Source: Thermococcus argininiproducens (GTDB taxonomy: Archaea > Methanobacteriota_B > Thermococci > Thermococcales > Thermococcaceae). Taken from it: a DNA stretch of 64,000 nt. The position numbers were made by a program, and so were the translations under genes. Each line of letters begins with the position of its first letter. Position 1 is the first letter of the stretch. Positions 1-64,000 of this stretch are shown here, one piece after another. The stretch spans positions 1,162,530 to 1,226,529 of the forward strand of contig NZ_CP080572.1 in assembly GCF_023746595.1 (NCBI RefSeq), read 5' to 3'. Below the pieces are notes generated by a model, which saw only the letters and a list, made by a program, of their open reading frames with translations, searched no databases and was not told where the DNA came from.

Positions 1-167
1 GCCCCTTTTCTCCTCAGCTTCCTTATAATTTCTACGTCAATCTCTTTTTCTCTGCCGAGCTCCTTTAGGAAGTATTCCACTGTGAACTTTGTTGCTAAGT
101 CGTAGCTCTCGCTCACGTCAATTAAAACACCGTCAACATCAAAGATTAGCCATTTTAGCTCCTTCAT
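1..167 (-). CDS. HAD-family phosphatase, N-terminal fragment (candidate histidinol-phosphatase)
   Basis: Only the first ~55 codons are inside the window; the rest lies beyond position 1. The ATG is at 167. Residues 7-18 read LIFDVDGVLIDV, the class I HAD motif with the two catalytic aspartates. It is the next gene after hisC on the same strand, 35 bp away, so it probably belongs to the his operon. A HAD/DDDD-type histidinol-phosphate phosphatase has been described from Thermococcus onnurineus, and the his pathway here otherwise lacks that step, so hisN is the likeliest job. This is inference from position; other HAD phosphatases look the same at this end. Confidence 0.75.
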   Translation of the reverse strand, partial: MKELKWLIFDVDGVLIDVSESYDLATKFTVEYFLKELGREKEIDVEIIRKLRRKG

Positions 168-202
168 TAGTTAACCCCCTGAATTATAGCTCATGCAGGC
201 AA

Positions 203-1210
203 TCAATAATCTTTTTCCAAAAACTCCTTCAACACTTTAATCAGCTCGTCGTTTTCCTCCTTTCTGCCTACGGTAACCCTTATGTGACCGTCCAGCCTTC
301 CACCAAGCTTTCTCACCACGATACCTCTATCAAGAAGAAATTCATAGGCATTCAAGCACATAAGCAGAAAGTTTGCTTCGCTTGGATATGCGTGGTCTTT
401 GAACTCTTTGTAAATCCTTTCGCGCTCTTTAATTATGTAATTGATGTTTTGTTTAACTAAATCATAATGGTCAAGCATAAGCTCTGCTATCTTCATTGAA
501 AGAGAGTTCAGCGCAAAGGGGGTTTTGATTCGGTGAAGATAGTCTATTATCTCTTTACTTGCGACTGCATAACCAACCCTAATCCCGGCAAGCCCAAAAG
601 CCTTTGAGAATGTTCTCAGAACTATTAAATTGTCGTAGTCATTGACCAAATCAACGTTACTGCTCTTTGCAAACTCTATATACGCTTCATCTAAAACCAC
701 GGGGACACCGGTTTCAAGGACGCTTATTATCTTTTCCCTCTCTTGAGTGTTGCCCGTGGGGTTGTTTGGAGAGCAGATAAAGATAGTCTTGGCGTTTTCT
801 GCATAATCCTCGATGTTCTGGAGCTTAAAGCGTTCATCCAATGGAACATCAACTAAATCAATCCCCTCCAGCTTTGCAAAGAAGTCATACATTCCAAAGG
901 TCGGGGAACTTATGACTATGTTCTCTCCTTCAAAGAGCTTCAAAATTAGGCTTATCAGTTCGTCACTCCCGTTTCCAACTATTACGTTTTCCTTTTCAAA
1001 CCCTAAAAACTCGGCTATCCTCTCTCTTAAAGGATCAGAGGTGATGTGTGGATAGCGGTTGAAGGGGAGGTTTTTAAGCTCTTCGAAGATTTCTTCCTTA
1101 ATCTCCGCCGGAACATCAAAGGGGTTCTCGTTCTTATCGAGCCAGATTCTATAGTTTCCCTCTAAAACATTATACGGCTTAAAGTCCTTAACTACTCCAC
1201 TGACCTTCAC
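203..1210 (-). CDS. hisC: Histidinol-phosphate aminotransferase
   Basis: A PLP-dependent class I/II aminotransferase that converts imidazole-acetol phosphate plus glutamate to histidinol phosphate. The 335 aa show SPNNPTGN at about 147-154, LDEAYIEF at 173-180 and the Schiff-base lysine in TFSKAFG (K203). The start is GTG at 1210. It overlaps the hisIE stop in a GTGA arrangement, with a strong GGGGGAGGAG SD inside the hisIE end, so translation is probably coupled. It is the last of the core his genes in the operon. Length is normal for the short archaeal form. Confidence 0.96.
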   Translation of the reverse strand: MKVSGVVKDFKPYNVLEGNYRIWLDKNENPFDVPAEIKEEIFEELKNLPFNRYPHITSDPLRERIAEFLGFEKENVIVGNGSDELISLILKLFEGENIVISSPTFGMYDFFAKLEGIDLVDVPLDERFKLQNIEDYAENAKTIFICSPNNPTGNTQEREKIISVLETGVPVVLDEAYIEFAKSSNVDLVNDYDNLIVLRTFSKAFGLAGIRVGYAVASKEIIDYLHRIKTPFALNSLSMKIAELMLDHYDLVKQNINYIIKERERIYKEFKDHAYPSEANFLLMCLNAYEFLLDRGIVVRKLGGRLDGHIRVTVGRKEENDELIKVLKEFLEKDY

Positions 1211-1839
1211 CTTCTCCTCCCCCTAAGCTCCTTCATAACCTCACCTAGGCTTATCCCATTATAAGCGAGCAAAACTAAGAGGTGATAGATTAAATCAGCC
1301 GTTTCATATATTATTCTCTCTCTTTCTTCAGCGACCAAAACTTCCACTGCTTCTTCCCCGAATTTCTTGTATATCTTCTCTTTCCCCTCTTTGAAAAGTC
1401 TTGAAGTGTAGGAACCTTCTTTTGGATTTTCTTTGCGCTGCTTTATGACCTCCTCAAGCTCCCTCAAAATTGTCAACGAATAGTCAATCCCCCCAACTTC
1501 CCTCTCTGGTTCTCCTAATTTCCTGTAAAAGCAACTTCTATTGCTGGTGTGGCAGGCTACGCCAACCTGCTCAACTATTAAAAGCAAAGCATCACTGTCG
1601 CAGTCTATCTTTATCTCTTTGACTTTTTGAACGTTCCCGCTAACCTCGCCTTTCATCCTAATTCTCCTTTGACTCCTTGAATAATAATATGCATAACCAG
1701 TCTCTAATGTCTTTCTCAGCGCTTCCTCATTCATATAAGCCAGAGTCAAAACCTCTCCATCAACGCTCTGCACAATAACCGGAACTATTTCGCTCTTCTT
1801 CCAGTCAACTTGCTTTATAAGCTCATTCAAGTCTGACAT
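1207..1839 (-). CDS. hisIE: Phosphoribosyl-AMP cyclohydrolase / phosphoribosyl-ATP pyrophosphatase fusion
   Basis: A bifunctional protein of 210 aa. Residues 1-115 are the HisI cyclohydrolase, with metal-ligand motif C80-D81-x-D83, then C96-H97 and C103. Residues from ~119 to the end are the HisE pyrophosphohydrolase, an all-alpha MazG-like domain ([21 protein letters not shown], then the [10 protein letters not shown] helix). It carries out steps 2 and 3 of histidine synthesis. The ATG at 1839 overlaps the hisF end by 17 bp, and the SD GGAGGGG lies inside hisF. The fusion order I-E is the common one in bacteria and in several archaea. Confidence 0.96.
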
Positions 1840-2578
1840 TCACACCCCTCCTCGCTAAATACTTCTTAAGCTCTCTAACGGTGTACTTCCCATAGTGAAA
1901 GATTGATGCAGCCAAAGCCGCGCTAGCTCCAATTTCAAACGCTTCGTAGAAGTGCTCTGGACTTCCGGCACCTCCAGAGGCAATAACGGGAATGTCAACA
2001 GCTTCAACTATTGCCTTAGTTAGGGGTATATCAAAGCCCTCCTGCGTTCCGTCCGTGTCCATAGAAGTGAGCAAAATTTCACCAGCTCCCAAACATTCGA
2101 CCTCTTTAGCCCAGTCTACTGCATCTATCCCTCTCGCTTTTCTTCCTCCGTGAGTATAAACCTCCCAAAACTTCCCATTCCACTTTGCATCAATTGCTAT
2201 CACCAGATTTGCGGAGCCAACAACTTTTGCCACTTCGCTTACAAGCTTTGGATTGTCAACAGCTGCCGTGTTGAGGAAAACTTTATCGGCACCGCTCTTT
2301 ATTATTTCTCTAATCTCCTCGATGCTCTTAATCCCTCCCCCAACCGTGAAGGGGACATAAATCTCCTCGGCTATCCTCTTTACCAAATCGAGGAGAATTT
2401 GCCTTTTTTCGTGTGATGCTGTAATGTCGAGGAAAACTATCTCATCTATTCCCTCCTCCTCATAGCGCTTTGCCAGCTCTACTGGATCTCCGGCATCTCT
2501 GATATTCTGAAACTTTATTCCCTTTACAACTCTTCCCTCTTTTATGTCCAGAGCTGCGATAATCCTTTTAGCGAGCAT
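1823..2578 (-). CDS. hisF: Imidazole glycerol phosphate synthase, cyclase subunit
   Basis: A (beta-alpha)8-barrel cyclase that uses ammonia delivered by HisH to turn PRFAR into imidazole glycerol phosphate and AICAR. The preferred start is ATG at 2578, which overlaps the hisA stop as TGATG and has SD GGAGGT six bases upstream; a GTG one codon earlier is possible. With this start the two catalytic aspartates fall at D11 (AALDIKEG) and D130 (AIDAKW), as in characterised HisF proteins. The phosphate-binding loops ([13 protein letters not shown]) are visible. Confidence 0.96.
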
Positions 2579-3261
2579 CACAATACCTCCAAAATCTCTT
2601 CTAAGCTTATTTTCTCTTCATAGAGAGCTTTTCCAACTATTGCTCCAGAAAATCCGATTTCTTTTAGCTTTAGGATATCTTCAACGCTTGAAACTCCACC
2701 GGCATAGATGAACTCCTCTCTGCCCCAGAAGCGCTCTATTTTTTCAATTCCCGTTAATGTGCCGTCCTTTTCTATTGCCGTGTAAATGAACCTATTAACG
2801 TATTTTCTAAGCATTTCGTAGGCTTCCTCAACACTTATTGAGCTCTCCTCTTCCCAGCCTTTTACAGCTATCCTTCCGCCTCTGGCATCTAAGCTTACAG
2901 TTATCCCTCCAAAATCCTGCGTTACCTTTTCTAAAAACCCCAAATCAAAGGCTTTCGTGCCTATTATGACGTTCTCAACGCCAATTGAGTAGGCTTTCGC
3001 TATGCTCTCATAGTCCCTAAAGCCTCCACCTACTTGAATCTTCAGCCCCGTCTCCTCTATTATTCCCCTCACGATGTCGAGATTCTTTGGCTTTCCTTCA
3101 AAGGCCCCATCCAAGTCAACGACGTGTATCTTATCGAGAAGCTTAGCAAAATCCTTAGCTATCTCTACTGGATCTCCATAAACTTTTACGCTCTCTTTTT
3201 TACCCTTGTAGAGCCTCACAGCTTTCCCGCTCATTAAATCTATTGCAGGGTAAACCCTCAT
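2578..3261 (-). CDS. hisA: Phosphoribosylformimino-5-aminoimidazole carboxamide ribotide isomerase
   Basis: A barrel enzyme paralogous to HisF; it isomerises ProFAR to PRFAR. D8 in PAIDLMSG and D125 in SLDARGGR are the expected catalytic pair, and QVGGGFRD (76-83) and YAGGVSS are the phosphate loops. 227 aa, slightly shorter than bacterial HisA. It starts one base after the hisH stop and shares a base with hisF, so it sits in the middle of a coupled block. Confidence 0.95.
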
Positions 3262-3262
3262 C

Positions 3263-3850
3263 TCACAGCCTCCTGAAGTTTTCTAAAAGCTTCAACCCAT
3301 TTTTGCTCGACTTTTCTGGGTGAAACTGAACTCCAAAGACATTATCTTTGCAAACTGCCGATGGAAAGACTACTTCCTTTCCCTTTGACTCATAGTCCGT
3401 TATAGCTGCAATCAGTTCTTTGTCTTGGGGATTTACATAGTAGGAGTGCACGAAGTAGAAGTAGCTCCCGCTTTTGACTCCCTCAAAGAGTGGGCACTCT
3501 TTAGCAGGAAAAACTTGATTCCAGCCTATGTGGGGAACTCTAACGCCTCTAAATTTCACTACATTGCCCCTAAAGACTCCCAAGCCTTCTCCCTCGCTTT
3601 CTTCGCTCCACTCAAATAAAAGCTGCATCCCTAAGCATATACCAAGGAATGGCTTTCCTTCATTGATCGCATCTAAGATCGTCCCTTTTAGAGGCTCAAG
3701 CCTTTTCATTACTGCTCCAAAGTTCCCCACTCCTGGAAGCACAATTTTATCAGCCCTCTCAATCTCATAGGGGTCGCTCGTGACTGTTCCACCTAAGGCT
3801 TTTCTAACATTTGCCAGATTCCCAATCCCTAAATCCACTATGGCTATCAT
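3263..3850 (-). CDS. hisH: Imidazole glycerol phosphate synthase, glutamine amidotransferase subunit
   Basis: A class I glutamine amidotransferase that feeds ammonia to HisF. C72 in GICLGMQ is the nucleophile, and H177/E179 in QFHPEKS complete the triad. The oxyanion region PGVGNFG is at 39-45. 195 aa, standard for HisH. The ATG at 3850 overlaps the hisB stop by one base, so the two are probably translated in a coupled way. hisH-hisA-hisF order puts the synthase subunits on either side of the isomerase that supplies their substrate. Confidence 0.95.
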   Translation of the reverse strand: MIAIVDLGIGNLANVRKALGGTVTSDPYEIERADKIVLPGVGNFGAVMKRLEPLKGTILDAINEGKPFLGICLGMQLLFEWSEESEGEGLGVFRGNVVKFRGVRVPHIGWNQVFPAKECPLFEGVKSGSYFYFVHSYYVNPQDKELIAAITDYESKGKEVVFPSAVCKDNVFGVQFHPEKSSKNGLKLLENFRRL

Positions 3851-4380
3851 TACAACACCCCTTTCGTGCTCTCCAAACGCTCGCTCTCACTTAAGGCCTG
3901 TCTTAGGGCAATCCCAAGTCCTTTAAAGGTCGCTTCAACTATGTGGTGGGCATTAACTCCGCTCAGTTGCTTCACGTGAATTGTAGCATTAAGAGTCCTT
4001 GCTAAAGCCCAGAGGAACTCCCTAACTAAAGTGAGCTCAAATCCTTCTTCGCTCTCTTTGAAATCAAGCTCGAGGTTTAGGTAAGATCTCGAGATATCTA
4101 CAGCAACCAGGACTAATGCATCATCCATCGGCATTATTGCATTCCCAAAGCGCGCTATTTTCTTGCCCTTAATTTTCTCCCTAAGCTCTTCTCCAAGGAC
4201 TATGCCCAAATCCTCCCATAGGTGATGTCTTAAGTCCCACTCAGCGCTCACGTTAACAGCTTCACGCATGTAAAAGAATAAAGCAGTGAGGAGGTGGTCA
4301 AAGACTTTATCGCCAGTCTTTATTCCTCCCTCACTGCCGAGCTCAACAGTTATGTCCGTTTCTCTTGTTTTGCGCCTCAT
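3850..4380 (-). CDS. hisB: Imidazoleglycerol-phosphate dehydratase
   Basis: A Mn-dependent dehydratase converting imidazole glycerol phosphate to imidazole-acetol phosphate. The two metal-binding histidine motifs are recognisable but diverged: RHHLWEDLGI at about 51-60 (usually HHTxEDxxI) and NAHHIVEATFK near 143. The first FDHLLTALFFY segment replaces the usual FDHML. 176 aa, a little short for the family (about 190-200), with trimmed loops. It lies six bases after hisD. No fused phosphatase domain is present, in keeping with a separate HAD phosphatase. Confidence 0.94.
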   Translation of the reverse strand: MRRKTRETDITVELGSEGGIKTGDKVFDHLLTALFFYMREAVNVSAEWDLRHHLWEDLGIVLGEELREKIKGKKIARFGNAIMPMDDALVLVAVDISRSYLNLELDFKESEEGFELTLVREFLWALARTLNATIHVKQLSGVNAHHIVEATFKGLGIALRQALSESERLESTKGVL

Positions 4381-4385
4381 AAATA

Positions 4386-5519
4386 CTACCTCCTTATTTC
4401 CATGCTCCTCTTGTGTTGTTCCATGCCCTCGATCTCCGCTAAGCGAATCCCCAAATATCTCTCTGCCAAAAACTCCTCCCTGCTCACGTAGGCTAAGCTT
4501 ATCCTCTTCATAAAGTCCATAACCGTTAAAACCGAGCTGAACTTAGCCGCTCCACCCGTTGGAAGGACGTGATTGACTCCCAAGAAGTAATCCGCTGCTG
4601 GAACCGGTGTGTACTCTCCCAAATAAATCGCCCCGGCATTTTCGATTAAGTCCACAAGCTTTAGAGGCTCTTTTGTGAGTATCTCCAAGTGCTCTGGAGC
4701 AATCTCATTGACCTTTTCCGCACACTCCTCTAAGCTTTCGCACAGGACAACCTTAACGCCCTCCTTGTTGCAGTATTCTGCTAACTCTTTTGAAGTCGTG
4801 AGGAGCCAAGCCTTTGAGTCTTTTCCGTGCTCTAATTGGGAGATCAGATCAGCCAAGACATAATCTTTATTTGCACTTTCATCGGCTATTACTGCTATCT
4901 CCGAAGGGCCAGCTAAGCTGTCAATCCCAACAGCACCAAAGACCTGCCTCTTAGCTTCATTCACGAACTTGTTCCCGGGGCCAAAGATTTTGTCCACTTT
5001 CTTCATTCCAATGCCGTAGGCCATTGCTCCAATCGCTTGGATTCCACCGAGCTTGTAGACCTCTTTAATGCCGAGGAGCTTTGCAACGTAGAGGACGTAT
5101 GGGTTGACTTTCCCATCTTTCGGCGGTATGGTAACAACTATCTCTCTAACGCCAGCTATCTTAGCCGGAACTCCAGTCATTATGAGTGATGAGGGGAGAG
5201 GTTTTCCTCCCGGGACATAGATTCCTATCCTCCTAATTGGCTTGTAGATTATGCCGTAAAGCGATGCGTTCTTTATGTAAAGTTTGTCGTTTTCAAGCTG
5301 TTTCTCGTGGTATTCTCTAACGCGCTCGATAATCCTTGCGATTACTTGCTTGTCTTCCTCTGGAATCAGCCTCTCAGCTTCTTCAAACTCTTCCTCTCTC
5401 ACCAAGAACTCTCCATCGTAGCCGTCAAACTTCCTTGAGTACTCTCTAATAGCATCAATACCTCTTTTTTGTATATCTCTTAAGATTTGGGCTACATAAC
5501 TCTCTAATTCAAAACTCAT
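4386..5519 (-). CDS. hisD: Histidinol dehydrogenase
   Basis: A zinc- and NAD-dependent four-electron oxidase making L-histidine from histidinol. Seen: a Rossmann-like core, [22 protein letters not shown] (zinc ligands Q and H) and APEHLEIL (catalytic and ligand histidine). I chose ATG at 5519 (377 aa), which has a GGAG SD nine bases upstream. Two in-frame TTG codons at 5528 and 5525 touch the SD and are unlikely. It overlaps the end of hisG by 11 bp. Shorter than the ~430 aa of bacterial HisD, as is common in Thermococcales. Confidence 0.95.
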
Positions 5520-6126
5520 CTTCAACAACTCCTTTAAGTTTTAAAATAAGGCCATTAATCTCTTCAAATCTGGTTTTTTGGCATATTCTATTTACTATAA
5601 GAACTGCTGAAATATCCATTATTTTTTCCAATTCAATTAGGCCATTAGCCAGTAATGTATTTCCAGTTTCAACGATATCAACTATGGCATCGGCTATTCC
5701 AATTTTTGGAGCTAGTTCAGTGCTTCCGTGTAGTTTTATTATTTCTACTTCGATACCCTTCTCATTAAAGAATTTTCTAGTGAGGTTAGTGTACTTGGTG
5801 GCAATTCTAAATCCATCCATTTCCTCAACTTTTACACTTTTTTCCTTTGGGATGGCTAGGCTAAGCCTACATTTACCAAAGGGTAGTTCAAGGGGAACAA
5901 ATACGTCGCTTTCTCTCTCTTCTACAATGTCGCTTCCAGCTATGCCAATGTCGATTCCATGCTCCACATAAACTGGGACATCAAAGGATTTTGCAAGCAA
6001 AAAGCTGTATTCTCCATTTTTAGTCATTAATTCGCGACCCTGGGGTAGTCTCACCTCTATACCAGCTTTTTGTAATATCTCCACAGAGCCTGTTAAAAGA
6101 CGACCCTTTGGAAGAACGAACCTCAT
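5509..6126 (-). CDS. hisG: ATP phosphoribosyltransferase, short form catalytic subunit
   Basis: The first committed enzyme of histidine synthesis, joining PRPP and ATP. 205 aa, so the short form lacking the C-terminal ACT-like regulatory domain; such HisG needs HisZ as partner and regulator. Seen: VLPKGRLL at the N terminus, GIAGSDIV (about 62-69) and the PRPP-binding stretch [15 protein letters not shown] (about 144-158). It overlaps hisZ by 4 bp (ATGA). Confidence 0.95.
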
Positions 6127-7013
6127 TTTCTCACCTCCACTGGTATTCCAAGTCTTACAAGCTGTTTTGCTTTGTTATAGGCCTCTTTAAGCTCTCCACT
6201 AATAATTTTCCTAGTTTTTTCTAGGTCTCCTTCGTAAAGCTTTAGAATGGCTTTTAAGTCAAAAGCGAATCCAAATGCTTTCATGCCTTTAATCTCGTAT
6301 TCTCCCCCGCCTCCAATAGGTTTTCCAAATTTTGGTGAGTATACTTCGAAGATAATGTCACTGTAATATGGAAGAATTCTAATAGTTCCAAAATCCACAA
6401 AGACCCTTTTATCATCAACTGCTTCAATTATCTTGTTTAATTTTTGGTATTCACACTTCTTTCCTCTGAAGTTGAAAAGCTTCCAAAGTTCTTCCTTTTT
6501 TGCTGAAGGTATGGGGAGACCTTCTATTTTTTCAAAGTTCCGTCTACTTAATGCAGTAATTATCTGGGGTTTATACTCTTCTATTCCCTTCAGGGCTCTT
6601 TTCCACACTTCCAAACTGCCTACATCAATGTAGAACTCGTTTATTCCGAGGCTTTCCAATGCTGTTATTGCAATTAATATTCCTTCAACTTGTACCATCA
6701 AATCATTCCCGCCAATGAACTCAATTCCAGCTTGCCATTCTCCTTTTGTTGTTCCGTTGAGAACCTCAAGGATGTAGTAGAGCTTTAGCTCTCTTTTCTC
6801 TTTTAAATTTGCAAGGATTTGGGACGTTGGATCTGGTTTGAACATATAGAATTTATTGTTATATGCAAACTTTGTACCTTTCCTTAAATTGGGGGAATAT
6901 TCTTCCACACTAGGTAGGAATATTTCCTTATACCCCCAAAGCTCAAAGGTTCTCCTTAAGTTTTTTACAGTATACGCTAACCTAACTGATTCGGAAAATA
7001 AGTCTTTTTTCAA
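6123..7013 (-). CDS. hisZ: ATP phosphoribosyltransferase regulatory subunit (HisRS-like), TTG start
   Basis: A histidyl-tRNA-synthetase paralogue that forms the HisG/HisZ complex and carries histidine feedback control. 296 aa. The class II synthetase fold is seen as [25 protein letters not shown] and [24 protein letters not shown] (motif 2 region), but there is no anticodon domain and the usual HisRS active-site signatures are weak. The start codon is TTG at 7013, with a very strong SD, AGGAGGGG (7027-7020), six bases upstream. There is no usable ATG nearby. A run of seven T lies between SD and start. First structural gene of the operon, 80 bp after a short leader ORF. Confidence 0.9.
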
Positions 7014-7034
7014 AAAAATCCCCTCCTGTGAGCT
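7012..7034 (-). promoter_or_regulatory. hisZ ribosome-binding site with adjacent T7 tract and complementary segment
   Basis: On the minus strand this reads AGCTCAC (7034-7028), SD AGGAGGGG (7027-7020), A, then seven T (7018-7012) that run into the TTG start. AGCTCAC is exactly complementary to GTGAGCT at 7117-7111 inside the upstream leader ORF, and six of its bases also match the leader ORF's own SD (GTGAGC, 7207-7202). The T tract is the kind of sequence at which archaeal RNA polymerase can terminate. A switch in RNA folding or termination is inferred, not shown. Confidence 0.5.
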
Positions 7035-7093
7035 TTAAAATGAATTTCAATTTCAACAGTGGATCTAAGTTAGTCTTAATTATAGAAGAGTTG

Positions 7094-7198
7094 TCAATGA
7101 TGATGGCAGTAGCTCACCATAAAAACTACTGAAAATACATCCTCTCTATCCTGGACATTTGCAAAGTTTTTCGTATTGTTTTCATTCCAAACTTTCAT
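7094..7198 (-). CDS. Candidate histidine leader peptide (34 aa, ends His-His-His)
   Basis: A short ORF upstream of and parallel to hisZ: ATG at 7198, TGA at 7094-7096. It has a textbook Thermococcales SD, AGGTGAG (7209-7203), four bases before the ATG. The last eight residues are MVSYCHHH, with three consecutive CAT codons directly before the stop. No homology is recognised and the rest is hydrophilic (many N, K, D, E). A TATA box sits 33-42 bases upstream of the ATG, so it is probably the first translated unit of the his mRNA. The position and the terminal His run match bacterial his leader peptides. A random ORF remains possible, though the SD plus a His triplet at the very end makes chance less likely. 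Confidence 0.6.
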   Translation of the reverse strand: MKVWNENNTKNFANVQDREDVFSVVFMVSYCHHH

Positions 7199-7230
7199 AT
7201 TGCTCACCTACGGGGGAAAGGATTCTTAAG

Positions 7231-7247
7231 CCTTATAAACTTTATGG
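7231..7247 (-). promoter_or_regulatory. Probable his operon promoter (TATA/BRE)
   Basis: Minus strand CCATAAAGTTTATAAGG: a TATA-like GTTTATAAG with a purine/A-rich upstream BRE-like part. About 25 bases downstream would be a start site near 7211, giving a leader of only about a dozen bases before the leader ORF. Confidence 0.5.
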
Positions 7248-7404
7248 AGAAAATCAACGAACTTAACCTGGATCCATTTAGATTTTAAAGAGACCAGAGG
7301 AAGTATTGTTATAGGCTCTAAAAAACGATAAAGGGAGAATCTCTTTTACTAGGCGAAAAATTTTTGTAAACTATTCTTGTAGAATATTATATGGGGTGTT
7401 ATTC

Positions 7405-9582
7405 ATGCAAAAACACCTAAAAGTAATTTTTGTAATTGCTTTATTGTTTTTCTCAAGTATGTGCATAGGCAAGAAGGAGACATTAACGACAAACTCCTCA
7501 GTTCCTATTCTAGAAACATCCGAGAAAGATCTCTACTCCACTTGGCTTAGAAATGAAACCAGATATTTTACGATTTATTATCCAAAAATTAAGGAAGAGG
7601 GATTTAATTTCAACATCAGGTATCTTCTAGTAGGGATTGACTATGTTTACGAAAGTTACTCAAAAGCTTTTGGAAAAACTTCAGAAAAGATTGAACTCTA
7701 TATTTATCCAAGTGAAGTGGAGTTAAAGTTTGATTATCCAACAGAACTTCCATGGTATATTGAGGGAAACAAGATATTTACCTTTATTGAGATGGATACA
7801 AAGAGTTTTAACTACTACAGAGTGGAAAGTGCTTTGATAGCGTATTTAACTGGAAAAGTAAACGGATTGACCTTTGTATTTCCGTTTTTGGGTGATTTTT
7901 ACTTTAGAGGAGCAGATGACCTCAAAGATGTATCTTTTGAGGAACTTCTTTCCCTAGCTGATAGTCAGAATATCGATGAGGTCATGGATTACAAGGACAA
8001 CATAATTGATTTTGTGGGTTTTCTTGTGCATAGATATGGGGTTGAAGAAGTTTTGAAGCTTCTTGAGAGTGATAGTCCTTCTAAAATAATAAGAGAGCTA
8101 CCCAACGTTAAGGGGGAATATGAAAGGTTTGTTGAGTGGTTTTGGGGTGGGGGGATAATAGATGGGTTACTTGAAATTAAGGACATAAACTTGACAGTTG
8201 TTCTTGAAGAAGAAAAGGCGTTTTTCTTGGCAAATGAGAGTATTAAAGTGAGCTACCTAAAGAAATACTACCCATTCTTTGTCAAAAGCGTCTATCTCAA
8301 TATAAGAGGAATGAGCACTCAATATTTGCAAAGTTTTTCTTTTCTGCTTCCCTATGAACAGAGAGAGACTTATGAAATATCTTATATCGGAAACTACAGC
8401 ATTCAACCATTAACGTATGATGAGGATATTCATTATGCACTTTCTGGAAAGTTTATAATCCCCAACATGACTCTTATTGGCAATGCTCATTTATTCCCTC
8501 AGCCTGTGGGCCAATATCTCCCCCAAGGAAAAATTGAAGTAAAAAGTCAAAATGTAGCTTTTGCAACAACACTACCCAGTCAGGATGTATTCCTTGCAAC
8601 GGGTAAGTTTAAGAGCTTTAAAGGCTTTGTTAATGGAACATCCGTCGAATTTTACTATACTGGAGGTGTAGAGACTCCATCAACAGTGTTTAAACAAGCC
8701 TTGAGTGCTTTTAGATACATAAAAGAATGGTTCGAAGTTCCAACGTCCCAATTTAAGGTTGTTTATACAGAGGAAGGTATTAAAGAAAACATTTACTGGT
8801 CAAGAGATTTGCTTGTTTATAGACCCTGGTGGGGATATCATGAGCGGTATTTTGTAGTGGGGCTCTATCATAGTTGGTTTGATAGTGTAAAAATAAAGCC
8901 AGGTGATATCTGGGTGTTAAGAGGCCTATCCCCACTGTTGGAAGCAGTTCGGCTAGATAAGCTTAAGGATTACAAAGAGAGTGCAGTATATCGTTATAAG
9001 GCAGATTTACGTGATTTTCCCGAATCTGGATACCCACTTGTTGAGAGCTATAAATACTTCTACAGTGATAGACTATGGATGAAGAATTCAATGGTATACA
9101 AGGGTTTCTTAACATTTTATCTCCTCTACACCCACACAGGGGAAGAAGCTTTCAAAGAGACTCTAAGAGAATTTTCTAAGAAAACACTCTTCAAAGAAGC
9201 TGACTTTGAAGACTTTGTAAAACTTCTAGCTGAGAAATTTGGAGACGATAAAGTGCTCTTGATATGGAAAACATGGACAACAAAGCCTGCACTGCCAAAT
9301 CTCACATTGGAAAATGTCGAGATTATGAAAACTGATGCCAATTACACCTTAAAATTCACCTTAGTGGACACAAATGGCTTTGCTTTTCCATTCAAGATTA
9401 TGATAATAGGATGGCAGGGCCAGAGAGTTGAAGTAGAAGGTTTTTATTATGGAAAGCCTCAAGAAGTTGAAATTTTCCTCTCTGGAGAGCCAAAGGAAGT
9501 CGTAATATCTGGAGCACCCTTCCTAAGCAAGAACTTTGACATAGAGGTAAATGGAAGTAAGATATACGTGACTATCCCTTAA
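7405..9582 (+). CDS. Secreted lipoprotein related to M1-type peptidases, catalytic motif lost
   Basis: About 725 aa. ATG at 7405 is preferred (SD GGGGTG six bases before); a GTG at 7396 is in frame. The N terminus is a hydrophobic signal with a lipobox-like SSMC, so it is probably a lipid-anchored extracellular protein. The part around YHSWFDSVKI (about 495) lines up with HEISHSWFGTYV of the peptidase at 36.6-38.3 kb, but the first His and the catalytic Glu are gone, as is the downstream zinc-ligand Glu. It is therefore a likely non-catalytic relative. The 7.2-7.4 kb stretch upstream holds the divergent his promoter. Its 3' end overlaps the next, convergent gene by 11 bp. Function unknown. 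Confidence 0.8.
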   Translation: MQKHLKVIFVIALLFFSSMCIGKKETLTTNSSVPILETSEKDLYSTWLRNETRYFTIYYPKIKEEGFNFNIRYLLVGIDYVYESYSKAFGKTSEKIELYIYPSEVELKFDYPTELPWYIEGNKIFTFIEMDTKSFNYYRVESALIAYLTGKVNGLTFVFPFLGDFYFRGADDLKDVSFEELLSLADSQNIDEVMDYKDNIIDFVGFLVHRYGVEEVLKLLESDSPSKIIRELPNVKGEYERFVEWFWGGGIIDGLLEIKDINLTVVLEEEKAFFLANESIKVSYLKKYYPFFVKSVYLNIRGMSTQYLQSFSFLLPYEQRETYEISYIGNYSIQPLTYDEDIHYALSGKFIIPNMTLIGNAHLFPQPVGQYLPQGKIEVKSQNVAFATTLPSQDVFLATGKFKSFKGFVNGTSVEFYYTGGVETPSTVFKQALSAFRYIKEWFEVPTSQFKVVYTEEGIKENIYWSRDLLVYRPWWGYHERYFVVGLYHSWFDSVKIKPGDIWVLRGLSPLLEAVRLDKLKDYKESAVYRYKADLRDFPESGYPLVESYKYFYSDRLWMKNSMVYKGFLTFYLLYTHTGEEAFKETLREFSKKTLFKEADFEDFVKLLAEKFGDDKVLLIWKTWTTKPALPNLTLENVEIMKTDANYTLKFTLVDTNGFAFPFKIMIIGWQGQRVEVEGFYYGKPQEVEIFLSGEPKEVVISGAPFLSKNFDIEVNGSKIYVTIP

Positions 9583-10372
9583 TCTCAAACTCTAGTTCGA
9601 GTGTTAGTGTCTCCTCTACTCCTATTCCCATCACATTTTTTACTATCTTATATTTTCCAGGGGATAAGGGATGTGGATTCCAATCCCCATCAAGATACAC
9701 TAACCTAATTTCCTGAGTCCAAGATTTTCCTGGCATAAGTTCATGGCCCTCGAGAGTAAAAGCCATTCCCAGTTTAACCTTTTTCCAGCTTCCATTTTCA
9801 AATCTATAGATCTCATATGGGTTTCCTAGTAGTATTGGTACTTTGCCTATATTTTTAACTGTTAGTGTTGCGGTTTCCCCCGAGTTGTAGATCTCCTTAT
9901 TAAGATGCATTTCTGCACGAAAATCTTGAATTGGGACAAAGACTGTGGAGTATAAGCTATCAATCAGACTACAATTCTCATCAAAAACATACACAGAAAG
10001 AGCATAAGTAACGTTCTGATCAGGGGGGAGGATGAATTCAGCATGCCAGTCATTTTCGGTGTATAAAATCTTCCAGCCGTCCTTAATTTTCTTATAAATG
10101 ACAAAAATTACTGTTCCATTATAATTTGGAGGCACATCCTGAGCTTCAAATCCAACTATTTTTCTTGGGGGTTTGTAACCTGCACTTATCCAGTATCCTA
10201 CTTTTCCAGGGCAACAGAAGAAGGAATGATTAGAGGCAGGCCTTAAAGGTTCTGGAGGAATTTCACAGGGAAGGATTTTTTGATTGTATCCCTGTGTATC
10301 CTTAGACGAAATAATTAGATAAGTAGATGCAATTATAAGTAACAAAAGTGCTATGTAAATAGTCCTTTTCAT
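9572..10372 (-). CDS. Secreted protein with C-terminal Ig-like domain
   Basis: About 266 aa from the ATG at 10372; another ATG three codons earlier (10381) is possible, and neither has a strong SD. Residues 2-22 form a signal peptide or membrane anchor. The C-terminal ~110 residues (NSGETATLTVKNIGKVPILLG, then ENGSWKKV, LMPGKSW, LSPGKYKI) have the pattern of bacterial Ig-like domains found on secreted proteins. The middle has a Cys pair (SFFCCPG). It converges on the upstream lipoprotein gene. Function unknown; presumably surface or extracellular. Confidence 0.75.
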   Translation of the reverse strand: MKRTIYIALLLLIIASTYLIISSKDTQGYNQKILPCEIPPEPLRPASNHSFFCCPGKVGYWISAGYKPPRKIVGFEAQDVPPNYNGTVIFVIYKKIKDGWKILYTENDWHAEFILPPDQNVTYALSVYVFDENCSLIDSLYSTVFVPIQDFRAEMHLNKEIYNSGETATLTVKNIGKVPILLGNPYEIYRFENGSWKKVKLGMAFTLEGHELMPGKSWTQEIRLVYLDGDWNPHPLSPGKYKIVKNVMGIGVEETLTLELEFEIKG

Positions 10373-10460
10373 AGTTACCATCTATTATGAGAGATAGCGT
10401 CACAACATCATAAATTTTAGGCTTCAACTCCAAATTAAAACTAAAGGAAAAGAGAGAAAA

Positions 10461-11738
10461 TCACTCTTTCATTGGTAGGCCATAGTCGAAGGAGTAGTAA
10501 ACCTTCTGGAATTGCTTTCTGAACTCGAAGACGTCCTTTTCGACTTTCTTTGGATCTTCCTTATCAAGAAGGACTCTTCTCATGAATCTTGCTATCTCCT
10601 TTATATCGTCTTCCATCATTCCAACTCTTGTCATCTCTTGAACACCAATTCTTAGACCGCTTGGAGTGTTGACCTTTTCAAGTGGGTCCCATGGGAGAAG
10701 GTTCTTGTTGAGGATTATGCCAGCCTCTTCCAATAGTGGAGCGGCCCATCCGCCACCTGCTTCGTGGAGCTCACTAACATCAACAATGACCTGGTGGCTT
10801 TCGGTATAACCTTTGTCCTCCCCAATGACTTTGAACCCTTCTTCTGCCATTGCTTCAGCTAGGGCCTTTGCGTTCTTGACAATTTGCTCCGCATAAGCTT
10901 TACCGAATTCAAGCATTTCTGCAGCTGTGATAACTTTTCCAGCCATGTGGTGCAAGTGGTGGTTGCTTAGGACGCCAGGGAAGATTGCCCACTGGAGCTT
11001 GGCTGTGTCTTCACCAAGATCCTTGTAGAGTATAACACCACCTTGTGGTCCTGGGAATGTTTTGTGGGTTGATGAAGTTATAACATCTGCCCCCTCTCTA
11101 AGTGGGTCTTGGAACTTTCCTCCACCGATTAATCCCAAGACGTGGGCGGCATCATACATAACATAAGCTCCAACCTCTTTAGCAACTGGAGCTAGTTCTT
11201 TAACTGGGTGTGGGAATGGGAATAGTGAACCACCAAACACGACTATCTTTGGCTCAAGCTCTCTAATCATTTGGGCTGCTTTGTCAACATCAATGTTAAA
11301 TTCCTCATTATCGAAAGGCCAGGTATGTACTTCTAATCCCCTCATACCAGCAGCTCCAAAAGGCATATGGCTTATGTGTCCACCATGAGAAGTGTGGAGG
11401 ACTATTGCTTTATCTCCAGCTTGGGTAAGTCCAAAGAATGCAGCCTGGTTAGCGTTGGTTCCAGAAATTGGTCTCAAATCGGCAAAATCGCTCTGGAATA
11501 GTTTACAGAAGAGGTCGACACCTATAAGCTCAACTTCATCAACATACTTACATCCTTGATAGTATCTTTGTTTTGGCCATCCTTCAGCATACTTATGCAT
11601 AAAACCGCTTGCCACGGCTCTTGTAACACTTGGAGAGGTTATATTCTCACTTGCAATCAAGTTTATTGTGGAGCTCCTCCAGTTTTCATGGCCATCAATA
11701 AATTCCAATACTTTATCTTTATACATCTGGTAGCTCAT
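10461..11738 (-). CDS. glyA: Serine hydroxymethyltransferase
   Basis: A PLP enzyme interconverting serine and glycine with transfer of a C1 unit to a pterin carrier. 425 aa. DAAHVLGL at 196-203 and the Schiff-base lysine K226 in STHKTFPGPQGG are clear; SENITSP at 30-36 is also typical. SD GGGGTGATAC precedes the ATG at 11738. Single gene, divergent from the sirtuin. gcvT, folP and an RFA-P synthase homologue elsewhere in the window belong to the same C1/pterin theme; the archaeal carrier is likely a modified pterin rather than folate. Confidence 0.97.
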   Translation of the reverse strand: MSYQMYKDKVLEFIDGHENWRSSTINLIASENITSPSVTRAVASGFMHKYAEGWPKQRYYQGCKYVDEVELIGVDLFCKLFQSDFADLRPISGTNANQAAFFGLTQAGDKAIVLHTSHGGHISHMPFGAAGMRGLEVHTWPFDNEEFNIDVDKAAQMIRELEPKIVVFGGSLFPFPHPVKELAPVAKEVGAYVMYDAAHVLGLIGGGKFQDPLREGADVITSSTHKTFPGPQGGVILYKDLGEDTAKLQWAIFPGVLSNHHLHHMAGKVITAAEMLEFGKAYAEQIVKNAKALAEAMAEEGFKVIGEDKGYTESHQVIVDVSELHEAGGGWAAPLLEEAGIILNKNLLPWDPLEKVNTPSGLRIGVQEMTRVGMMEDDIKEIARFMRRVLLDKEDPKKVEKDVFEFRKQFQKVYYSFDYGLPMKE

Positions 11739-11782
11739 AGTATCACCCCAGTACTTTTTTGCATGTGATATTTACATCAATG

Positions 11783-11794
11783 TAATTTAAATCT
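11783..11794 (-). promoter_or_regulatory. Candidate glyA TATA box
   Basis: Minus strand GATTTAAATTAC, about 45-55 bases before the glyA ATG. It would give a start site near 11762 and a short leader holding the SD. Confidence 0.4.
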
Positions 11795-11808
11795 TGCCGT
11801 TGGAATAC

Positions 11809-11818
11809 CTTTAAAAAT
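11809..11818 (+). promoter_or_regulatory. Candidate TATA box for the sirtuin gene
   Basis: CTTTAAAAAT, about 30 bases before the ATG at 11847, implying a very short leader. Confidence 0.35.
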
Positions 11819-11846
11819 TTCAAGGGAGAATTAAAGGCGATGCCAT

Positions 11847-12614
11847 ATGATAGAAGAGGCAGCAAAACTCATTACTCACTCTCGTTTTTTAATAGCTTTT
11901 ACAGGAGCAGGAATAAGTGCTGAAAGTGGTGTTCCTACCTTCAGAGACAAAGGAGGTCTATGGGAGAAATATAAAATTGAAGATGTGGCTACTCCAGAGG
12001 CTTTCAAACGAAACCCTGGACGGGTATGGGAATTTTATAAAATGCGGATGCAGCTTATGAAAAATGTGAGACCAAATCCAGCACACTTAACTTTGACAGA
12101 ACTTGAGAATATGGGAATCTTAAAGGCAGTTATAACTCAGAACATAGATAATCTTCATAAGATGGCAGGAACTAAGACTGTTATAGAGTTACATGGGAAC
12201 ATTTACTCTGTCAAATGCTCCAACTGTGAGTATAAAGAAAATTTGTTAGAAACTAGGAAGCTTGATGAGTTCTTGATGGAAAGAAGGATCCCAAAATGTC
12301 CAAAATGTGGATCATTTATTCGCCCTGATGTGGTGTGGTTTGGAGAATCTCTACCTCAAGAAACTCTTCAAAAAGCGTTTAAACTCGCCGAACGGGCCGA
12401 TATTTGTCTTGTTATAGGGACAAGTGGACAAGTTTTTCCAGCTGCATATATTCCCTACATTGTCAAAGATAGTGGGGGATACGTAATAGAAATCAACCTT
12501 AAGGAAAGTGGAATAACTCCAATAGCAGACTTGTTCCTAAAGGGAAATGCCGGCGAAATTATGAGGCTTCTTTTAAGGAAGGTTAAAGTTTGTTTGAAGA
12601 ACAAAAAATGTTAG
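11847..12614 (+). CDS. cobB: NAD-dependent protein deacylase, Sir2 family
   Basis: 255 aa. [15 protein letters not shown] at 20-34 binds NAD, QNIDNLH at 98-104 and catalytic H116 in ELHGN are present, and a zinc site is formed by C124/C127 and C151/C154. WEFYKMRM contains the Y64/R67 pair typical of class III sirtuins, which favour acidic acyl groups such as succinyl over acetyl; that specificity is inferred. Known archaeal substrates include Alba-type chromatin proteins. It is followed after 8 bp by a DUF3783 gene. Confidence 0.95.
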
Positions 12615-12622
12615 GTGGTTGT

Positions 12623-13018
12623 ATGATACTTGTGATAGGATTTGAAAAGGAAGAGTTTTCTAGGATTAAGGAGATGTTAGATGAATTTGAGGTTTATGAA
12701 GTTCCTGAATACTGCAGAGATTGGATAATTGAAGAAGTAGTTGAAAAAGCCCCCTCTTTTGAGGGTAGTGGAAACTGGCATTGGAGGAAGTTCATTATAA
12801 TGCATGACATTCCAAATGAGAGTGTAAAGGAGGTTATAGGGAGAGTCCGGTCGTTAGGCATTAAGGAGATAATTTTTGCCACCACAACACCGACATCCCT
12901 ATCTTGGATGCTGGAAGACCTTCTCAAAGAACTCATCCGAGAAGATGAGTACTTTAGAAGGCTAAAAGAAGAGCAAAAGAAAATGAAAACCTTCTACTTG
13001 GACATTGGAAAAAGTTAA
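12623..13018 (+). CDS. DUF3783 family protein
   Basis: 131 aa from ATG at 12623 (SD GGTGG); an in-frame earlier start at 12590 would run into cobB and lacks an SD. Predicted alpha/beta fold with a central [21 protein letters not shown] stretch, typical of the small DUF3783 domain; the C terminus is a charged helix. No catalytic motif is seen. Probably co-transcribed with cobB. Function unknown. Confidence 0.8.
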
Positions 13019-13053
13019 AATACTTCTCACCTTTTTATTGGATGGGGATGAAT

Positions 13054-13773
13054 ATGGTAAAGGTCATATTTTTTGATTTGGATGATACTCTTGTGGATAC
13101 ATCACGTTTGGCTGAACTCGCTAGGAAGAATGCAATAGACAATATGATTCAACATGGTTTTCCTATTGACTTTGAAACTGCTTATAATGAACTAATGGAA
13201 CTTATAAGCGAATATGGGAGCAACTTCCCTCATCATTTTGATTATCTTCTGCGAAGATTCGATCTAAGGTATAACCCTAAATGGGTAGCTGCAGGAGTAA
13301 TAGCTTATCATAATACAAAATTTGCCCATCTTAGGGAAGTTAAAAATGCCAGAAAGGCTCTTATAAAACTCAGAGAGATGGGATATAGACTAGGGATAAT
13401 AACAGATGGCAATCCAATAAAACAATGGGAAAAGGTTTTGAGACTCGATTTGGATGATTTCTTTGAGAATGTTGTAGTATCAGATTTTGAAGGGGTTAAA
13501 AAGCCTCATCCAAAGATCTATCAAAAAGCTTTGAAGATCTTTCGTGTAAACGCTGACGAGGCCGTCATGGTGGGAGATAGGCTTTACTCTGATATCTTTG
13601 GGGCCAAAAGAGTGGGCATGTATACAATATGGTTCCGCTATGGGAAATATGCTCATAAGGAGCTTGAATATGAAGAGTATGCAGACTTTAAGATCAATGA
13701 CCTCCTAGAACTTCCGCAGGTTGTAGAGGTGCTTGAAAATGGTTCAAATAAGGAAGTTCATGCTGGTGGATAA
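13054..13773 (+). CDS. HAD-superfamily phosphatase (PH1421-like)
   Basis: 239 aa. The four HAD motifs are present: [10 protein letters not shown] (about 5-14), IITDGN, K in [11 protein letters not shown] and [10 protein letters not shown]. The cap is a helical C1 type. It resembles the Mg-dependent phosphatase PH1421 of Pyrococcus. Start: ATG at 13054 has SD GGATGGGG six bases before; ATGs at 13042 and 13048 lie inside that SD. The 3' end overlaps the next gene by 35 bp. Substrate unknown. Confidence 0.88.
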
Positions 13774-14302
13774 TTCTTACAAGTCAAAGATACTCAATGG
13801 GAAGAAGAAAACAACTATTAGATTTGGAAATTATGAGGCAAAGCCCGGGAGTGAAGTTTATCTTGCAATAACCCCCAGTGACACAGTAATTGCGAAAGTT
13901 AGAATAACAAACGTGGAGAAAAAGAAGGTTAAAGAGCTCACGATAGAGGATGCTAAAAAGGATGGCTTTAAGGATGTCAAAGAGTTGGTAAAGGCATTAA
14001 ATAAAATTTATGGGGAACTTCATGGAGATGACGAAGTGACAATAATTCATTTTGACATTCTTAAAAAGTTTGATGAGGGTATTCCTCTAAAATGGCTGAA
14101 GGGGCTTAATTACAGAGAACCAGTGGAAATAGCCAAATTATACATTAAAAGTAAATTAAAAGACTCTGCAGATGTTGACTTAATTATTAAAAAAATCTAT
14201 TCTGAGGGTTTAAAGAGTGCTGTGAGAAGATATGGTCCAAAAAGAGTTAAAAATTCACTTTTAAAAGCGTATCACAGGCTTTATGAAGAGGGGAAAATTT
14301 AA
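13739..14302 (+). CDS. ASCH domain protein
   Basis: 187 aa. N-terminal ASCH (PUA-like) domain with the hallmark [10 protein letters not shown] at about residues 22-31 and strands through ~110. ASCH proteins are linked to RNA or modified-nucleoside binding and hydrolysis. The C-terminal ~75 residues are a basic helical extension. ATG at 13739 with SD GAGGTG seven bases upstream; a TTG two codons earlier is less likely. It starts within the end of the HAD gene, so the two are probably translated together. Confidence 0.82.
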
Positions 14303-14304
14303 AG

Positions 14305-14757
14305 TTAAAGCGGAAGTTCTGGGGTTTCTTTGTGGACCTTTAATACCACCATTGTATGTGTTGCTACAACACCATCTATCTCTCCGATTTTGTTAAGAAA
14401 ATCATTGAGCTCTGTACTATTTCTAGTTCGTATTTTGAGTATCATATCGTAATCTCCCGTGGTTTCATATATCTCTACAATTTCAGGGTAAGTGACAAGC
14501 TTTTTTGCAACATCTGCGTATTTCCCAGCTCTAGCCTTGATGAGGATGAAGGCCAATAAGTTAAAACCAAGCGACTCTGGATCGGGAATGATTGTGAACC
14601 TCTTTATTATTCCCTTTTCCTTTAACTTTTTGATTCGCTCGTATACAGTTGACTCGGCTAAACCAACTCGCTTAGAAATCTCTCTCAAAGGAGTACGACT
14701 GTTTTTTTGGAGCACTTTTAGGATTTCTTTATCAATATCATCCAAAATCCCTTTCAT
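14305..14757 (-). CDS. Lrp/AsnC family transcriptional regulator (FL11-like)
   Basis: 150 aa. N-terminal winged HTH (LDDIDKEILKVL, then ISKRVGLAESTVYERIKKLKE) and C-terminal RAM/ACT-like ligand domain ending ETTGDYDMILKIRT and MVVLKVHKETPEL. Close in sequence pattern to Pyrococcus FL11 (PH1519), which senses lysine/arginine. ATG at 14757 follows GGTGAG; a TTG five codons earlier is possible. It is divergent from the DRG GTPase and converges on the ASCH gene. Targets unknown. Confidence 0.92.
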   Translation of the reverse strand: MKGILDDIDKEILKVLQKNSRTPLREISKRVGLAESTVYERIKKLKEKGIIKRFTIIPDPESLGFNLLAFILIKARAGKYADVAKKLVTYPEIVEIYETTGDYDMILKIRTRNSTELNDFLNKIGEIDGVVATHTMVVLKVHKETPELPL

Positions 14758-14877
14758 ATTCTCACCGTCCAAAAATTTTTCGAGATAGTATATAAAGTTG
14801 ATGATAACCCCCTAACCATAAATTTATAAAAATCTTCTATAACCTTTAAACGGCGAGAGAGGAAGAGGTGAATAAAA

Positions 14878-16041
14878 ATGCCAACAAACGTAACAGCAGA
14901 GTACTTAGCAGCAGAAGAGGAATACCGACAAGCAAAAAGTATACCGGAGAAAATTAAGGCTCTTGAAAAGATGTATGCTACGGTACCAAAGCACAAGGGA
15001 ACTGAGAAGCTCAGGCTTCAAATCAAACGTAAAATATCAGAACTTAGAAAAGAACTTGAAAAACAGCAAAGTCAGAGAAAGGGTGGAGGTTATTCATTTA
15101 GCGTTAAAAAAGAAGGTGCAGCTCAGATAGTCTTTGCAGGTTTACCTAATGTTGGTAAGTCTTCACTTCTAAAGGCCTTGGCCAATGTGGATATAGATGT
15201 GGCTGATTATCCATTCACAACAGTTGAGCCTATTCCAGGCATGATGAATCATAAAGACGTTCAAATCCAGCTTGTTGAAGTTCCAGGCTTGATTGAAGGG
15301 GCTGCATTAGGCAAAGGTATGGGAACACAACTTTTAAGTGTTATAAGGAATGCAGATGCTATTGCGATAGTTGTAGATCTCTCCCAAGATCCCCTGAGGC
15401 AGATGGAGGTAATCTTAAAGGAGTTTGAGCGTGCTGGAATAAAAGTGAACAAAAGAAGGCCAAAAGTGGATATAAAGAGGATGCCTATGGGAGGCATCAT
15501 CATAAATGGACAGCATTTGATACAAGGAGATGTCTCTGAAGTCATGAAAATGCTTAGAGAAGAGGGTATTCACAGTGCAGAGATTACAGTAAAAGAACCA
15601 GTCACACTCGAGGACTTTTCAGATGCTCTTGATGAGAGCCTTGTGTGGAGAAAGGCAATAATAATAGCAAACAAAGGGGATGCTCCAGGAAGTAAAGAGA
15701 ACTATGAAAAGCTTATTAAGACGTATAATGATAGATTTAAGATAGTACCTGTTTCCGCTAAAAAGAAGGCAAATATTGAGATATTAAAAGAGGAGTTGTA
15801 TCAACTAGCTGATATAATTCGGGTTTTCACCAAGTCCCCAGGAGAAGATCCAGCATATCCCCCTATTGCTCTTAAAAAAGGTTCAACCGTTCTGGATGTA
15901 GCAGAAAGAATTCATAAAGACTTTGCTAAAAACTTTAAATATGCTAGAGTATGGGGAAAGAGTGCGAAGTTCCCTGGACAGAGAGTCGGAGCAGAACATG
16001 TGTTGGAGGATGGAGATATAGTGGAAGTTCATGCGAGATAA
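14878..16041 (+). CDS. DRG-type GTPase with TGS domain
   Basis: 387 aa, archaeal member of the DRG/Obg-related GTPases associated with ribosomes. The N-terminal helical region is followed by G1 AGLPNVGKSS (about 86-95), G2 in DYPFTTVEP, G3 EVPGLIEGA and G4 as ANKGDAP (variant of NKxD). The C-terminal TGS domain (IRVFTKSPG to ILEDGDIVEVH-type end) is intact. SD AGAGGTG before the ATG at 14878. Monocistronic, with a hairpin repeat 23 bases after the stop. Confidence 0.94.
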   Translation: MPTNVTAEYLAAEEEYRQAKSIPEKIKALEKMYATVPKHKGTEKLRLQIKRKISELRKELEKQQSQRKGGGYSFSVKKEGAAQIVFAGLPNVGKSSLLKALANVDIDVADYPFTTVEPIPGMMNHKDVQIQLVEVPGLIEGAALGKGMGTQLLSVIRNADAIAIVVDLSQDPLRQMEVILKEFERAGIKVNKRRPKVDIKRMPMGGIIINGQHLIQGDVSEVMKMLREEGIHSAEITVKEPVTLEDFSDALDESLVWRKAIIIANKGDAPGSKENYEKLIKTYNDRFKIVPVSAKKKANIEILKEELYQLADIIRVFTKSPGEDPAYPPIALKKGSTVLDVAERIHKDFAKNFKYARVWGKSAKFPGQRVGAEHVLEDGDIVEVHAR

Positions 16042-16063
16042 TTATAATTATTACCTCTCTGTT

Positions 16064-16115
16064 TCACTTTTCTTTTGAAACCCTTGCTCTTCAGAGCAGG
16101 GAAGATATTGGTTCT
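16064..16115 (+). repeat. 3'-end hairpin repeat, copy A
   Basis: A pyrimidine run TTTTCTTTTGAAA is followed by hairpin CCTTGCTC-TTCA-GAGCAGGG and GAAGAT. The same pattern, with changes that mostly keep pairing, recurs at 58.5 kb (+) and 42.05 kb (-), and in the tails of the two large elements at 36.6 and 54.0 kb. It lies just downstream of the DRG gene in the same direction and may serve as its terminator or be a solo IS605-type end. Confidence 0.5.
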
Positions 16116-16205
16116 CAAAAGGATAAATCTTCAAAAGAAAAGAGTAATTTTATTTGTCTTACAAAATTGTATCAAAATTGTCTCAATAATGTGTGTAAAT
16201 AATCA

Positions 16206-16219
16206 GAAAAGTATAAATA
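16206..16219 (+). promoter_or_regulatory. Promoter of the NSS transporter gene
   Basis: AAAAGTATAAATAT: a BRE-like purine run plus TATAAATA. The predicted start site is near 16243. A perfect TGCCC-N6-GGGCA inverted repeat at 16251-16266 lies just downstream and could be an operator in the ~60-base leader. The rest of 16042-16306 holds only repeat A. Confidence 0.5.
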
Positions 16220-16306
16220 TGAGTACTGCTCACATATTAATGCTATATATTGCCCTCTATGGGGCATTGTAGTACTTATTTATAAACCTCTTTGGGGGAT
16301 TTTAAT

Positions 16307-17788
16307 ATGGAAAGAGTAGAAACTGGTGAACACTGGGGTACTAGGTTGGGTTTTATTTTTGCTATTATAGGTGCAATGGTCGGCAGCGGTAACATATGGC
16401 GTTTTCCAAGAATGATGGCAATGTATGGTGGCGGTGCATTTTTGATTCCGTACAGCATTGCACTGTTTACAGTAGCGATCCCACTGCTTATTGCAGAAGG
16501 TATCATTGGTAGAGAAACTGGAAAGAGTACCATTATAGGATTTGCAAAATACGCCGGGAAGAAATATGCATGGCTTGGAGCATGGGTAGCATGGATTAAT
16601 ATCGCTATAATGTTCTATTATGCCGTTGTTAATGGTTGGGCACTGGCATACTTTGTTAAAGGATTAACAGGACTTTATGCAAGCTATGCTCCAGGAAAAG
16701 GTTTAGAAACGTGGAACGCATTCATTGGTGGATGGCAGCCATTGTTCTTCACATTGCTTGTTTGGATATTCACATGGTACATAATGGCAGTAGGTGTTAA
16801 GAGAATAGAGAAAGTCGCCAGTTTCATGGTTCCATCATTGATACTCTTCCTCATTGTGGTTATTATAAGGGCCATCACAATGCCAGGTTCAGATGTTGGA
16901 CTCACATATATGTTCAAATTTGACACCACAAAACTCTCTAATGCAGAAGCATGGCTTCAGGCATATAGTCAGGTGTTGTGGAGCACTGGAGCTGGATGGG
17001 GTATCTATCTGACGTATTCATCATATCTAAAGAAGAATGACGATATTAACCTTAACTCCCACATTACAGGATTTGGTGATACAAGTGCAGCACTCTTGGG
17101 TGGTTTGGCTGTAATCACCACAGTAGCAGTTACCGCACCCCTCATTGGACTTGATCCATTCAAGGTGTACGCAGAGGGTAACGTTGGATTGACATTCATT
17201 TGGTTGACTGAGCTCTTCCCCAAGGTGCCAGCAGGCTTTGCAATAGGAACACTCTTCTACTTGGCATTGTTCTTTGCAGCGTTCACATCACAAATTGCAA
17301 TTACAGACGTCTTTGTGAAGAACATGGTGGATTTTGGACTCCCAAGGAAGAAAGCTGCTACATACGTTGCTATCATTGGTTTGATTGCTGGAGTTCCAGC
17401 AGCAATTAGCATCAACTGGCTCAACAACCAAGATTGGGCTTGGGGTGTTGGTTTGCTAGTTAGTGCAATTGTGATTTCATTCATCATGCTCAAGACTGGC
17501 TTAGAGAAGAACAGAGAAACTGCTAACAGAGGTTCCGATATTAAGATCGGCAAGTGGTGGGACATAATGATTGGTTATGTCTCCCCACTGAGCATCATAG
17601 TCGTCATGCTATGGTGGCTTAAGCAATCAATCTCCTGGTATCCAGAAACATGGTGGAAGCCTACCGAGGTATTCAGCGCTGGAACAGTAATATTCCAATG
17701 GATCTTAGCAGCCATAGTTCTCTATGTGCTGGTTAACAAGATGCTCATGCCCAAGATAGAGGCAAGACTTGCAGAGGAGGGAGCGTGA
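16307..17788 (+). CDS. Sodium-dependent transporter, NSS/SNF (LeuT-like) family
   Basis: About 493 aa with 11-12 membrane segments. The N terminus has WGTRLGFIFAIIGAMVGSGNIWRFP, the family's TM1 signature with the unwound substrate/Na+ site. ATG at 16307 with GGGGGAT SD; an upstream TTG (16292) overlaps the SD. It is immediately followed by a 38-aa single-TM protein, the arrangement seen for MetP/MetS-type methionine/alanine importers. It stands next to proline/hydroxyproline catabolic genes on the other strand, so an imino acid or other neutral amino acid is the probable substrate. Confidence 0.92.
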   Translation: MERVETGEHWGTRLGFIFAIIGAMVGSGNIWRFPRMMAMYGGGAFLIPYSIALFTVAIPLLIAEGIIGRETGKSTIIGFAKYAGKKYAWLGAWVAWINIAIMFYYAVVNGWALAYFVKGLTGLYASYAPGKGLETWNAFIGGWQPLFFTLLVWIFTWYIMAVGVKRIEKVASFMVPSLILFLIVVIIRAITMPGSDVGLTYMFKFDTTKLSNAEAWLQAYSQVLWSTGAGWGIYLTYSSYLKKNDDINLNSHITGFGDTSAALLGGLAVITTVAVTAPLIGLDPFKVYAEGNVGLTFIWLTELFPKVPAGFAIGTLFYLALFFAAFTSQIAITDVFVKNMVDFGLPRKKAATYVAIIGLIAGVPAAISINWLNNQDWAWGVGLLVSAIVISFIMLKTGLEKNRETANRGSDIKIGKWWDIMIGYVSPLSIIVVMLWWLKQSISWYPETWWKPTEVFSAGTVIFQWILAAIVLYVLVNKMLMPKIEARLAEEGA

Positions 17789-17905
17789 ATGGAGGGATCA
17801 GTGATAATCTCAATGATAGTAGTGCTTGGATTCTATTGGGGCCTAACGTTATATTTTGTTAAACTGGCACTCCAAAAAGAAAAGGAAAAGGCCCAGGCTT
17901 CTTGA
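17789..17905 (+). CDS. Small single-TM partner of NSS transporter (MetS-like)
   Basis: 38 aa. The ATG abuts the transporter's TGA with no gap, and the transporter's C-terminal codons GCAGAGGAGGGA supply the SD. One hydrophobic helix (about residues 5-27: VIISMIVVLGFYWGLTLYF), then a charged tail KEKEKAQAS. Size, topology and position match the small subunit MetS required by the corynebacterial transporter MetP. Confidence 0.72.
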   Translation: MEGSVIISMIVVLGFYWGLTLYFVKLALQKEKEKAQAS

Positions 17906-17915
17906 TTTCTATTTT

Positions 17916-18911
17916 TTATTTTAATAAAAATCCTTTCCATAATGGGTCGTTTTTGGAGATTATGTCTTGGGAAATTTTTGTAATGTATGCACTTCCAGTA
18001 ATCTCAGGTATTATTGCAGTGTAATCACCTATTTTTGTTGTTCCTACAATCTTAATCTTGAATTGGGTTCCAAGTATACTCTCATGGATGAAAATATCTC
18101 CCTCTTTTAGCACACCTTTTGAATATAGAGTGGCCACTCTTGAAGCGCTTCCAGTTCCGCAGGGACTTCTATCCACACTTCCCTCTCCCCATATAACCAC
18201 ATTTTTCCCGTTGGAGCCTTCTCTTTCTGGTTCATCGGTTAGCATTGCAAGGTTTATTCTATTTTGAACACCTTTTCTTGGATGATGAACCTCTATCTGA
18301 TTGTTTGCCACCTCAATCAACTTTAACGCAGCTGGTATGAGTTTGTTTATGTAATCTTTTCTAACTCTAAGACCCAGATCTTTGGCATTTGCTATCACAT
18401 AGAAGTTTCCACCAAAAGCCACATCTACATTTATTTTTCCAATTTTGGGATATTCAATTTCAAACTCTCCTACGTGGAAGCTAGGTACATCTACAACGGT
18501 AACTTCTTTGACTACTCCGTTTTCTACTCTTGTCTTTGCTTCTACCAACCCTGCAGGTGTTTCAAGTTTTATACTCGTATATGGCTCATTTGGTTCAATA
18601 ATTCCCAGCTCTACTAACGCTGTTGCAATTCCCATTGTAGCATGACCACACATGTCCAAATAACCAGCAGTATCCATGTATATAACTCCGAAATCGGCTA
18701 TCTCAGAAGGCACTAAAACAGCTCCAAATTGATCCCCATGACCTCTGGGTTCGTGAAGTAAAGCAGTTCTTATCCAGTCATAATTCTCTTTGAAGTATTT
18801 CCTTTTTTCTATGATGTCCTCTCCTTTTACATTCACTCCTGAGAGCAATATCCTTGTAGGTTCTCCCTCTGTATGGGTATCAACGACATAAAGAATGTGT
18901 TTCGCGAACAC
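17916..18911 (-). CDS. Proline racemase / hydroxyproline 2-epimerase
   Basis: 331 aa of the cofactor-independent proline racemase superfamily. Both catalytic cysteines are present: C88 in DMCGHATMG and C251 in RSPCGTGSA; this excludes the trans-3-hydroxyproline dehydratase subgroup, which has Thr at the first site. Archaeal members, including one from T. litoralis, are reported as bifunctional proline racemase/4-hydroxyproline epimerases. The start is GTG at 18911 with SD GGGTGA six bases before. It lies 48 bases after the reductase gene on the same strand, so probably an operon, though a TATATAC run in the gap could give it its own promoter. Confidence 0.93.
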
Positions 18912-18959
18912 AAGTGTTCACCCATGTGTTAGAAAAAACAAAAAAGTATATAACTGTTG

Positions 18960-19937
18960 CTAAAGCGTCACTTCTGTACCAACTCCTAATTTCAATGCTT
19001 TCTCATAGGCCAATTTGGCTGTAATGGCGTCTTCTATTGCAAGTCCCACACTCTTAAAGAGCGTTATTTCTTCTTCATGTTCTCGTCCTGCCTTAACTCC
19101 AGCCACGAGTTCCCCTAATTCTGCATATACATGTGTTTCATCGATTATTCCCTCTTGTATAGGGATAAGTATATCTCCTGATTCACTCAGTACTCCTTCT
19201 CTAGAGTCCACAACTAATTTAGATCTTTTCACAGTCCCTGAATCAAGCTCACGGGCATCTTTGCCCATCCATCCAATAGAGTTTATATGAGTTCCATTTT
19301 GAATCCATTCTCCATTGATAACAGGTCTGGTTGCGGTGGTAGCAACAATGAGGATGTCAACATTTTTAGCAACCTCTTTGGGATTTGAGGCAGTAAGTAT
19401 TTCTATTCCAAGTTTGTTTGACATTTCCTCAGCAAAAGCCTTGGCCCTATTCTCATTTAAGTCATATACTAGGGCTTCTTCTATCTCCCTGACTTCACAA
19501 ATGGCCCACAGCTGTGTTCTTGCTTGTACTCCAGCACCAATTATTCCTACAGTTTTTGCATCTTTTCTTGCAAGGTATTTTGTGGCGACTCCACTAGCAG
19601 CTCCAGTTCTCATTGCAGTTATATAAGTCCCTTCCATAAGTGCTAAAGGTTTTCCAGTTTCGGGATCGTTGAGCAGGATAGTTGCTAATACACTGGGAAG
19701 GCCTTTTTTGGGGTTTTGGGCATACAGAGAGACTACCTTAATTGCCAAGGCCTCACTCTCTTTTAGGTAGCTTGGCATGTATAATAAAAAGCCATTGTGT
19801 TTTTCGATTTCTATTATTGTTCTTAAGGGGACATCTGCCCTTTCATGATAAAACTCAAGAAATGCTTTTTCTACTGCATCTATAGCTTCTCTCATAGACA
19901 GGACTTTCTTCAGGTCGTTTCTGCTAAGAAGCAACAT
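18960..19937 (-). CDS. Ornithine cyclodeaminase/mu-crystallin family, probable delta1-pyrroline-2-carboxylate reductase
   Basis: 325 aa from ATG at 19937 (SD GGTGA); a GTG three codons earlier overlaps the SD. NAD(P)-binding GIIGAGVQARTQL (about 133-145) and the family's LALMEGTYITAMRTGAASG are seen. A T. litoralis homologue has been shown to reduce pyrroline-2-carboxylate to L-proline rather than to act on ornithine. The neighbouring racemase and dehydrogenases support that role: it would return the product of D-proline oxidation to L-proline. Confidence 0.9.
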   Translation of the reverse strand: MLLLSRNDLKKVLSMREAIDAVEKAFLEFYHERADVPLRTIIEIEKHNGFLLYMPSYLKESEALAIKVVSLYAQNPKKGLPSVLATILLNDPETGKPLALMEGTYITAMRTGAASGVATKYLARKDAKTVGIIGAGVQARTQLWAICEVREIEEALVYDLNENRAKAFAEEMSNKLGIEILTASNPKEVAKNVDILIVATTATRPVINGEWIQNGTHINSIGWMGKDARELDSGTVKRSKLVVDSREGVLSESGDILIPIQEGIIDETHVYAELGELVAGVKAGREHEEEITLFKSVGLAIEDAITAKLAYEKALKLGVGTEVTL

Positions 19938-19969
19938 AGTAGTCACCGTTTTTCTATTTTTGTGTTTTT

Positions 19970-19981
19970 GGTATAAATACT
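19970..19981 (-). promoter_or_regulatory. Promoter of the reductase-racemase operon
   Basis: Minus strand AGTATTTATACC, a TATA box 33-44 bases before the ATG at 19937. It is divergent from the dehydrogenase promoter about 90 bases away. Confidence 0.45.
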
Positions 19982-20032
19982 CTTTGCAAAGTTCCTTTGT
20001 CTGTAGGCTATCAAAATTTCTGAAACTTCAAT

Positions 20033-20076
20033 AAAAGGTTTAACACCTTTTTGTTTAAACAAAAGGTTTAAATATT
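20033..20076 (+). promoter_or_regulatory. Palindromic operator plus TATA upstream of the first dehydrogenase operon
   Basis: TTTTGTTTAAACAAAA (20049-20064) is a perfect 16-bp palindrome. AAAAGGT occurs at 20033-20039 and 20061-20067, with its reverse complement ACCTTTT at 20045-20051. A TATA box, TTTAAATATT, follows at 20067-20076. The composite GTTTAAACAAAAGGT (20053-20067) recurs with one change at 22842-22856 upstream of the second dehydrogenase operon. Binding of a regulator just upstream of, or over, the TATA box is inferred. Confidence 0.6.
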
Positions 20077-20122
20077 TTACATACATAAACGGACTGAGAA
20101 AAATGTATACCCGGGTGATAAA

Positions 20123-21607
20123 ATGCGGCCATTAGATCTTTATGAGAAAGACTCTTCTAAAAGGATCACAATATATTTTGAGGGAAAAGTGCTAGATGCT
20201 TATGATGGGGAGAAACTGCCAGTTGCTTTGCTTGCTAATAGGATTTACTGGATAACTACAAGCTTACAAGGAAGAAAAAGAGGAGCATTCACCTTTGGTC
20301 CTCTTCCAGTAGTAATTAATGGCGTCAAAAATATGAATGGAAGAAAGACTGCTGTGAGGGATGGGATGCGAATAGAGAGACAAAACTATGGTGAATTTCA
20401 AGAAGTTGTGGAGATTGGTGAGAACAAGGAGACTATTCAAGAAGTTGTTGATGTTGCAGTGATTGGTGGGGGAATGGCAGGAATTGGTGCAGTATTAGAA
20501 CTTCAGGAGCATTTAACAGTTGCAATAATAGAGGAAAGAGGCTGGCTTGGAGGGGCAATGTCTCTTAAGGGAATTACCCAGGAAGGGTTTGATGGATCTC
20601 CTAGGGAAGTTATTGATGAGCTTACTTCAAAATTTAATGAAAATGTAAAAGTTTTCAAAGGTACAATCTCCCTTGGAGTTTTTGATGAGGGAGAATACTT
20701 TTTAGTACCTGCTGTTAAAAAAGGTCAATTAATTGAGATAATGGCAAAAAAAGTAATTTTAGCCACTGGTGCTGTTGAGAACATACTTCTCTTTGAAAAC
20801 AACGATTTTCCAGGAGTGTTTAGGCTTGATTTTGCTCTTGAAGTAATGAATAAATGGGGAGTTGCTCCAGGCAGGAAGGTAGCCATTGTTGGGAGGAGAC
20901 CTGAGAGGGTAATTCCAGAGCTGGAAAAGTGGGGTATTGAATACGTGGTAGTACCTAATCCAAAGCGGATTGAGGGGGAAGAAGGTGTTGAACGACTTAT
21001 TGACATGAATAACAACGTTTACGAAGTAGATGCAGTTATAATGAGTGATTATAGGATACCTGACATCAACCCTGTGACACAGGCTGGAGGAAAACTCACG
21101 TTTAAGTGGGGATACTATGTTCCTGTTATTGATGAACAAAACCGCATAAGAGAAGGGATTTATGTTGCTGGAAGTGTAACAGGCATAAAACCACACTATG
21201 CTAACTATCTCGAAGGAAGGCTTGTTGGGGCGTACATCTTAAAGGAGTTTAACTATAAGAGCACACCTGCTGTATACAGGGAAAAGCTAGAGAAGTATGA
21301 ACCCGAAGCTTTACCACCACTTCACGTTGACTTTAAAGCCATGGATCTAAAGGATGTGCAGATATGTGGTTGTGATGTGGATCTGAAAAAAGTTGATGAT
21401 GTTGTGAAACAAGGAATCACTGATCTCCAGATAGTAAAGAGACTCACTCATCTGGCAATGGGCTTCTGTCAGGGAAGATTTTGTCTTTTCAATGGGGCTA
21501 TTCTTGTTAGTCAGAGAACAGGGAAAGAAATGAGCACAATAGATCTCCCGGTTGCGAGACCTCCACTTAAGAATGTGAGAGTGAAAGCCCTTGCGAAGGA
21601 GGGATGA
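20123..21607 (+). CDS. FAD-dependent dehydrogenase alpha-type subunit fused to BFD-like [2Fe-2S] domain, N-terminal cluster lost
   Basis: 494 aa. Residues ~14-90 match the 2Fe-2S ferredoxin-like start of the PDH alpha subunit at 22.9 kb, but its four cysteines are replaced. Residues ~110-400 form the FAD/NAD(P)-type disulfide-reductase fold (VAVIGGGMAGIGAV, VAIVGRRPE). The C terminus has C415-x-C417 and C449-x4-C454, the BFD-like cluster domain that is a separate gene (PdhX-like) in the second operon. It overlaps its partner beta-type gene by SD only. By analogy with dye-linked L-proline dehydrogenases and LhpBEF-type hydroxyproline dehydrogenases, it likely passes electrons from the beta subunit. 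Substrate not determined; D-proline or cis-4-hydroxy-D-proline fits the neighbours. Confidence 0.8.
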   Translation: MRPLDLYEKDSSKRITIYFEGKVLDAYDGEKLPVALLANRIYWITTSLQGRKRGAFTFGPLPVVINGVKNMNGRKTAVRDGMRIERQNYGEFQEVVEIGENKETIQEVVDVAVIGGGMAGIGAVLELQEHLTVAIIEERGWLGGAMSLKGITQEGFDGSPREVIDELTSKFNENVKVFKGTISLGVFDEGEYFLVPAVKKGQLIEIMAKKVILATGAVENILLFENNDFPGVFRLDFALEVMNKWGVAPGRKVAIVGRRPERVIPELEKWGIEYVVVPNPKRIEGEEGVERLIDMNNNVYEVDAVIMSDYRIPDINPVTQAGGKLTFKWGYYVPVIDEQNRIREGIYVAGSVTGIKPHYANYLEGRLVGAYILKEFNYKSTPAVYREKLEKYEPEALPPLHVDFKAMDLKDVQICGCDVDLKKVDDVVKQGITDLQIVKRLTHLAMGFCQGRFCLFNGAILVSQRTGKEMSTIDLPVARPPLKNVRVKALAKEG

Positions 21608-21611
21608 TAGT

Positions 21612-22751
21612 ATGAATAGTGATATAGTTGTAATTGGAGGAGGAATAACGGGAATTGCTATTGCTCACGAGCTTGCTAAACGAGGTGAGGAAGTAACTGT
21701 CATTGAAAAAAGATTCATTGGTTCTGGTTCCACTTTTAGATGTGGAACAGGGATACGACAACAATTCAATGACGAGGCTAATGTCCAGGTTATGAAGCGC
21801 TCTGTAGAACTCTGGAAGAAATATAGTGAGGAATATGGTTTCTCCTTTAAACAGACGGGTTATTTATTTTTGCTCTATAATGAGGAAGAAGTTGAACAAT
21901 TTAGAGAGAATATCTCTATCCAAAACAGATTTGGTGTTCCTACAAAGCTTATAACACCAGAAGAAGCAAAAGAAATAGTCCCGCTTCTAGATACAAGTGA
22001 GATTATAGCGGCTTCGTGGAATCCTACTGATGGAAAGGCAGATCCCTTCCATGCTACAACGGCATTTGCTCTTCATGCTCAAGAGATGGGTGCCAGGATA
22101 TTGGAATATACTGAGGTCAAGGATATAATTATTGCAGATAATGAGATTAAAGCGGTAAAAACAAACAACGGTGTTATTAAGACAGGAATAGTTATCAATG
22201 CCACAAATGCATGGTCAAAACTCATTAATGCAATGATAAAGCTTCCAATAAGAATTCCAATTGAGCCTTATAGGCATCAGGCAATAATTACCCAACCTAT
22301 AAAGAAGAATGCAATAAATCCAATGGTAATTTCTTTCAAATACAAAGATTCCTACCTAACTCAAACTGATCATGGAGGAATAATTGGAGGGATAGGATAC
22401 GAAGTTGGACCGACATATAATCTGACACCCTCCTATGGATTTCTCCGTGAGGTTACAACGTATCTTTCTAAGATAATTCCCTCTTTGAGAGAACTGCTAA
22501 TACTGAGAACGTGGGCTGGATATTATGCAAAAACCCCTGATAGTAATCCCGCAATAGGCAAGATAGAGGAGATAAACGACTATTACATTGCAGCTGGCTT
22601 TAGTGGTCATGGCTTCATGATGGGACCAGCAGTGGGTGAGATGGTAGCAGATTTAATTACTAAAGGCAAGGCTAGTTTGCCTGTAGAGTGGTATGATCCA
22701 TATCGTTTTGAAAGAGGAGAACTAAGACAAAAAGCCTTACAAATGGGTTGA
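21612..22751 (+). CDS. FAD-dependent oxidoreductase, DAO family (catalytic beta-type subunit)
   Basis: 379 aa. The N-terminal VVIGGGITGIAIAHELAKRG binds FAD, and the GSGSTFRCGTGIRQQF segment is shared with the second beta subunit at 25.1 kb. The C terminus ends with the AAGFSGHGFMMGP motif of amino-acid and sarcosine/proline oxidases. ATG at 21612 follows AGGAGG. About half of its residues differ from the 25.1 kb paralogue, so a different substrate (perhaps a D-imino acid) is plausible. Confidence 0.85.
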   Translation: MNSDIVVIGGGITGIAIAHELAKRGEEVTVIEKRFIGSGSTFRCGTGIRQQFNDEANVQVMKRSVELWKKYSEEYGFSFKQTGYLFLLYNEEEVEQFRENISIQNRFGVPTKLITPEEAKEIVPLLDTSEIIAASWNPTDGKADPFHATTAFALHAQEMGARILEYTEVKDIIIADNEIKAVKTNNGVIKTGIVINATNAWSKLINAMIKLPIRIPIEPYRHQAIITQPIKKNAINPMVISFKYKDSYLTQTDHGGIIGGIGYEVGPTYNLTPSYGFLREVTTYLSKIIPSLRELLILRTWAGYYAKTPDSNPAIGKIEEINDYYIAAGFSGHGFMMGPAVGEMVADLITKGKASLPVEWYDPYRFERGELRQKALQMG

Positions 22752-22841
22752 TTTTTGTAAACTTTATTTTTATTCCATTTCGTTCTAAGGGCAGTAGAAA
22801 TTTTAAAAATCCTACAACTCTTTGACTTTCATCTGTTCTTA

Positions 22842-22883
22842 GTTTAAACCAAAGGTGAATAACATTTTTATGAAAAAACCTTT
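22842..22883 (+). promoter_or_regulatory. Regulatory box upstream of the second dehydrogenase operon
   Basis: GTTTAAACCAAAGGT at 22842-22856 matches the box at 20053-20067 in 14 of 15 bases. ACCTTT at 22878-22883 is the inverted copy of AAAGGT. TTTAAAG at about 22881 may be the TATA box. Shared control of both dehydrogenase operons is inferred. Confidence 0.5.
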
Positions 22884-22921
22884 AAAGTGGAGGGCTCTTT
22901 ATTTTACATTGGTGAAATTTC

Positions 22922-24355
22922 ATGCGCCTTAGTGAACATCCTATTTTGAATTTTGAAAAAGTTCGAGGAAAGGAAGTAACTATCTACTTTGAGGGGACAC
23001 CAATAAAGGCCTATGAGGGTGAAACAATTGCCATGGCGCTCCACGCTGCAGGGATAAGAACATTCCAATACTCAACAAAAAAACACAGACCTCGAGGATT
23101 GTTCTGTGCGATTGGAAAATGTTCTTCTTGTCTAATGAAGGTTAATGGTATCCCAAATGTCAGGACATGTATAACTCTCGTCGAGGATGGAATGCAAATA
23201 GAAATGCAGGAAGAAAAACCGCTACTACCCAAAACTAAAAAGCCGCCAAAATGGAAAGAACCGCCTAGAATTGAGGCGGATGTTATTGTGGTAGGTGGTG
23301 GCCCGGCTGGAATGATGGCTGCTATTCATGCACAGGACGCTGGGGCAAAAGTAGTTCTATTAGATGAGAATCCAATGCTTGGTGGTCAGCTGGTTAAACA
23401 AACTCATAAGTTTTTTGGAAAGAGGGAACAGTTTGCTGGAGTTAGAGGAATTAAAATAGCTGACATACTTGAAGAAGAACTGAGAAAACGGAACATTGAG
23501 CTTTTCTTAGAAACTTCTGCTATAATGCTTCTTCAAGAGGGAGAGGAAAAGCTGGTAGTTGGGGTCAGAAAGAACAAAGAACTCATTGAGTTTAAAGGAA
23601 AAGCAGTTGTGGTTGCAACAGGAGCAATGGAAAGGATGATTCCGTTTGAGAATAACGATTTACCAGGAGTATATGGGGCTGGTGCAATTCAAACACTTAT
23701 GAACACTTATGGGGTAAAACCGGGGGATAAAGTCTTAATTGTTGGGGCTGGTAATGTTGGGCTTATCTTGGCTTACCAATTATATCAAGCGGGAGTGAAG
23801 GTTGAGGCAATAGTTGAAGCAATGCCCAAAGTAGGAGGATATTTTGTTCATGCAGCTAAGATTAGACGGCTTGGTATTCCGATATTGACAAGACACACAA
23901 TCCTTAGAGCTGAGGGCAAAGAAAAAGTGGAAAGGGCAATTGTAGCTCAGCTTGATGAGAACTGGAAAGTTATTCCTGGAACAGAGAGGGCCTTTGAAGT
24001 TGATGTAATCGCTTTAGCTGTGGGATTAAGGCCAAGTATAGAACTTTTACACCAAGTTGGATGCCAAATTAAGTATGTCCCAGAACTTGGAGGACACGTA
24101 GTAATTAGAGACTCAAGGATGGAGACAACTATAAGGGGGATCTTTGTTGCTGGAGACTCTGCAGGTATTGAAGAAGCTACAACGGCAATGCTCGAAGGAA
24201 AGATAGCAGGAATTGGGGCAGCTTTAGGTGCAGGGGTAGCCTCTCCTGAGTGGCTCAAAGAAATAGAAAAAGCTCAGAAAGAGCTTGAAGAGTTCAGAAG
24301 CGGTCCATTTGGAAGTAAAGTTCTTGAAGGTCTCAAGAAGGTGGTGGTAGAATGA
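22922..24355 (+). CDS. Dye-linked L-proline dehydrogenase-type complex, alpha subunit
   Basis: 477 aa. N-terminal [2Fe-2S] ferredoxin-like domain with C62, C67, C70 and C83, then a two-dinucleotide-fold flavoprotein (VVGGGPAGMMAAIHAQDAG about 118-136; VLIVGAGNVGLIL about 272-284). SD GGTGAAA seven bases before the ATG. First of four overlapping genes (alpha, ferredoxin, small Fe-S, beta), the order known for Thermococcales dye-linked proline dehydrogenases (PDH1 type), in which alpha oxidises NADH and beta oxidises L-proline. Confidence 0.87.
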   Translation: MRLSEHPILNFEKVRGKEVTIYFEGTPIKAYEGETIAMALHAAGIRTFQYSTKKHRPRGLFCAIGKCSSCLMKVNGIPNVRTCITLVEDGMQIEMQEEKPLLPKTKKPPKWKEPPRIEADVIVVGGGPAGMMAAIHAQDAGAKVVLLDENPMLGGQLVKQTHKFFGKREQFAGVRGIKIADILEEELRKRNIELFLETSAIMLLQEGEEKLVVGVRKNKELIEFKGKAVVVATGAMERMIPFENNDLPGVYGAGAIQTLMNTYGVKPGDKVLIVGAGNVGLILAYQLYQAGVKVEAIVEAMPKVGGYFVHAAKIRRLGIPILTRHTILRAEGKEKVERAIVAQLDENWKVIPGTERAFEVDVIALAVGLRPSIELLHQVGCQIKYVPELGGHVVIRDSRMETTIRGIFVAGDSAGIEEATTAMLEGKIAGIGAALGAGVASPEWLKEIEKAQKELEEFRSGPFGSKVLEGLKKVVVE

Positions 24356-24858
24356 GTGAAATCCCTCACTATCTAAAAGAAGGATTTCTAAGCGTTGAAG
24401 AGTTGAAAGAGTATGTGGGGTTGCCGAGTGAAGAGAGATTAAGGCAAAGACCAGTAGCAATTCCAGAGTGCCCGCAGGAAATCCCGTGTACTCCGTGTGC
24501 GGAGATTTGTCCTACAAACGCTGTTCTCATGGAACATCCAAACGCTGTTCCTGTTGTTGATTATGAAAAATGCATCGGCTGTTCTCTTTGTGTGCAGATT
24601 TGTCCGGGATTGGCATTTTTCATGGTTCACTACATTGGAGAGAAAGCAAAAGTGACAATGCCTCATGAAGTTCTTCCAGTCCCGCAAGTTGGAGAGGAGG
24701 TTGTTCTCCTAAATAGGATTGGAGAAGAGGTTGGAAAAGGAAAGGTTGTAACAGTGATTCCAAGAGAGAAGAGCAAGGGAGATACACCAATAATAACTGT
24801 AGAGATGCCCCTCGAATTAGCTTGGGACGTTAGGGCTGTAAAGGTGGTGAGAGAATGA
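24352..24858 (+). CDS. Ferredoxin-like subunit of the proline dehydrogenase complex
   Basis: 168 aa. Residues ~38-90 hold two 4Fe-4S-type cysteine groups: CPQEIPCTPCAEICP and CIGCSLCVQICP. The C-terminal half is a beta-rich domain without cysteines. It overlaps the alpha gene by 4 bp (ATGA) and the next gene by 4 bp. It corresponds to the PdhF-like gene of the four-gene PDH clusters and is absent from the first dehydrogenase operon. Confidence 0.85.
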   Translation: MSEIPHYLKEGFLSVEELKEYVGLPSEERLRQRPVAIPECPQEIPCTPCAEICPTNAVLMEHPNAVPVVDYEKCIGCSLCVQICPGLAFFMVHYIGEKAKVTMPHEVLPVPQVGEEVVLLNRIGEEVGKGKVVTVIPREKSKGDTPIITVEMPLELAWDVRAVKVVRE

Positions 24859-25136
24859 ACGAAAAAGGCGAGAAGATAATCTGCAGGTGTAATGAGGTAA
24901 CTGTGGAAGAAATTGAAGCCCTCATTGAACAGGGGGTTGAGGACATTGAAATGATAAAAAGGCTTCTCAGAATAGGCATGGGGCCATGTCAAGGGAGAAC
25001 TTGTCTTCCAATGGTTATCAGTATATTAGCAAGGAAAACCGGTAAAAGTCCAGATGAGATAAAGCTTCCTGCAACGAGAATTCCAATTAGACCCGTTCCA
25101 GCAGGAGTTTTGGTGGGTGAGATGGATGAAGAGTAA
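24855..25136 (+). CDS. BFD-like [2Fe-2S] subunit of the proline dehydrogenase complex
   Basis: 93 aa. C-x-C near residue 12 (IICRCNEVT) and C-x4-C (GPCQGRTC) form the BFD-like cluster site. It corresponds to the PdhX-like gene; the same domain is fused to the C terminus of the 20.1 kb protein. It overlaps the beta gene by 11 bp. Confidence 0.83.
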   Translation: MNEKGEKIICRCNEVTVEEIEALIEQGVEDIEMIKRLLRIGMGPCQGRTCLPMVISILARKTGKSPDEIKLPATRIPIRPVPAGVLVGEMDEE

Positions 25137-26289
25137 AGCAGAAGTTATTGTTATAGGTGGAGGAAGCACTGGTACATCAATAGCTTATCATCTTGCCAAA
25201 CTTGGTGTTGACGTTGTTCTTATAGAAAAAGGGTACTTAGGGAGTGGATCCACGTTTAGATGTGCCACTGGAATTAGACAGCAATTCACTGATGAAGCCA
25301 ACATAATGCTTCAAAAATATAACGTTGAAAGATGGAAACGGTTAAGTGAAGAGCTAGAATATGATGTGAATTTCAAGCAAACTGGGTATCTTTTCCTCGC
25401 CACAACAGAGGAAGAAGTTGAAGCTTTTAAGCAAAATATAGAACTTCACAATAAGTTTGGTGTTCCCACGAGGCTTATAACACCGGAAGAAGCGAAAGAA
25501 ATAGTGCCCTTACTAAACGCTGATGAATTCTTGGCAGGTCAATGGAATCCTACAGATGGAAAGGCTAATCCATTTAAAACGGTTTTTGCCTTTGCAAAAA
25601 AGGCTAGGGAGTTGGGTGCTGAGATTTATGAATACACAGAAGTAACCGATGTCATCGTTGAGAATAAAGAAGTTCGGGGAGTAAAAACTAACAGGGGTGT
25701 TATAAAAGCGGATGTAATAGTAAATGCAGCTAACGCATGGGCCCCAATAATAAATGAAATGGCCGGTTTGGGTAAGGAATTCATCCCAATAAAACCCTAC
25801 AAACATCAACTTGTGAAGACTGAACCTCTTAAGGAAGGGCAAATTGAACCCTTAGTGTGTCCACCAGCATGGAATGATTCTTATGTAATTCAAGATGGGG
25901 AAGATGGAGGAGTTCTTTGTGGAACAGGAATAGAGCACGGCCCCACTTATGACATGACACCCACTTACGACTTTCTGAGAGGAGTGCTCAAATGGGCCAC
26001 TCGTATAATCCCGGCACTTAAATATGTGCACATATTAAGACAGTGGGCAGGTTTTTATGCAAAGACTCCTGACAGCAACCCTGCAATAGGCAAAATACAT
26101 CATATAAGTGGCTTTTATATTGCTGCTGGTTTCAGTGGCCATGGTTTCATGATGGCACCCGGTGTGGGAGAGGCAATGGCAGATCTCATAGTTAAAGGAA
26201 AGACAAAAGTACCTTTAGATTGGAACTGGTACGACCCACACCGGTTTGAAAGAGGAGAACTTAGAAGTACAGCCTTCCAAATTGGTTGA
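25126..26289 (+). CDS. Dye-linked L-proline dehydrogenase-type complex, beta (catalytic) subunit
   Basis: 387 aa DAO-family flavoprotein: EVIVIGGGSTGTSIAYHLAKLG at the N terminus, GSGSTFRCATGIRQQF near residue 45 and AAGFSGHGFMM near the C terminus. ATG at 25126 has GGTGAG five bases upstream, inside the previous gene; GTG at 25117 is possible. By homology with Pyrococcus and Thermococcus PDH beta, it oxidises L-proline to pyrroline-5-carboxylate with electrons going to FAD and the Fe-S partners. Substrate could also be a hydroxyproline or sarcosine-like amine. Confidence 0.85.
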   Translation: MKSKAEVIVIGGGSTGTSIAYHLAKLGVDVVLIEKGYLGSGSTFRCATGIRQQFTDEANIMLQKYNVERWKRLSEELEYDVNFKQTGYLFLATTEEEVEAFKQNIELHNKFGVPTRLITPEEAKEIVPLLNADEFLAGQWNPTDGKANPFKTVFAFAKKARELGAEIYEYTEVTDVIVENKEVRGVKTNRGVIKADVIVNAANAWAPIINEMAGLGKEFIPIKPYKHQLVKTEPLKEGQIEPLVCPPAWNDSYVIQDGEDGGVLCGTGIEHGPTYDMTPTYDFLRGVLKWATRIIPALKYVHILRQWAGFYAKTPDSNPAIGKIHHISGFYIAAGFSGHGFMMAPGVGEAMADLIVKGKTKVPLDWNWYDPHRFERGELRSTAFQIG

Positions 26290-26334
26290 GTTTTCTTTAT
26301 CCTCTTTTTCTTAAGATTTGTTCGTGTGAAAAGA

Positions 26335-26345
26335 TTTTTAAATTT
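26335..26345 (+). promoter_or_regulatory. Candidate TATA box of the MFS gene
   Basis: TTTTTAAATTT, about 75-85 bases before the ATG at 26419, following a purine-rich GAAAAGA. Confidence 0.3.
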
Positions 26346-26418
26346 AAACTTGTTCAGTAGGGATGGTGTAATCCTTGTCTCCTTTGTGTTGCTCATCAGA
26401 AAGTCGTGAGGTGATAAA

Positions 26419-27621
26419 ATGAAACGTTGGAAGTCTGTAATCCTGAATACACTTGTAATGACAGCCGGATTTGGAACTCTGAGTATGATGAGTGTAGCTA
26501 AGCCTGATATAATATCTCACTTTGGAATAAGTGGAGAGGCTTATGATCTTCAACATGTGGCCTATGTCTTTGGTCTCTTTATAGCCTTTCTTTTAGGTCA
26601 CACAAAACTTTATGAGGGGAGTTTTAAGAGGAGTGTTGCTATAGCACTTAGTTTTGCTGCAATACCGCAAGCTTTGATTCCTTATGTTGGAAATTGGTAT
26701 CTAGTGGTGGCTCTAAGGTTTATCCAAGGTTTTGTCGTGAGTTTAGTGCCTCTGTTTAGTACGCAGATAGCTAACTACTTCGTGGCTGAGAGACCATTTG
26801 CTAAAGGTATAATTCTCTCTGGAATATTTTGGGGCGGTGTTTTTGGTTCAATGAGTGCTAAATATTTGGTAAACGCTCTTGGTTGGAAATCAGCATTTTT
26901 AGTGACTGTTGTTGTAATGTATGCTGTTCTTTTAGTATGGTGGTTATTTACGGAAGACTTTGAGATAGTCCATAAAAGCGAGAAAAGTACAAAAATTAAC
27001 ATTTGGAGCATGAAATTTACTTGGGTACTTGGACTCACGTTTTTCCCTGCCCTGTGGGTGATTTTCACAATAATTGGGTTCTCATCATCTCTAGCTTATG
27101 CGCTTGGATGGAACAAAAGCCAGGTGGCAAACTTAAGCACGACCTTGAATATTTCAAAGGCTCTTTGGTCAATAATTATGGGCTTTGTCGGATTTCAGCT
27201 TTCTAAAAGGAACACTACTGCCAGAGGACTTTTCAACGCGATTGTACATGTGATGATACTCTCTTATGCAATATCTTTTGTGGGCTTGGTGATTTACTCC
27301 AAAGCCATGCTTGATGGAAGTTACTCTTTAGCTTTGGCTTCAGTATGGCTTATAGGGGCACTCCAAGGAACAGGACCAGCTTTTTGGACGTCTGCTCCTG
27401 CTACATATCCTAGGAGCATATATCCAAGAGCTTCCTTTGCATTGGGGTTAATATCCAATTCAGCTAATGCAGTGGCTCCCTCTATAACGGAAGCACTTGC
27501 AAGGCAAAGTGAGACATTAGCACTTGGAGAACTAGCATTCATGCCATTATTGGGCATATTGATCTTGGTTACTGTTTCAAGAATGAAATTACCAGTAGAG
27601 GAGCTTGGAGAGGACGCTTAA
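26419..27621 (+). CDS. Major facilitator superfamily transporter
   Basis: 400 aa with about 12 membrane segments; a loop between TM2 and TM3 carries the short GHTKLYEGSFKR. SD GAGGTGA before the ATG. It closes the proline/hydroxyproline island and reads in the same direction as the dehydrogenases, so an amino or imino acid, or a breakdown product, is a plausible cargo. It does not match a subfamily that I can name. Confidence 0.82.
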   Translation: MKRWKSVILNTLVMTAGFGTLSMMSVAKPDIISHFGISGEAYDLQHVAYVFGLFIAFLLGHTKLYEGSFKRSVAIALSFAAIPQALIPYVGNWYLVVALRFIQGFVVSLVPLFSTQIANYFVAERPFAKGIILSGIFWGGVFGSMSAKYLVNALGWKSAFLVTVVVMYAVLLVWWLFTEDFEIVHKSEKSTKINIWSMKFTWVLGLTFFPALWVIFTIIGFSSSLAYALGWNKSQVANLSTTLNISKALWSIIMGFVGFQLSKRNTTARGLFNAIVHVMILSYAISFVGLVIYSKAMLDGSYSLALASVWLIGALQGTGPAFWTSAPATYPRSIYPRASFALGLISNSANAVAPSITEALARQSETLALGELAFMPLLGILILVTVSRMKLPVEELGEDA

Positions 27622-27749
27622 ATTTGCATTCTTTTTATTTTTGGCATTTTTCAAATTTTGCTCTCTGGATAGGAGGGTAATTTTTAAGGCAAGGATAAGA
27701 GCTTAATCAAAAGCTTTTTAACCTTATAATTTTTGAATGTGAGTGAAAG

Positions 27750-27763
27750 CAAAAATTTAAATA
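27750..27763 (+). promoter_or_regulatory. Promoter of the L39e operon
   Basis: CAAAAATTTAAATA: BRE-like A run plus a perfect TTTAAATA TATA box. The start site would be near 27787. Confidence 0.6.
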
Positions 27764-27775
27764 CGCTTGTGCTAA

Positions 27776-27793
27776 GCCGGCCATTAGTCCGGC
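27776..27793 (+). promoter_or_regulatory. GC-rich inverted repeat at the start of the L39e mRNA
   Basis: GCCGG-N8-CCGGC, unusual in this AT-rich intergenic region, located at or next to the predicted start site. It could be a 5' hairpin or an operator. Confidence 0.35.
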
Positions 27794-27829
27794 ATATTTT
27801 CACGTTCACAAATTAAGGAGGGATTAAGA

Positions 27830-27985
27830 ATGGCAAGGAACAAGCCTGTAGCGAAAAAACTTCGTTTGGCAAAGGCAGCTAAGCAAAATAGGAGAGTCCC
27901 TGTTTGGGTTATTGTAAAGACAAATAGAAAAGTCCTAACTCACCCTAAGAGGAGATATTGGAGGAGAACAAAGCTTAAGGAGTGA
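27830..27985 (+). CDS. rpl39e: Large-subunit ribosomal protein L39e
   Basis: 51 aa, very basic: [20 protein letters not shown] at the start and [14 protein letters not shown] at the end, the standard L39e pattern. SD GGAGGGA before the ATG. First gene of a translation operon (L39e, L31e, aIF6, LX, prefoldin alpha) conserved in archaea. The protein lines the peptide exit tunnel. Confidence 0.96.
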
Positions 27986-27991
27986 TGAGAG

Positions 27992-28252
27992 ATGGCAGAG
28001 GAGAGAGTTTACGTAGTCCCAATTAGAAAGATCATAAAGATAGTTCCAAGATGGAAGAGAGCACCAAGGGCTGCTCGCTACGTTAGAGAGTTTGTAGCAA
28101 GGCACACAAAGGCAGATGAGGTTATCATAGGTACAGATGTTAACGAGAAAATCTGGGAGCGCGGAATAGAAAAGCCACCAAGCAAGCTCCGTGTTAAAGT
28201 CACGATTGAGGAAAGAGAAGGCGTTAAGGTGGCTGAGGTCCACCTTGCTTGA
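27992..28252 (+). CDS. rpl31e: Large-subunit ribosomal protein L31e
   Basis: 86 aa; the [19 protein letters not shown] and [20 protein letters not shown] patterns are diagnostic. It lies near the tunnel exit on the ribosome. Six bases after L39e, with SD GAGTGATGAGAG overlapping the L39e stop. Confidence 0.96.
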
Positions 28253-28292
28253 TTCTTATATTTTCCAATGAGGGAAGGCCGAGGGTGTGAAG

Positions 28293-28979
28293 ATGCACAT
28301 TGAGAGACTAGACTTTGAGAATTCACCGTACCTTGGAGTTTTTGGGTTAGCTAGTGATAAGTTTGTCCTGATCAGAGAGGGCCTTCAAGAAAAGAAGCTT
28401 GATGTGTTAAGGGAAGTTTTAAAGGTTCCCATCATAGAGACTAGCATAATGAAATCCAGGATAGTTGGCATCTTCGCTGTTGCCAACTCAAGGGCAATTG
28501 TTGTTCCTTACTATATCTGGGATACGGAGCTTGAGAAAATTAGAACTACCCTACGAGAAAACGGCTTCGATGTTAGTGTGGAGCCAGTCTTGAGTAAGTT
28601 GACTGCCTTTGGAAACTTGATCCTTGTGAATGACAAGGCTGCTCTAATTAGTGCGAAGTTCACAAGGGAAGAAGCAAAACAGTTTGAAGACATATTTGAT
28701 GTTGAAGTGGAAAGAGGAATAATAGCGAACTATCATGCTGTTGGAAGTGTTGGAATCGTCACTAACAAAGGTGGATTAGTCCACCCGGAGGCTACTGATG
28801 AAGAGCTTGAATGGCTCGAAGGTCTCTTTAAAGTTGATTTTTATGTTGGAACCGCCAACATGGGTGTGCCCTTTGTGGGCTCATGCATGATTGCAAATTC
28901 CTTTGGTGTTGTCGTTGGGCATCTTACAACTGGTCCTGAAATAGTTAAGATTGAAGAAGCACTAGGATTTTTGGGGTGA
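28293..28979 (+). CDS. eif6: Translation initiation factor 6
   Basis: 228 aa aIF6, an anti-association factor that binds the large subunit and blocks premature joining. The five quasi-repeats of the pentein fold are visible, e.g. SPYLGVFGLASDKFVL, GNLILVNDKAAL and GSVGIVTNKGGLVHP. Start ATG at 28293 after GAGGGTG; an upstream GTG at 28287 is less likely. Confidence 0.96.
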   Translation: MHIERLDFENSPYLGVFGLASDKFVLIREGLQEKKLDVLREVLKVPIIETSIMKSRIVGIFAVANSRAIVVPYYIWDTELEKIRTTLRENGFDVSVEPVLSKLTAFGNLILVNDKAALISAKFTREEAKQFEDIFDVEVERGIIANYHAVGSVGIVTNKGGLVHPEATDEELEWLEGLFKVDFYVGTANMGVPFVGSCMIANSFGVVVGHLTTGPEIVKIEEALGFLG

Positions 28980-28985
28980 GGGGCA

Positions 28986-29222
28986 ATGGAAGTTAAGGTA
29001 TTCCGCGTTAAGGGAATCTTTGAAAAAGAAGGGAGAAAATTCAAGTTCACCAAGGAATACAGAGCCCTAAAGCCAGAGGATATTAAAGAACTTGTCTTCT
29101 CAGAAATTGGAAGTAAGCACCGTGTCAAAAGGTCAAAGATCCTTATAGAGAGCATTGAAGAGATAAAACCAGAGGAAGCTGAGAACCCAATCGTTAAAAG
29201 ACTCAGTTTGGAACTCGCTTGA
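28986..29222 (+). CDS. rplX: Ribosomal protein LX (L18Ae/L20A family)
   Basis: 78 aa; the pattern [20 protein letters not shown] and [13 protein letters not shown] is that of archaeal LX. Six bases after aIF6, SD GGGGTGAGGGG. Confidence 0.95.
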
Positions 29223-29285
29223 CGTTTTATCTTTTTTTACCAACATCCTTAAAAACTTCTTTAGTTATTCTCTCTGGTGGTGGAA

Positions 29286-29729
29286 ATGGAGAATAGGGAA
29301 CAACTTGAGAGGTTAGCTTATGAATATCAGCTTTTACAGGCACAAGCACAGCTTTTGGCCCAAAACCTTGAACTCCTAACCCTTGGAAGGAATGAGTTCC
29401 AAGCCGTGAAAGAGACACTCGAAGGACTAAAGAATGTTGAAGAAGAAAATCCCGAGATCCTGGTTCCAATAGGTGCAGGTTCATTTCTGAAAGGAAAAAT
29501 AGAGGACAAGAACAATGCAATTGTTAGTGTAGGTTCTGGCTATGCAATCGAAAAGAGCATTGATGATGCAATCACATACTTGGATGGGAGAATTAAAGAA
29601 TATGATGAGGCTATAAAGAAGACCCAAGAAGCTCTTCAGCAGCTTGAGGGTAAACTCCAAAACTTGGCCCAAAAGGCTCAAAAATTACAACAAGAGCAAT
29701 CCATGGGGTTTAAAGTCCCCAAGAAGTGA
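29286..29729 (+). CDS. pfdA: Prefoldin alpha subunit
   Basis: 147 aa. Two long coiled-coil helices (about 2-50 and 95-140) flank a beta-hairpin region with [15 protein letters not shown], the alpha-subunit signature. It captures unfolded proteins for the thermosome. Start ATG at 29286 after GGTGG. The last 20 bases overlap, convergently, a decayed gene fragment on the other strand. Confidence 0.95.
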
Positions 29730-29898
29730 TCCCTTTTTCTTCTTTCTCTGGAAACACTTCAAATTCAACTTCTTTTTTCACATCTGGTTTGAAGGGTATA
29801 TCCAGTGCAAGTCTAAGGAAAAACTTTCCATGCCCCGCTATTATCCTTCCAAACTTTCCAGCTTTAAGAATTTCGAGAGGGGTTACAAGATTGTAATG
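29710..29898 (-). pseudogene. C-terminal fragment of a gene split by the IS607-type element
   Basis: An open frame on the minus strand encodes about 62 residues ending GITSWGL. It contains LVTPLEILKAGKFGR and GHGKFFLRL, matching GHGEF segments near the C termini of the proteins at 32.5-33.3 kb and 40.2-41.1 kb. It has no start codon of its own and begins where the mobile element ends. The other half is at 31.73-32.51 kb. Confidence 0.8.
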
Positions 29899-29905
29899 CC
29901 GTTCT

Positions 29906-29953
29906 GGTTAGCCGTAACTTGTGTAAAGTTCGTAAACGTCGTTACGGCTAACC
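29906..29953 (-). ncRNA. Terminal hairpin at the 3' end of tnpB (possible omega-RNA part)
   Basis: GGTTAGCCGTAAC (29906-29918) and GTTACGGCTAACC (29941-29953) form a perfect 13-bp inverted repeat overlapping the last 15 codons and stop of tnpB. TnpB guide RNAs are transcribed from this end, so the hairpin may belong to the guide scaffold. Not proved by sequence alone. Confidence 0.4.
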
Positions 29954-31089
29954 TTCCCCACTCCCATCTTCATTGTGGGGCTTTCGGGGGGAACGGAGAC
30001 TCCCCACATCTTCAGGGCCCTCAAGCGAATATTCCAACTCCCAACCACATCACGGTCGGCCTCAAAACCACACTTCGAACACTTCAAAACCCTGTGCCCA
30101 TTCGGGCTTAATTTTCCCCCACATATCGGGCACAGGGAAGAAGTATGAGCCGGATTCACGAAAACAACCCTAACTCCCCTCAGCTTAGCCTTGTATTCGA
30201 TAATTGACTGGAGTTTGCGAAAACTCCACCTGTGAAGTCTTCCATTCATCTCGGCGGAATATCTAATTGAGTCCCTGATTTCCGTTAAATCCTCCAAGGC
30301 GAGGCCACCGTATTTTTCCGCCAGCTCAACGATTTTATTGGCGAGCTTATGGTAAAGGTCTTTAAGCCTGTTCTTCTCCCTCTGTCCGTATTTTTCGAGG
30401 AGTTCTCTCCTCCTCTTTCCAGCTCTGATTTTCTGCTGTATTTTCCGTCTCTTCACGAAGTAGCCAGTCCTAATCTCCCTCTCGTGAGTGATGATTTGAA
30501 CGAATTCACCGTTTGGCAAGGCAAGGGTTACATTGTTCTCATTCAAGTCCGCGCCGGCGAAGGCTTTAGGCTCTTCAACCTCGACTTCCCTTGAGAAGAC
30601 AACGTTGAGAAAGATTCCCTTCGGCGTTCTAACCAACCACGCTTGCCCAACCTTCCAATCCTTGAACTTCTCGTGGTATTTGGCGGGATAAAACTCTAAT
30701 TGAATCCTTCCGCTCGGAGTGGAGAGTTTCACGGTTCCCTTCTCTAAATCGAGTTTGAACAGGTGGTCGTCGAGCATTATGACTTCCTTCTTAAAAATGG
30801 GCCTGCCATAGGCCTTTCCCTTCTTTTTCCGCTTCCTAAAGCTTTTGAAGATGGCTGTCGCCATCTGGCAAGCCGTGTAAAGGTAATGGCTTGGGAGTTC
30901 GTGGTATTCTTTGCGTAATCCCTTGTAAGTTTCCTTTTTCAGCCGGTAAAAGCTGGTAACGTTGTTTTCGAAAGCATAAGTGATGAGAAAGTTCACAATC
31001 TCCCGATAAGTTTGGAAAATCCTATCTAATCCTTCGGGTGTTTCTTTGAGCTTGAATTTTGCCGTCAGCTTAATCGTCTCTGAGGGCAT
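29908..31089 (-). CDS. tnpB: TnpB RNA-guided nuclease
   Basis: 393 aa. RuvC residues D181 (AGADLNENN), E266 (LALEDL) and D347 (ADRDVVGSWNI) are all present, and the zinc finger is C320/C323 and C337/C340. So it looks catalytically intact. N-terminal REC/WED-like region ~1-170. ATG at 31089 lies within the end of tnpA. TnpB nucleases cleave DNA next to a short target motif using an omega-RNA and help the element persist. Confidence 0.93.
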   Translation of the reverse strand: MPSETIKLTAKFKLKETPEGLDRIFQTYREIVNFLITYAFENNVTSFYRLKKETYKGLRKEYHELPSHYLYTACQMATAIFKSFRKRKKKGKAYGRPIFKKEVIMLDDHLFKLDLEKGTVKLSTPSGRIQLEFYPAKYHEKFKDWKVGQAWLVRTPKGIFLNVVFSREVEVEEPKAFAGADLNENNVTLALPNGEFVQIITHEREIRTGYFVKRRKIQQKIRAGKRRRELLEKYGQREKNRLKDLYHKLANKIVELAEKYGGLALEDLTEIRDSIRYSAEMNGRLHRWSFRKLQSIIEYKAKLRGVRVVFVNPAHTSSLCPICGGKLSPNGHRVLKCSKCGFEADRDVVGSWNIRLRALKMWGVSVPPESPTMKMGVGKVSRNDVYELYTSYG

Positions 31090-31678
31090 TCTTTACCGCC
31101 TCAACAAGGCGTTTTTTCTTATGAGAACGCATTCCGTAAAGTTTTCCAGCGAAGGATGTTACAATGGCTAATAAGTCCTCAACAAGTTCTTTTTCTGGTG
31201 TTTTCTCTTCATCATCAAAGATTACTTCAATCTCAACGCCGTGTGAGTTGAAGTATTGTTCGAGGTATTTGAAGCCGAAGCGGGTGAGCCTGTCCCGGTA
31301 AGTTATGACAACTTTCCCAACTTCCCCACTCTTGACGAGTTTGAAAAGCTGTTTTAATCCCCTTCTATTCTCATTTAGGCCGGAAGAGATGTCAGTAAGA
31401 ATTTTAAGGACCTGATAACCCTTTGAAGAGCAGTAATTCTTGAGGTATTCAATTTGTCTCTCTAAGTCTTCTTTCTGGTCTCGGCTTGAGACTCTTGCGT
31501 AAATGACGACTTTATCGAGGGTTTTGCCTTCGAGAAGTCTCTTGATTTCGCTTTCGGGGATACGGTATTCCTTCCCGATACGGTAAGCTTTAATCTCGCC
31601 GGATTTAATCTTCCTAATCAATGTTGGTTTGCTGATGCCTAAGAGTTGTGAGGCTTTGCCCGTCCGATAAAGCCTCAT
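31070..31678 (-). CDS. tnpA: IS607-type serine recombinase (TnpA)
   Basis: 202 aa. N-terminal MerR-like HTH (1-50, TGKASQLLGISKPTL), then a small serine resolvase domain with nucleophile S64 in YARVSSRDQ, followed by the conserved LERQIEYLKNYC, KVVITYRDRLTRFGF and the C-terminal helix. Full length for IS607 TnpA, so probably functional. Confidence 0.93.
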   Translation of the reverse strand: MRLYRTGKASQLLGISKPTLIRKIKSGEIKAYRIGKEYRIPESEIKRLLEGKTLDKVVIYARVSSRDQKEDLERQIEYLKNYCSSKGYQVLKILTDISSGLNENRRGLKQLFKLVKSGEVGKVVITYRDRLTRFGFKYLEQYFNSHGVEIEVIFDDEEKTPEKELVEDLLAIVTSFAGKLYGMRSHKKKRLVEAVKNALRDD

Positions 31679-31731
31679 ACCTTACTCCACCAAAATGAAT
31701 TATGAAATAAAAACATTTAAACTTTACGCTT

Positions 31732-32508
31732 TTAACCCTTTATGAAACAGCCCACTATAATCAGGGTTTCGTTCATAAAATTCTTCTTGAAGGTTCCAAC
31801 GTCTTTGGTTTCTCCGAGAATTTCTTTGACGGCTCTTCTTCGCTTTGAGACTAGCTCTACTTTTACTCTTCTAGCTTTTGAGAGAGTCGCACTGATAAAA
31901 ACTTTGAATCCGTAGTCTTTTGCCTCTATTCTGGCTTCTGCAAAATCTTCCTTGGCAGATACTGAAAAGCTTTCAAAGGGAAACCTTACCTCGTAGGATG
32001 GGTTTGCATAGAGAATAACCACGTCCTTATATTCATCGTTCAAAATTCTAATCCCTGGAAGGTACACTTCTCCCTCTCCATCCTGGGCTATAGCAAGGAG
32101 GAAAGACTTATTTTCAAGTTTTAGTGAGTTCAAGGTGTCTTCTCTCTCCGTTATAAAACTCTTAAAGGCATGGTAGTTCCTACTCTTTCCACTTGAGCTC
32201 CAGTAACCGTAAGCGTCGAAATAGCCAATTTCGACTTTTAGGGGTTTTAGAAAACTTATTTCGTTCTTGCTGATAGAAATGATTTCTTTAATCTTTTCCA
32301 CTTTTTCAAAGGATTTTCTTGAGCGATAAATGACAAAACTCATTAAGCCAGCCCAAAGAGCTATGAATCCAAGTGTTCCAGCTCGATACATTCTGGGAAT
32401 TGCAGGGTTTTTGAGTACTATTATCCCTATAGGAGTGGCAATAAGTATTCCAGATAGCAGGACAAAGTAGAGTGTCTTAGTTTTTCCCATTAGGATTATT
32501 ATCCTCAT
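31732..32508 (-). pseudogene. N-terminal part of the membrane protein interrupted by IS607
   Basis: About 258 codons, the last few read from the inserted element (homology ends near 31753). Two membrane segments (about 7-27 and 34-54) precede a beta-rich domain similar to the proteins at 32.5 and 40.2 kb. ATG at 32508 follows GGGTGAG inside the end of the preceding gene. The missing tail with the GHGEF-like segment lies at 29.71-29.90 kb. The truncated protein may still be made. Confidence 0.8.
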
Positions 32509-32516
32509 TGTAGTTC

Positions 32517-33290
32517 TCACCCTAAAAATACACTAAATTTTATATTTTCCCTCATGGCCTTTTTCAGAGGATATTTAAGCTTAGCTTCAACTTCAAATTC
32601 TCCATGTCCACTTATTAAAGAGGCTTTTCCAAAAGCATTTGCAAGCTCTTTTGGGGTGATTAAACTTTCATGAGAGACTAGCAGAATAGGCTCTCTGATA
32701 AACTCATAGTCAAATTCGCCCTCTTCATCTCCCCAGAAAAGCAATTCCCTCGTGTTATTCCCTTTGAGTATCACTTCCACCTCCTCAGCATCTTCCAGAT
32801 TTGGTGAAACTCTACCTTTAAAGCCAAATTGGGTCGGATTGAAGGTGATTTGGAGGAGATCTTGAGAGGTTGAGAGCATTAGACTCGCTTGAGGAAATTG
32901 GAACACATATTTTGGAAAAATATAGAGAATCAAAATTCCATTATCAAGTCTGAATCCAGGCAATTCAACTCTTCCAGCACCACTAACGTCTACTTCAACT
33001 CGATATTCTTTTGGGTCTAATGGCAACTCGTTTGTTGTTATTTTTTCCTCTTCTTTAAATTTTCTTGAAACCGAAAATAATATGCCATCATAATGTTTTC
33101 CACCCACGCGTTTTCCAATTAATATACTGCTGGAACATAAGAAAGTTCCTTTCTTAATTTTCTCTTCTTTAGGAAGGATGATAATGTTGTCTTCTAATGT
33201 AATGTCATGAGAGAAAGACTGTACGAGTCTCTTTGTCTTTCTTTTTAAAAATGAGAGTTTAGAACCAGGAACAAGGGTTATTTTTCTCAT
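32517..33290 (-). CDS. Uncharacterised soluble member of the GHGEF paralogue family
   Basis: 257 aa, no membrane segments or signal. Beta-rich with ELPLDPKEYRVEVDVSGAGRVELPG in the middle and SLISGHGEFEVEAKL near the C terminus. ATG at 33290 shares a base with the galE stop (TAATG), with GGGGG as SD, so translation is coupled to galE. It overlaps the next gene by its stop/SD. The related proteins at 31.7 and 40.2 kb have an added membrane anchor. Function unknown. Confidence 0.72.
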   Translation of the reverse strand: MRKITLVPGSKLSFLKRKTKRLVQSFSHDITLEDNIIILPKEEKIKKGTFLCSSSILIGKRVGGKHYDGILFSVSRKFKEEEKITTNELPLDPKEYRVEVDVSGAGRVELPGFRLDNGILILYIFPKYVFQFPQASLMLSTSQDLLQITFNPTQFGFKGRVSPNLEDAEEVEVILKGNNTRELLFWGDEEGEFDYEFIREPILLVSHESLITPKELANAFGKASLISGHGEFEVEAKLKYPLKKAMRENIKFSVFLG

Positions 33291-34213
33291 TAGGTTTTCC
33301 CCCGATACCATTCTATGGTCCTCAAGAGACCTTCTTCGAGGGAATATTCTGGTTCAAAACCAAGCTTTCTAATTTCACTTATATCGGCTTGACTGTGCTT
33401 TATATCGCCGGGCCTTGGCTTGTCAAAGAGTATTGAGCTTGAGGACTCTGTAGTTTCAATGATCTTAAGGGCGAGCTCTAAAATGGTTGTTCTCTCCCCC
33501 TTTGCGACATTGAATACTCTTCCATTTGCTCTACTGCTCTCAGCTGCCAGTATATTGGCCTTAACGACGTCCTTAACATAGATGAAGTCTCTTGTTTGCT
33601 TTCCATCGCCGTAGATAATGAGGGGATCTCCTTTAAGAGCTCTGTTGATAAAGATGCTTATAACCCCAGCATACTGGTTATACCCTTGTCTCTCTCCAAA
33701 GACGTTGAAGTACCTCAAGCTCACGGTTGGGACTCCATAGAGCTCATAAAAGACTTTGCAGTAATATTCACTGGAGACTTTTGTTATCCCATAGGGCGAG
33801 AGAGGTTTAGGCTTTTCACTCTCTTTGAGGGGCAAATTTTGATTATCTCCATAGACAGCTGCCGAGGAAGCAAAGATTAGTTTTCCATGCCCATCGCTCA
33901 AGGCTTTTAAAATATTTAATGTGCCTAGAACGTTTATTTCTTCTGTTAAGAGTGGTCTTTCTACACTTTCAACTACACTCACAAGAGCTGCTTCATGGAA
34001 GACGTAATCTGCTTGGGAAATCAGCTCTGCTATGCTTTTGTAATCCCTAATATCAGCTTGAATGAACTTTACATTTGGTGGAACATTCTCGATTTTACCA
34101 GCATAAAGATTGTCAATAACGATAACATCATTATCTTTACTGAGCTCCTCGGCGATGTGTGAACCTATAAAGCCAGCTCCTCCCGTGACAACAATTAATT
34201 TGTTTTTTATCAT
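33290..34213 (-). CDS. galE: NAD-dependent nucleotide-sugar epimerase (UDP-glucose 4-epimerase-like)
   Basis: 307 aa extended SDR. GGAGFIGSHIAEEL (11-24) binds NAD, and YGITK near 145 is the catalytic YxxxK with the upstream SSAAVYG. The C-terminal RPGDIKHSQADIS segment is typical of archaeal GalE-type enzymes. It could equally act on UDP-GlcNAc or dTDP sugars. Downstream coupling to a protein of unknown function hints at a role in surface sugar metabolism. Confidence 0.88.
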   Translation of the reverse strand: MIKNKLIVVTGGAGFIGSHIAEELSKDNDVIVIDNLYAGKIENVPPNVKFIQADIRDYKSIAELISQADYVFHEAALVSVVESVERPLLTEEINVLGTLNILKALSDGHGKLIFASSAAVYGDNQNLPLKESEKPKPLSPYGITKVSSEYYCKVFYELYGVPTVSLRYFNVFGERQGYNQYAGVISIFINRALKGDPLIIYGDGKQTRDFIYVKDVVKANILAAESSRANGRVFNVAKGERTTILELALKIIETTESSSSILFDKPRPGDIKHSQADISEIRKLGFEPEYSLEEGLLRTIEWYRGKT

Positions 34214-34389
34214 GGCTTTCCCTCACTCTAAATTCTTCTTGGGGAATTTATAATTTATGGAAATGCGAGCTTTACGGTTTAGATATGCCATTGATCATGA
34301 CTACTGGAATTATAATCTTTCTTGATAAAGAGTCTTATAAGACTATTATTTGAGTAAAATGTTTTTATATTACGTTTACATATGGTATA

Positions 34390-34640
34390 GTGAAAGTTTC
34401 CTCATACTTGGGGCTGATTTAAAGATTGATGTGAATGAGAGATTCGTGGCATTGGTGTATTATTTATCAGATTGGGTTGGTAAGAGTGACTTGAAGCTTT
34501 GTGTTTTCACAAGTGATCTTGAACTCATAGAATGCAAGAAAATTTCTGCCACGTCATGGCATATGAAGCTTGAGGATGACACTGTTTACATAGAAGGCGA
34601 TCCAAATGCTTATAAGATTGTTAAAAGTACTCCACATTAA
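34390..34640 (+). pseudogene. 3' fragment duplicated from the gene at 46.2-47.2 kb
   Basis: About 80 codons match the C terminus of the 46-47 kb protein very closely: LILGADLKIDVNERFVALVY against ILGADLKVDVNGRFVALAH, then SDWVGKSDLKLCVFTSDLEL and the ending IEGDPNAYKIVK. Upstream of ~34390 the similarity stops and there is no credible start or SD. The stretch 34214-34390 holds nothing else that I recognise. A decayed copy or recombination remnant. Confidence 0.78.
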
Positions 34641-34694
34641 CTTGAACCTTGAAAAATTTTATATTTTTATCTTCCAACAAATTAAGGTGAGGCT

Positions 34695-36392
34695 ATGAAG
34701 AGAGCATCCTTTGTGTTATTCTTCATTCTTATTGTCTCTACCTTCCCTCAAGCCTCTGCAGGGGCTCCTGAAATAGTTATTGAGGTAAATCCAAACCTCG
34801 AGCTTTTTGCCGTGGTATATATCCTGGCATTTAATGGAGAGGACCCATTTATAATCGCTCCTCAGGATTACATTAACGAAGTTCTATCTTATTTCGCCCC
34901 CTATAAGGAACATCCGGCTGTTTATCTTATGAGAGAGACCATTCCTAAAAATTTGCCTCACTATATGAGAGACTATTCGATAAATGCGTTTGCAGCATCA
35001 CTTGTTTCAAAACCCTATCTTGGCAAGATGAGTGAAAATGATCCTCTCCTGAGCGATTTTTATAGATCCTTAGTGAGTTTTGCTAAAGAGAGTAATTTCA
35101 TGGGATTTTATAAAAAACATGAAGAAGAGTATGAAGAGGTCTTAAAACCAGCTAAGAAAGCCCTTACTTCGGACATCTTTCAAGAGTTTGAAGAATTCTT
35201 TGGGTATCAGTATAAAACTTTTCACATAGCTCTCTCCTATTCCTTGAGAATTCACCCTGGGAGCAGAGTGGTTGGTGAAGTTGCGTATTATTTTGGATAC
35301 GTTGCGTTTATGCCTGAATCCTACTCCACGATTTCTTACCTTTTCTTGGCCACTCACGAGTATTCTCACACATTTATCAACCCTCTTGTTTCAAAGTATT
35401 TAGCCGAATTTTCAGACCTTGAGTATTACCTTCAGGAGGTTAGGAGTGAGCTCGCTTATGCAACTTATGACAAGCACTTTGATACAAACTATGTCTACCT
35501 CTCTGAGAATCTTGTGGAGGCATTAACAAACTACATTCTCCTAGATCTTAAGCCCAATGTGGTCTATGACCTTCCAAAGTACTTTGTCTTAAGGGATCAT
35601 GCGATAGGATTTTACTTAGTTGAGGACTTGGTAAATGAATTTAGAAATTTTGAGACTTCAAAGGGAGTGAATGAAACCTTTGAAGAGTACATACCTAAGC
35701 TGATAGAACGCATGAAACTCTGGGCAACTCCAGAAAACGTTAGTGAATACTTCGAAGAAAAAGTTCCACTCAGCCCTTTCAGACTCTTCGATAGAGGGTA
35801 TTCAGAGGGAAAGATCATAATTGTTTATGGGATTGAGAATCCAGATTCGAGTGGAGTGGAATATGACAAAGAAACTGCTTTCATCCTTAAGGATCTCTTA
35901 GAGAATGATGACATCTGGAGACTCTACAATGGCAAGCCGGAAATTATCGTGAAAGCCGAGAAAGAGCTAAATGAAGACGATTTAAAGGAAAACCTCATAC
36001 TCATTGGAGGCCCAGCGGCAAGTGGAATAGTGAAGAGCTTAACAAACCTCCCAATAAAATTTGTCTTTAATGGCTCATGGATCTTAAAGAAAAACATAAC
36101 TGGCTTTGAAAGCTTTGTAGGTTTTGTAATTGAAAATGAAATTTACACAGAGCTTAGGAAGAAGGACAGAGATATTTACGGTTATCCCTTGGGAGTCGTT
36201 GAGGTCGTAAAGAATCCTTGGAATGAGAAAAATCTAATAGCGGTGATAGCTGGAGTGGATAGATACTCAACCAGAAGATTAGCGAAAGATTTCACAGCCT
36301 ACCCGCGTAGTTATGGCATTGAAAGCGGTAATTACACGGAGGTTGGCTTTTATCTTTTTGGGAAGACTCCTTCTGAAAGGGAGGGGATGTAA
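34695..36392 (+). CDS. Secreted DUF4932-type metallopeptidase candidate
   Basis: 565 aa with an N-terminal signal peptide (about 1-23, cut after ASAGA). H221-E222-x-x-H225 in ATHEYSHTF is a zincin motif, and the surrounding layout fits DUF4932 proteins. The C-terminal third (IIVYGIENPDSSGVEY to the end) is a separate alpha/beta-looking domain. The last ~10 codons coincide with the start of a GC-rich repeated element, so the native C terminus may have been replaced. Substrate unknown. Confidence 0.78.
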   Translation: MKRASFVLFFILIVSTFPQASAGAPEIVIEVNPNLELFAVVYILAFNGEDPFIIAPQDYINEVLSYFAPYKEHPAVYLMRETIPKNLPHYMRDYSINAFAASLVSKPYLGKMSENDPLLSDFYRSLVSFAKESNFMGFYKKHEEEYEEVLKPAKKALTSDIFQEFEEFFGYQYKTFHIALSYSLRIHPGSRVVGEVAYYFGYVAFMPESYSTISYLFLATHEYSHTFINPLVSKYLAEFSDLEYYLQEVRSELAYATYDKHFDTNYVYLSENLVEALTNYILLDLKPNVVYDLPKYFVLRDHAIGFYLVEDLVNEFRNFETSKGVNETFEEYIPKLIERMKLWATPENVSEYFEEKVPLSPFRLFDRGYSEGKIIIVYGIENPDSSGVEYDKETAFILKDLLENDDIWRLYNGKPEIIVKAEKELNEDDLKENLILIGGPAASGIVKSLTNLPIKFVFNGSWILKKNITGFESFVGFVIENEIYTELRKKDRDIYGYPLGVVEVVKNPWNEKNLIAVIAGVDRYSTRRLAKDFTAYPRSYGIESGNYTEVGFYLFGKTPSEREGM

Positions 36393-36598
36393 ATACTCTA
36401 AAAGTGAGCACCGAAAGGTTTAAGTACTCCTGCTAGTAGTAATTAGTGGTTCAACAATTTGAAAAGTAGCTGGTGATTCCTCCGTTGGGAGGATAGTCGG
36501 TAGTGGTCGTGTGAACCGGCCGGTGAGAGTGAGGCTACCGGCAACGGAATGCTAGATGAACTCTCATGAAGCCCGGCTCTCAGGGCGGGGTAGTTCAC
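36361..36598 (+). repeat. GC-rich structured element, copy D (TnpB 3' end / omega-RNA-like)
   Basis: About 240 bp, closely similar to 53.79-54.01 kb on the same strand. Hairpin CCTCC (36479-36483) with GGAGG (36488-36492) differs from the other copy by two compensatory base-pair swaps. Stem GCCGGT/ACCGGC follows. It ends in GAAGCCC...GGCGGGGTAGTTCAC, the style of tail found at the right end of IS200/IS605 elements with tnpB. No tnpB coding capacity remains. It begins inside the end of the DUF4932 gene and ends 19 bases before the next gene's ATG. Confidence 0.6.
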
Positions 36599-36616
36599 AT
36601 TCAGGGAGGATGAGAT

Positions 36617-38302
36617 ATGAAAAGAGTTGCTTTGGTGCTTATTCTTTTAATTTTAGTTGCTTCATTGTTTGTATGGTACAAAAGCAGTAAGAGATGTAAT
36701 GAAATAATGGTTGATGTCTCAGCCCTCTCTCCATCAAATTTTACTATCAATTCTTACCTGGAAAGCTCCACAGCTTTTGAATACAGTTCCTTTGTTGAAA
36801 TGCTTTTTCTTGAGAATGGTACAATAAGGGCAAATGAAACCTTAACATTAAAGAACATAGGGAATGCAAGTACTGGAAAGATAGTGATCTCCTACCCCTA
36901 CCCTATCCTAAAAATCAGAGCCCTCAAGTTGAAAAATGCAGATGTGATAAATGCTTCGGTTTCCCGAGGAAAAGATGCTATTTATTTGACATTTGAGCCC
37001 AGAGGGGAGAAAACAGCAGAGATAATGCTTGATTATGAGCTTAACTGGAAGAATACGCTGCCATCTGGATTGGGGTTTTTTGGAGCGTTGGTCGATCAGG
37101 GCCCAGGAGACAAGGAAGAGGTAATCTTGGCATCAATATATTTTCCGTCTGTGACACTAAAAGGCACAAAAACAAACAACACGCTTGTTCTACGGTTGCC
37201 AAAGGAGTGGTGGGCTTTTGTCGTGGATTCTTCTTCACACGCCCCATGGAAACTCGTGAATTTAAAAGTCTCTATCAATCAGAGAATCCTACGCTTTGAG
37301 CAGGAAAGTCAATCCTTTCCACTCATTATAATCGGAAGGTTTAATAGGTTTACAGGAACTATCAGCCTTCACGAAAAAAGTGTAAATGTCACGCTCTATG
37401 TGCCACCAAACGAAAGAGAAGAAGGTGAGACAGCATTTGTGCAGGTTGAAGACATAGTAGAGACATTTTCTCAATGGTACGGTGCTTACCCTTATGACTC
37501 CCTTAACATAGTGATTTCGAGGCTTATTAAGCCCCATGTTGGGTTGAATATTGGAGGAAGCTTTGTCGTGGTCTCTGCTGGAGGTTTTGATGTGTGGCTA
37601 TTGTCTCACGAGATCTCTCATTCATGGTTCGGAACGTATGTGGATTTAGGCAGAATGTCCGAGTCTCTTGCTACATTTTCCGCTATGGCGTATATGCTCA
37701 CTCGCCCTGAAGATGTATCTTTTGACTTTTTAGAAATCTCTGAAAATATCAGCATAAAGCAGAACATCTCATTAGCCAGGGCCTACAGAACCTCTTTGAG
37801 TCAAAGAGAAATGTATCCTATAGTCTACCGCAAAGGGGGCTTTGTATTTCGCTCTCTGCAGTTCGTTCTTGGCAACGAGACATTCTTCAAAGGATTAAGG
37901 CAGGTTGTAAATGAGTGCCACTACATAAGCTGTGGGTTAAGTAGAATTCAAGAGATCTTTGAAAATGTAAGCAACCACGATTTAGACTGGTTTTTTGATG
38001 AATGGTTCTACTCAGCGGGGGTACCTGATTACGAGGTCAAGAACCTCAGCATTATCCAGAATAATGAGAAGTATATCTTGAGCTTTGAGATCGTTGATAA
38101 AAGCAACTTTACAATGCCCCTTGAGGTAAAAGTGGAGACAGATAAGGGGAGTACTGTAAAGAGAATCTGGATGAGGGGGGAAGCAAAAGTTACCATTGAG
38201 TGTGAAGGAAAGCCAGTAGCCGTGATTTTCGATCCTCATGATTGGATAATAAACAAAAACACGGAATATAAGATAAGCGGTGTTAAAATTGTGGTCGAAT
38301 AA
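36617..38302 (+). CDS. Membrane-anchored M1-type metallopeptidase
   Basis: 561 aa. Signal anchor at 4-22. H331-E332-x-x-H335 in SHEISHSWFG, with the likely third ligand E349 in RMSESLATF only 14 residues later rather than the usual 19, owing to a shortened loop. The N-terminal beta domain lacks a clear GxMEN motif; NIGGSFVVV sits where it would be. Extracellular peptide trimming is a likely role. SD GGGAGGATGAG. The lipoprotein at 7.4-9.6 kb is a catalytically dead relative. Confidence 0.85.
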   Translation: MKRVALVLILLILVASLFVWYKSSKRCNEIMVDVSALSPSNFTINSYLESSTAFEYSSFVEMLFLENGTIRANETLTLKNIGNASTGKIVISYPYPILKIRALKLKNADVINASVSRGKDAIYLTFEPRGEKTAEIMLDYELNWKNTLPSGLGFFGALVDQGPGDKEEVILASIYFPSVTLKGTKTNNTLVLRLPKEWWAFVVDSSSHAPWKLVNLKVSINQRILRFEQESQSFPLIIIGRFNRFTGTISLHEKSVNVTLYVPPNEREEGETAFVQVEDIVETFSQWYGAYPYDSLNIVISRLIKPHVGLNIGGSFVVVSAGGFDVWLLSHEISHSWFGTYVDLGRMSESLATFSAMAYMLTRPEDVSFDFLEISENISIKQNISLARAYRTSLSQREMYPIVYRKGGFVFRSLQFVLGNETFFKGLRQVVNECHYISCGLSRIQEIFENVSNHDLDWFFDEWFYSAGVPDYEVKNLSIIQNNEKYILSFEIVDKSNFTMPLEVKVETDKGSTVKRIWMRGEAKVTIECEGKPVAVIFDPHDWIINKNTEYKISGVKIVVE

Positions 38303-38390
38303 AATTCAACATTTTCTTGTCAATTTTTATCGTTTGCCCTTTCCGAAACTGTTTTAAAGATGTTATTCTCTTAACTATGGGTAAGGAGCC

Positions 38391-39410
38391 ATGCCAAGTT
38401 ACATAGTTGTTGGTGGTCAATGGGGAGATGAAGGGAAAGGTTCAATAATCGCTTATCTCGCGATACACGATAAACCAGAGGTCATAGCAAGGGGTGGAGT
38501 AGGAACAAACGCTGGACACAGCGTTTTTATACACGGGAAAAAATATGCGGTAAGACAACTTCCTACTGGTTTTATGAATGAAACTGCAAGACTTCTAGTT
38601 GGAGCTGGAGTTTTAGTTGACCCTGAGGTTTTCTTCCATGAACTTGAACACTTAAAGGACTTTAATGTCGAGGGAAGGGTAGGCCTTGACTATCGTTGTA
38701 CTGTAATTGAACCAGGGCATAAAGAGCTTGACCGGAGTAATGGTTATCTCCATGGGAAAATAGGAACCACTGGTTCTGGCTGCGGGCCTGCAAATGCAGA
38801 TAGAGCATTAAGGAAAGCTAGGCAGGTAAAAGACCTTAAAGAACTTGAACCTTATCTAACAGACGTTGCTCAAGAGGTCAACGATGCCCTTGATGAAGGC
38901 AAGCTTGTTTTGGTTGAAGGGACACAGGGATTTGGATTAAGTCTCTATTACGGAAGCTATCCCTATGTTACTTCTAAAGATACTTCGGCCTCTGCAATGG
39001 CCAGTGATGTTGGAATAGGGCCAACGAGAGTTGACGATGTAATAGTGGTTTTCAAGAGCTTTCCAACGAGGGTTGGTGCTGGACCATTTCCCACAGAGAT
39101 GAGTGAAGAAGAGGCGAATCGCATGGGCCTTGTTGAATACGGCACAGTTACGGGAAGGAGAAGAAGAGTAGGGTGGTTTGACTTTGAATTTGCACGCTAT
39201 TCAGCCAGAATAAATGGTGCCACAATGCTAGCAATCACAATGCTCGACAAATACGACAAAGAGGCATTTGGAGTCACAGAGTTTGACAAGCTTCCAAAGA
39301 GAGCAAAAGATTTCATAGCGGAAATAGAAGAGAAGGTAGGTGTTCCTGTTGGGCTGATAAAGACAGGTCCTGAGCTTGAACACATAATCGACTTAAGGGA
39401 AAATATTTAG
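38391..39410 (+). CDS. purA: Adenylosuccinate synthetase
   Basis: 339 aa, the short Thermococcales form (bacterial enzymes are ~430 aa). [15 protein letters not shown] at 8-22 is the P-loop and catalytic Asp. [20 protein letters not shown] and [21 protein letters not shown] follow in order. It converts IMP plus aspartate and GTP to adenylosuccinate. Its end overlaps the convergent gene by 4 bp. Confidence 0.96.
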
Positions 39411-40198
39411 CGAAGAAACTCCAGGATTTTTCTTTTAATTACTTCTTTTTCCATTTTCACAATCTCTTCTAGTGAGTACTCTTGTTCGAGCCGGCAGATG
39501 AATTTATAGCCAAGATAGTAGCCTAAGTATTGTTTTCCAAAAAGGGTGTACCAGGAACCAAAGAATGGATTTAAAGGCTCTTTTTCTTCAACTCTTCTTA
39601 AAAATTCCTTTTTGATAACTTCCTCATTCTCTTCACACCACTCAAACCAACCCTTTTCTTCGAGATGCCACGGTCTTCCGCTTATTAGGTCTTCAATCCT
39701 CTGAGCAAATCCTTCTGTGTAAAGCCACATTATTTGTTCATCTTCAAGGTTTTCTACATTTTCTCTTCTTAACAGCCAGTGAATTAAGTGGCCGAATTCA
39801 TGTGCGGCGAGTCCCTTAAGCTTTTTGTACCATCCAAGCTCGGCAATGGCCTCAAGGCCGAAGAGGATTGAAGGTTTTCCCTTAAATTCTGTGACCCATC
39901 CAGCTCCATTTTCAAGACCGACGTAGATGACGATATTATAATCCGTAACATCAAATAGTTTCTTTACTTCTTTTTCCACTTCGGGAAGAATCTTTAAAAG
40001 ATTCTCATGGGCAAGCTTCAGGTCATCAGCACTTCTTTTGGAGAGGAGTTTTAGATATTCATGCCAATCCATCTTATAACGCTCATAGTCCCACTTTATT
40101 TTCTCAAAGAGTTCTGGGTAGTTTTTAATGTACTCAATCCACGAATCTTTACTCCCATCCCAGTACTTTAGGAAACAGGGAAAGGTATCGATCAGCAT
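39407..40198 (-). CDS. Putative intracellular zinc metallopeptidase (HEFGH)
   Basis: 263 aa, no signal. H133-E134-F-G-H137 in [12 protein letters not shown] is a gluzincin-like metal site; a possible third ligand is E in [11 protein letters not shown] about 30 residues on. ATG at 40198 shares a base with the preceding stop (TGATG) and has GGTGGGG as SD. Translationally coupled to the membrane GHGEF-family gene, so the two may act together. Family similar to DUF2268-type predicted proteases, but I am not sure of the assignment. Confidence 0.75.
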
Positions 40199-41127
40199 CA
40201 GACTCCCCACCTTTCTCCTTCTTTAAGTTCGACTTCGAATTTGTAGGAAGCTAGTTCTTTTCTTCTAGGTTTTAGTAACTTTAACCTCAACAGGAATTCC
40301 CCATGTCCAAGGACGATTTTTGAGGAGTTCAAAGTTCTCAGCAGGTTTTCTACACTCAAACTTCCATAGGGGCTGAATATTACAACTCTTTCGTTTGGAA
40401 GCATGGAGTACCTAAACTCTTCCGCTGAGGAATCTACTATCTTTACACTAGTCTCAGGACTCTCGGGGGCACTTAAAAATATCTCAACCTTCTCTCGTTG
40501 GTTTGGGAGTTTATAAAGCCTTCCTACTAACTCTTTTTCTTCTCCTCTTATCTCAACGTCCATATTGCTCCTTAGAATTGAAGGTGCGATGAGCTTTTTG
40601 ACAGTTACTTTCCCTTTATTGGTCATGAAGAGGAGTACTGTTCTTTCGTAGGTTCTGGTTAGTATTTTAATCGCTGGAAAGCTGGCAAATCCGTTTTCGT
40701 AAGTAGCCACGAATTTGAACTCTTCGTCTGGAAATTCAAAGATCGAAGTCTTTTTTCTTTCTATAACCTTGAAATCCTTTTTCGAACCCATTCTTTCAGG
40801 AGAGTTGAGAAGCTCCATTCTACCGTACTCAAATTCAAGTTCTATTGGAAAGACTAAACGATTCCCCTCGAAGATTGTTTGCTTAGCTAGCAGAGTGGCC
40901 TTTTTGGGTCCTTCCCTTATTCTCTTCAGGCAAAAGGCTAGAATACTCATCACAATTACTGCGAATACCAGATATGCCAACACTCCAAGGAAGGCTTCTC
41001 GGGAAGCCCCACTCCTTATAAGTGTAAATAAGATTACGGAGATGATAAGGAGGAAGAGGATTAGGAAGGCTATGAATAACCCTGCGAGAAATTTTATTTC
41101 GTAGGACTCTAGGACCAACTTTTTCAT
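40198..41127 (-). CDS. Membrane-anchored GHGEF-family protein
   Basis: 309 aa. Two membrane segments (about 12-36 and 45-64), then a beta-rich cytoplasmic or external domain ending SKIVLGHGEFLLRLKLLKPR. Intact paralogue of the protein split by IS607 at 29.7-32.5 kb; the soluble relative is at 32.5 kb. It precedes and is coupled to the HEFGH peptidase gene. Function unknown. Confidence 0.72.
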   Translation of the reverse strand: MKKLVLESYEIKFLAGLFIAFLILFLLIISVILFTLIRSGASREAFLGVLAYLVFAVIVMSILAFCLKRIREGPKKATLLAKQTIFEGNRLVFPIELEFEYGRMELLNSPERMGSKKDFKVIERKKTSIFEFPDEEFKFVATYENGFASFPAIKILTRTYERTVLLFMTNKGKVTVKKLIAPSILRSNMDVEIRGEEKELVGRLYKLPNQREKVEIFLSAPESPETSVKIVDSSAEEFRYSMLPNERVVIFSPYGSLSVENLLRTLNSSKIVLGHGEFLLRLKLLKPRRKELASYKFEVELKEGERWGV

Positions 41128-41183
41128 TTATATCATCTTCTCTATTGTTCCTGCATTAGGAGTTAATAGGGTTTCTTCAGAGC

Positions 41184-41990
41184 TCACTTGGATGTATCCC
41201 CCTTTTGACCCTTCACATGATCAAGAAGCCATTTCACTATTGTGTTGTGAAATTCTTCTCCCCATTCTGGGTCATCAAATATTTCATGATATGCACCATT
41301 AAATTTTTTGATGCTTTTGTCTTCAACTTTGAGTCGTTCAAAAAACTTTATTGCTCCTTCTGGAGGAGTTATTATATCTGCAGTTCCAATAAGGAGTAAA
41401 ACAGGAACTTTTATCTTTTCAGACTCTTGATGCGCTTTTTTCATGTTCTCGAAAACACTTTTTCCAAGTGCAGCAGAGATTCTGTCGTGAACTAACTCAT
41501 CCTCTACATATTTCTTAACCGCTTTTTTGTTTCTTGAGAGGAACTTTGGGTCCAGTCCATTGCTAAGAGTTATGGTAGGAATTAAAGTTCCTAGGACCTT
41601 AGCGAGAGATACCATAAAGCTTGGTGTCTTGGGGCTTTTAGCTAAAGCAGGGGAGGAGGCCACAACACCTTGAATACGGTTAGGTCGTGTTTCGGCGTAT
41701 CTTATCACCGTTAATCCACCAAGGCTGTGACCAAAAATGAAGGGTTTTTCCCCAATCTCTTCAATAATACTATCTATTATCTCCATCGTCTGCTCTATGG
41801 TTGCATGCCCTCTTTTTCCTCCACTTTTACCATGACCAGGCCAATCAAAAGTATAAACTGCAAAGCCAGTGTTGTTGAGCATTTTTATAAGCTTATCATA
41901 TCGGCCGCTGTGCTCTCCGAGACCGTGTACAAGAACAACCCATCCTTTCTTGGGAGTCCCAAATTTTGCCTTGTATATCACGGAAGACAC
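41184..41990 (-). CDS. Alpha/beta hydrolase (monoacylglycerol lipase/lysophospholipase-like)
   Basis: 268 aa. VHGLGEHSGRYDKL (about 21-34) is the oxyanion/HGxGEHSxRY signature of the monoglyceride lipase group; the nucleophile is the Ser in FGHSLGG (near 93), the acid the Asp in GTADIITPP, and the His is in GAYHEIFDDPE. Cytosolic, no signal. Single gene. Confidence 0.88.
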   Translation of the reverse strand: MSSVIYKAKFGTPKKGWVVLVHGLGEHSGRYDKLIKMLNNTGFAVYTFDWPGHGKSGGKRGHATIEQTMEIIDSIIEEIGEKPFIFGHSLGGLTVIRYAETRPNRIQGVVASSPALAKSPKTPSFMVSLAKVLGTLIPTITLSNGLDPKFLSRNKKAVKKYVEDELVHDRISAALGKSVFENMKKAHQESEKIKVPVLLLIGTADIITPPEGAIKFFERLKVEDKSIKKFNGAYHEIFDDPEWGEEFHNTIVKWLLDHVKGQKGDTSK

Positions 41991-42040
41991 CGTTAAGAAT
42001 TAAGCATGAAAATTTAAAAATGCTCTGGAGGTGTTTCCTC

Positions 42041-42092
42041 CCGTGCTGACCTCCTCCCCGTCGTGAGGGCGAGGCTTTCGAGAGAAAAAAGT
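42041..42092 (-). repeat. 3'-end hairpin repeat, copy C
   Basis: On the minus strand: TTTTTTCTCTCGAAAGCCTCG, then CCCTCACGACGGGGAGGAGGTCAG. Same architecture as copies at 16.07 and 58.5 kb: pyrimidine run, CGAAA/TGAAA, CC-rich arm, loop, GG-rich arm, AGGTC. It begins 33 bases after the trmO stop and reads in the same direction as trmO, so it may end that transcript. Confidence 0.5.
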
Positions 42093-42124
42093 AAGGATCG
42101 AGACTTCCAAGGAGCATAATGACC

Positions 42125-42757
42125 TTATTCTAAGTTTAGTTTGTCCCTTATTTCTGGTGGTAGACCATGATAAATTTCTTTTAATGCATTAATTAGTTCT
42201 ACCAGCTCTTTGGCGGTTAGTATTGTTGTTTTAGAACCAAGTTCCAAAACGAGTGCATTGTATTTCTCTGGGCTGATTTCTTTAGGATGGAGAGATTCAC
42301 TCTTCCTTGGAATTAAGTTTATCTCACCAATCTGCCTTGATGAGGGGATATCAAGCTCTTGTTCTTCGATTGGTGTTTCTCTAGGACAATCAAACCTCTC
42401 TACAAGTATCTTTATGTCCACTATCGGTGTGCCATCATTGGCGTCAATCCAGTCTATATAAAGCCTGTTTCTTTCAATGCGATGTATTTTGAGGGCATAA
42501 ATTGCAAGGGGGTTTGGTCTAACGGGGGAGCGCGTGGCGAAAACACCCTTAAGGGGATTTTCTGGGTTGTTGTATGGGTGAACTTTTAGGATTTTTCTTT
42601 TTTCGGGTGTGTCACTCTCATGGAACCACAGGATGAGCTTTATCCAATTACCTTCGTTTAGGTCCTCAAGGGCCTCAGCGAACTCGGGGTAGATTTCGAG
42701 GAACGTTTCACCCTCTTTATGAACACGGCCAATTGGAATTAGCTTGAATTTTTCCAT
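42125..42757 (-). CDS. trmO: tRNA (N6-threonylcarbamoyladenosine37-N6)-methyltransferase TrmO
   Basis: 210 aa of the TsaA/UPF0066 family. FKLIPIGRVHKEGETFLEIYPEF at the N terminus, LKVHPYNNPENPLKGVFATRSPVRPNPLAI (about 58-86) with the SAM-site residues, and DWIDANDGTPIVDIKI are diagnostic. It methylates t6A37 of certain tRNAs. A C-terminal extension of ~50 aa is present. Two bases after the nucleotidyltransferase gene, so likely one transcript. Confidence 0.92.
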   Translation of the reverse strand: MEKFKLIPIGRVHKEGETFLEIYPEFAEALEDLNEGNWIKLILWFHESDTPEKRKILKVHPYNNPENPLKGVFATRSPVRPNPLAIYALKIHRIERNRLYIDWIDANDGTPIVDIKILVERFDCPRETPIEEQELDIPSSRQIGEINLIPRKSESLHPKEISPEKYNALVLELGSKTTILTAKELVELINALKEIYHGLPPEIRDKLNLE

Positions 42758-42759
42758 CT

Positions 42760-43512
42760 CTAAACCTCCGCTTTTGTTTTTAAACGCCAGCCGTCTATGT
42801 TAAATCCTCCCATCTTTTCGAATACATATATGACGAGTTTTTCTAAGGTTTCAAGTTTTTCTTTTTGCATAGCATTCAAAAACAGTGTAACAAACTTTTC
42901 ATCTGGAAAAGACTCAAACATGTATGCCTTCCTAAACTTCTCATCGGTAAATAAACGATAGACCTTACTCGCTGGAGGCGCCTCGATGCAGAGGAACTTT
43001 GAGTAAACATGGAGGGCGTTGTTAAGAGTTAAGTGATAAAGGTGGTTAAAACTTGGGTCATTTCTCTCCTTTGCATCCTTTAAGCTATCAAGCATGTCCC
43101 AGAGAGAGTATTTGGCAATCTCCACCCAAACTGCATCAGGTTTCTCAAAGGGCTTTTCCATGTACTTCAGCGCCTCTCTTTTGAGTTCTTCAGTTATGCC
43201 AGTTTTATCAAATAGAGCTCTGCTAATTGCAACGATCCTTGCGGTACTCCTGCTATTTTCCTTAAATTCTTTTCTAAAGTAATGCTTAATCTGCTTCACT
43301 GGGTTTACAAAGTACTCAATTAAAACTCCGTCAATTACTTTATTTCCCCGTTCGCGCCAATCAACACTGTCTGAGAGGATGATATAAACATCGACGTCAG
43401 AATAGTTAGTTTCCATACCTATTGCATAGCTTCCGGTGAGCAGAGCAGCCTCAACAAACTCTTTTTCCTTCCATTCCTCAAGGAACTTTTCTAAAGCGAG
43501 TTGCCAGTTCAT
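42760..43512 (-). CDS. Nucleotidyltransferase-domain protein
   Basis: 250 aa. LLTGSYAIGMETNYSDVDVYII (about 24-45) is the Pol-beta-type GS...DxD motif that binds metal and nucleotide. The C-terminal helical region resembles HEPN/KNTase-like partners. Substrate unknown; adjacency to trmO suggests an RNA link, but that is guesswork. Confidence 0.8.
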   Translation of the reverse strand: MNWQLALEKFLEEWKEKEFVEAALLTGSYAIGMETNYSDVDVYIILSDSVDWRERGNKVIDGVLIEYFVNPVKQIKHYFRKEFKENSRSTARIVAISRALFDKTGITEELKREALKYMEKPFEKPDAVWVEIAKYSLWDMLDSLKDAKERNDPSFNHLYHLTLNNALHVYSKFLCIEAPPASKVYRLFTDEKFRKAYMFESFPDEKFVTLFLNAMQKEKLETLEKLVIYVFEKMGGFNIDGWRLKTKAEV

Positions 43513-43677
43513 TTTGCTTCCCTCTTGATTTTTGAGTCATTCTCTAAATTAACTTTGTGGTTCCAGTTCAGTGAAGTGTTTGGAGATGACTTTTCTACCT
43601 TATGGTAGCTTATTTCTATAGAGTATTTTTAATAGCACTTGGTTTTAGTTACTATTTTTTGACGTTGTCTTAGAGTA

Positions 43678-43690
43678 ATGTTTATATATT
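43678..43690 (+). promoter_or_regulatory. Promoter of the secreted-protein operon
   Basis: ATGTTTATATATT: TATA box TTTATATAT with the predicted start near 43712, about 27 bases before the ATG at 43739. Confidence 0.55.
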
Positions 43691-43738
43691 TTGTGTGTTT
43701 ATTATTTTGTGAGTGTTCCTGTTTGGGGGAGGGGGCGA

Positions 43739-45160
43739 ATGCGAAGGTGGGTAGTGTTGTTTATGGTTGGAGTGTTGTTTTTGAGTGGTTTTGGTTTTGC
43801 TGGGCAGTTTCAGGAAGTCAAGGATTCTCGAGTTCTAGGTAGTTCTGGAACTTGTGGTGCTTGTAGTTCTTGCCAGGATTTTAACGTTGGGAGAGCTTTG
43901 GTTGAAGTGAACTTGAAAATTGAGAACTTAACAAGGATAATTAATCAAAAAGAAGCGGAATTACATAAGCTTTATGCCGAATTTAACAGGACTAAGAGCA
44001 TTGAAACTCTTGAAGAGATCGTTAAGCTTGAAGATGAAATTCAACTTTTAAAAAGTGAAAAAGAATTTTACAAGCGGCAAAAGGTTAGTTTGGAGTTGAT
44101 CAAGAAGTACACTCGTAAAACTCCTTATGGGGTTGAGGTTCTTTATTATAAGCTTCCTAAGGAGGACGAGTTAGTTAAGCAATACATAGAGAAGGTTCAT
44201 CCTGTTAGGAAGGACGTTAACTTAGACTGGTTTATTGCCTACTACAGGCAGGCTGTAGAGCTCACATTCGACGAATACATTGAGACTGACACGAAGCTTA
44301 GGGAGGCAATTAAGGAAGTAAAAGGTAGTAACGCTACGATTGAGGATGTGTTAAAGCTTATTGAGAGGAGGAGGGGGATTTGGGATGAGATTTACGCTTA
44401 TTTGGAGGAGAGGGATAAACTGCAAACACTCAAAAAGCTTAAAGAGCTCGGAAAACAACAAATAATGATTAAAACTATAACTGGAATACAGCCACTTGCA
44501 TACAACTTCGGGGGAATAAACGAGGGAAGTTCATGTCTTTCGTGGAGTTGTCCTCCAACGATGTCATATCCACCACTGCCAGAATATACTCCAGTTTATT
44601 ACAGTTATGCATCGCCCACAACAGTTTGGGTTGGACTTTATAATTCAAGTACTCCAAATGTTAATAAATTCTGGGGAGAGTATTGTACTTATGAGTTCCC
44701 ATCCACAAGTACAGATGTGAAAAAATATTGGGATTGGGCAATAGAAAAAGCAAATTCCAAGGGATTTTACGCCTTTAAGGATGTTGGATCAATACAGGTA
44801 AAACTATTCTATAGTGGCTCAGCATATAACCCAAATAATGGAGAATACCAGGAAAGCAATTTAATTTGGCAGTTTGAATGTCACAAAAATCCCAAGGATG
44901 GCAAAAACGAATGTTGGGTTGGAAGTTATAAACCTAAATTGCCCCCTTATCCAAGTACAGTGATGTTTGATCAATATTTCGAACTTTACGTTTATAAGTA
45001 CGTTTTAAAATGTTGCAAAGGAGGTGACGTTGGAAACTCATGTAAATGGTCAAACAGACACTGTGGAGGGTGTTTTGCTCCAGATGCATCAAGTTCCCAG
45101 AATTTCGCATGGATTAATAGGCCGTATCAAGAGATTATAATCCGGTGGGAGGACTCATGA
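43739..45160 (+). CDS. Secreted coiled-coil protein of unknown function
   Basis: 473 aa. ATG at 43739 after GGGGGAGGGGG; earlier in-frame codons lie upstream of or in the promoter. Signal peptide about 1-23, then a Cys pair pattern CGACSSC. Charged coiled coil ~55-115 and further helices to ~245; the last ~230 residues are Tyr/Pro/Cys-rich, with CCKGGDVGNSC and RHCGGC, suggesting disulfides or metal binding. No recognised family. First of four genes in line. Confidence 0.75.
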   Translation: MRRWVVLFMVGVLFLSGFGFAGQFQEVKDSRVLGSSGTCGACSSCQDFNVGRALVEVNLKIENLTRIINQKEAELHKLYAEFNRTKSIETLEEIVKLEDEIQLLKSEKEFYKRQKVSLELIKKYTRKTPYGVEVLYYKLPKEDELVKQYIEKVHPVRKDVNLDWFIAYYRQAVELTFDEYIETDTKLREAIKEVKGSNATIEDVLKLIERRRGIWDEIYAYLEERDKLQTLKKLKELGKQQIMIKTITGIQPLAYNFGGINEGSSCLSWSCPPTMSYPPLPEYTPVYYSYASPTTVWVGLYNSSTPNVNKFWGEYCTYEFPSTSTDVKKYWDWAIEKANSKGFYAFKDVGSIQVKLFYSGSAYNPNNGEYQESNLIWQFECHKNPKDGKNECWVGSYKPKLPPYPSTVMFDQYFELYVYKYVLKCCKGGDVGNSCKWSNRHCGGCFAPDASSSQNFAWINRPYQEIIIRWEDS

Positions 45161-46092
45161 AGAAGCGTTATTTGTTCTTTTTATTTCCTGTTCTCTTTCT
45201 TCTTTTGTACTTTCTAATTTCCGAGTCGATAGATATTGTTGAAGTATCTGGATCTATGAACACTTCCTTTGATTATCCTTTAGGTGGAGAATGGAATGTT
45301 AATGATGAAGTTTTTAATTACACTCCTAAGTGGTTTACACCTCCAGTCGAGATCAGTGTTCATATTATATCAGATCCACTAATCTGTGGAGAAAATTCTT
45401 ATTGTAGCTTTTTTGAGTTCAAGGACTCTAAGGGTAACGTTATTGGTACTCACGTAGCGGATGACGTGATGTGGATAGGATATTTTTACTTTAAGGAGGG
45501 ATTCATTGTTTATAGTGGAGACACAGATGGAATAGAGGCAACTGCTTTTTCATATGATCTTAAAGTCAAGTACTGGAAAAGAATTTATGAGAAGTATCTC
45601 GATTACACCCTTCTAACTCTTCTTGCATCATATGCTGATAAGAATTATGCCTTCTTTTTCACTGCAAGTAGACATCTACATACGAATGAAGTTACACACT
45701 TTTGTCTTTACTACATTGATTTCAGCACCGGATCATTAGGAAAGATTTGTGATATAAACTCTCATTCACTCATAGGAGCAACCATTTTTCAAGATAAGAT
45801 TTATATAGCTACTCCTGATGGATTGTTTCTTTACACAAAATCTGGAAATTGTAAAGAGTGGATTAAGGTGAAATTATCAAAAGGAGTTTTTATGTATGCT
45901 AATGAAAAATATATTGCAGTTGCTTATGAGTCTACTGTTTGTGTGTTTACTTCCGAATTAAGTGGAAAGCGTTGTGTTGATGTTGGTGAAGATATCAATG
46001 CACTTAAACTTGAAGGAGAATATTTAATCATAAGAACAGACAATAGAACGAAAAAATTTCACATAGTTCAAAGAGGGTTTTTCAATGAGTAA
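45157..46092 (+). CDS. Signal-anchored protein, beta-propeller-like
   Basis: 311 aa from ATG at 45157, which overlaps the preceding stop (ATGA) and has GGTGGGAGG as SD. N-terminal membrane anchor (about 5-24). The rest is a series of beta strands with repeated pattern such as DKIYIATPDGLFLYTKSG and NEKYIAVAYESTVCVFTSEL, akin to WD/PQQ-type blades. Similar repeat style to the next two genes. Function unknown. Confidence 0.68.
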   Translation: MKKRYLFFLFPVLFLLLYFLISESIDIVEVSGSMNTSFDYPLGGEWNVNDEVFNYTPKWFTPPVEISVHIISDPLICGENSYCSFFEFKDSKGNVIGTHVADDVMWIGYFYFKEGFIVYSGDTDGIEATAFSYDLKVKYWKRIYEKYLDYTLLTLLASYADKNYAFFFTASRHLHTNEVTHFCLYYIDFSTGSLGKICDINSHSLIGATIFQDKIYIATPDGLFLYTKSGNCKEWIKVKLSKGVFMYANEKYIAVAYESTVCVFTSELSGKRCVDVGEDINALKLEGEYLIIRTDNRTKKFHIVQRGFFNE

Positions 46093-46164
46093 GCATAAAT
46101 GGGTGGAGCAGAAGAATCGTTTGTATCAGATGGAAATATGGCCAGAGTACGGGAGGAGGTTAGA

Positions 46165-47232
46165 GTGAGGATACTTAAATTATTCTTATGTATTATTTTT
46201 GCACTCATGGTGTTGGGAATTTTTACCAATGAGTTATTTGACATAAACAACACGGATCTAAGGAATCTAAACAAAACGAATACCTCTGAAATTTTGCCAA
46301 GTTTACTGGACAATACAACAAACGTGTATCCCTCTGAAACTAACAACGTGATTCCAAATGAAACAAAAACTAAGTACAAAATTGTTACAGTTCCAGCACC
46401 AAAAAATATAACTTTTGAAGAAGATGAGAAGGCTAGTTTTACTTGTCCTGTAAAGGTTGAAGTTTTTGAATGGTTCTGGGAAACACATACGAGTTTGAAT
46501 AATGTAACGTTCACAATCCACAAAGGACGTGAAATTGTCAATTTCACTTTGAGGGGTGTTGATGGGAAGTATGCTTGTTTTCCAGAGGGTATTTTCATTA
46601 TTTCGTATTATCCTGATGGGCTTGTTAGATCGAGGGTGTTGTTTTTGGATTATAACTTAAGTGTGCGGTGGGAGAGGATTGTTGAGGGGGGCATACCGTT
46701 TTTTGAATACTATGAGGGTGGGGTCTTAATTTTTTCGAACAGGCCTACCAATGTGGATCCGTACAATATTCCTCCCACTATCTATGGGGTGAATCTTTCC
46801 AGTGGAGAGGTTCTCTTTTACTTAGAGCTTATGGGAAAAGCTATTTCGAATTTGAAGATCTTTGATGGGAGGGTTTACTATGCCTCATACCGCCCAGTCA
46901 GTTCTGAACAGAAAACTTACGTTTATGTTAGTGTTTACGATTTAAAAAGTAGAGAGTACAAGTTTAAACAAGTTCAAGCAGAAAAAGTTGACCACTACAT
47001 TCTAGGGGCTGATTTAAAAGTTGATGTGAATGGGAGATTTGTTGCATTGGCGCATTATTTGTCGGATTGGGTTGGTAGGAGTGATTTGAGGCTTTGTGTT
47101 TTCACAAGTGATCTCAAGCTTATAGGTTGCAGGAAAATTTCCGCTACGCCGTGGCATATGAAGCTTGAGAATAATACTATTTACATAGAGGGGGATCCAA
47201 ACGCTTACAAAATAGTAAAAACTGAGGAATGA
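46165..47232 (+). CDS. Signal-anchored beta-repeat protein (parent of the 34.4 kb fragment)
   Basis: 355 aa if the GTG at 46165 is used (SD GGGAGGAGGT); ATGs at 46099 and 46138 would add an unlikely charged extension before the membrane anchor. TM about 4-22, an Asn/Thr-rich linker likely to be glycosylated, then a beta-rich domain ending LCVFTSDLKLIGC and IEGDPNAYKIVK. The C-terminal 80 residues are nearly duplicated at 34.39-34.64 kb. Unknown function. Confidence 0.68.
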   Translation: MRILKLFLCIIFALMVLGIFTNELFDINNTDLRNLNKTNTSEILPSLLDNTTNVYPSETNNVIPNETKTKYKIVTVPAPKNITFEEDEKASFTCPVKVEVFEWFWETHTSLNNVTFTIHKGREIVNFTLRGVDGKYACFPEGIFIISYYPDGLVRSRVLFLDYNLSVRWERIVEGGIPFFEYYEGGVLIFSNRPTNVDPYNIPPTIYGVNLSSGEVLFYLELMGKAISNLKIFDGRVYYASYRPVSSEQKTYVYVSVYDLKSREYKFKQVQAEKVDHYILGADLKVDVNGRFVALAHYLSDWVGRSDLRLCVFTSDLKLIGCRKISATPWHMKLENNTIYIEGDPNAYKIVKTEE

Positions 47233-47245
47233 GGAGGATCGGATT

Positions 47246-48562
47246 ATGAAACGGTTGCTTATTATTTTGATTTTTCTCTTATTATTCCTCTTTCCAAAGA
47301 GCTCAATTGCAAGTTGCTGGATAGCCGACTACGGAGAAACCTTTGAAGATGTGCTTGTAACCTCTGAGGACAGAGTTTTTGCAGTAGGGAGTGCTCTTTT
47401 GAGTACTGATCTTCAGGGAAAGCCATTACAAGCGATGACAACAGCGCACAGGGATCTTGAGGCCCATAAAGTCGTTCTCACTCCGAAGGAAGAATTGATA
47501 GTGGCTGGAAAGAATTTTATTGCAAAGTTTGGCCAGAATGGAGAGCCCCTATGGATGAAAAAATTAAATGTAACAGATGTTGCTGTGGCACCTAATGGAG
47601 ACATAATATTTGTTTTTGAAAATGTTCTAGCAAGTCTAACTCCAGAAGGTCAAATTAAATGGGTTAAAGTGGTTGTTGAACCAGATCAAGGCTTCTTAAG
47701 ATTCTCTGGTGTTGCAACAAGTGAAAATGAGATTCTAGTCGTTGGGTACTCCTTTGCTTCAGAGGGTAACAATGATTATAACGCCTGGATTGGCTATTTT
47801 GACTTTGAGGGGAATATAATATGGCAGAAAAGCCTTGATTTAGGGTACGATGAATTGACTGAGAAGGTATATATAGCTAATAACTCTGCAATATTAGTGG
47901 GGGTTTCTGGCTCTCAGCATGCTCCGTGGATTGGGGAATACTTTGTTGTAAAACTAAACAAAGAAGGCAATGTCATTTGGGCACGTGAAATTCTACCAAG
48001 AGGCCTCCCAGAAGGGATAAGCACAAATATTTTCTGGTCACTTAAGATAAATGACATAGATTGTAATTCAGAGGGGAAGTGTCTTATTGGTGGTAATTTT
48101 ATAACCCTACTCCTCGATGAAAATGGAAGTCTCTTATGGACAAAAAGCTTTTCAAGTAATGGCGTTGCATTAACCGATTCTCTAGCTATATCAGCTAAGA
48201 ATGTGCTTCTTGCATTTCCGATAAACGGTTCTGACGCCATTGGAACAGAGGCCCAAGTTACCTTTTCAGCAATATCTCCTAAACTCCTTCCAACAAAATT
48301 TAAGTTCCAGAATTCTTCAATTACTGTAGAAAACGCTTCCATTAATCTTGTTCCATTAATAGTTCAAGGAGAGTTTTTGTACTACAATCAAAATTGCTCA
48401 AAGCCACGACCCTCTACTCTCAATTCCACGGATGATGAGGATTCACAGATATCTCCTCAAGAGTCCACGTTGAATGCAAAAGTAAGTCCTCTTGGGTTAT
48501 ACTTTGGAGGAGTGGCTTTGGTAATAGTAGCACTTTTCCTGTATTTGTGGAGGTCAAGGTGA
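47246..48562 (+). CDS. Secreted beta-propeller protein with C-terminal membrane anchor
   Basis: 438 aa. Signal peptide 1-22 (cut near IASC), then 6-7 repeats of the kind WIGYFDFEGNIIWQKSLD and VKLNKEGNVIWAREI, as in PQQ/delta-60-type propellers. A Ser/Thr/Asp-rich stalk (about 385-410) and one TM (LGLYFGGVALVIVALFLYLW) followed by RSR form the C-terminal anchor. SD GAGGAGGATCGG. Last gene of the operon; surface-exposed. Confidence 0.75.
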   Translation: MKRLLIILIFLLLFLFPKSSIASCWIADYGETFEDVLVTSEDRVFAVGSALLSTDLQGKPLQAMTTAHRDLEAHKVVLTPKEELIVAGKNFIAKFGQNGEPLWMKKLNVTDVAVAPNGDIIFVFENVLASLTPEGQIKWVKVVVEPDQGFLRFSGVATSENEILVVGYSFASEGNNDYNAWIGYFDFEGNIIWQKSLDLGYDELTEKVYIANNSAILVGVSGSQHAPWIGEYFVVKLNKEGNVIWAREILPRGLPEGISTNIFWSLKINDIDCNSEGKCLIGGNFITLLLDENGSLLWTKSFSSNGVALTDSLAISAKNVLLAFPINGSDAIGTEAQVTFSAISPKLLPTKFKFQNSSITVENASINLVPLIVQGEFLYYNQNCSKPRPSTLNSTDDEDSQISPQESTLNAKVSPLGLYFGGVALVIVALFLYLWRSR

Positions 48563-48604
48563 ATCATTATTGGTTCTTATTAAAAAATAAAGAAATAAGA
48601 GTCT

Positions 48605-49870
48605 CTAAGTCCCGTGCTCCCAGCTCTCCAAATATTTCTTTTGCTCTTCTGTTAACTTTTCAATCTCAATGCCCATGGCTTTAAGCTTAATCTTAGCTAC
48701 CATCTCATCTATCTCTCTTGGAAGGACGTAAACTTTAGGTTCGAGCTTTTCGTGGTTGTCCCTGATGTATTTAGCCGCCATAGCTTGCAAAGCGAAACTC
48801 ATATCCATGATTTCAGCCGGGTGTCCATCAGCAGCTGCTAAATTAACGAGTCTACCTTCCGCAAGGAGGTATAACCTTCTTCCATCTTTGAGCTTGTATT
48901 CTGTGATGTTGGGCCTTGGATTGTTTATCTCCACAGCTAAAGCCTCTAGGTCAGGTTTGCTTATCTCAACATCGAAGTGTCCAGCGTTTGCCATTATCAC
49001 TCCGTCTTTCATGACCTCGAAGTGCTCTCTCCTGATACAGTTTATGTTTCCGGTTGAGGTTACGAATATGTCTCCCACTTTAGCGGCTTCTCTCATTGAC
49101 ATGACTAAAAATCCATCCATCCTTGCCTCTAAGGCCCTAATTGGGTCAGTTTCAACAACAATTACCGTGGCCCCAAGGCCTTTAGCTCTCATGGCTATTC
49201 CTCTTCCGCACCAGCCGTAGCCAACTACGACGACGTTTTTACCGGCTATAAGAAGGTTCGTACTTCTAAGTATGCCGTCCCATGTTGATTGACCAGTTCC
49301 ATAGCGGTTGTCAAAGAGGTATTTGGTGTAGGAGTCGTTAACGGCTATGATTGGGAATCTAAGCACTCCATCCTTCTCCATTGCCCTAAGTCTTATCACA
49401 CCTGTTGTGGTCTCTTCACTTGCACCCCATAGGTTTTCTATAAGTTCCTGTCTTTCTCTGAGGACTGTACTCACCATGTCGGCACCGTCATCTATGATAA
49501 TGTTTGGCTCAATATCGAGAGCTTTGTGCATGAACTCATAGTATTCCTCTCTGCTTTCCCCTCTTATGGCGTAAACTTTCACTCCATTTTTAGCTAAAGC
49601 CGCTACAACATCATCTTGAGTACTCAGAGGGTTGCTGGCTGCCGCAGACACTTCAGCACCGGCTGCTTTTAGGGTCAGGAGCAAAAATGCAGTCTTCATT
49701 TCAAGGTGAAGAGTTGTGGCAATCTTGACCCCTTTAAAGGGTTTCTTTTGTTCAAATTCTTTTCTTATGTGCTGGAGAACAGGCATAAACCTCGATACCC
49801 AATCAATCTTCTTCTCTCCTTCCGGGGCTAGTTTAATATTTTTCACACAGTAATCTTTACCACACTCCAT
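48605..49870 (-). CDS. ahcY: Adenosylhomocysteinase
   Basis: 421 aa. NAD-binding [22 protein letters not shown] (about 218-239), [23 protein letters not shown] with catalytic Lys/Asp/Asn and the C-terminal [13 protein letters not shown]. It hydrolyses S-adenosylhomocysteine to adenosine and homocysteine, recycling the SAM cycle. Converges with the propeller gene; divergent from the cyclase-family gene. Confidence 0.96.
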
Positions 49871-49955
49871 GTCATCACCGTTTTGGGATAAGGTTAAAGG
49901 GTTAAAAAGATGATTATTATGGCAAAACTGAAGATCAATGAGGATGGTGTGGATA

Positions 49956-50531
49956 ATGATAATTGATCTAAGTATGGAGCTTAGTGAGAATATCCTTGTT
50001 TATCCCGGAGATCCGAAGGTGGAGATAAAAGCGTGGAATACTATTGAAAAAGACGGCTACTATATGAACACACTTTTTATGGGAGAACATATCGGAACTC
50101 ATGTTGATGCTCCTGCACATTTCATCAAAGGAGGTAAAACGATAGACGAGATACCACTAGATAAATTTATTGGAGAGGGCGCAGTTATCGACGTTTCAAA
50201 ACTCGATAGGGATATATTGCCTGAGGATATAACAGAAAAAGCCGAAATAGTACTGTTCTATACGAATGGACCAGATGTTTATCTAAGTGAGGAAGGGGCG
50301 AGGCACTTGGTTAATCTTGGGATAAAGGGTGTTGGGATTGACAGAGAAAGTATAGATGGAGATTTTAAATCACATAGAATTCTGCTTTTAAATGAGATCC
50401 TGATTTTTGAGAACATTACAAACTTGGAAATGCTTATTGGGAAGAGATTCACCTTTATAGGCATGCCACTAAAAATCAAAGGTGGTTCTGGAAGCCCGGT
50501 TAGAGCTGTGGCAATAATAAAAGAAAAGTAG
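49956..50531 (+). CDS. Cyclase-family metal hydrolase (kynurenine-formamidase-like)
   Basis: 191 aa. [18 protein letters not shown] (about 43-60) is the HxGTHxDxPxH metal motif of the PF04199 family; [17 protein letters not shown] at the N terminus is typical. ATG at 49956 after GGTG; upstream in-frame ATGs at 49938/49944 lie in the leader. Converges on gcvT, 3 bp apart. Substrate unknown. Confidence 0.87.
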
Positions 50532-50534
50532 GAG

Positions 50535-51728
50535 TCACTCCTCCCTAAATGCTCCATATTTCTTGGGATCATAGAAGGGCGGGGCAACTGTTAAGGCCTT
50601 CTTCTTTTGTCCTCTTACTTCGACTTCGATTTCCACGCCAGGCTTGGCGTACTCTGGCTCGACAAAGGCTATGCCTATTCCAATGCTCAATAATGGAGAC
50701 ATTGTTCCACTTGTAACTTCTCCGATCTCTTTGCCTTCTGCATACACTTTATAGCCTGCTCTTGGAATTCCTTTATCCACCATCTTAAAGTGCACCATCT
50801 TTGAGGGTAGTCCTATCTCTTTTTGCCTTAGCAGGGCCTCTTTGCCAATAAATTCCTTGTCCCAGAAGATTGCAAACTCAAGGTTGGCCTGTAATGGAGT
50901 AACCTCATCTATGTCAGTGCTTAAAAGCTGGAGCTCCTTTGTCTCATTGCCGTAAAGAGTATATCCAGCTTCAAGTCTCAAAGTATCTCTTGCACCCAAG
51001 CCAGCTGGTTTTATGCCGTATTTTTGCCCAACTTCAAGGATCTTTTCCCACACGTAGAGGGCTTTCTCTGGCTTTCCACGCTTGCTTTCATCCGGATGAT
51101 ATGGATTTACATCTTCGAAGTAAACCTCAAAACCGTTCTCCCCAGTGTAACCACTTCTTGAGAGAATCATTTCTATACCATCGAGCTCGACTTCTTTGGC
51201 TTGGAACCACCATAGCTGATTAATATCAATTCCGAATAGCTCCATGGCAACGTCTTTCGCTTTCGGCCCTTGAATTGAAAACATCACATAGTCATAAGTT
51301 TTGTTTTCGATTTCGAGATCGAGCTCGGTATACTGTTCAATTGCCCTTTTTATGCTCACAAACCATGAATAGAGTTTCTCAAAAGCATCGCTGTCACATA
51401 CCATCATATATGTATCGTTCCCCATATTAAACACGAGGGTCTCGTCTTTAACGGCCCCTCTTTCATTAAGAACAAGGCTGTAGGTACCACTTATTGCTGG
51501 TGGTCTTGAGATATCGTTTGTTGTGACATACTGGAGGAACTTGAGGGCGTCTTTTCCTCTAAAGAATATCTCACCCATGTGAGATACGTCAAAGATCCCA
51601 ACACCATTTCTAACGGTTAAGTGTTCTTCTTTTATGCTTGAGTACCAAATGGGCATTTCCCAGCCTGCGAATTCCTCCACCTTCTTTGCATGCTCCTTAT
51701 GCCAGTCAAAGATGTGTACCCTCTTCAT
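50535..51728 (-). CDS. gcvT: Aminomethyltransferase (glycine cleavage T protein)
   Basis: 397 aa. Seen: [23 protein letters not shown] (about 43-53), [12 protein letters not shown] and [16 protein letters not shown], in the family order, plus the C-terminal barrel domain ([20 protein letters not shown]). It transfers the C1 unit from the aminomethyl-lipoyl H protein to the pterin carrier. The P, H and L proteins are not in this window. Confidence 0.95.
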
Positions 51729-51822
51729 AGTATCACCACCATAGAATATTCTCTCCCAAATATAATGTTTTCTTTCCTAAAGACCTAAATACATGAAAGA
51801 CGAATATATATTTGGTGGTCAC

Positions 51823-52665
51823 ATGTTTGAAAAAGTGTTGTTTCCAACTGACTTCTCCGAGGTCTCGAGGCATGCCCTTAAGAATTGTATTCCTCAGCTC
51901 TTTGAGGTAGGGGCTAAGGAACTATATTTAGTCCACATAGTTGATATAACTGCTACAGATATAGAGGCAATAGAACTCATGAAAATAGACGAAGGAGAGC
52001 TTAATCGAATTGCTGAAGAAATCAGAACCAAGGGCATCAAGGTAAATCCAATAGTGAAGATTGGCATACCTTCTCTTGAAATCGCTGAGATTGCACAGGA
52101 AAACAACGTGGATCTTGTTGTTATGCCATCTAAGGGTGAGAATATTCTCAGGCAGATGTTTTTAGGAAGTACTGCTTCGAATCTTGTCAGGGCCACAAAG
52201 AAACCAGTACTAGTCGTGAAATATGAGTGGGATGAAGAGAAAGAAGAGATTAAGTGCCTGTCAAACTGTAAAGAAATTTTTAAGAGACCTCTTATTGCTG
52301 TGGACTTTTCTAAGTGCTCTGAAAAGGTTATAAATGCTGTAAAGAAGTTTGAGGAGCTCATTGAAGAGGTCACCCTAATTCATGTGGTTGATTATGGAAA
52401 GCATGAAGAGTTAGAAAAGAATATTGAAACTGCTAAAGTTAAGCTAAGAGAATTTGCAAAATTTTTCAAGGTTTCAAGTAAGACAGAAGTCTTAACAGGA
52501 ATTGCATCTCACTCAATTCTTGGAACAGCTCTAGCAAAAGATTCTTCACTTATAGTTGTAGGTAAGAAAGGTAGGAGTGTTATAAAAGACCTTTTGCTTG
52601 GAAGTACAGCAGAACGAGTCGTGAGGGATTCAAAACTCCCAGTACTCCTAGTGCCATGTGAATAA
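51823..52665 (+). CDS. Tandem UspA universal stress protein
   Basis: 280 aa. Two Usp domains (about 1-145 and 150-280). Each ends in the ATP-binding pattern: GSTASNLVRATKKPVLVV and GSTAERVVRDSKLPVLLVP. ATG at 51823 after GGTGGT; the in-frame ATG at 51793 is upstream of a TATATATT box that is probably the promoter. Likely an ATP-binding stress protein; partner unknown. Confidence 0.88.
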   Translation: MFEKVLFPTDFSEVSRHALKNCIPQLFEVGAKELYLVHIVDITATDIEAIELMKIDEGELNRIAEEIRTKGIKVNPIVKIGIPSLEIAEIAQENNVDLVVMPSKGENILRQMFLGSTASNLVRATKKPVLVVKYEWDEEKEEIKCLSNCKEIFKRPLIAVDFSKCSEKVINAVKKFEELIEEVTLIHVVDYGKHEELEKNIETAKVKLREFAKFFKVSSKTEVLTGIASHSILGTALAKDSSLIVVGKKGRSVIKDLLLGSTAERVVRDSKLPVLLVPCE

Positions 52666-52667
52666 CC

Positions 52668-52727
52668 TCAGACTGGAACGGCTTCCACATCAAATTCGGT
52701 AGCTACCCTGTTGCCATCATCGGTCAT
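52668..52727 (-). other. Short open frame, possible C-terminal gene remnant
   Basis: 19 codons from ATG 52727 (or ~29 from the previous stop) ending DVEAVPV. The composition looks protein-like (TDDGNRVATEFDVEAVP), and the frame is closed directly after the uspA end. It has no good SD. It might be a remnant of a lost gene. The rest of 52666-52810 holds nothing that I recognise. Confidence 0.25.
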
Positions 52728-52810
52728 TATTTCTTTTTTCCCTGAGTTTAAAAACCTTTAGAGTTATGAGAAATACACAAATTAATAGAAGAAAGGTTCG
52801 AAGAATAACC

Positions 52811-53680
52811 TTATATCTCCAAGCCAATTTTAACTCCTTTCTCTTTTTCCAGTTCGCGGAGGAGGAGCATGATTTTATCCTTGGTTAGCGGAACGTTTTT
52901 CAGCTGTTTGTATGCTATAAGAATCTCGTTTCTCTCTTTTTTAGGCGCTTTTTCTGCTAGGTATAGGAGCAGAGAGAGTAAGACCCCTTTAAGATTTTTC
53001 TCAATTAGTGGAACACCTTTCCAACCGTTGTCATACACATAGAGGCCTTTGGGGACTTCACTTCCATCTAAATGATCCAAAAGGAGGAAATTTGATTTTA
53101 TTGAACCGGTTAAATATGAAAAGAGAAAATCTTTGGGATAACTTTTTTTGAGATTTTCAAAACCCCATGTAAAAGCTTTCAGATAAAGGCAGTAGTCTTC
53201 TAATCTTGTGATTTTATTCTTTGATAAGAAACTCAGTTTCAGTGAAGCACGTTCAAGAGGTTCATTTAGAAGGTCAATTCTTAACAAGATCCTATCTTCG
53301 AGAGTAGAATTCTCTTCAAAGGCCTTCACAACTTTCCATTGGGTTCCATTTGTAATTATTCCATATTTAACTCCACGAGAAAAGCAGTATCTGGCAAGTT
53401 GTCTTAAAACTCTCTCGTTTCTTAAGACATTAATTCCTAGATTCTTGGCCTCAACATAAGCAACAACCTTATCTTCAAGCACTAGGGCATAGTCAGCTCT
53501 TCCATCCTCTGTTCTTTCCTCTGGTCTAACCTCTCTTGGATTTTCCCAATCCCAGCCTAGCGTTCTAAAGATTTCACCTATCAAATGTTGCTTTACAGCC
53601 TCCTCATTTTTTTCATAAAGCAACCTGTGTTCACGCACTTTTTTGATGACACTTATTATAGTCTCTTGAAGTTTCAGCAT
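52811..53680 (-). CDS. HSDR_N-type PD-(D/E)XK nuclease-domain protein
   Basis: 289 aa. Residues ~20-130 match the N-terminal nuclease domain of type I restriction HsdR: IGEIFRTLGWDWENPREV, then D in GRADYALVLEDK and E-x-K in AYVEAKNLG, followed by the ITNGTQWKVV strand. No helicase motor is present and no hsdM/hsdS lies nearby, so it is a stand-alone protein as found in many archaea. C-terminal ~120 aa helical. Actual activity unknown. Confidence 0.82.
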   Translation of the reverse strand: MLKLQETIISVIKKVREHRLLYEKNEEAVKQHLIGEIFRTLGWDWENPREVRPEERTEDGRADYALVLEDKVVAYVEAKNLGINVLRNERVLRQLARYCFSRGVKYGIITNGTQWKVVKAFEENSTLEDRILLRIDLLNEPLERASLKLSFLSKNKITRLEDYCLYLKAFTWGFENLKKSYPKDFLFSYLTGSIKSNFLLLDHLDGSEVPKGLYVYDNGWKGVPLIEKNLKGVLLSLLLYLAEKAPKKERNEILIAYKQLKNVPLTKDKIMLLLRELEKEKGVKIGLEI

Positions 53681-53785
53681 TTTAAACCCCCTTGAAACTT
53701 AAAAGGAGTCGATAAAAAGCTTACTGTATTAATGCCTTTTAGCGGTCTATTTTCGTTCTAAATGTTCTGGATTTTATTGCAATCG

Positions 53786-54012
53786 GGTGGGAAGCTCTCT
53801 TCCAAGGGAGAGGGGATGAGAGCCCGAAAGGCTTAAGCACTCTTGCCGGTAGTAATGAGTGGTTCGACAATTTGAAAAGTAGCCGGCGATTCCCTCGTTG
53901 GAGGGATAGCTGGTAGTGGCCGCGTGAACCGGTCGGTGAGAGTGAGACTACCGGCAACGGGATGGTAGATGAACTTTCACGAAGCCCCGGCTCTCAGGGC
54001 GGGGTAGTTCAC
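53786..54012 (+). repeat. GC-rich structured element, copy E (TnpB 3' end / omega-RNA-like)
   Basis: Second copy of the element at 36.36-36.60 kb. Its hairpin is CCCTC (53892-53896) with GAGGG (53901-53905). It ends GAAGCCCCGG...GGGCGGGGTAGTTCAC. In one frame the last part reads TGNGMVDELS, reminiscent of degenerate TnpB C termini, but stops interrupt it. It lies alone in a 354-bp gap between two minus-strand genes. Upstream of it (53681-53785) I see no feature. Confidence 0.6.
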
Positions 54013-54034
54013 AAAACTAAGAACAATAAGGGTC

Positions 54035-54772
54035 TTAGACTTCAATTATATATTTTCTGCTTTGTTCGCCAAAGCCTCTGAAGCTTCCCATTTTTAGGTT
54101 TAAAATGGCTTTTTCTACATCAATGACTTTCACTGAGGCCAAATGGGTTACTCCACTTCCTTTCAAGAATTCTGGGAGAATTTGAGCAGTTGCTCCGGTT
54201 AAAATGATTTTCTTGGCCTTTTTGCTTCTTTCTACTATCATGTCAAGAGTGCAGTTCAGCAGAGCAGATCCGCTTACTATTACTGCATCCATTTCAGGAA
54301 GTAGGTAATACTCAAGGCTATCACTTAGGGTCTCTCTATCCCACAATTTGGGATTTCTTTCGAATACAAAAACCTCTTTTCCTTTCTCTTTCAAGGTTCT
54401 AACTATTGGAGGCATATTTCCGATAACAGCTATCTTCTTGGCGTCTTCTACGAGTTCAGTAGCATCTTGAGGGGGGATTTTGGTTAAGTCAATATAATAT
54501 TGAGAAATAGCATTAATTGTTGCTACTCCAAGGGTTCTTTCTATAATGTTTAAGCTGTCTATCTTATCAATGAACTCTTTTAGGTTAGGGGACCTGAATG
54601 ATGTCTTGTATTCCCCTATCTCTTCGGGAAGTGTCATTGCTAGGCCAATAGCTTTCCTCTCGGGTCCTTCTAAGACAACATAAGTATAAGGCAACGCGAA
54701 TGAGAAGTCCAGTATTCTAAAGTCTTCTTTTATTTTTTTCAGAGCTTTCTCCTTGAGTTGTTTAAGGATCAC
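54035..54772 (-). CDS. DUF4213/DUF364 domain protein
   Basis: 245 aa. N-terminal DUF4213-like part (about 1-85, an enolase-N-like fold) and C-terminal Rossmann-like DUF364 (IAVIGNMPPIVRTL, VIVSGSALLNCTLD, IILTGATAQILPEFL). The family is proposed to bind or shuttle metal-chelate or cofactor-type ligands; function is not established. Divergent from the amidotransferase gene. Confidence 0.85.
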   Translation of the reverse strand: MILKQLKEKALKKIKEDFRILDFSFALPYTYVVLEGPERKAIGLAMTLPEEIGEYKTSFRSPNLKEFIDKIDSLNIIERTLGVATINAISQYYIDLTKIPPQDATELVEDAKKIAVIGNMPPIVRTLKEKGKEVFVFERNPKLWDRETLSDSLEYYLLPEMDAVIVSGSALLNCTLDMIVERSKKAKKIILTGATAQILPEFLKGSGVTHLASVKVIDVEKAILNLKMGSFRGFGEQSRKYIIEV

Positions 54773-54828
54773 CTCTCTCCCTCCAATATTTTTAAAACTT
54801 CTTTGCCTAAAAAAGTTTGGTGAGTAAA

Positions 54829-55623
54829 ATGTGCAGAGTGCTTTTTGCAGTTGGAAATGGAAGTGAAATGAAAGAGTTTGTAGATGCCTTGGTAAAATCC
54901 TCAGAGAATGACGTTTATAAAGTGGCGTTTGGAAGGAGTCCCTACCACAAGGATGGCTGGGGCTTTGTGTGGATTAATAAGGACGGTTTAGAATATTATA
55001 AAACGTCTAAGCCTATTTTTGAAGACACAAAAGGTGTAAGAAAGTTTTTGAACTCTCTCGATGGGTTTGGCGTTCTTCTAGCCCATACAAGAGCTGCTAG
55101 CCAAGGAACTGTTAATCTTTTCAATGCTCAGCCTTTAGTGTATTCCTCCCCAGAGGGTTTTAATTTCTGGTTTTATCACAATGGAGATTTGAATAAGCAG
55201 ATGTTGATAGATATGGCTGGATTGGACAATGAAAAGCTTAAGGATATCTCTGACAGCTATGTAGTAGGTCTCTATTTGTTGAGCTCATTGCATTCTTTCT
55301 CGAAGGATGAGATCTTAAAAAAATTCAAGAAAATTGTTCCTATGGTTAGAACAACGCTTAACACTGCTAGCTTATTTATTACACCATCTGAAATAAAAGC
55401 CTTTGTAACTGCTTATATGGTGAGGGAAAGAGAAGAGAATTCATTATATAAGCGGTATTCGCGCCTCTTAAAAGTAGAAAGAAAAAATCTCTTTGCGATA
55501 GTTTCATCAACGTTTGAAGTCTACTCAGAATTAAGCTTTGAGGAAGTTAAAAATAGAGCTGCTTTTTACCTGACTATAGACCTCGAAAATGAAAAATTTG
55601 AAATAGAAGAGCTCACTCTCTAA
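54829..55623 (+). CDS. Class II glutamine amidotransferase
   Basis: 264 aa. ATG at 54829 follows GGTGAG, putting the nucleophile at C2 (MCRVLF). YHKDGWGFVW and LAHTRAAS are the expected Asn/Asp and His/Arg regions of the YafJ/GATase_4 type. No synthetase domain is attached, so the ammonia acceptor is unknown. Overlaps folP convergently by 11 bp. Confidence 0.85.
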   Translation: MCRVLFAVGNGSEMKEFVDALVKSSENDVYKVAFGRSPYHKDGWGFVWINKDGLEYYKTSKPIFEDTKGVRKFLNSLDGFGVLLAHTRAASQGTVNLFNAQPLVYSSPEGFNFWFYHNGDLNKQMLIDMAGLDNEKLKDISDSYVVGLYLLSSLHSFSKDEILKKFKKIVPMVRTTLNTASLFITPSEIKAFVTAYMVREREENSLYKRYSRLLKVERKNLFAIVSSTFEVYSELSFEEVKNRAAFYLTIDLENEKFEIEELTL

Positions 55624-56437
55624 ATCTTTTTATAAAGTGTGCAATCTTAATCGCATCAAGAGTTTCCTTAACGTCGTGGGTTCTTATTATATTTGCTCCA
55701 TTCCACACAGCTATTGCTGTAGCTCCTAAACTACCAGCGAGCCTTTCCATTGGATCTTTTCTTCCGGTTATTGCTCCTATAAAAGATTTTCTTGAGATTC
55801 CTATGAGAATAGGAAGGCCAAATATTTTCAGAAGGTTTAAATTTGCAATAATCTTTGAGTCCCATTCGTACCATGGTGGCCATTTAGGTCGTAAAAATCC
55901 TATTGCAGGGTCGATTGCTATTTTATCCTTTTCAATGCCATTCTCATAGGCTATTTGGAGGCTCTCTTGAAGAGCGGTGATAACTTCATGAACTGGGTCG
56001 GTGAAGTCCCTTACTTGTCTGTGGGCACAGAGGATAACTGGGACACCATGTTCTTTGGCAACTTCTACCATTCTTGGGTCTCCCTTAAAACCAGTTACAT
56101 CGTTTATTATGTCAGCTCCAGCTTTTATTGCAGCCTCAGCCACTTTTGCGTTGGTAGTGTCTATGCTTATTGGGACGTTAATGTGTTCTCTAAGGGCCTT
56201 TAATGCCCAAACTGCTCTTTTAGTTTCTTCTTCTACTGAGATCTGGGTTTCGAGGTATGGAGCCGTGGATTTTGCCCCGATGTCAATAAAGGATGCTCCT
56301 TCGTCAACCATTTTGAGAGCTGTTTCAATCAAATCCTCTTCTTTTTGTTTTACACTTCCTTTAAAGAAGCTCTCAGGGGAGACGTTAATCACACCCATAA
56401 TCTTTGGGTCTGCTAAGTTTATACCTGCAAACTTCAT
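55613..56437 (-). CDS. folP: Dihydropteroate synthase family protein
   Basis: 274 aa TIM barrel. MGVINVSPESFF (about 14-25), FIDIGAKSTAPY and SIDTTNAKVAEAAIKAGADIINDV and the C-terminal GISRKSFIGAITGR plus RTHDVKETLDAI are the DHPS landmarks. In archaea that use modified pterins the acceptor may be a ribofuranosyl-aminobenzene derivative instead of p-aminobenzoate. An RFA-P synthase homologue lies 1.1 kb away, which supports that reading. Confidence 0.92.
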   Translation of the reverse strand: MKFAGINLADPKIMGVINVSPESFFKGSVKQKEEDLIETALKMVDEGASFIDIGAKSTAPYLETQISVEEETKRAVWALKALREHINVPISIDTTNAKVAEAAIKAGADIINDVTGFKGDPRMVEVAKEHGVPVILCAHRQVRDFTDPVHEVITALQESLQIAYENGIEKDKIAIDPAIGFLRPKWPPWYEWDSKIIANLNLLKIFGLPILIGISRKSFIGAITGRKDPMERLAGSLGATAIAVWNGANIIRTHDVKETLDAIKIAHFIKRFRE

Positions 56438-56557
56438 GTTATCACCGAATTCTTATAAATTTGTTATCAAAAAACTTTTTTGCTTGAAATGATTGCCTAA
56501 ATTCGGCAAAAATAGGCTAACAAAAAATCTTAAATTTTTCTCTGCAAAGTAAGTACT

Positions 56558-57456
56558 ATGAAAAGGATCTACTCATTAGCTGAAGCTCTGTTAGTGACTT
56601 TTTTGTGGTCTACTTCGTATGTTCTCATTAAAATTGGTTTAAAGGATATTAATCCACTAGCTTTTGCCGCTTATAGGTACTTATTAGGATCATCTATTCT
56701 ACTGCTTTTTGTACTTTGCTCGTCTAATATTTCCATGCCAGCCATCACGTCAAAGCGAGTCTTATGGTTTTTTATTTTGGGGTTTACAGGTTATTTTATT
56801 GCACAAGGATTACAATTTGTTGGGTTGTATTATCTGCCTGCAATTACAGTGACATTTATTCTCAACTTAACACCTATCTTTGTTGTTATATTGAGCATTC
56901 TATTTCTCAAAGAAACCCCCTCTGCCATCCAGATAGTTGGAATAACTCTTGTAATTCTTGGAGTTAAAATATTTTTCACTGAAAGCGTCTTAGTTTTCAA
57001 TGAAAGAATTGGTATTCTTATAACGCTTGTCTCTGGCATTGGATGGGCCATGTACATGATTCTCATGAGGCATTATCTCAGAGAAAATCACGAAAGTGTA
57101 ATCTCCTTAACTGCAATCTCCATGGGAGTGGGGGCATTAATGCTCCTTGGGGTTACAGCTTCAAGTGGATACAGTACAATGCCTTCACTGAAGACGTGGG
57201 GAATAATACTGATTCTGAGTATTGTAAACACTGCATTTGCATTTGTGCTTTGGAATCATGCTTTAAAATACCTCAAGGCTTATGAGCATCAATACTTCAG
57301 AATACAATGCTAATACAAATAACTCTGCTAGCATATGCTTTTTTAGGGGAAATTCTAACTGTACACAAGATTATGGGGATGATAATAGTTTTTTGTGGTG
57401 TTTTATTGGTTCAGTTAAGCCCGATAATATGTAAAAACAGAAAGTTTAAAGTTTGA
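56558..57456 (+). pseudogene. EamA/DMT-family exporter, frameshifted near the C terminus
   Basis: The first frame runs 251 codons (stop at 57313) with eight membrane segments. At 57284-57288 (AYEH) the family sequence continues in another frame as ASILQNTMLIQITLLAYAFLGEILTVHKIMG..., reaching a stop at 57456 and giving the two final membrane segments. A single missing base restores a full ~299-aa transporter. Either a young pseudogene or a sequencing error. Original role: drug/metabolite export; substrate unknown. Confidence 0.82.
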
Positions 57457-57505
57457 TAATGCTCATTTTGATAGAGCATTACTTTTATCCAGGTGGTGAT
57501 GGGAA

Positions 57506-58477
57506 ATGTTAATCGAAACTCCAAAAAGGCTTCATCTAGGATTGATAGATCCTTCAGCGTCGTTAGGAAGAAGATTCGGCTCACTGGGAGTTGCTCTTGA
57601 GGGAGGATATAGGATAAGAATAGTCCCTCATGATAAACTGGAGATAAGGGCAAATAAAGAAGACATGAGGACAATAAGGTTCACGATTGACAGAATGAAT
57701 CAAGAATTTTTGACAGGATTTAATTATCTTGTTGAAGTAGAGAATGCAATTCCCCGGCATATTGGGCTGGGTTCGACTACCCAATTAACCCTGGCCGTTG
57801 GATTGGGAATAGCCACTCTGAATGGGCTCAAAATTAGCATTGAAAGACTTGCCTCTTTGTTAGGAAGAGGTAAGAATTCTGGTGCTGGTATTTATGCGTT
57901 TAAATATGGAGGTTTTTTAGTGGATGGAGGAGTTGGGAAGGGAATTCCTCCTCTTATAATAAGAGAAGAGTTCCCTGAAGAATGGGGGTTTCTATTAATA
58001 ACTCCCAACGTTAGGAGAGGACTTGATGAGGAAGAAGAGAAACCAATAATGGAAATGGTTGGAGGAGGCTCAGAAATTGCTGAAAAGATTTCTCATAGGG
58101 TCGTATTGGGGTTGTTGCCTGCACTTAAGGAAAGGGATATTAAAGAATTTGGGAAACATCTAACTCAGGTACAGATCTTGGTTGGCAAGCATTTTGAGAA
58201 ATACCAAGGAGGAGAATTTAGGGAAGATATTAAGTTTATCATGGAGTTTCTGAAAGAAAACACCTATGGATATGGACAAAGCTCTTGGGGTCCCACAGTT
58301 TATGGGCTCATAAACCGAGAGGATTATACAACACTAAAAACAAAAACTCAAGACTTTTTGAAAGCTCATGGAATTGGGGCCCGGGTTGAATTGGGAATAC
58401 CTAGAAACAAGGGTGCAACAACTGTTGAAGAAAATACTTACATACTGAGGCTTATTAATAAGGTTGCCAAAAGTTAG
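57506..58477 (+). CDS. Beta-ribofuranosylaminobenzene 5'-phosphate synthase homologue
   Basis: 323 aa of the GHMP-kinase-like family. ETPKRLHLGLIDPSASLGRRFGSLGVAL at the N terminus, IPRHIGLGSTTQLTLAVG (about 84-101) and SSWGPTVYGL near 258 are typical of RFA-P synthase. The enzyme joins PRPP and p-hydroxybenzoate/p-aminobenzoate in methanopterin-type cofactor synthesis. SD GGTGGTGATGGG. Confidence 0.87.
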   Translation: MLIETPKRLHLGLIDPSASLGRRFGSLGVALEGGYRIRIVPHDKLEIRANKEDMRTIRFTIDRMNQEFLTGFNYLVEVENAIPRHIGLGSTTQLTLAVGLGIATLNGLKISIERLASLLGRGKNSGAGIYAFKYGGFLVDGGVGKGIPPLIIREEFPEEWGFLLITPNVRRGLDEEEEKPIMEMVGGGSEIAEKISHRVVLGLLPALKERDIKEFGKHLTQVQILVGKHFEKYQGGEFREDIKFIMEFLKENTYGYGQSSWGPTVYGLINREDYTTLKTKTQDFLKAHGIGARVELGIPRNKGATTVEENTYILRLINKVAKS

Positions 58478-58491
58478 ACACTTGGTTTATA

Positions 58492-58536
58492 TTTTTCTTT
58501 TGAAAACCTTGTCATTCGGGGCGAGGTAGGTCACTC
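58492..58536 (+). repeat. 3'-end hairpin repeat, copy B
   Basis: TTTTTCTTTTGAAAACC, then CCTTGTC-N6-GGCGAGG and TAGGTCAC. Compared with copy A at 16.07 kb, the arms differ but remain paired through G-U and G-C changes. It lies 15 bases after the RFA-P synthase stop, same direction, and overlaps the very end of the convergent DUF835 gene. Confidence 0.5.
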
Positions 58537-59577
58537 CTCCCCTAAGATTCTTTTTAGCATGGCCCATTCCTTTTTCTCCCAAGCGTTTTCTTCTGCAACT
58601 ACTACAAGAGTGCCATTATTGATGATTACATGGTCTCTCACAGCACTTAGCATTTTTGCCACGCTTTCAAAATTGTTATACAATCTTAGAAATTCTAACC
58701 CTTCAATTATTGTTATTCCTTTTGTGTTCTTTTGACGGGCCTCTGAAAAATATCTAACCGCCGTTTCAGTTATCTTGTAGAGATCAGTTGGATAAATAGT
58801 ATTGGGAGCCTCTATGGTGCTTAAGCGGTAACATATCCAGCCAGGGGCGGGTTTGAAGTTTCTAAGAAAAGCTAAGGCGGGATAAATTCCTATCTCTTCC
58901 TTGACAGTTATAAATTCATTCGGAGAAATAAGTTGGAGACCTTTGATTCTAAGGGTTTCAATAGCTTCAATACTTTGGGGCCATTTGAAGAAGCGTTCGC
59001 TGTATATAATTCTGTAATAGAAATAAAACTGTGAAATTGCAAGAGACCAAGCTATAATTAATATTACTAGTTCATTAGCGAATTCTGGGGTGGCTACAGC
59101 ATATACTGGAGTCATAATTCCCGAAAGACCCAATGATACTCCCAATCCTTTTGCATTTTTACCATAATACGGGCCTAATATTTCAATAGTCATGATGCCA
59201 ACAATAAGTTCAAAAATCCCTGCTACAACATAACCATTTTGAGGATTAGTTCGTATAATACTCTCTACACTGCCAACAAGTGCGGTCATAAGGGGGAACA
59301 AAATGAATATGGATTTGGGGAGAGGAAATTGGTGTTCTTCTTTAATCAACTGAAAAATACCTAAAATAACAAATGCATAGCCGAGAGCTATCATAATGTT
59401 TTCAATTCTTATATCTACACGCCCAAAAGTAGCAGTGGGGATTACTAAGAACCAAAATATTGATATAAAAAGAGCAGATAATCTTTTGCTTTCCAAATAG
59501 GCAAAAAGGAAGGAGAGTCCAGCTAAAATTTTGATAAGTGTGATGGAAGTAATGTAAATGTCGCCTGCATGAACCAT
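58531..59577 (-). CDS. Membrane protein with C-terminal DUF835 domain
   Basis: 348 aa. Seven hydrophobic segments fill residues ~8-200, followed by a cytoplasmic DUF835 domain (about 215-348: CYRLSTIEAPNTIYPTDLYKITETAVRYF, then GITIIEGLEFLRLYNNFESVAKMLSAVRD). DUF835 occurs in archaeal signalling-type proteins and has a RecA/P-loop-like fold without a Walker motif. Role unknown; possibly sensory. Confidence 0.82.
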   Translation of the reverse strand: MVHAGDIYITSITLIKILAGLSFLFAYLESKRLSALFISIFWFLVIPTATFGRVDIRIENIMIALGYAFVILGIFQLIKEEHQFPLPKSIFILFPLMTALVGSVESIIRTNPQNGYVVAGIFELIVGIMTIEILGPYYGKNAKGLGVSLGLSGIMTPVYAVATPEFANELVILIIAWSLAISQFYFYYRIIYSERFFKWPQSIEAIETLRIKGLQLISPNEFITVKEEIGIYPALAFLRNFKPAPGWICYRLSTIEAPNTIYPTDLYKITETAVRYFSEARQKNTKGITIIEGLEFLRLYNNFESVAKMLSAVRDHVIINNGTLVVVAEENAWEKKEWAMLKRILGEE

Positions 59578-59670
59578 AATACCCCCTATTTTAAATTTTA
59601 TGAATTTTTTTATTTAAATCTTTATTCATTGTTGGAAATTAAAAGAAAAAAGAGATATGCCCCTTGGCCC

Positions 59671-61446
59671 TTATTCACTTATATAATAATATTCTCCAAT
59701 TTCTTTTTGTTCTCTATCCTTAACACTTCCTTCCTTATTGGCTCTTGGTCTTCCTGTATCGGGATCTCTTCTAAAAGTGATCCCCACATTGGCCAAAAAC
59801 TTGTTCATACCTTCTCTCATTCCCATTGGTGGTAAGGCTTTTCCATGTTTGCCTGGCTCTCCATCAAAGACCATTATACGGTCACTTATGTAATCTATCA
59901 TAAGGACGTCGTGTTCCACAACAAGCGCTGTCTTTTCGTTCTTTTCCATTAGGTGTCTTATAGCTCTTGAAACAGCTAAACGTTGCTCAACATCAAGATA
60001 TGCTGAAGGCTCATCTAAAAGGTACAAATCAGCATCTCTTAAAAGGCAGGCTGCTATTGCCACTCTTTGCAGTTCACCACCACTGAGGTCATTTATCTTC
60101 CTTTCGTAGAGTTCAGGAATGCCAAGTGGGTTTAAGAGTTCGGTTTTGTAAAAGTTGCTCATAAGTTTGGCTGGGTCAATTTTGTTTAGGAGTTCGTACA
60201 CCGTACCTTCATAATCTGCCTTTATGTATTGGGGTTTGTAGCTAACCTTAAGCTCCCACTCGACTTTTCCTTCCGTGGGTTCTTCGACTCCAGCAAGCAT
60301 TTTTACGAAGGTTGTTTTGCCTATACCGTTTGGACCTACTATGCTCACTACTTCTCCTTTATAGAGTTCTCCCCCTTCTGCTTCAAGTTTAAAGCTCCCA
60401 TAATCTTTAATTAAAGAGGGGTAGTCTACTAAGACTTCCCCTGTTTGAGTGTGTCTCTCACTTAATTTTGTGAACCTTATCTGATATGGTCTGAATCTCA
60501 CGTTTTCTTCTGGTAAATATCCCTCTAGAAAGACGTTTATTCCAACTCTAGTTCCTTTTGGCATTGAAAAAATACCATAGGCCCCCGGTTTACCATAAAC
60601 CACATGGATGATATCACTTAGGTAATCAAGAACAGCTAAATCGTGCTCTACAACCATAACAGATTTGCCTTCTTTTGCTAATCTCCTAATAGCTCTAGCA
60701 ACTTTAAGTCGCTGTCTTATGTCAAGATAGGATGAGGGTTCATCAAAGAAATAGAAGTTGGCATCCCTTGCCATTGCTGCTGCTATTGCCACTCTTTGCA
60801 GTTCACCTCCGCTAAGATGCTGAATTTCCCTATCAAGAATGTTAGAAAGCTCGAGTTCCTCGACAAGCTTCTCTAAGATTCCCCTTTCGTCGGCTTTCTT
60901 AAGAAGATCTTTGACTTTGCCTTTAACGACCTTTGGAATTAGATCTACATATTGGGGCTTTACAACCTTCTTCACTGTTCCGTCTTTAAGTTTCTCGAAA
61001 TAATTCTGAAGTTCATTCCCTCTGAACATTCGTATAACATTATCCCAGCTATCATTTGAGCCGCACAAATTTGGAACGACTTCACCTGAGAGGATTTTAA
61101 CAGCCGTAGTTTTACCAGTACCGTTTGGACCTAAGATACCAACTACCATGCCCTCCTTAAGTACAGGAAGTCTATAAAGGGCAAAACCATTAACTCCATA
61201 CCTGTGTACACATCCTTCCTTCAGTTCTTCTGGAAGATTTACTATTGTTATTGCGTTGAATGGGCACTTATGGACACATATTCCGCATCCAGTACAGCTA
61301 GCCTCTTGGATTATCGGTTTATACCTGTCTTCATCAATGATTATAGCTTCCCCACCCATCCTATTGACAGGACACACTCTCTCACAAAGGAAGTGACCGC
61401 ATTTGTCTGGATTACATCTGTCATAATCGATGACTGCAATCCTCAT
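59671..61446 (-). CDS. abce1: Ribosome recycling ATPase ABCE1
   Basis: 591 aa from ATG at 61446 (SD GGTGAGG); GTG three codons earlier is in the SD. Two [4Fe-4S] clusters in residues 1-70 (RCNPDKCGHFLCERVCP and CTGCGICVHKCP). Two ABC domains, with Walker A GPNGTGKTT and GPNGIGKTT, and two LSGGELQRVAIA signatures, plus hinge regions. It splits post-termination ribosomes into subunits. Essential and highly conserved in archaea. Confidence 0.97.
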   Translation of the reverse strand: MRIAVIDYDRCNPDKCGHFLCERVCPVNRMGGEAIIIDEDRYKPIIQEASCTGCGICVHKCPFNAITIVNLPEELKEGCVHRYGVNGFALYRLPVLKEGMVVGILGPNGTGKTTAVKILSGEVVPNLCGSNDSWDNVIRMFRGNELQNYFEKLKDGTVKKVVKPQYVDLIPKVVKGKVKDLLKKADERGILEKLVEELELSNILDREIQHLSGGELQRVAIAAAMARDANFYFFDEPSSYLDIRQRLKVARAIRRLAKEGKSVMVVEHDLAVLDYLSDIIHVVYGKPGAYGIFSMPKGTRVGINVFLEGYLPEENVRFRPYQIRFTKLSERHTQTGEVLVDYPSLIKDYGSFKLEAEGGELYKGEVVSIVGPNGIGKTTFVKMLAGVEEPTEGKVEWELKVSYKPQYIKADYEGTVYELLNKIDPAKLMSNFYKTELLNPLGIPELYERKINDLSGGELQRVAIAACLLRDADLYLLDEPSAYLDVEQRLAVSRAIRHLMEKNEKTALVVEHDVLMIDYISDRIMVFDGEPGKHGKALPPMGMREGMNKFLANVGITFRRDPDTGRPRANKEGSVKDREQKEIGEYYYISE

Positions 61447-61535
61447 AACCCTCACCGCATTACCCTTTTTTAGAGGTCTTTAAAAAGTTGTTGAAGAATC
61501 GAAAAGCAATTTAACTTTAAAGATTAGAGTATATC

Positions 61536-64000
61536 ATGCTCAGGATCTTTGAGGATATAGCAAGTGAAATAGTGACTGTGAGGAAATTTCCACCTAAAAG
61601 GGGTAGAAAAGATTCTTTTAAGTTTAAAAACAAAGAAGTAAATAAACTCGTCGAATCTATGGGATTTGAATTGTATATGCACCAAGTTGAGGCATTAAAA
61701 GCCCTTTATTCTGGGAAAAATATTGTGGTTACTACACCCACTGCATCAGGAAAAAGCGAGATCTTTAGGTTGGCAATCTTTGATAATTATTTATCAAAGC
61801 CTCAGGATACTTATCTTCTCGTTTATCCTACACGAGCTTTGATAAATAATCAGTATGAGAAATTTAGCATTGAAAACTTCCTCTTCTTTCAGATTACAGA
61901 CAAGATTATTAATGCAAAGATTCTCACTGGAGATGTGGGATGGAGTGAAAGAAGAAGATTAATTCGGGAAAAGCCCCGAGTTGTTTTCACCACTCCAGAT
62001 ATGTTGCATTATAATATTTTAAGAAACAAAAAAGACTACGAATGGCTTTTAAAAAATCTCCGATATATTGTTGTTGATGAGCTCCACATATATCGAGGAG
62101 TTTTTGGCACTAATGCGGCCTATCTTTTCAGGCGACTTTTCAAGACTCTTGAAAGATATGGAAAGAAGCCTCAAATAATAGCTCTCTCTGCAACTCTTAG
62201 AAATCCCAAAGAATTTGCTGAGGAGTTTTTTGGAAAGAAATTTGAAAAGATAAGTAAAGCTACTAATCCATTTCCAAAGAGGTATCTAATAATGTTTGAA
62301 CCAAGAAGATTTAATGAGATGCAACTCCTAAAGAAGATCGTTGAGAACTTAGCTGAAAATGGTATAAAGACCCTTGTATTCTTTGATTCTCGTAAAGGTA
62401 CGGAAAAGCTAATGCGTTTCCTACTCTCTTCTCCTGCTGTTTACAAAACCACGACTTATAAAGGTACTCTTCCCAAGAATGTCCGCTGGAAAATTGAGCG
62501 AGATTTCAAAGAGGGTAAGTTACTTGTGCTTTTAACTACAAATGCCTTGGAGTTAGGAATTGATATTGGGGATTTAGATGCTGTCTTAAACTATGGAATA
62601 CCACCCGATGGTCTCTTCTCTCTTATTCAGCGCTTTGGGAGAGCAGGAAGAAAGGAGGAGAGAGAGGCGATAAATGCCATAATACTGAGAAAGAATGGTT
62701 TAGATTACTATTACAAAGAAAATGTAGAAGAACTTGTGGAGAGGCTTGAAAAGGGGATAATAGAGTACATGCCTATAAACCTGAGGAACAAATTTGTTGC
62801 CAAAAAACACCTCCACTACATGTTAAGCGAGCTTAAAATAATTGACTGGGAAGAGCTTAATGATTTCGAAAAAGATCTTGCAGAAGATCTCATAAAAGAA
62901 AACGTGGCAAGACTCTATGATAATCCCCTTACGACCAAAAAGGAACTTCGTATTCTAAGGCCTGCTCTCAACTATTCCTCGATAAGAACAGCGAGTGACG
63001 AAAGTTACTTTCTTGTCTTGGATGAACCTTGGATAAGGTACAAGCTGATGGGAAAGTCTAGTATTGGGGATTTACTTCGTTTTATAAACTGGCTTAAGCT
63101 TAAGGGCTACGTTATAGAAGAGGTCGATAAACCAGAATATTATCGGTCTCTTCTACCTGGAATGGCATACTTTTCGAGGGGAGAACTTTATATGGCCAGA
63201 GACAAGTTGAGTATTGGAAAATTCCACTTTATCTTTGCATCTTCGCTTAATAAGTTCTGGGAGGTTGATACATTCCCATCTAAAAGAGAAGAGGTGGAAA
63301 TTCTTAATATCTCTGATAAAAAGACCTACAAAGGGGTTGAAATCTACGTAGGAAGGCTGAGGGTTAGACATTACTACTGGGGCTTCGCGGTGAAAGGAAA
63401 AGATGTTTCTCTTTACCTTCAGGAACTTTTAAAACTGAAAGAAGAAGGTGTTTTAAAGGCTGATATATACTCTCCTCTTGTTGGAGGAGAGATAAAAGGA
63501 GAGGAGTGGGATATTCTGAACTGGGAAAAATTTGTAAAGGTTGAGTTTGATGAACCTTTTATATGGGAATTTGAGACGGAGGGTATCTGGCTTATTTTTC
63601 CTGATGGTATAAGAGAGGTTGCAAATGAGGAATTTCACCATTTCTTTAAATTAACTGCTGAAAAGGGTTATGAAAAGATAGCTTTCTCTCTTTATGAAAA
63701 GTTTGATAGAAGGACTATTTTCCCAGAATTCCTTGGTGCGACAACACATTACTTACGGAAGAATATAAAAGAAAGCCTCAAGGGATTGAAGATTAGAGAT
63801 GAAGAACTTGAATTTGCAATAAAGAAGATGATAGATAGTAAAGATGGTATAGGTTCTGCCCTTCATGCGATAGAGCACAACATGATCAAAATAGCTCCAA
63901 TTTTTACTTATGTGGACTCTAGAGAACTGGGCGGCTATAGCTATGAGAGTTTTCCAAATCCTCCTTTTATAGGTAAGCCAATAATTTTCATATATGATGG
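61536..64000 (+). CDS. DEAD/DEAH helicase with DUF1998-type C terminus (MrfA-like), truncated by window end
   Basis: At least 821 codons, open to the window edge. Motif I TPTASGKSE (about 67-75), Ia PTRAL, DELH box, SATLRNP and motif VI QRFGRAGRKEE are all seen. The part near the edge (ALHAIEHNMIKIAPIF, DSRELGGYSYE) is the start of the DUF1998 zinc-binding module found in Lhr-like/MrfA helicases that act in DNA repair. The start ATG at 61536 has a poor SD, so initiation may be leaderless or nearly so. Confidence 0.9.
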   Translation, partial: MLRIFEDIASEIVTVRKFPPKRGRKDSFKFKNKEVNKLVESMGFELYMHQVEALKALYSGKNIVVTTPTASGKSEIFRLAIFDNYLSKPQDTYLLVYPTRALINNQYEKFSIENFLFFQITDKIINAKILTGDVGWSERRRLIREKPRVVFTTPDMLHYNILRNKKDYEWLLKNLRYIVVDELHIYRGVFGTNAAYLFRRLFKTLERYGKKPQIIALSATLRNPKEFAEEFFGKKFEKISKATNPFPKRYLIMFEPRRFNEMQLLKKIVENLAENGIKTLVFFDSRKGTEKLMRFLLSSPAVYKTTTYKGTLPKNVRWKIERDFKEGKLLVLLTTNALELGIDIGDLDAVLNYGIPPDGLFSLIQRFGRAGRKEEREAINAIILRKNGLDYYYKENVEELVERLEKGIIEYMPINLRNKFVAKKHLHYMLSELKIIDWEELNDFEKDLAEDLIKENVARLYDNPLTTKKELRILRPALNYSSIRTASDESYFLVLDEPWIRYKLMGKSSIGDLLRFINWLKLKGYVIEEVDKPEYYRSLLPGMAYFSRGELYMARDKLSIGKFHFIFASSLNKFWEVDTFPSKREEVEILNISDKKTYKGVEIYVGRLRVRHYYWGFAVKGKDVSLYLQELLKLKEEGVLKADIYSPLVGGEIKGEEWDILNWEKFVKVEFDEPFIWEFETEGIWLIFPDGIREVANEEFHHFFKLTAEKGYEKIAFSLYEKFDRRTIFPEFLGATTHYLRKNIKESLKGLKIRDEELEFAIKKMIDSKDGIGSALHAIEHNMIKIAPIFTYVDSRELGGYSYESFPNPPFIGKPIIFIYD

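Follow-up and report, generated by a model that had tools for sequence, protein, structure and literature searches.

Known leader-peptide systems

That bacteria can control amino-acid biosynthesis through leader peptides is textbook knowledge. Among the closest described systems is the enterobacterial hisL (Rfam His_leader), with which the leader found upstream of hisZ in Thermococcaceae shares a short ORF that is preceded by a Shine–Dalgarno (SD) sequence, contains consecutive His codons, lies directly 5' of the first his gene and stops soon after these codons; sensing of charged tRNA-His by ribosome stalling is likewise expected. Unlike hisL, this leader is archaeal, bears 2–4 His codons at its extreme C-terminus instead of 7, lacks terminator and antiterminator hairpins and a U-tract, and instead carries an SD-like site inside the ORF and, on its 3' side, an invariant TTCT tract. 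Neither at the gathering threshold nor at the E-value threshold was any Rfam match obtained, His_leader included. Another example is that of the Firmicutes His-leader attenuators described by comparative genomics, in which a run of three to five His codons also stands upstream of his genes; these, however, have the terminator and antiterminator hairpins that the Thermococcaceae leader does not (PMC9413887). In some bacterial attenuators a structure sequestering the ribosome-binding site takes the place of the terminator (PMC9413887). The output proposed here, a stalled leader ribosome that exposes a downstream SD, is that of translational attenuators of the ermC type, although the signal read by ermCL is a macrolide, by way of the nascent chain, whereas the presumed signal of the His leader is scarcity of the cognate amino acid.

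In Thermococcales themselves, cis-acting RNA control has been proposed for crcB/fluoride and preQ1 riboswitch candidates, which are ligand-binding RNAs and not translated leaders (PMC4247193). In 2014, the transcriptome study of T. kodakarensis stated that neither attenuators nor riboswitches had direct experimental support in vivo in Archaea (PMC4247193), and regulation by uORFs in archaea has been mentioned only in general terms (PMC10219788). In the open literature, no description of an amino-acid leader peptide from an archaeon was found; subscription journals were mostly not covered, and a prior report is possible.

The leader ORF and the his operon of Thermococcus argininiproducens

The window, that is, the whole 64,000-nucleotide stretch of T. 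argininiproducens DNA that was analysed, contains a his operon in the order hisZ-G-D-B-H-A-F-IE-C (Table 1). The eight genes after hisZ score above the NCBIfam cut-offs; hisZ was called from its best model, with a score under the curated cut-off of that model. The original prediction had placed, between a minus-strand TATA box and hisZ, a 34-codon ORF with the SD AGGTGAG four bases from its ATG and with CAT CAT CAT as the last codons before TGA. Each of these elements is indeed present, on the strand of hisZ and behind the TATA box of the operon, at the exact coordinates given in Table 1.

Table 1. Features of the window with their coordinates, and the loci of the second leader family
Feature	Coordinates	Strand	Remarks
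TATA box, TATA-like TTTATAAGG	7231..7239	minus	from sequence
Leader ORF SD AGGTGAG	7203..7209	minus	four bases 5' of ATG
Leader ORF MKVWNENNTKNFANVQDREDVFSVVFMVSYCHHH followed by stop	7094..7198	minus	34 codons; ATG 7198-7196, TGA 7096-7094
Internal SD-like site GGTGAGCT (GGTGA)	7111..7118	minus	5-6 nt before the P-site codon of a ribosome whose A site holds the first His codon
His codons CAT CAT CAT (putatively regulatory)	7097..7105	minus	last three sense codons of the leader ORF
Pyrimidine tract CTCTTCT	7084..7090	minus	just 3' of the stop; candidate anti-SD pairing with hisZ AGGAGGG
AGCTCAC	7028..7034	minus	adjoins hisZ SD; perfect 7-bp complement of leader GTGAGCT; lineage-specific
hisZ SD AGGAGGGG	7020..7027	minus	presumed regulated ribosome-binding site
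hisZ, first structural gene	6123..7013	minus	TTG start 7013; TIGR00443, E 2e-34
hisG-hisD-hisB-hisH-hisA-hisF-hisIE-hisC, remainder of his operon	203..6126	minus	NCBIfam equivalog matches
hisG leader loci of the second family (f3)			L140 (minus), L149, L152, L135, L198 (minus), L199

The leader SD would form a duplex of -8.5 kcal/mol with the archaeal anti-SD at this locus, and that of hisZ a duplex of -11.5 kcal/mol. From the position of the TATA box, transcription is predicted to start at about 7210, which would place the leader ahead of all other ORFs on the his mRNA. Translation of the leader and its co-transcription with the his operon are inferred from SD, reading frame and promoter position.

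Upstream of the his promoter there is a divergent 728-residue ORF (7396-9582, plus strand), without NCBIfam match, whose N-terminus looks lipoprotein-like by eye. The HisZ protein of the window contains no His residue, as is the case for 31 of 35 full-length orthologues; such a His-free HisZ could be made under histidine starvation.

Conservation of the leader across Thermococcaceae

The original prediction could be checked by asking whether relatives, too, keep upstream of hisZ a short ORF that follows an SD and ends in His codons, and this proved to be so without exception. Ninety-four Thermococcaceae genomes were searched, and hisZ is present in 47, covering 6 genera and reaching down to 55% identity; the named genome collection gave few additional loci. 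All 47 hisZ loci have, 24–80 nt upstream of hisZ, a short ORF that finishes, or nearly finishes, with 2–4 His codons in a row, and TATA-like hexamers are clustered 39–48 nt 5' of the leader ATG. Under a strict definition (an ATG with an SD duplex of -6 kcal/mol or lower, 15–36 codons ahead of two or more His codons in a row, and a stop within 6 codons of the first of these), 45/47 orthologous upstream regions qualified, compared with none of 2,820 dinucleotide-preserving shuffles and none of 1,665 control windows, for which both strands were read; the two loci that fail still have an ORF ending in HH. The short ORF before hisZ is real, far beyond chance.

The kept end of the peptide is mostly VSY[C/Y/R]HH(H). 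The C-termini found include VSYCHHH, VSYYHHH, MSYCHHH, VSYRHH, VTYCHHLF (KVTYCHHLF before the stop in locus L022), VSYCHHRLF, RVSLHH and VSPCHHHLF, among others. In a pattern search of all 94 genomes, this C-terminal element, with at most one mismatch, occurred exclusively before hisZ; it was absent from the genomes without hisZ, in which there were at best scattered matches with two mismatches. In a close relative with an incomplete genome (L005, ~1371-1450), the leader stop TGA has become TGC, which extends the peptide to HHHCRLFYN before the next stop, and GTGAAC replaces GTGAGC in the internal SD-like site; this leader is possibly drifting.

The body of the leader has a dN/dS of 0.64, with substitutions spread evenly over codon positions, and the terminus is kept. 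Such drift next to a fixed end is what would be predicted if nothing mattered but translation and the final codons. The His codons themselves are strongly biased, with a CAT:CAC ratio of 115:4 in the leaders versus 161:148 in the ORFs of the window (Fisher 1e-21, uncorrected for shared descent). CAT must be read by the GUG anticodon through wobble. We regard it as almost certain that the ORF has been selected as a His-codon leader and that it is a genuine, family-wide feature. The putative histidine leader peptide of the original prediction is therefore strongly supported, as a cognate-codon leader, by its conservation in 47/47 loci; its regulatory effect remains an inference.

Internal Shine–Dalgarno-like site and pyrimidine tract

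Two further elements surround the His codons. When anti-SD pairing was averaged over loci, a sharp peak of -6.3 kcal/mol was obtained for the 7-mer that begins 14 nt before the first His codon. The codon preceding the conserved Val specifies ten different residues, and its third base is G in 40/47 loci, which gives G-GTG-A in most of them. This internal SD-like site lies at normal SD distance from the codon that occupies the P site once the first His codon has entered the A site, and it is inferred from this spacing that it could hold a ribosome at that position.

The second element is a pyrimidine tract. At every one of the 47 loci it contains TTCT at a distance of 9, 12, 15 or 18 nt downstream of the first His codon, without exception in frame with the His codons; the frequency of TTCT in windows further downstream is 0.23. 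The tract encodes LF where the stop lies beyond it. Since it is also retained at loci whose stop comes earlier, it is probably maintained at the RNA level.

Proposed mechanism and its output

Given the anatomy of the leader and the established bacterial precedent, it is very likely that histidine starvation is sensed by ribosomes stalling on the His codons for want of charged tRNA-His; regulation itself is inferred from sequence alone. In the mechanism that we propose, scarcity of charged tRNA-His would cause the leader ribosome to stall at the His codons, and the internal GGTGA would pair with 16S rRNA at the stall position, aiding the stall. The stalled ribosome would then cover or disrupt the leader segments on both sides (TTCTGGTGAG-like upstream, CTNTTCT downstream); these segments, otherwise paired with the hisZ SD, would be displaced, and hisZ and the operon would be translated. 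When histidine is plentiful, the ribosome would terminate and leave, and the flanking segments would sequester the hisZ SD. Taken as a whole, a translated cis-acting His leader whose stalled ribosome exposes the hisZ SD is the best explanation at hand, and a reasonably probable one.

The output is the less certain part. The same sensing leader might act on transcription, if the stall altered transcription–translation coupling and RNA polymerase, or a factor such as aCPSF1/FttA, terminated or read on in the untranslated stretch before hisZ. Bacterial his leaders do act on transcription (PMC9413887), DNA-attached polysomes have been shown in T. kodakarensis (PMC8116511), and some loci have TTTT or TTTTT tracts 5' of the hisZ SD. 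However, across the 47 loci T runs between leader and hisZ reach no more than 2–5 nt, and no more than 3 in 19/47, and consensus folds made for each clade revealed no conserved hairpin followed by a U-tract in that interval. Moreover, only 24 nt separate the leader stop from the hisZ start in some genomes, which leaves little room for an attenuator, and under simple polarity stalling would lower expression and not raise it. A transcriptional output is held to be unlikely but not negligible. The classic bacterial form of attenuation, by transcription termination, is not supported here, as neither a U-tract nor a terminator hairpin is conserved from leader to hisZ. In the absence of a conserved U-tract terminator, the stall probably acts by exposing the hisZ ribosome-binding site.

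Support for such exposure is partial and uneven. Averaged over loci, the hisZ ribosome-binding site finds its best pairing partners in two leader segments, one on each side of the Tyr-Cys-His codons, but outside clade B this complementarity is weak. In clade B, a helix of ~14 bp is predicted between the second His codon–stop–TTCTG and the SD and start region of hisZ; in the window, the predicted pairings are those of leader GTGAGCT with AGCTCAC and of CTCTTCT with AGGAGGG of hisZ. Masking the stall region decreased the opening cost of the ribosome-binding site by ~1 kcal/mol in clade A and by 2 in clade B, and a sliding mask gave modest, clade-dependent gains in accessibility of the hisZ SD that were clear only in these two clades; in the own lineage of the window, the masked stall site frees the hisZ SD little. 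Clade-level tests of pairing were borderline, with p = 0.08 for the upstream segment and 0.055 for the downstream one, and ~0.15 against reversed-sequence controls, and in single-locus composition shuffles the individual anti-SD duplexes were not significant. Consensus structures were strongest in clades B and P, and no compensatory base changes or covariation that would prove a switch were found in the clade consensus structures. The 5' region of the window, folded alone, is not unusually stable (z -0.5). All folding was done in silico at 37 C, which says little about 80–100 C. Release of the hisZ ribosome-binding site therefore has partial thermodynamic support in these models, without covariation, and is unproven. 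Control of hisZ translation initiation, and not of transcription, remains the leading output on chances that are even or slightly better.

The position of the leader also fits termination–reinitiation, or simple occlusion by ribosomes, with the His run tuning ribosome flow and no RNA switch involved: the distances to hisZ are within the appropriate range, and in clade E the leader stop lies 24 nt from the hisZ start. But reinitiation would increase as histidine does, which is opposite to the response needed in a biosynthetic operon, and the invariant TTCT tract and the internal SD-like site would be left unexplained, which makes this possibility quite improbable. Conservation at the nucleotide level (GGTGAGYTACYRCCATCAT, TTCT) could suggest the RNA- or DNA-binding site of a regulator, the His codons being a by-product. 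An SD, an ATG and an open frame in 47/47 loci speak against a mere binding site, as do in-frame His codons that vary from 2 to 4 and the hisG leader of another family of the class, which ends in the same His run although its sequence is unrelated; the idea can be given very little weight. Least credible of all is a functional microprotein acting in trans, for instance through a metal-binding Cys-His-His-His tail. The peptide end is conserved and such a tail could bind Zn or Ni, but many species have Tyr, Arg or Leu in place of the Cys, and in some cases LF or RLF is added to the tail. Moreover, the body evolves as described above, His is encoded by CAT in particular, and the element is present only before hisZ.

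Leaders in other operons and archaeal groups

A second family of the same class, with long-form HisG, has a different short ORF before hisG in 6/6 genomes (Table 1). These leaders end in HHH, or in HHQ and YHHN in one genome each, and a four-pair stem (CGCC...GGCG), which tolerates C to U changes, follows immediately after the leader stop and abuts the hisG SD. Outside the class, the analysis covered hisG upstream regions only: those of 45 loci in two other phyla of archaea yielded no convincing His leader (one case being doubtful), and those of 30 loci in a further archaeal phylum yielded none. Regarding other amino acids, no Trp leader ORF precedes trpC in 15 Thermococcaceae loci (L086-L100). 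Instead, a TGTCCAAA-type motif, of TGTCCA type, lies close to the promoter of the trp operons at these loci. The ilvC gene was found in only 7 genomes.

Taken together, these data could be read as archaeal cognate-codon control of amino-acid biosynthesis, which in the Thermococcaceae would act on translation initiation and not on transcription termination, by means of an internal SD that holds the His-starved ribosome on the CAT codons and of two anti-SD segments that this ribosome masks, with a separate family having evolved or inherited a hisG leader; we consider this reading an even bet.

Biological significance

The His-ending ORF is kept in 47/47 histidine-making genomes, and for this reason archaea probably have the histidine-sensing leader-peptide control otherwise known from bacteria, apparently without a transcription terminator, the regulation being inferred. 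This conservation makes leader control testable in a genetically tractable archaeon. If true, it would mean that archaea sense amino-acid supply via the translating ribosome without the bacterial terminator, and it would bear on transcription–translation coupling in archaea.
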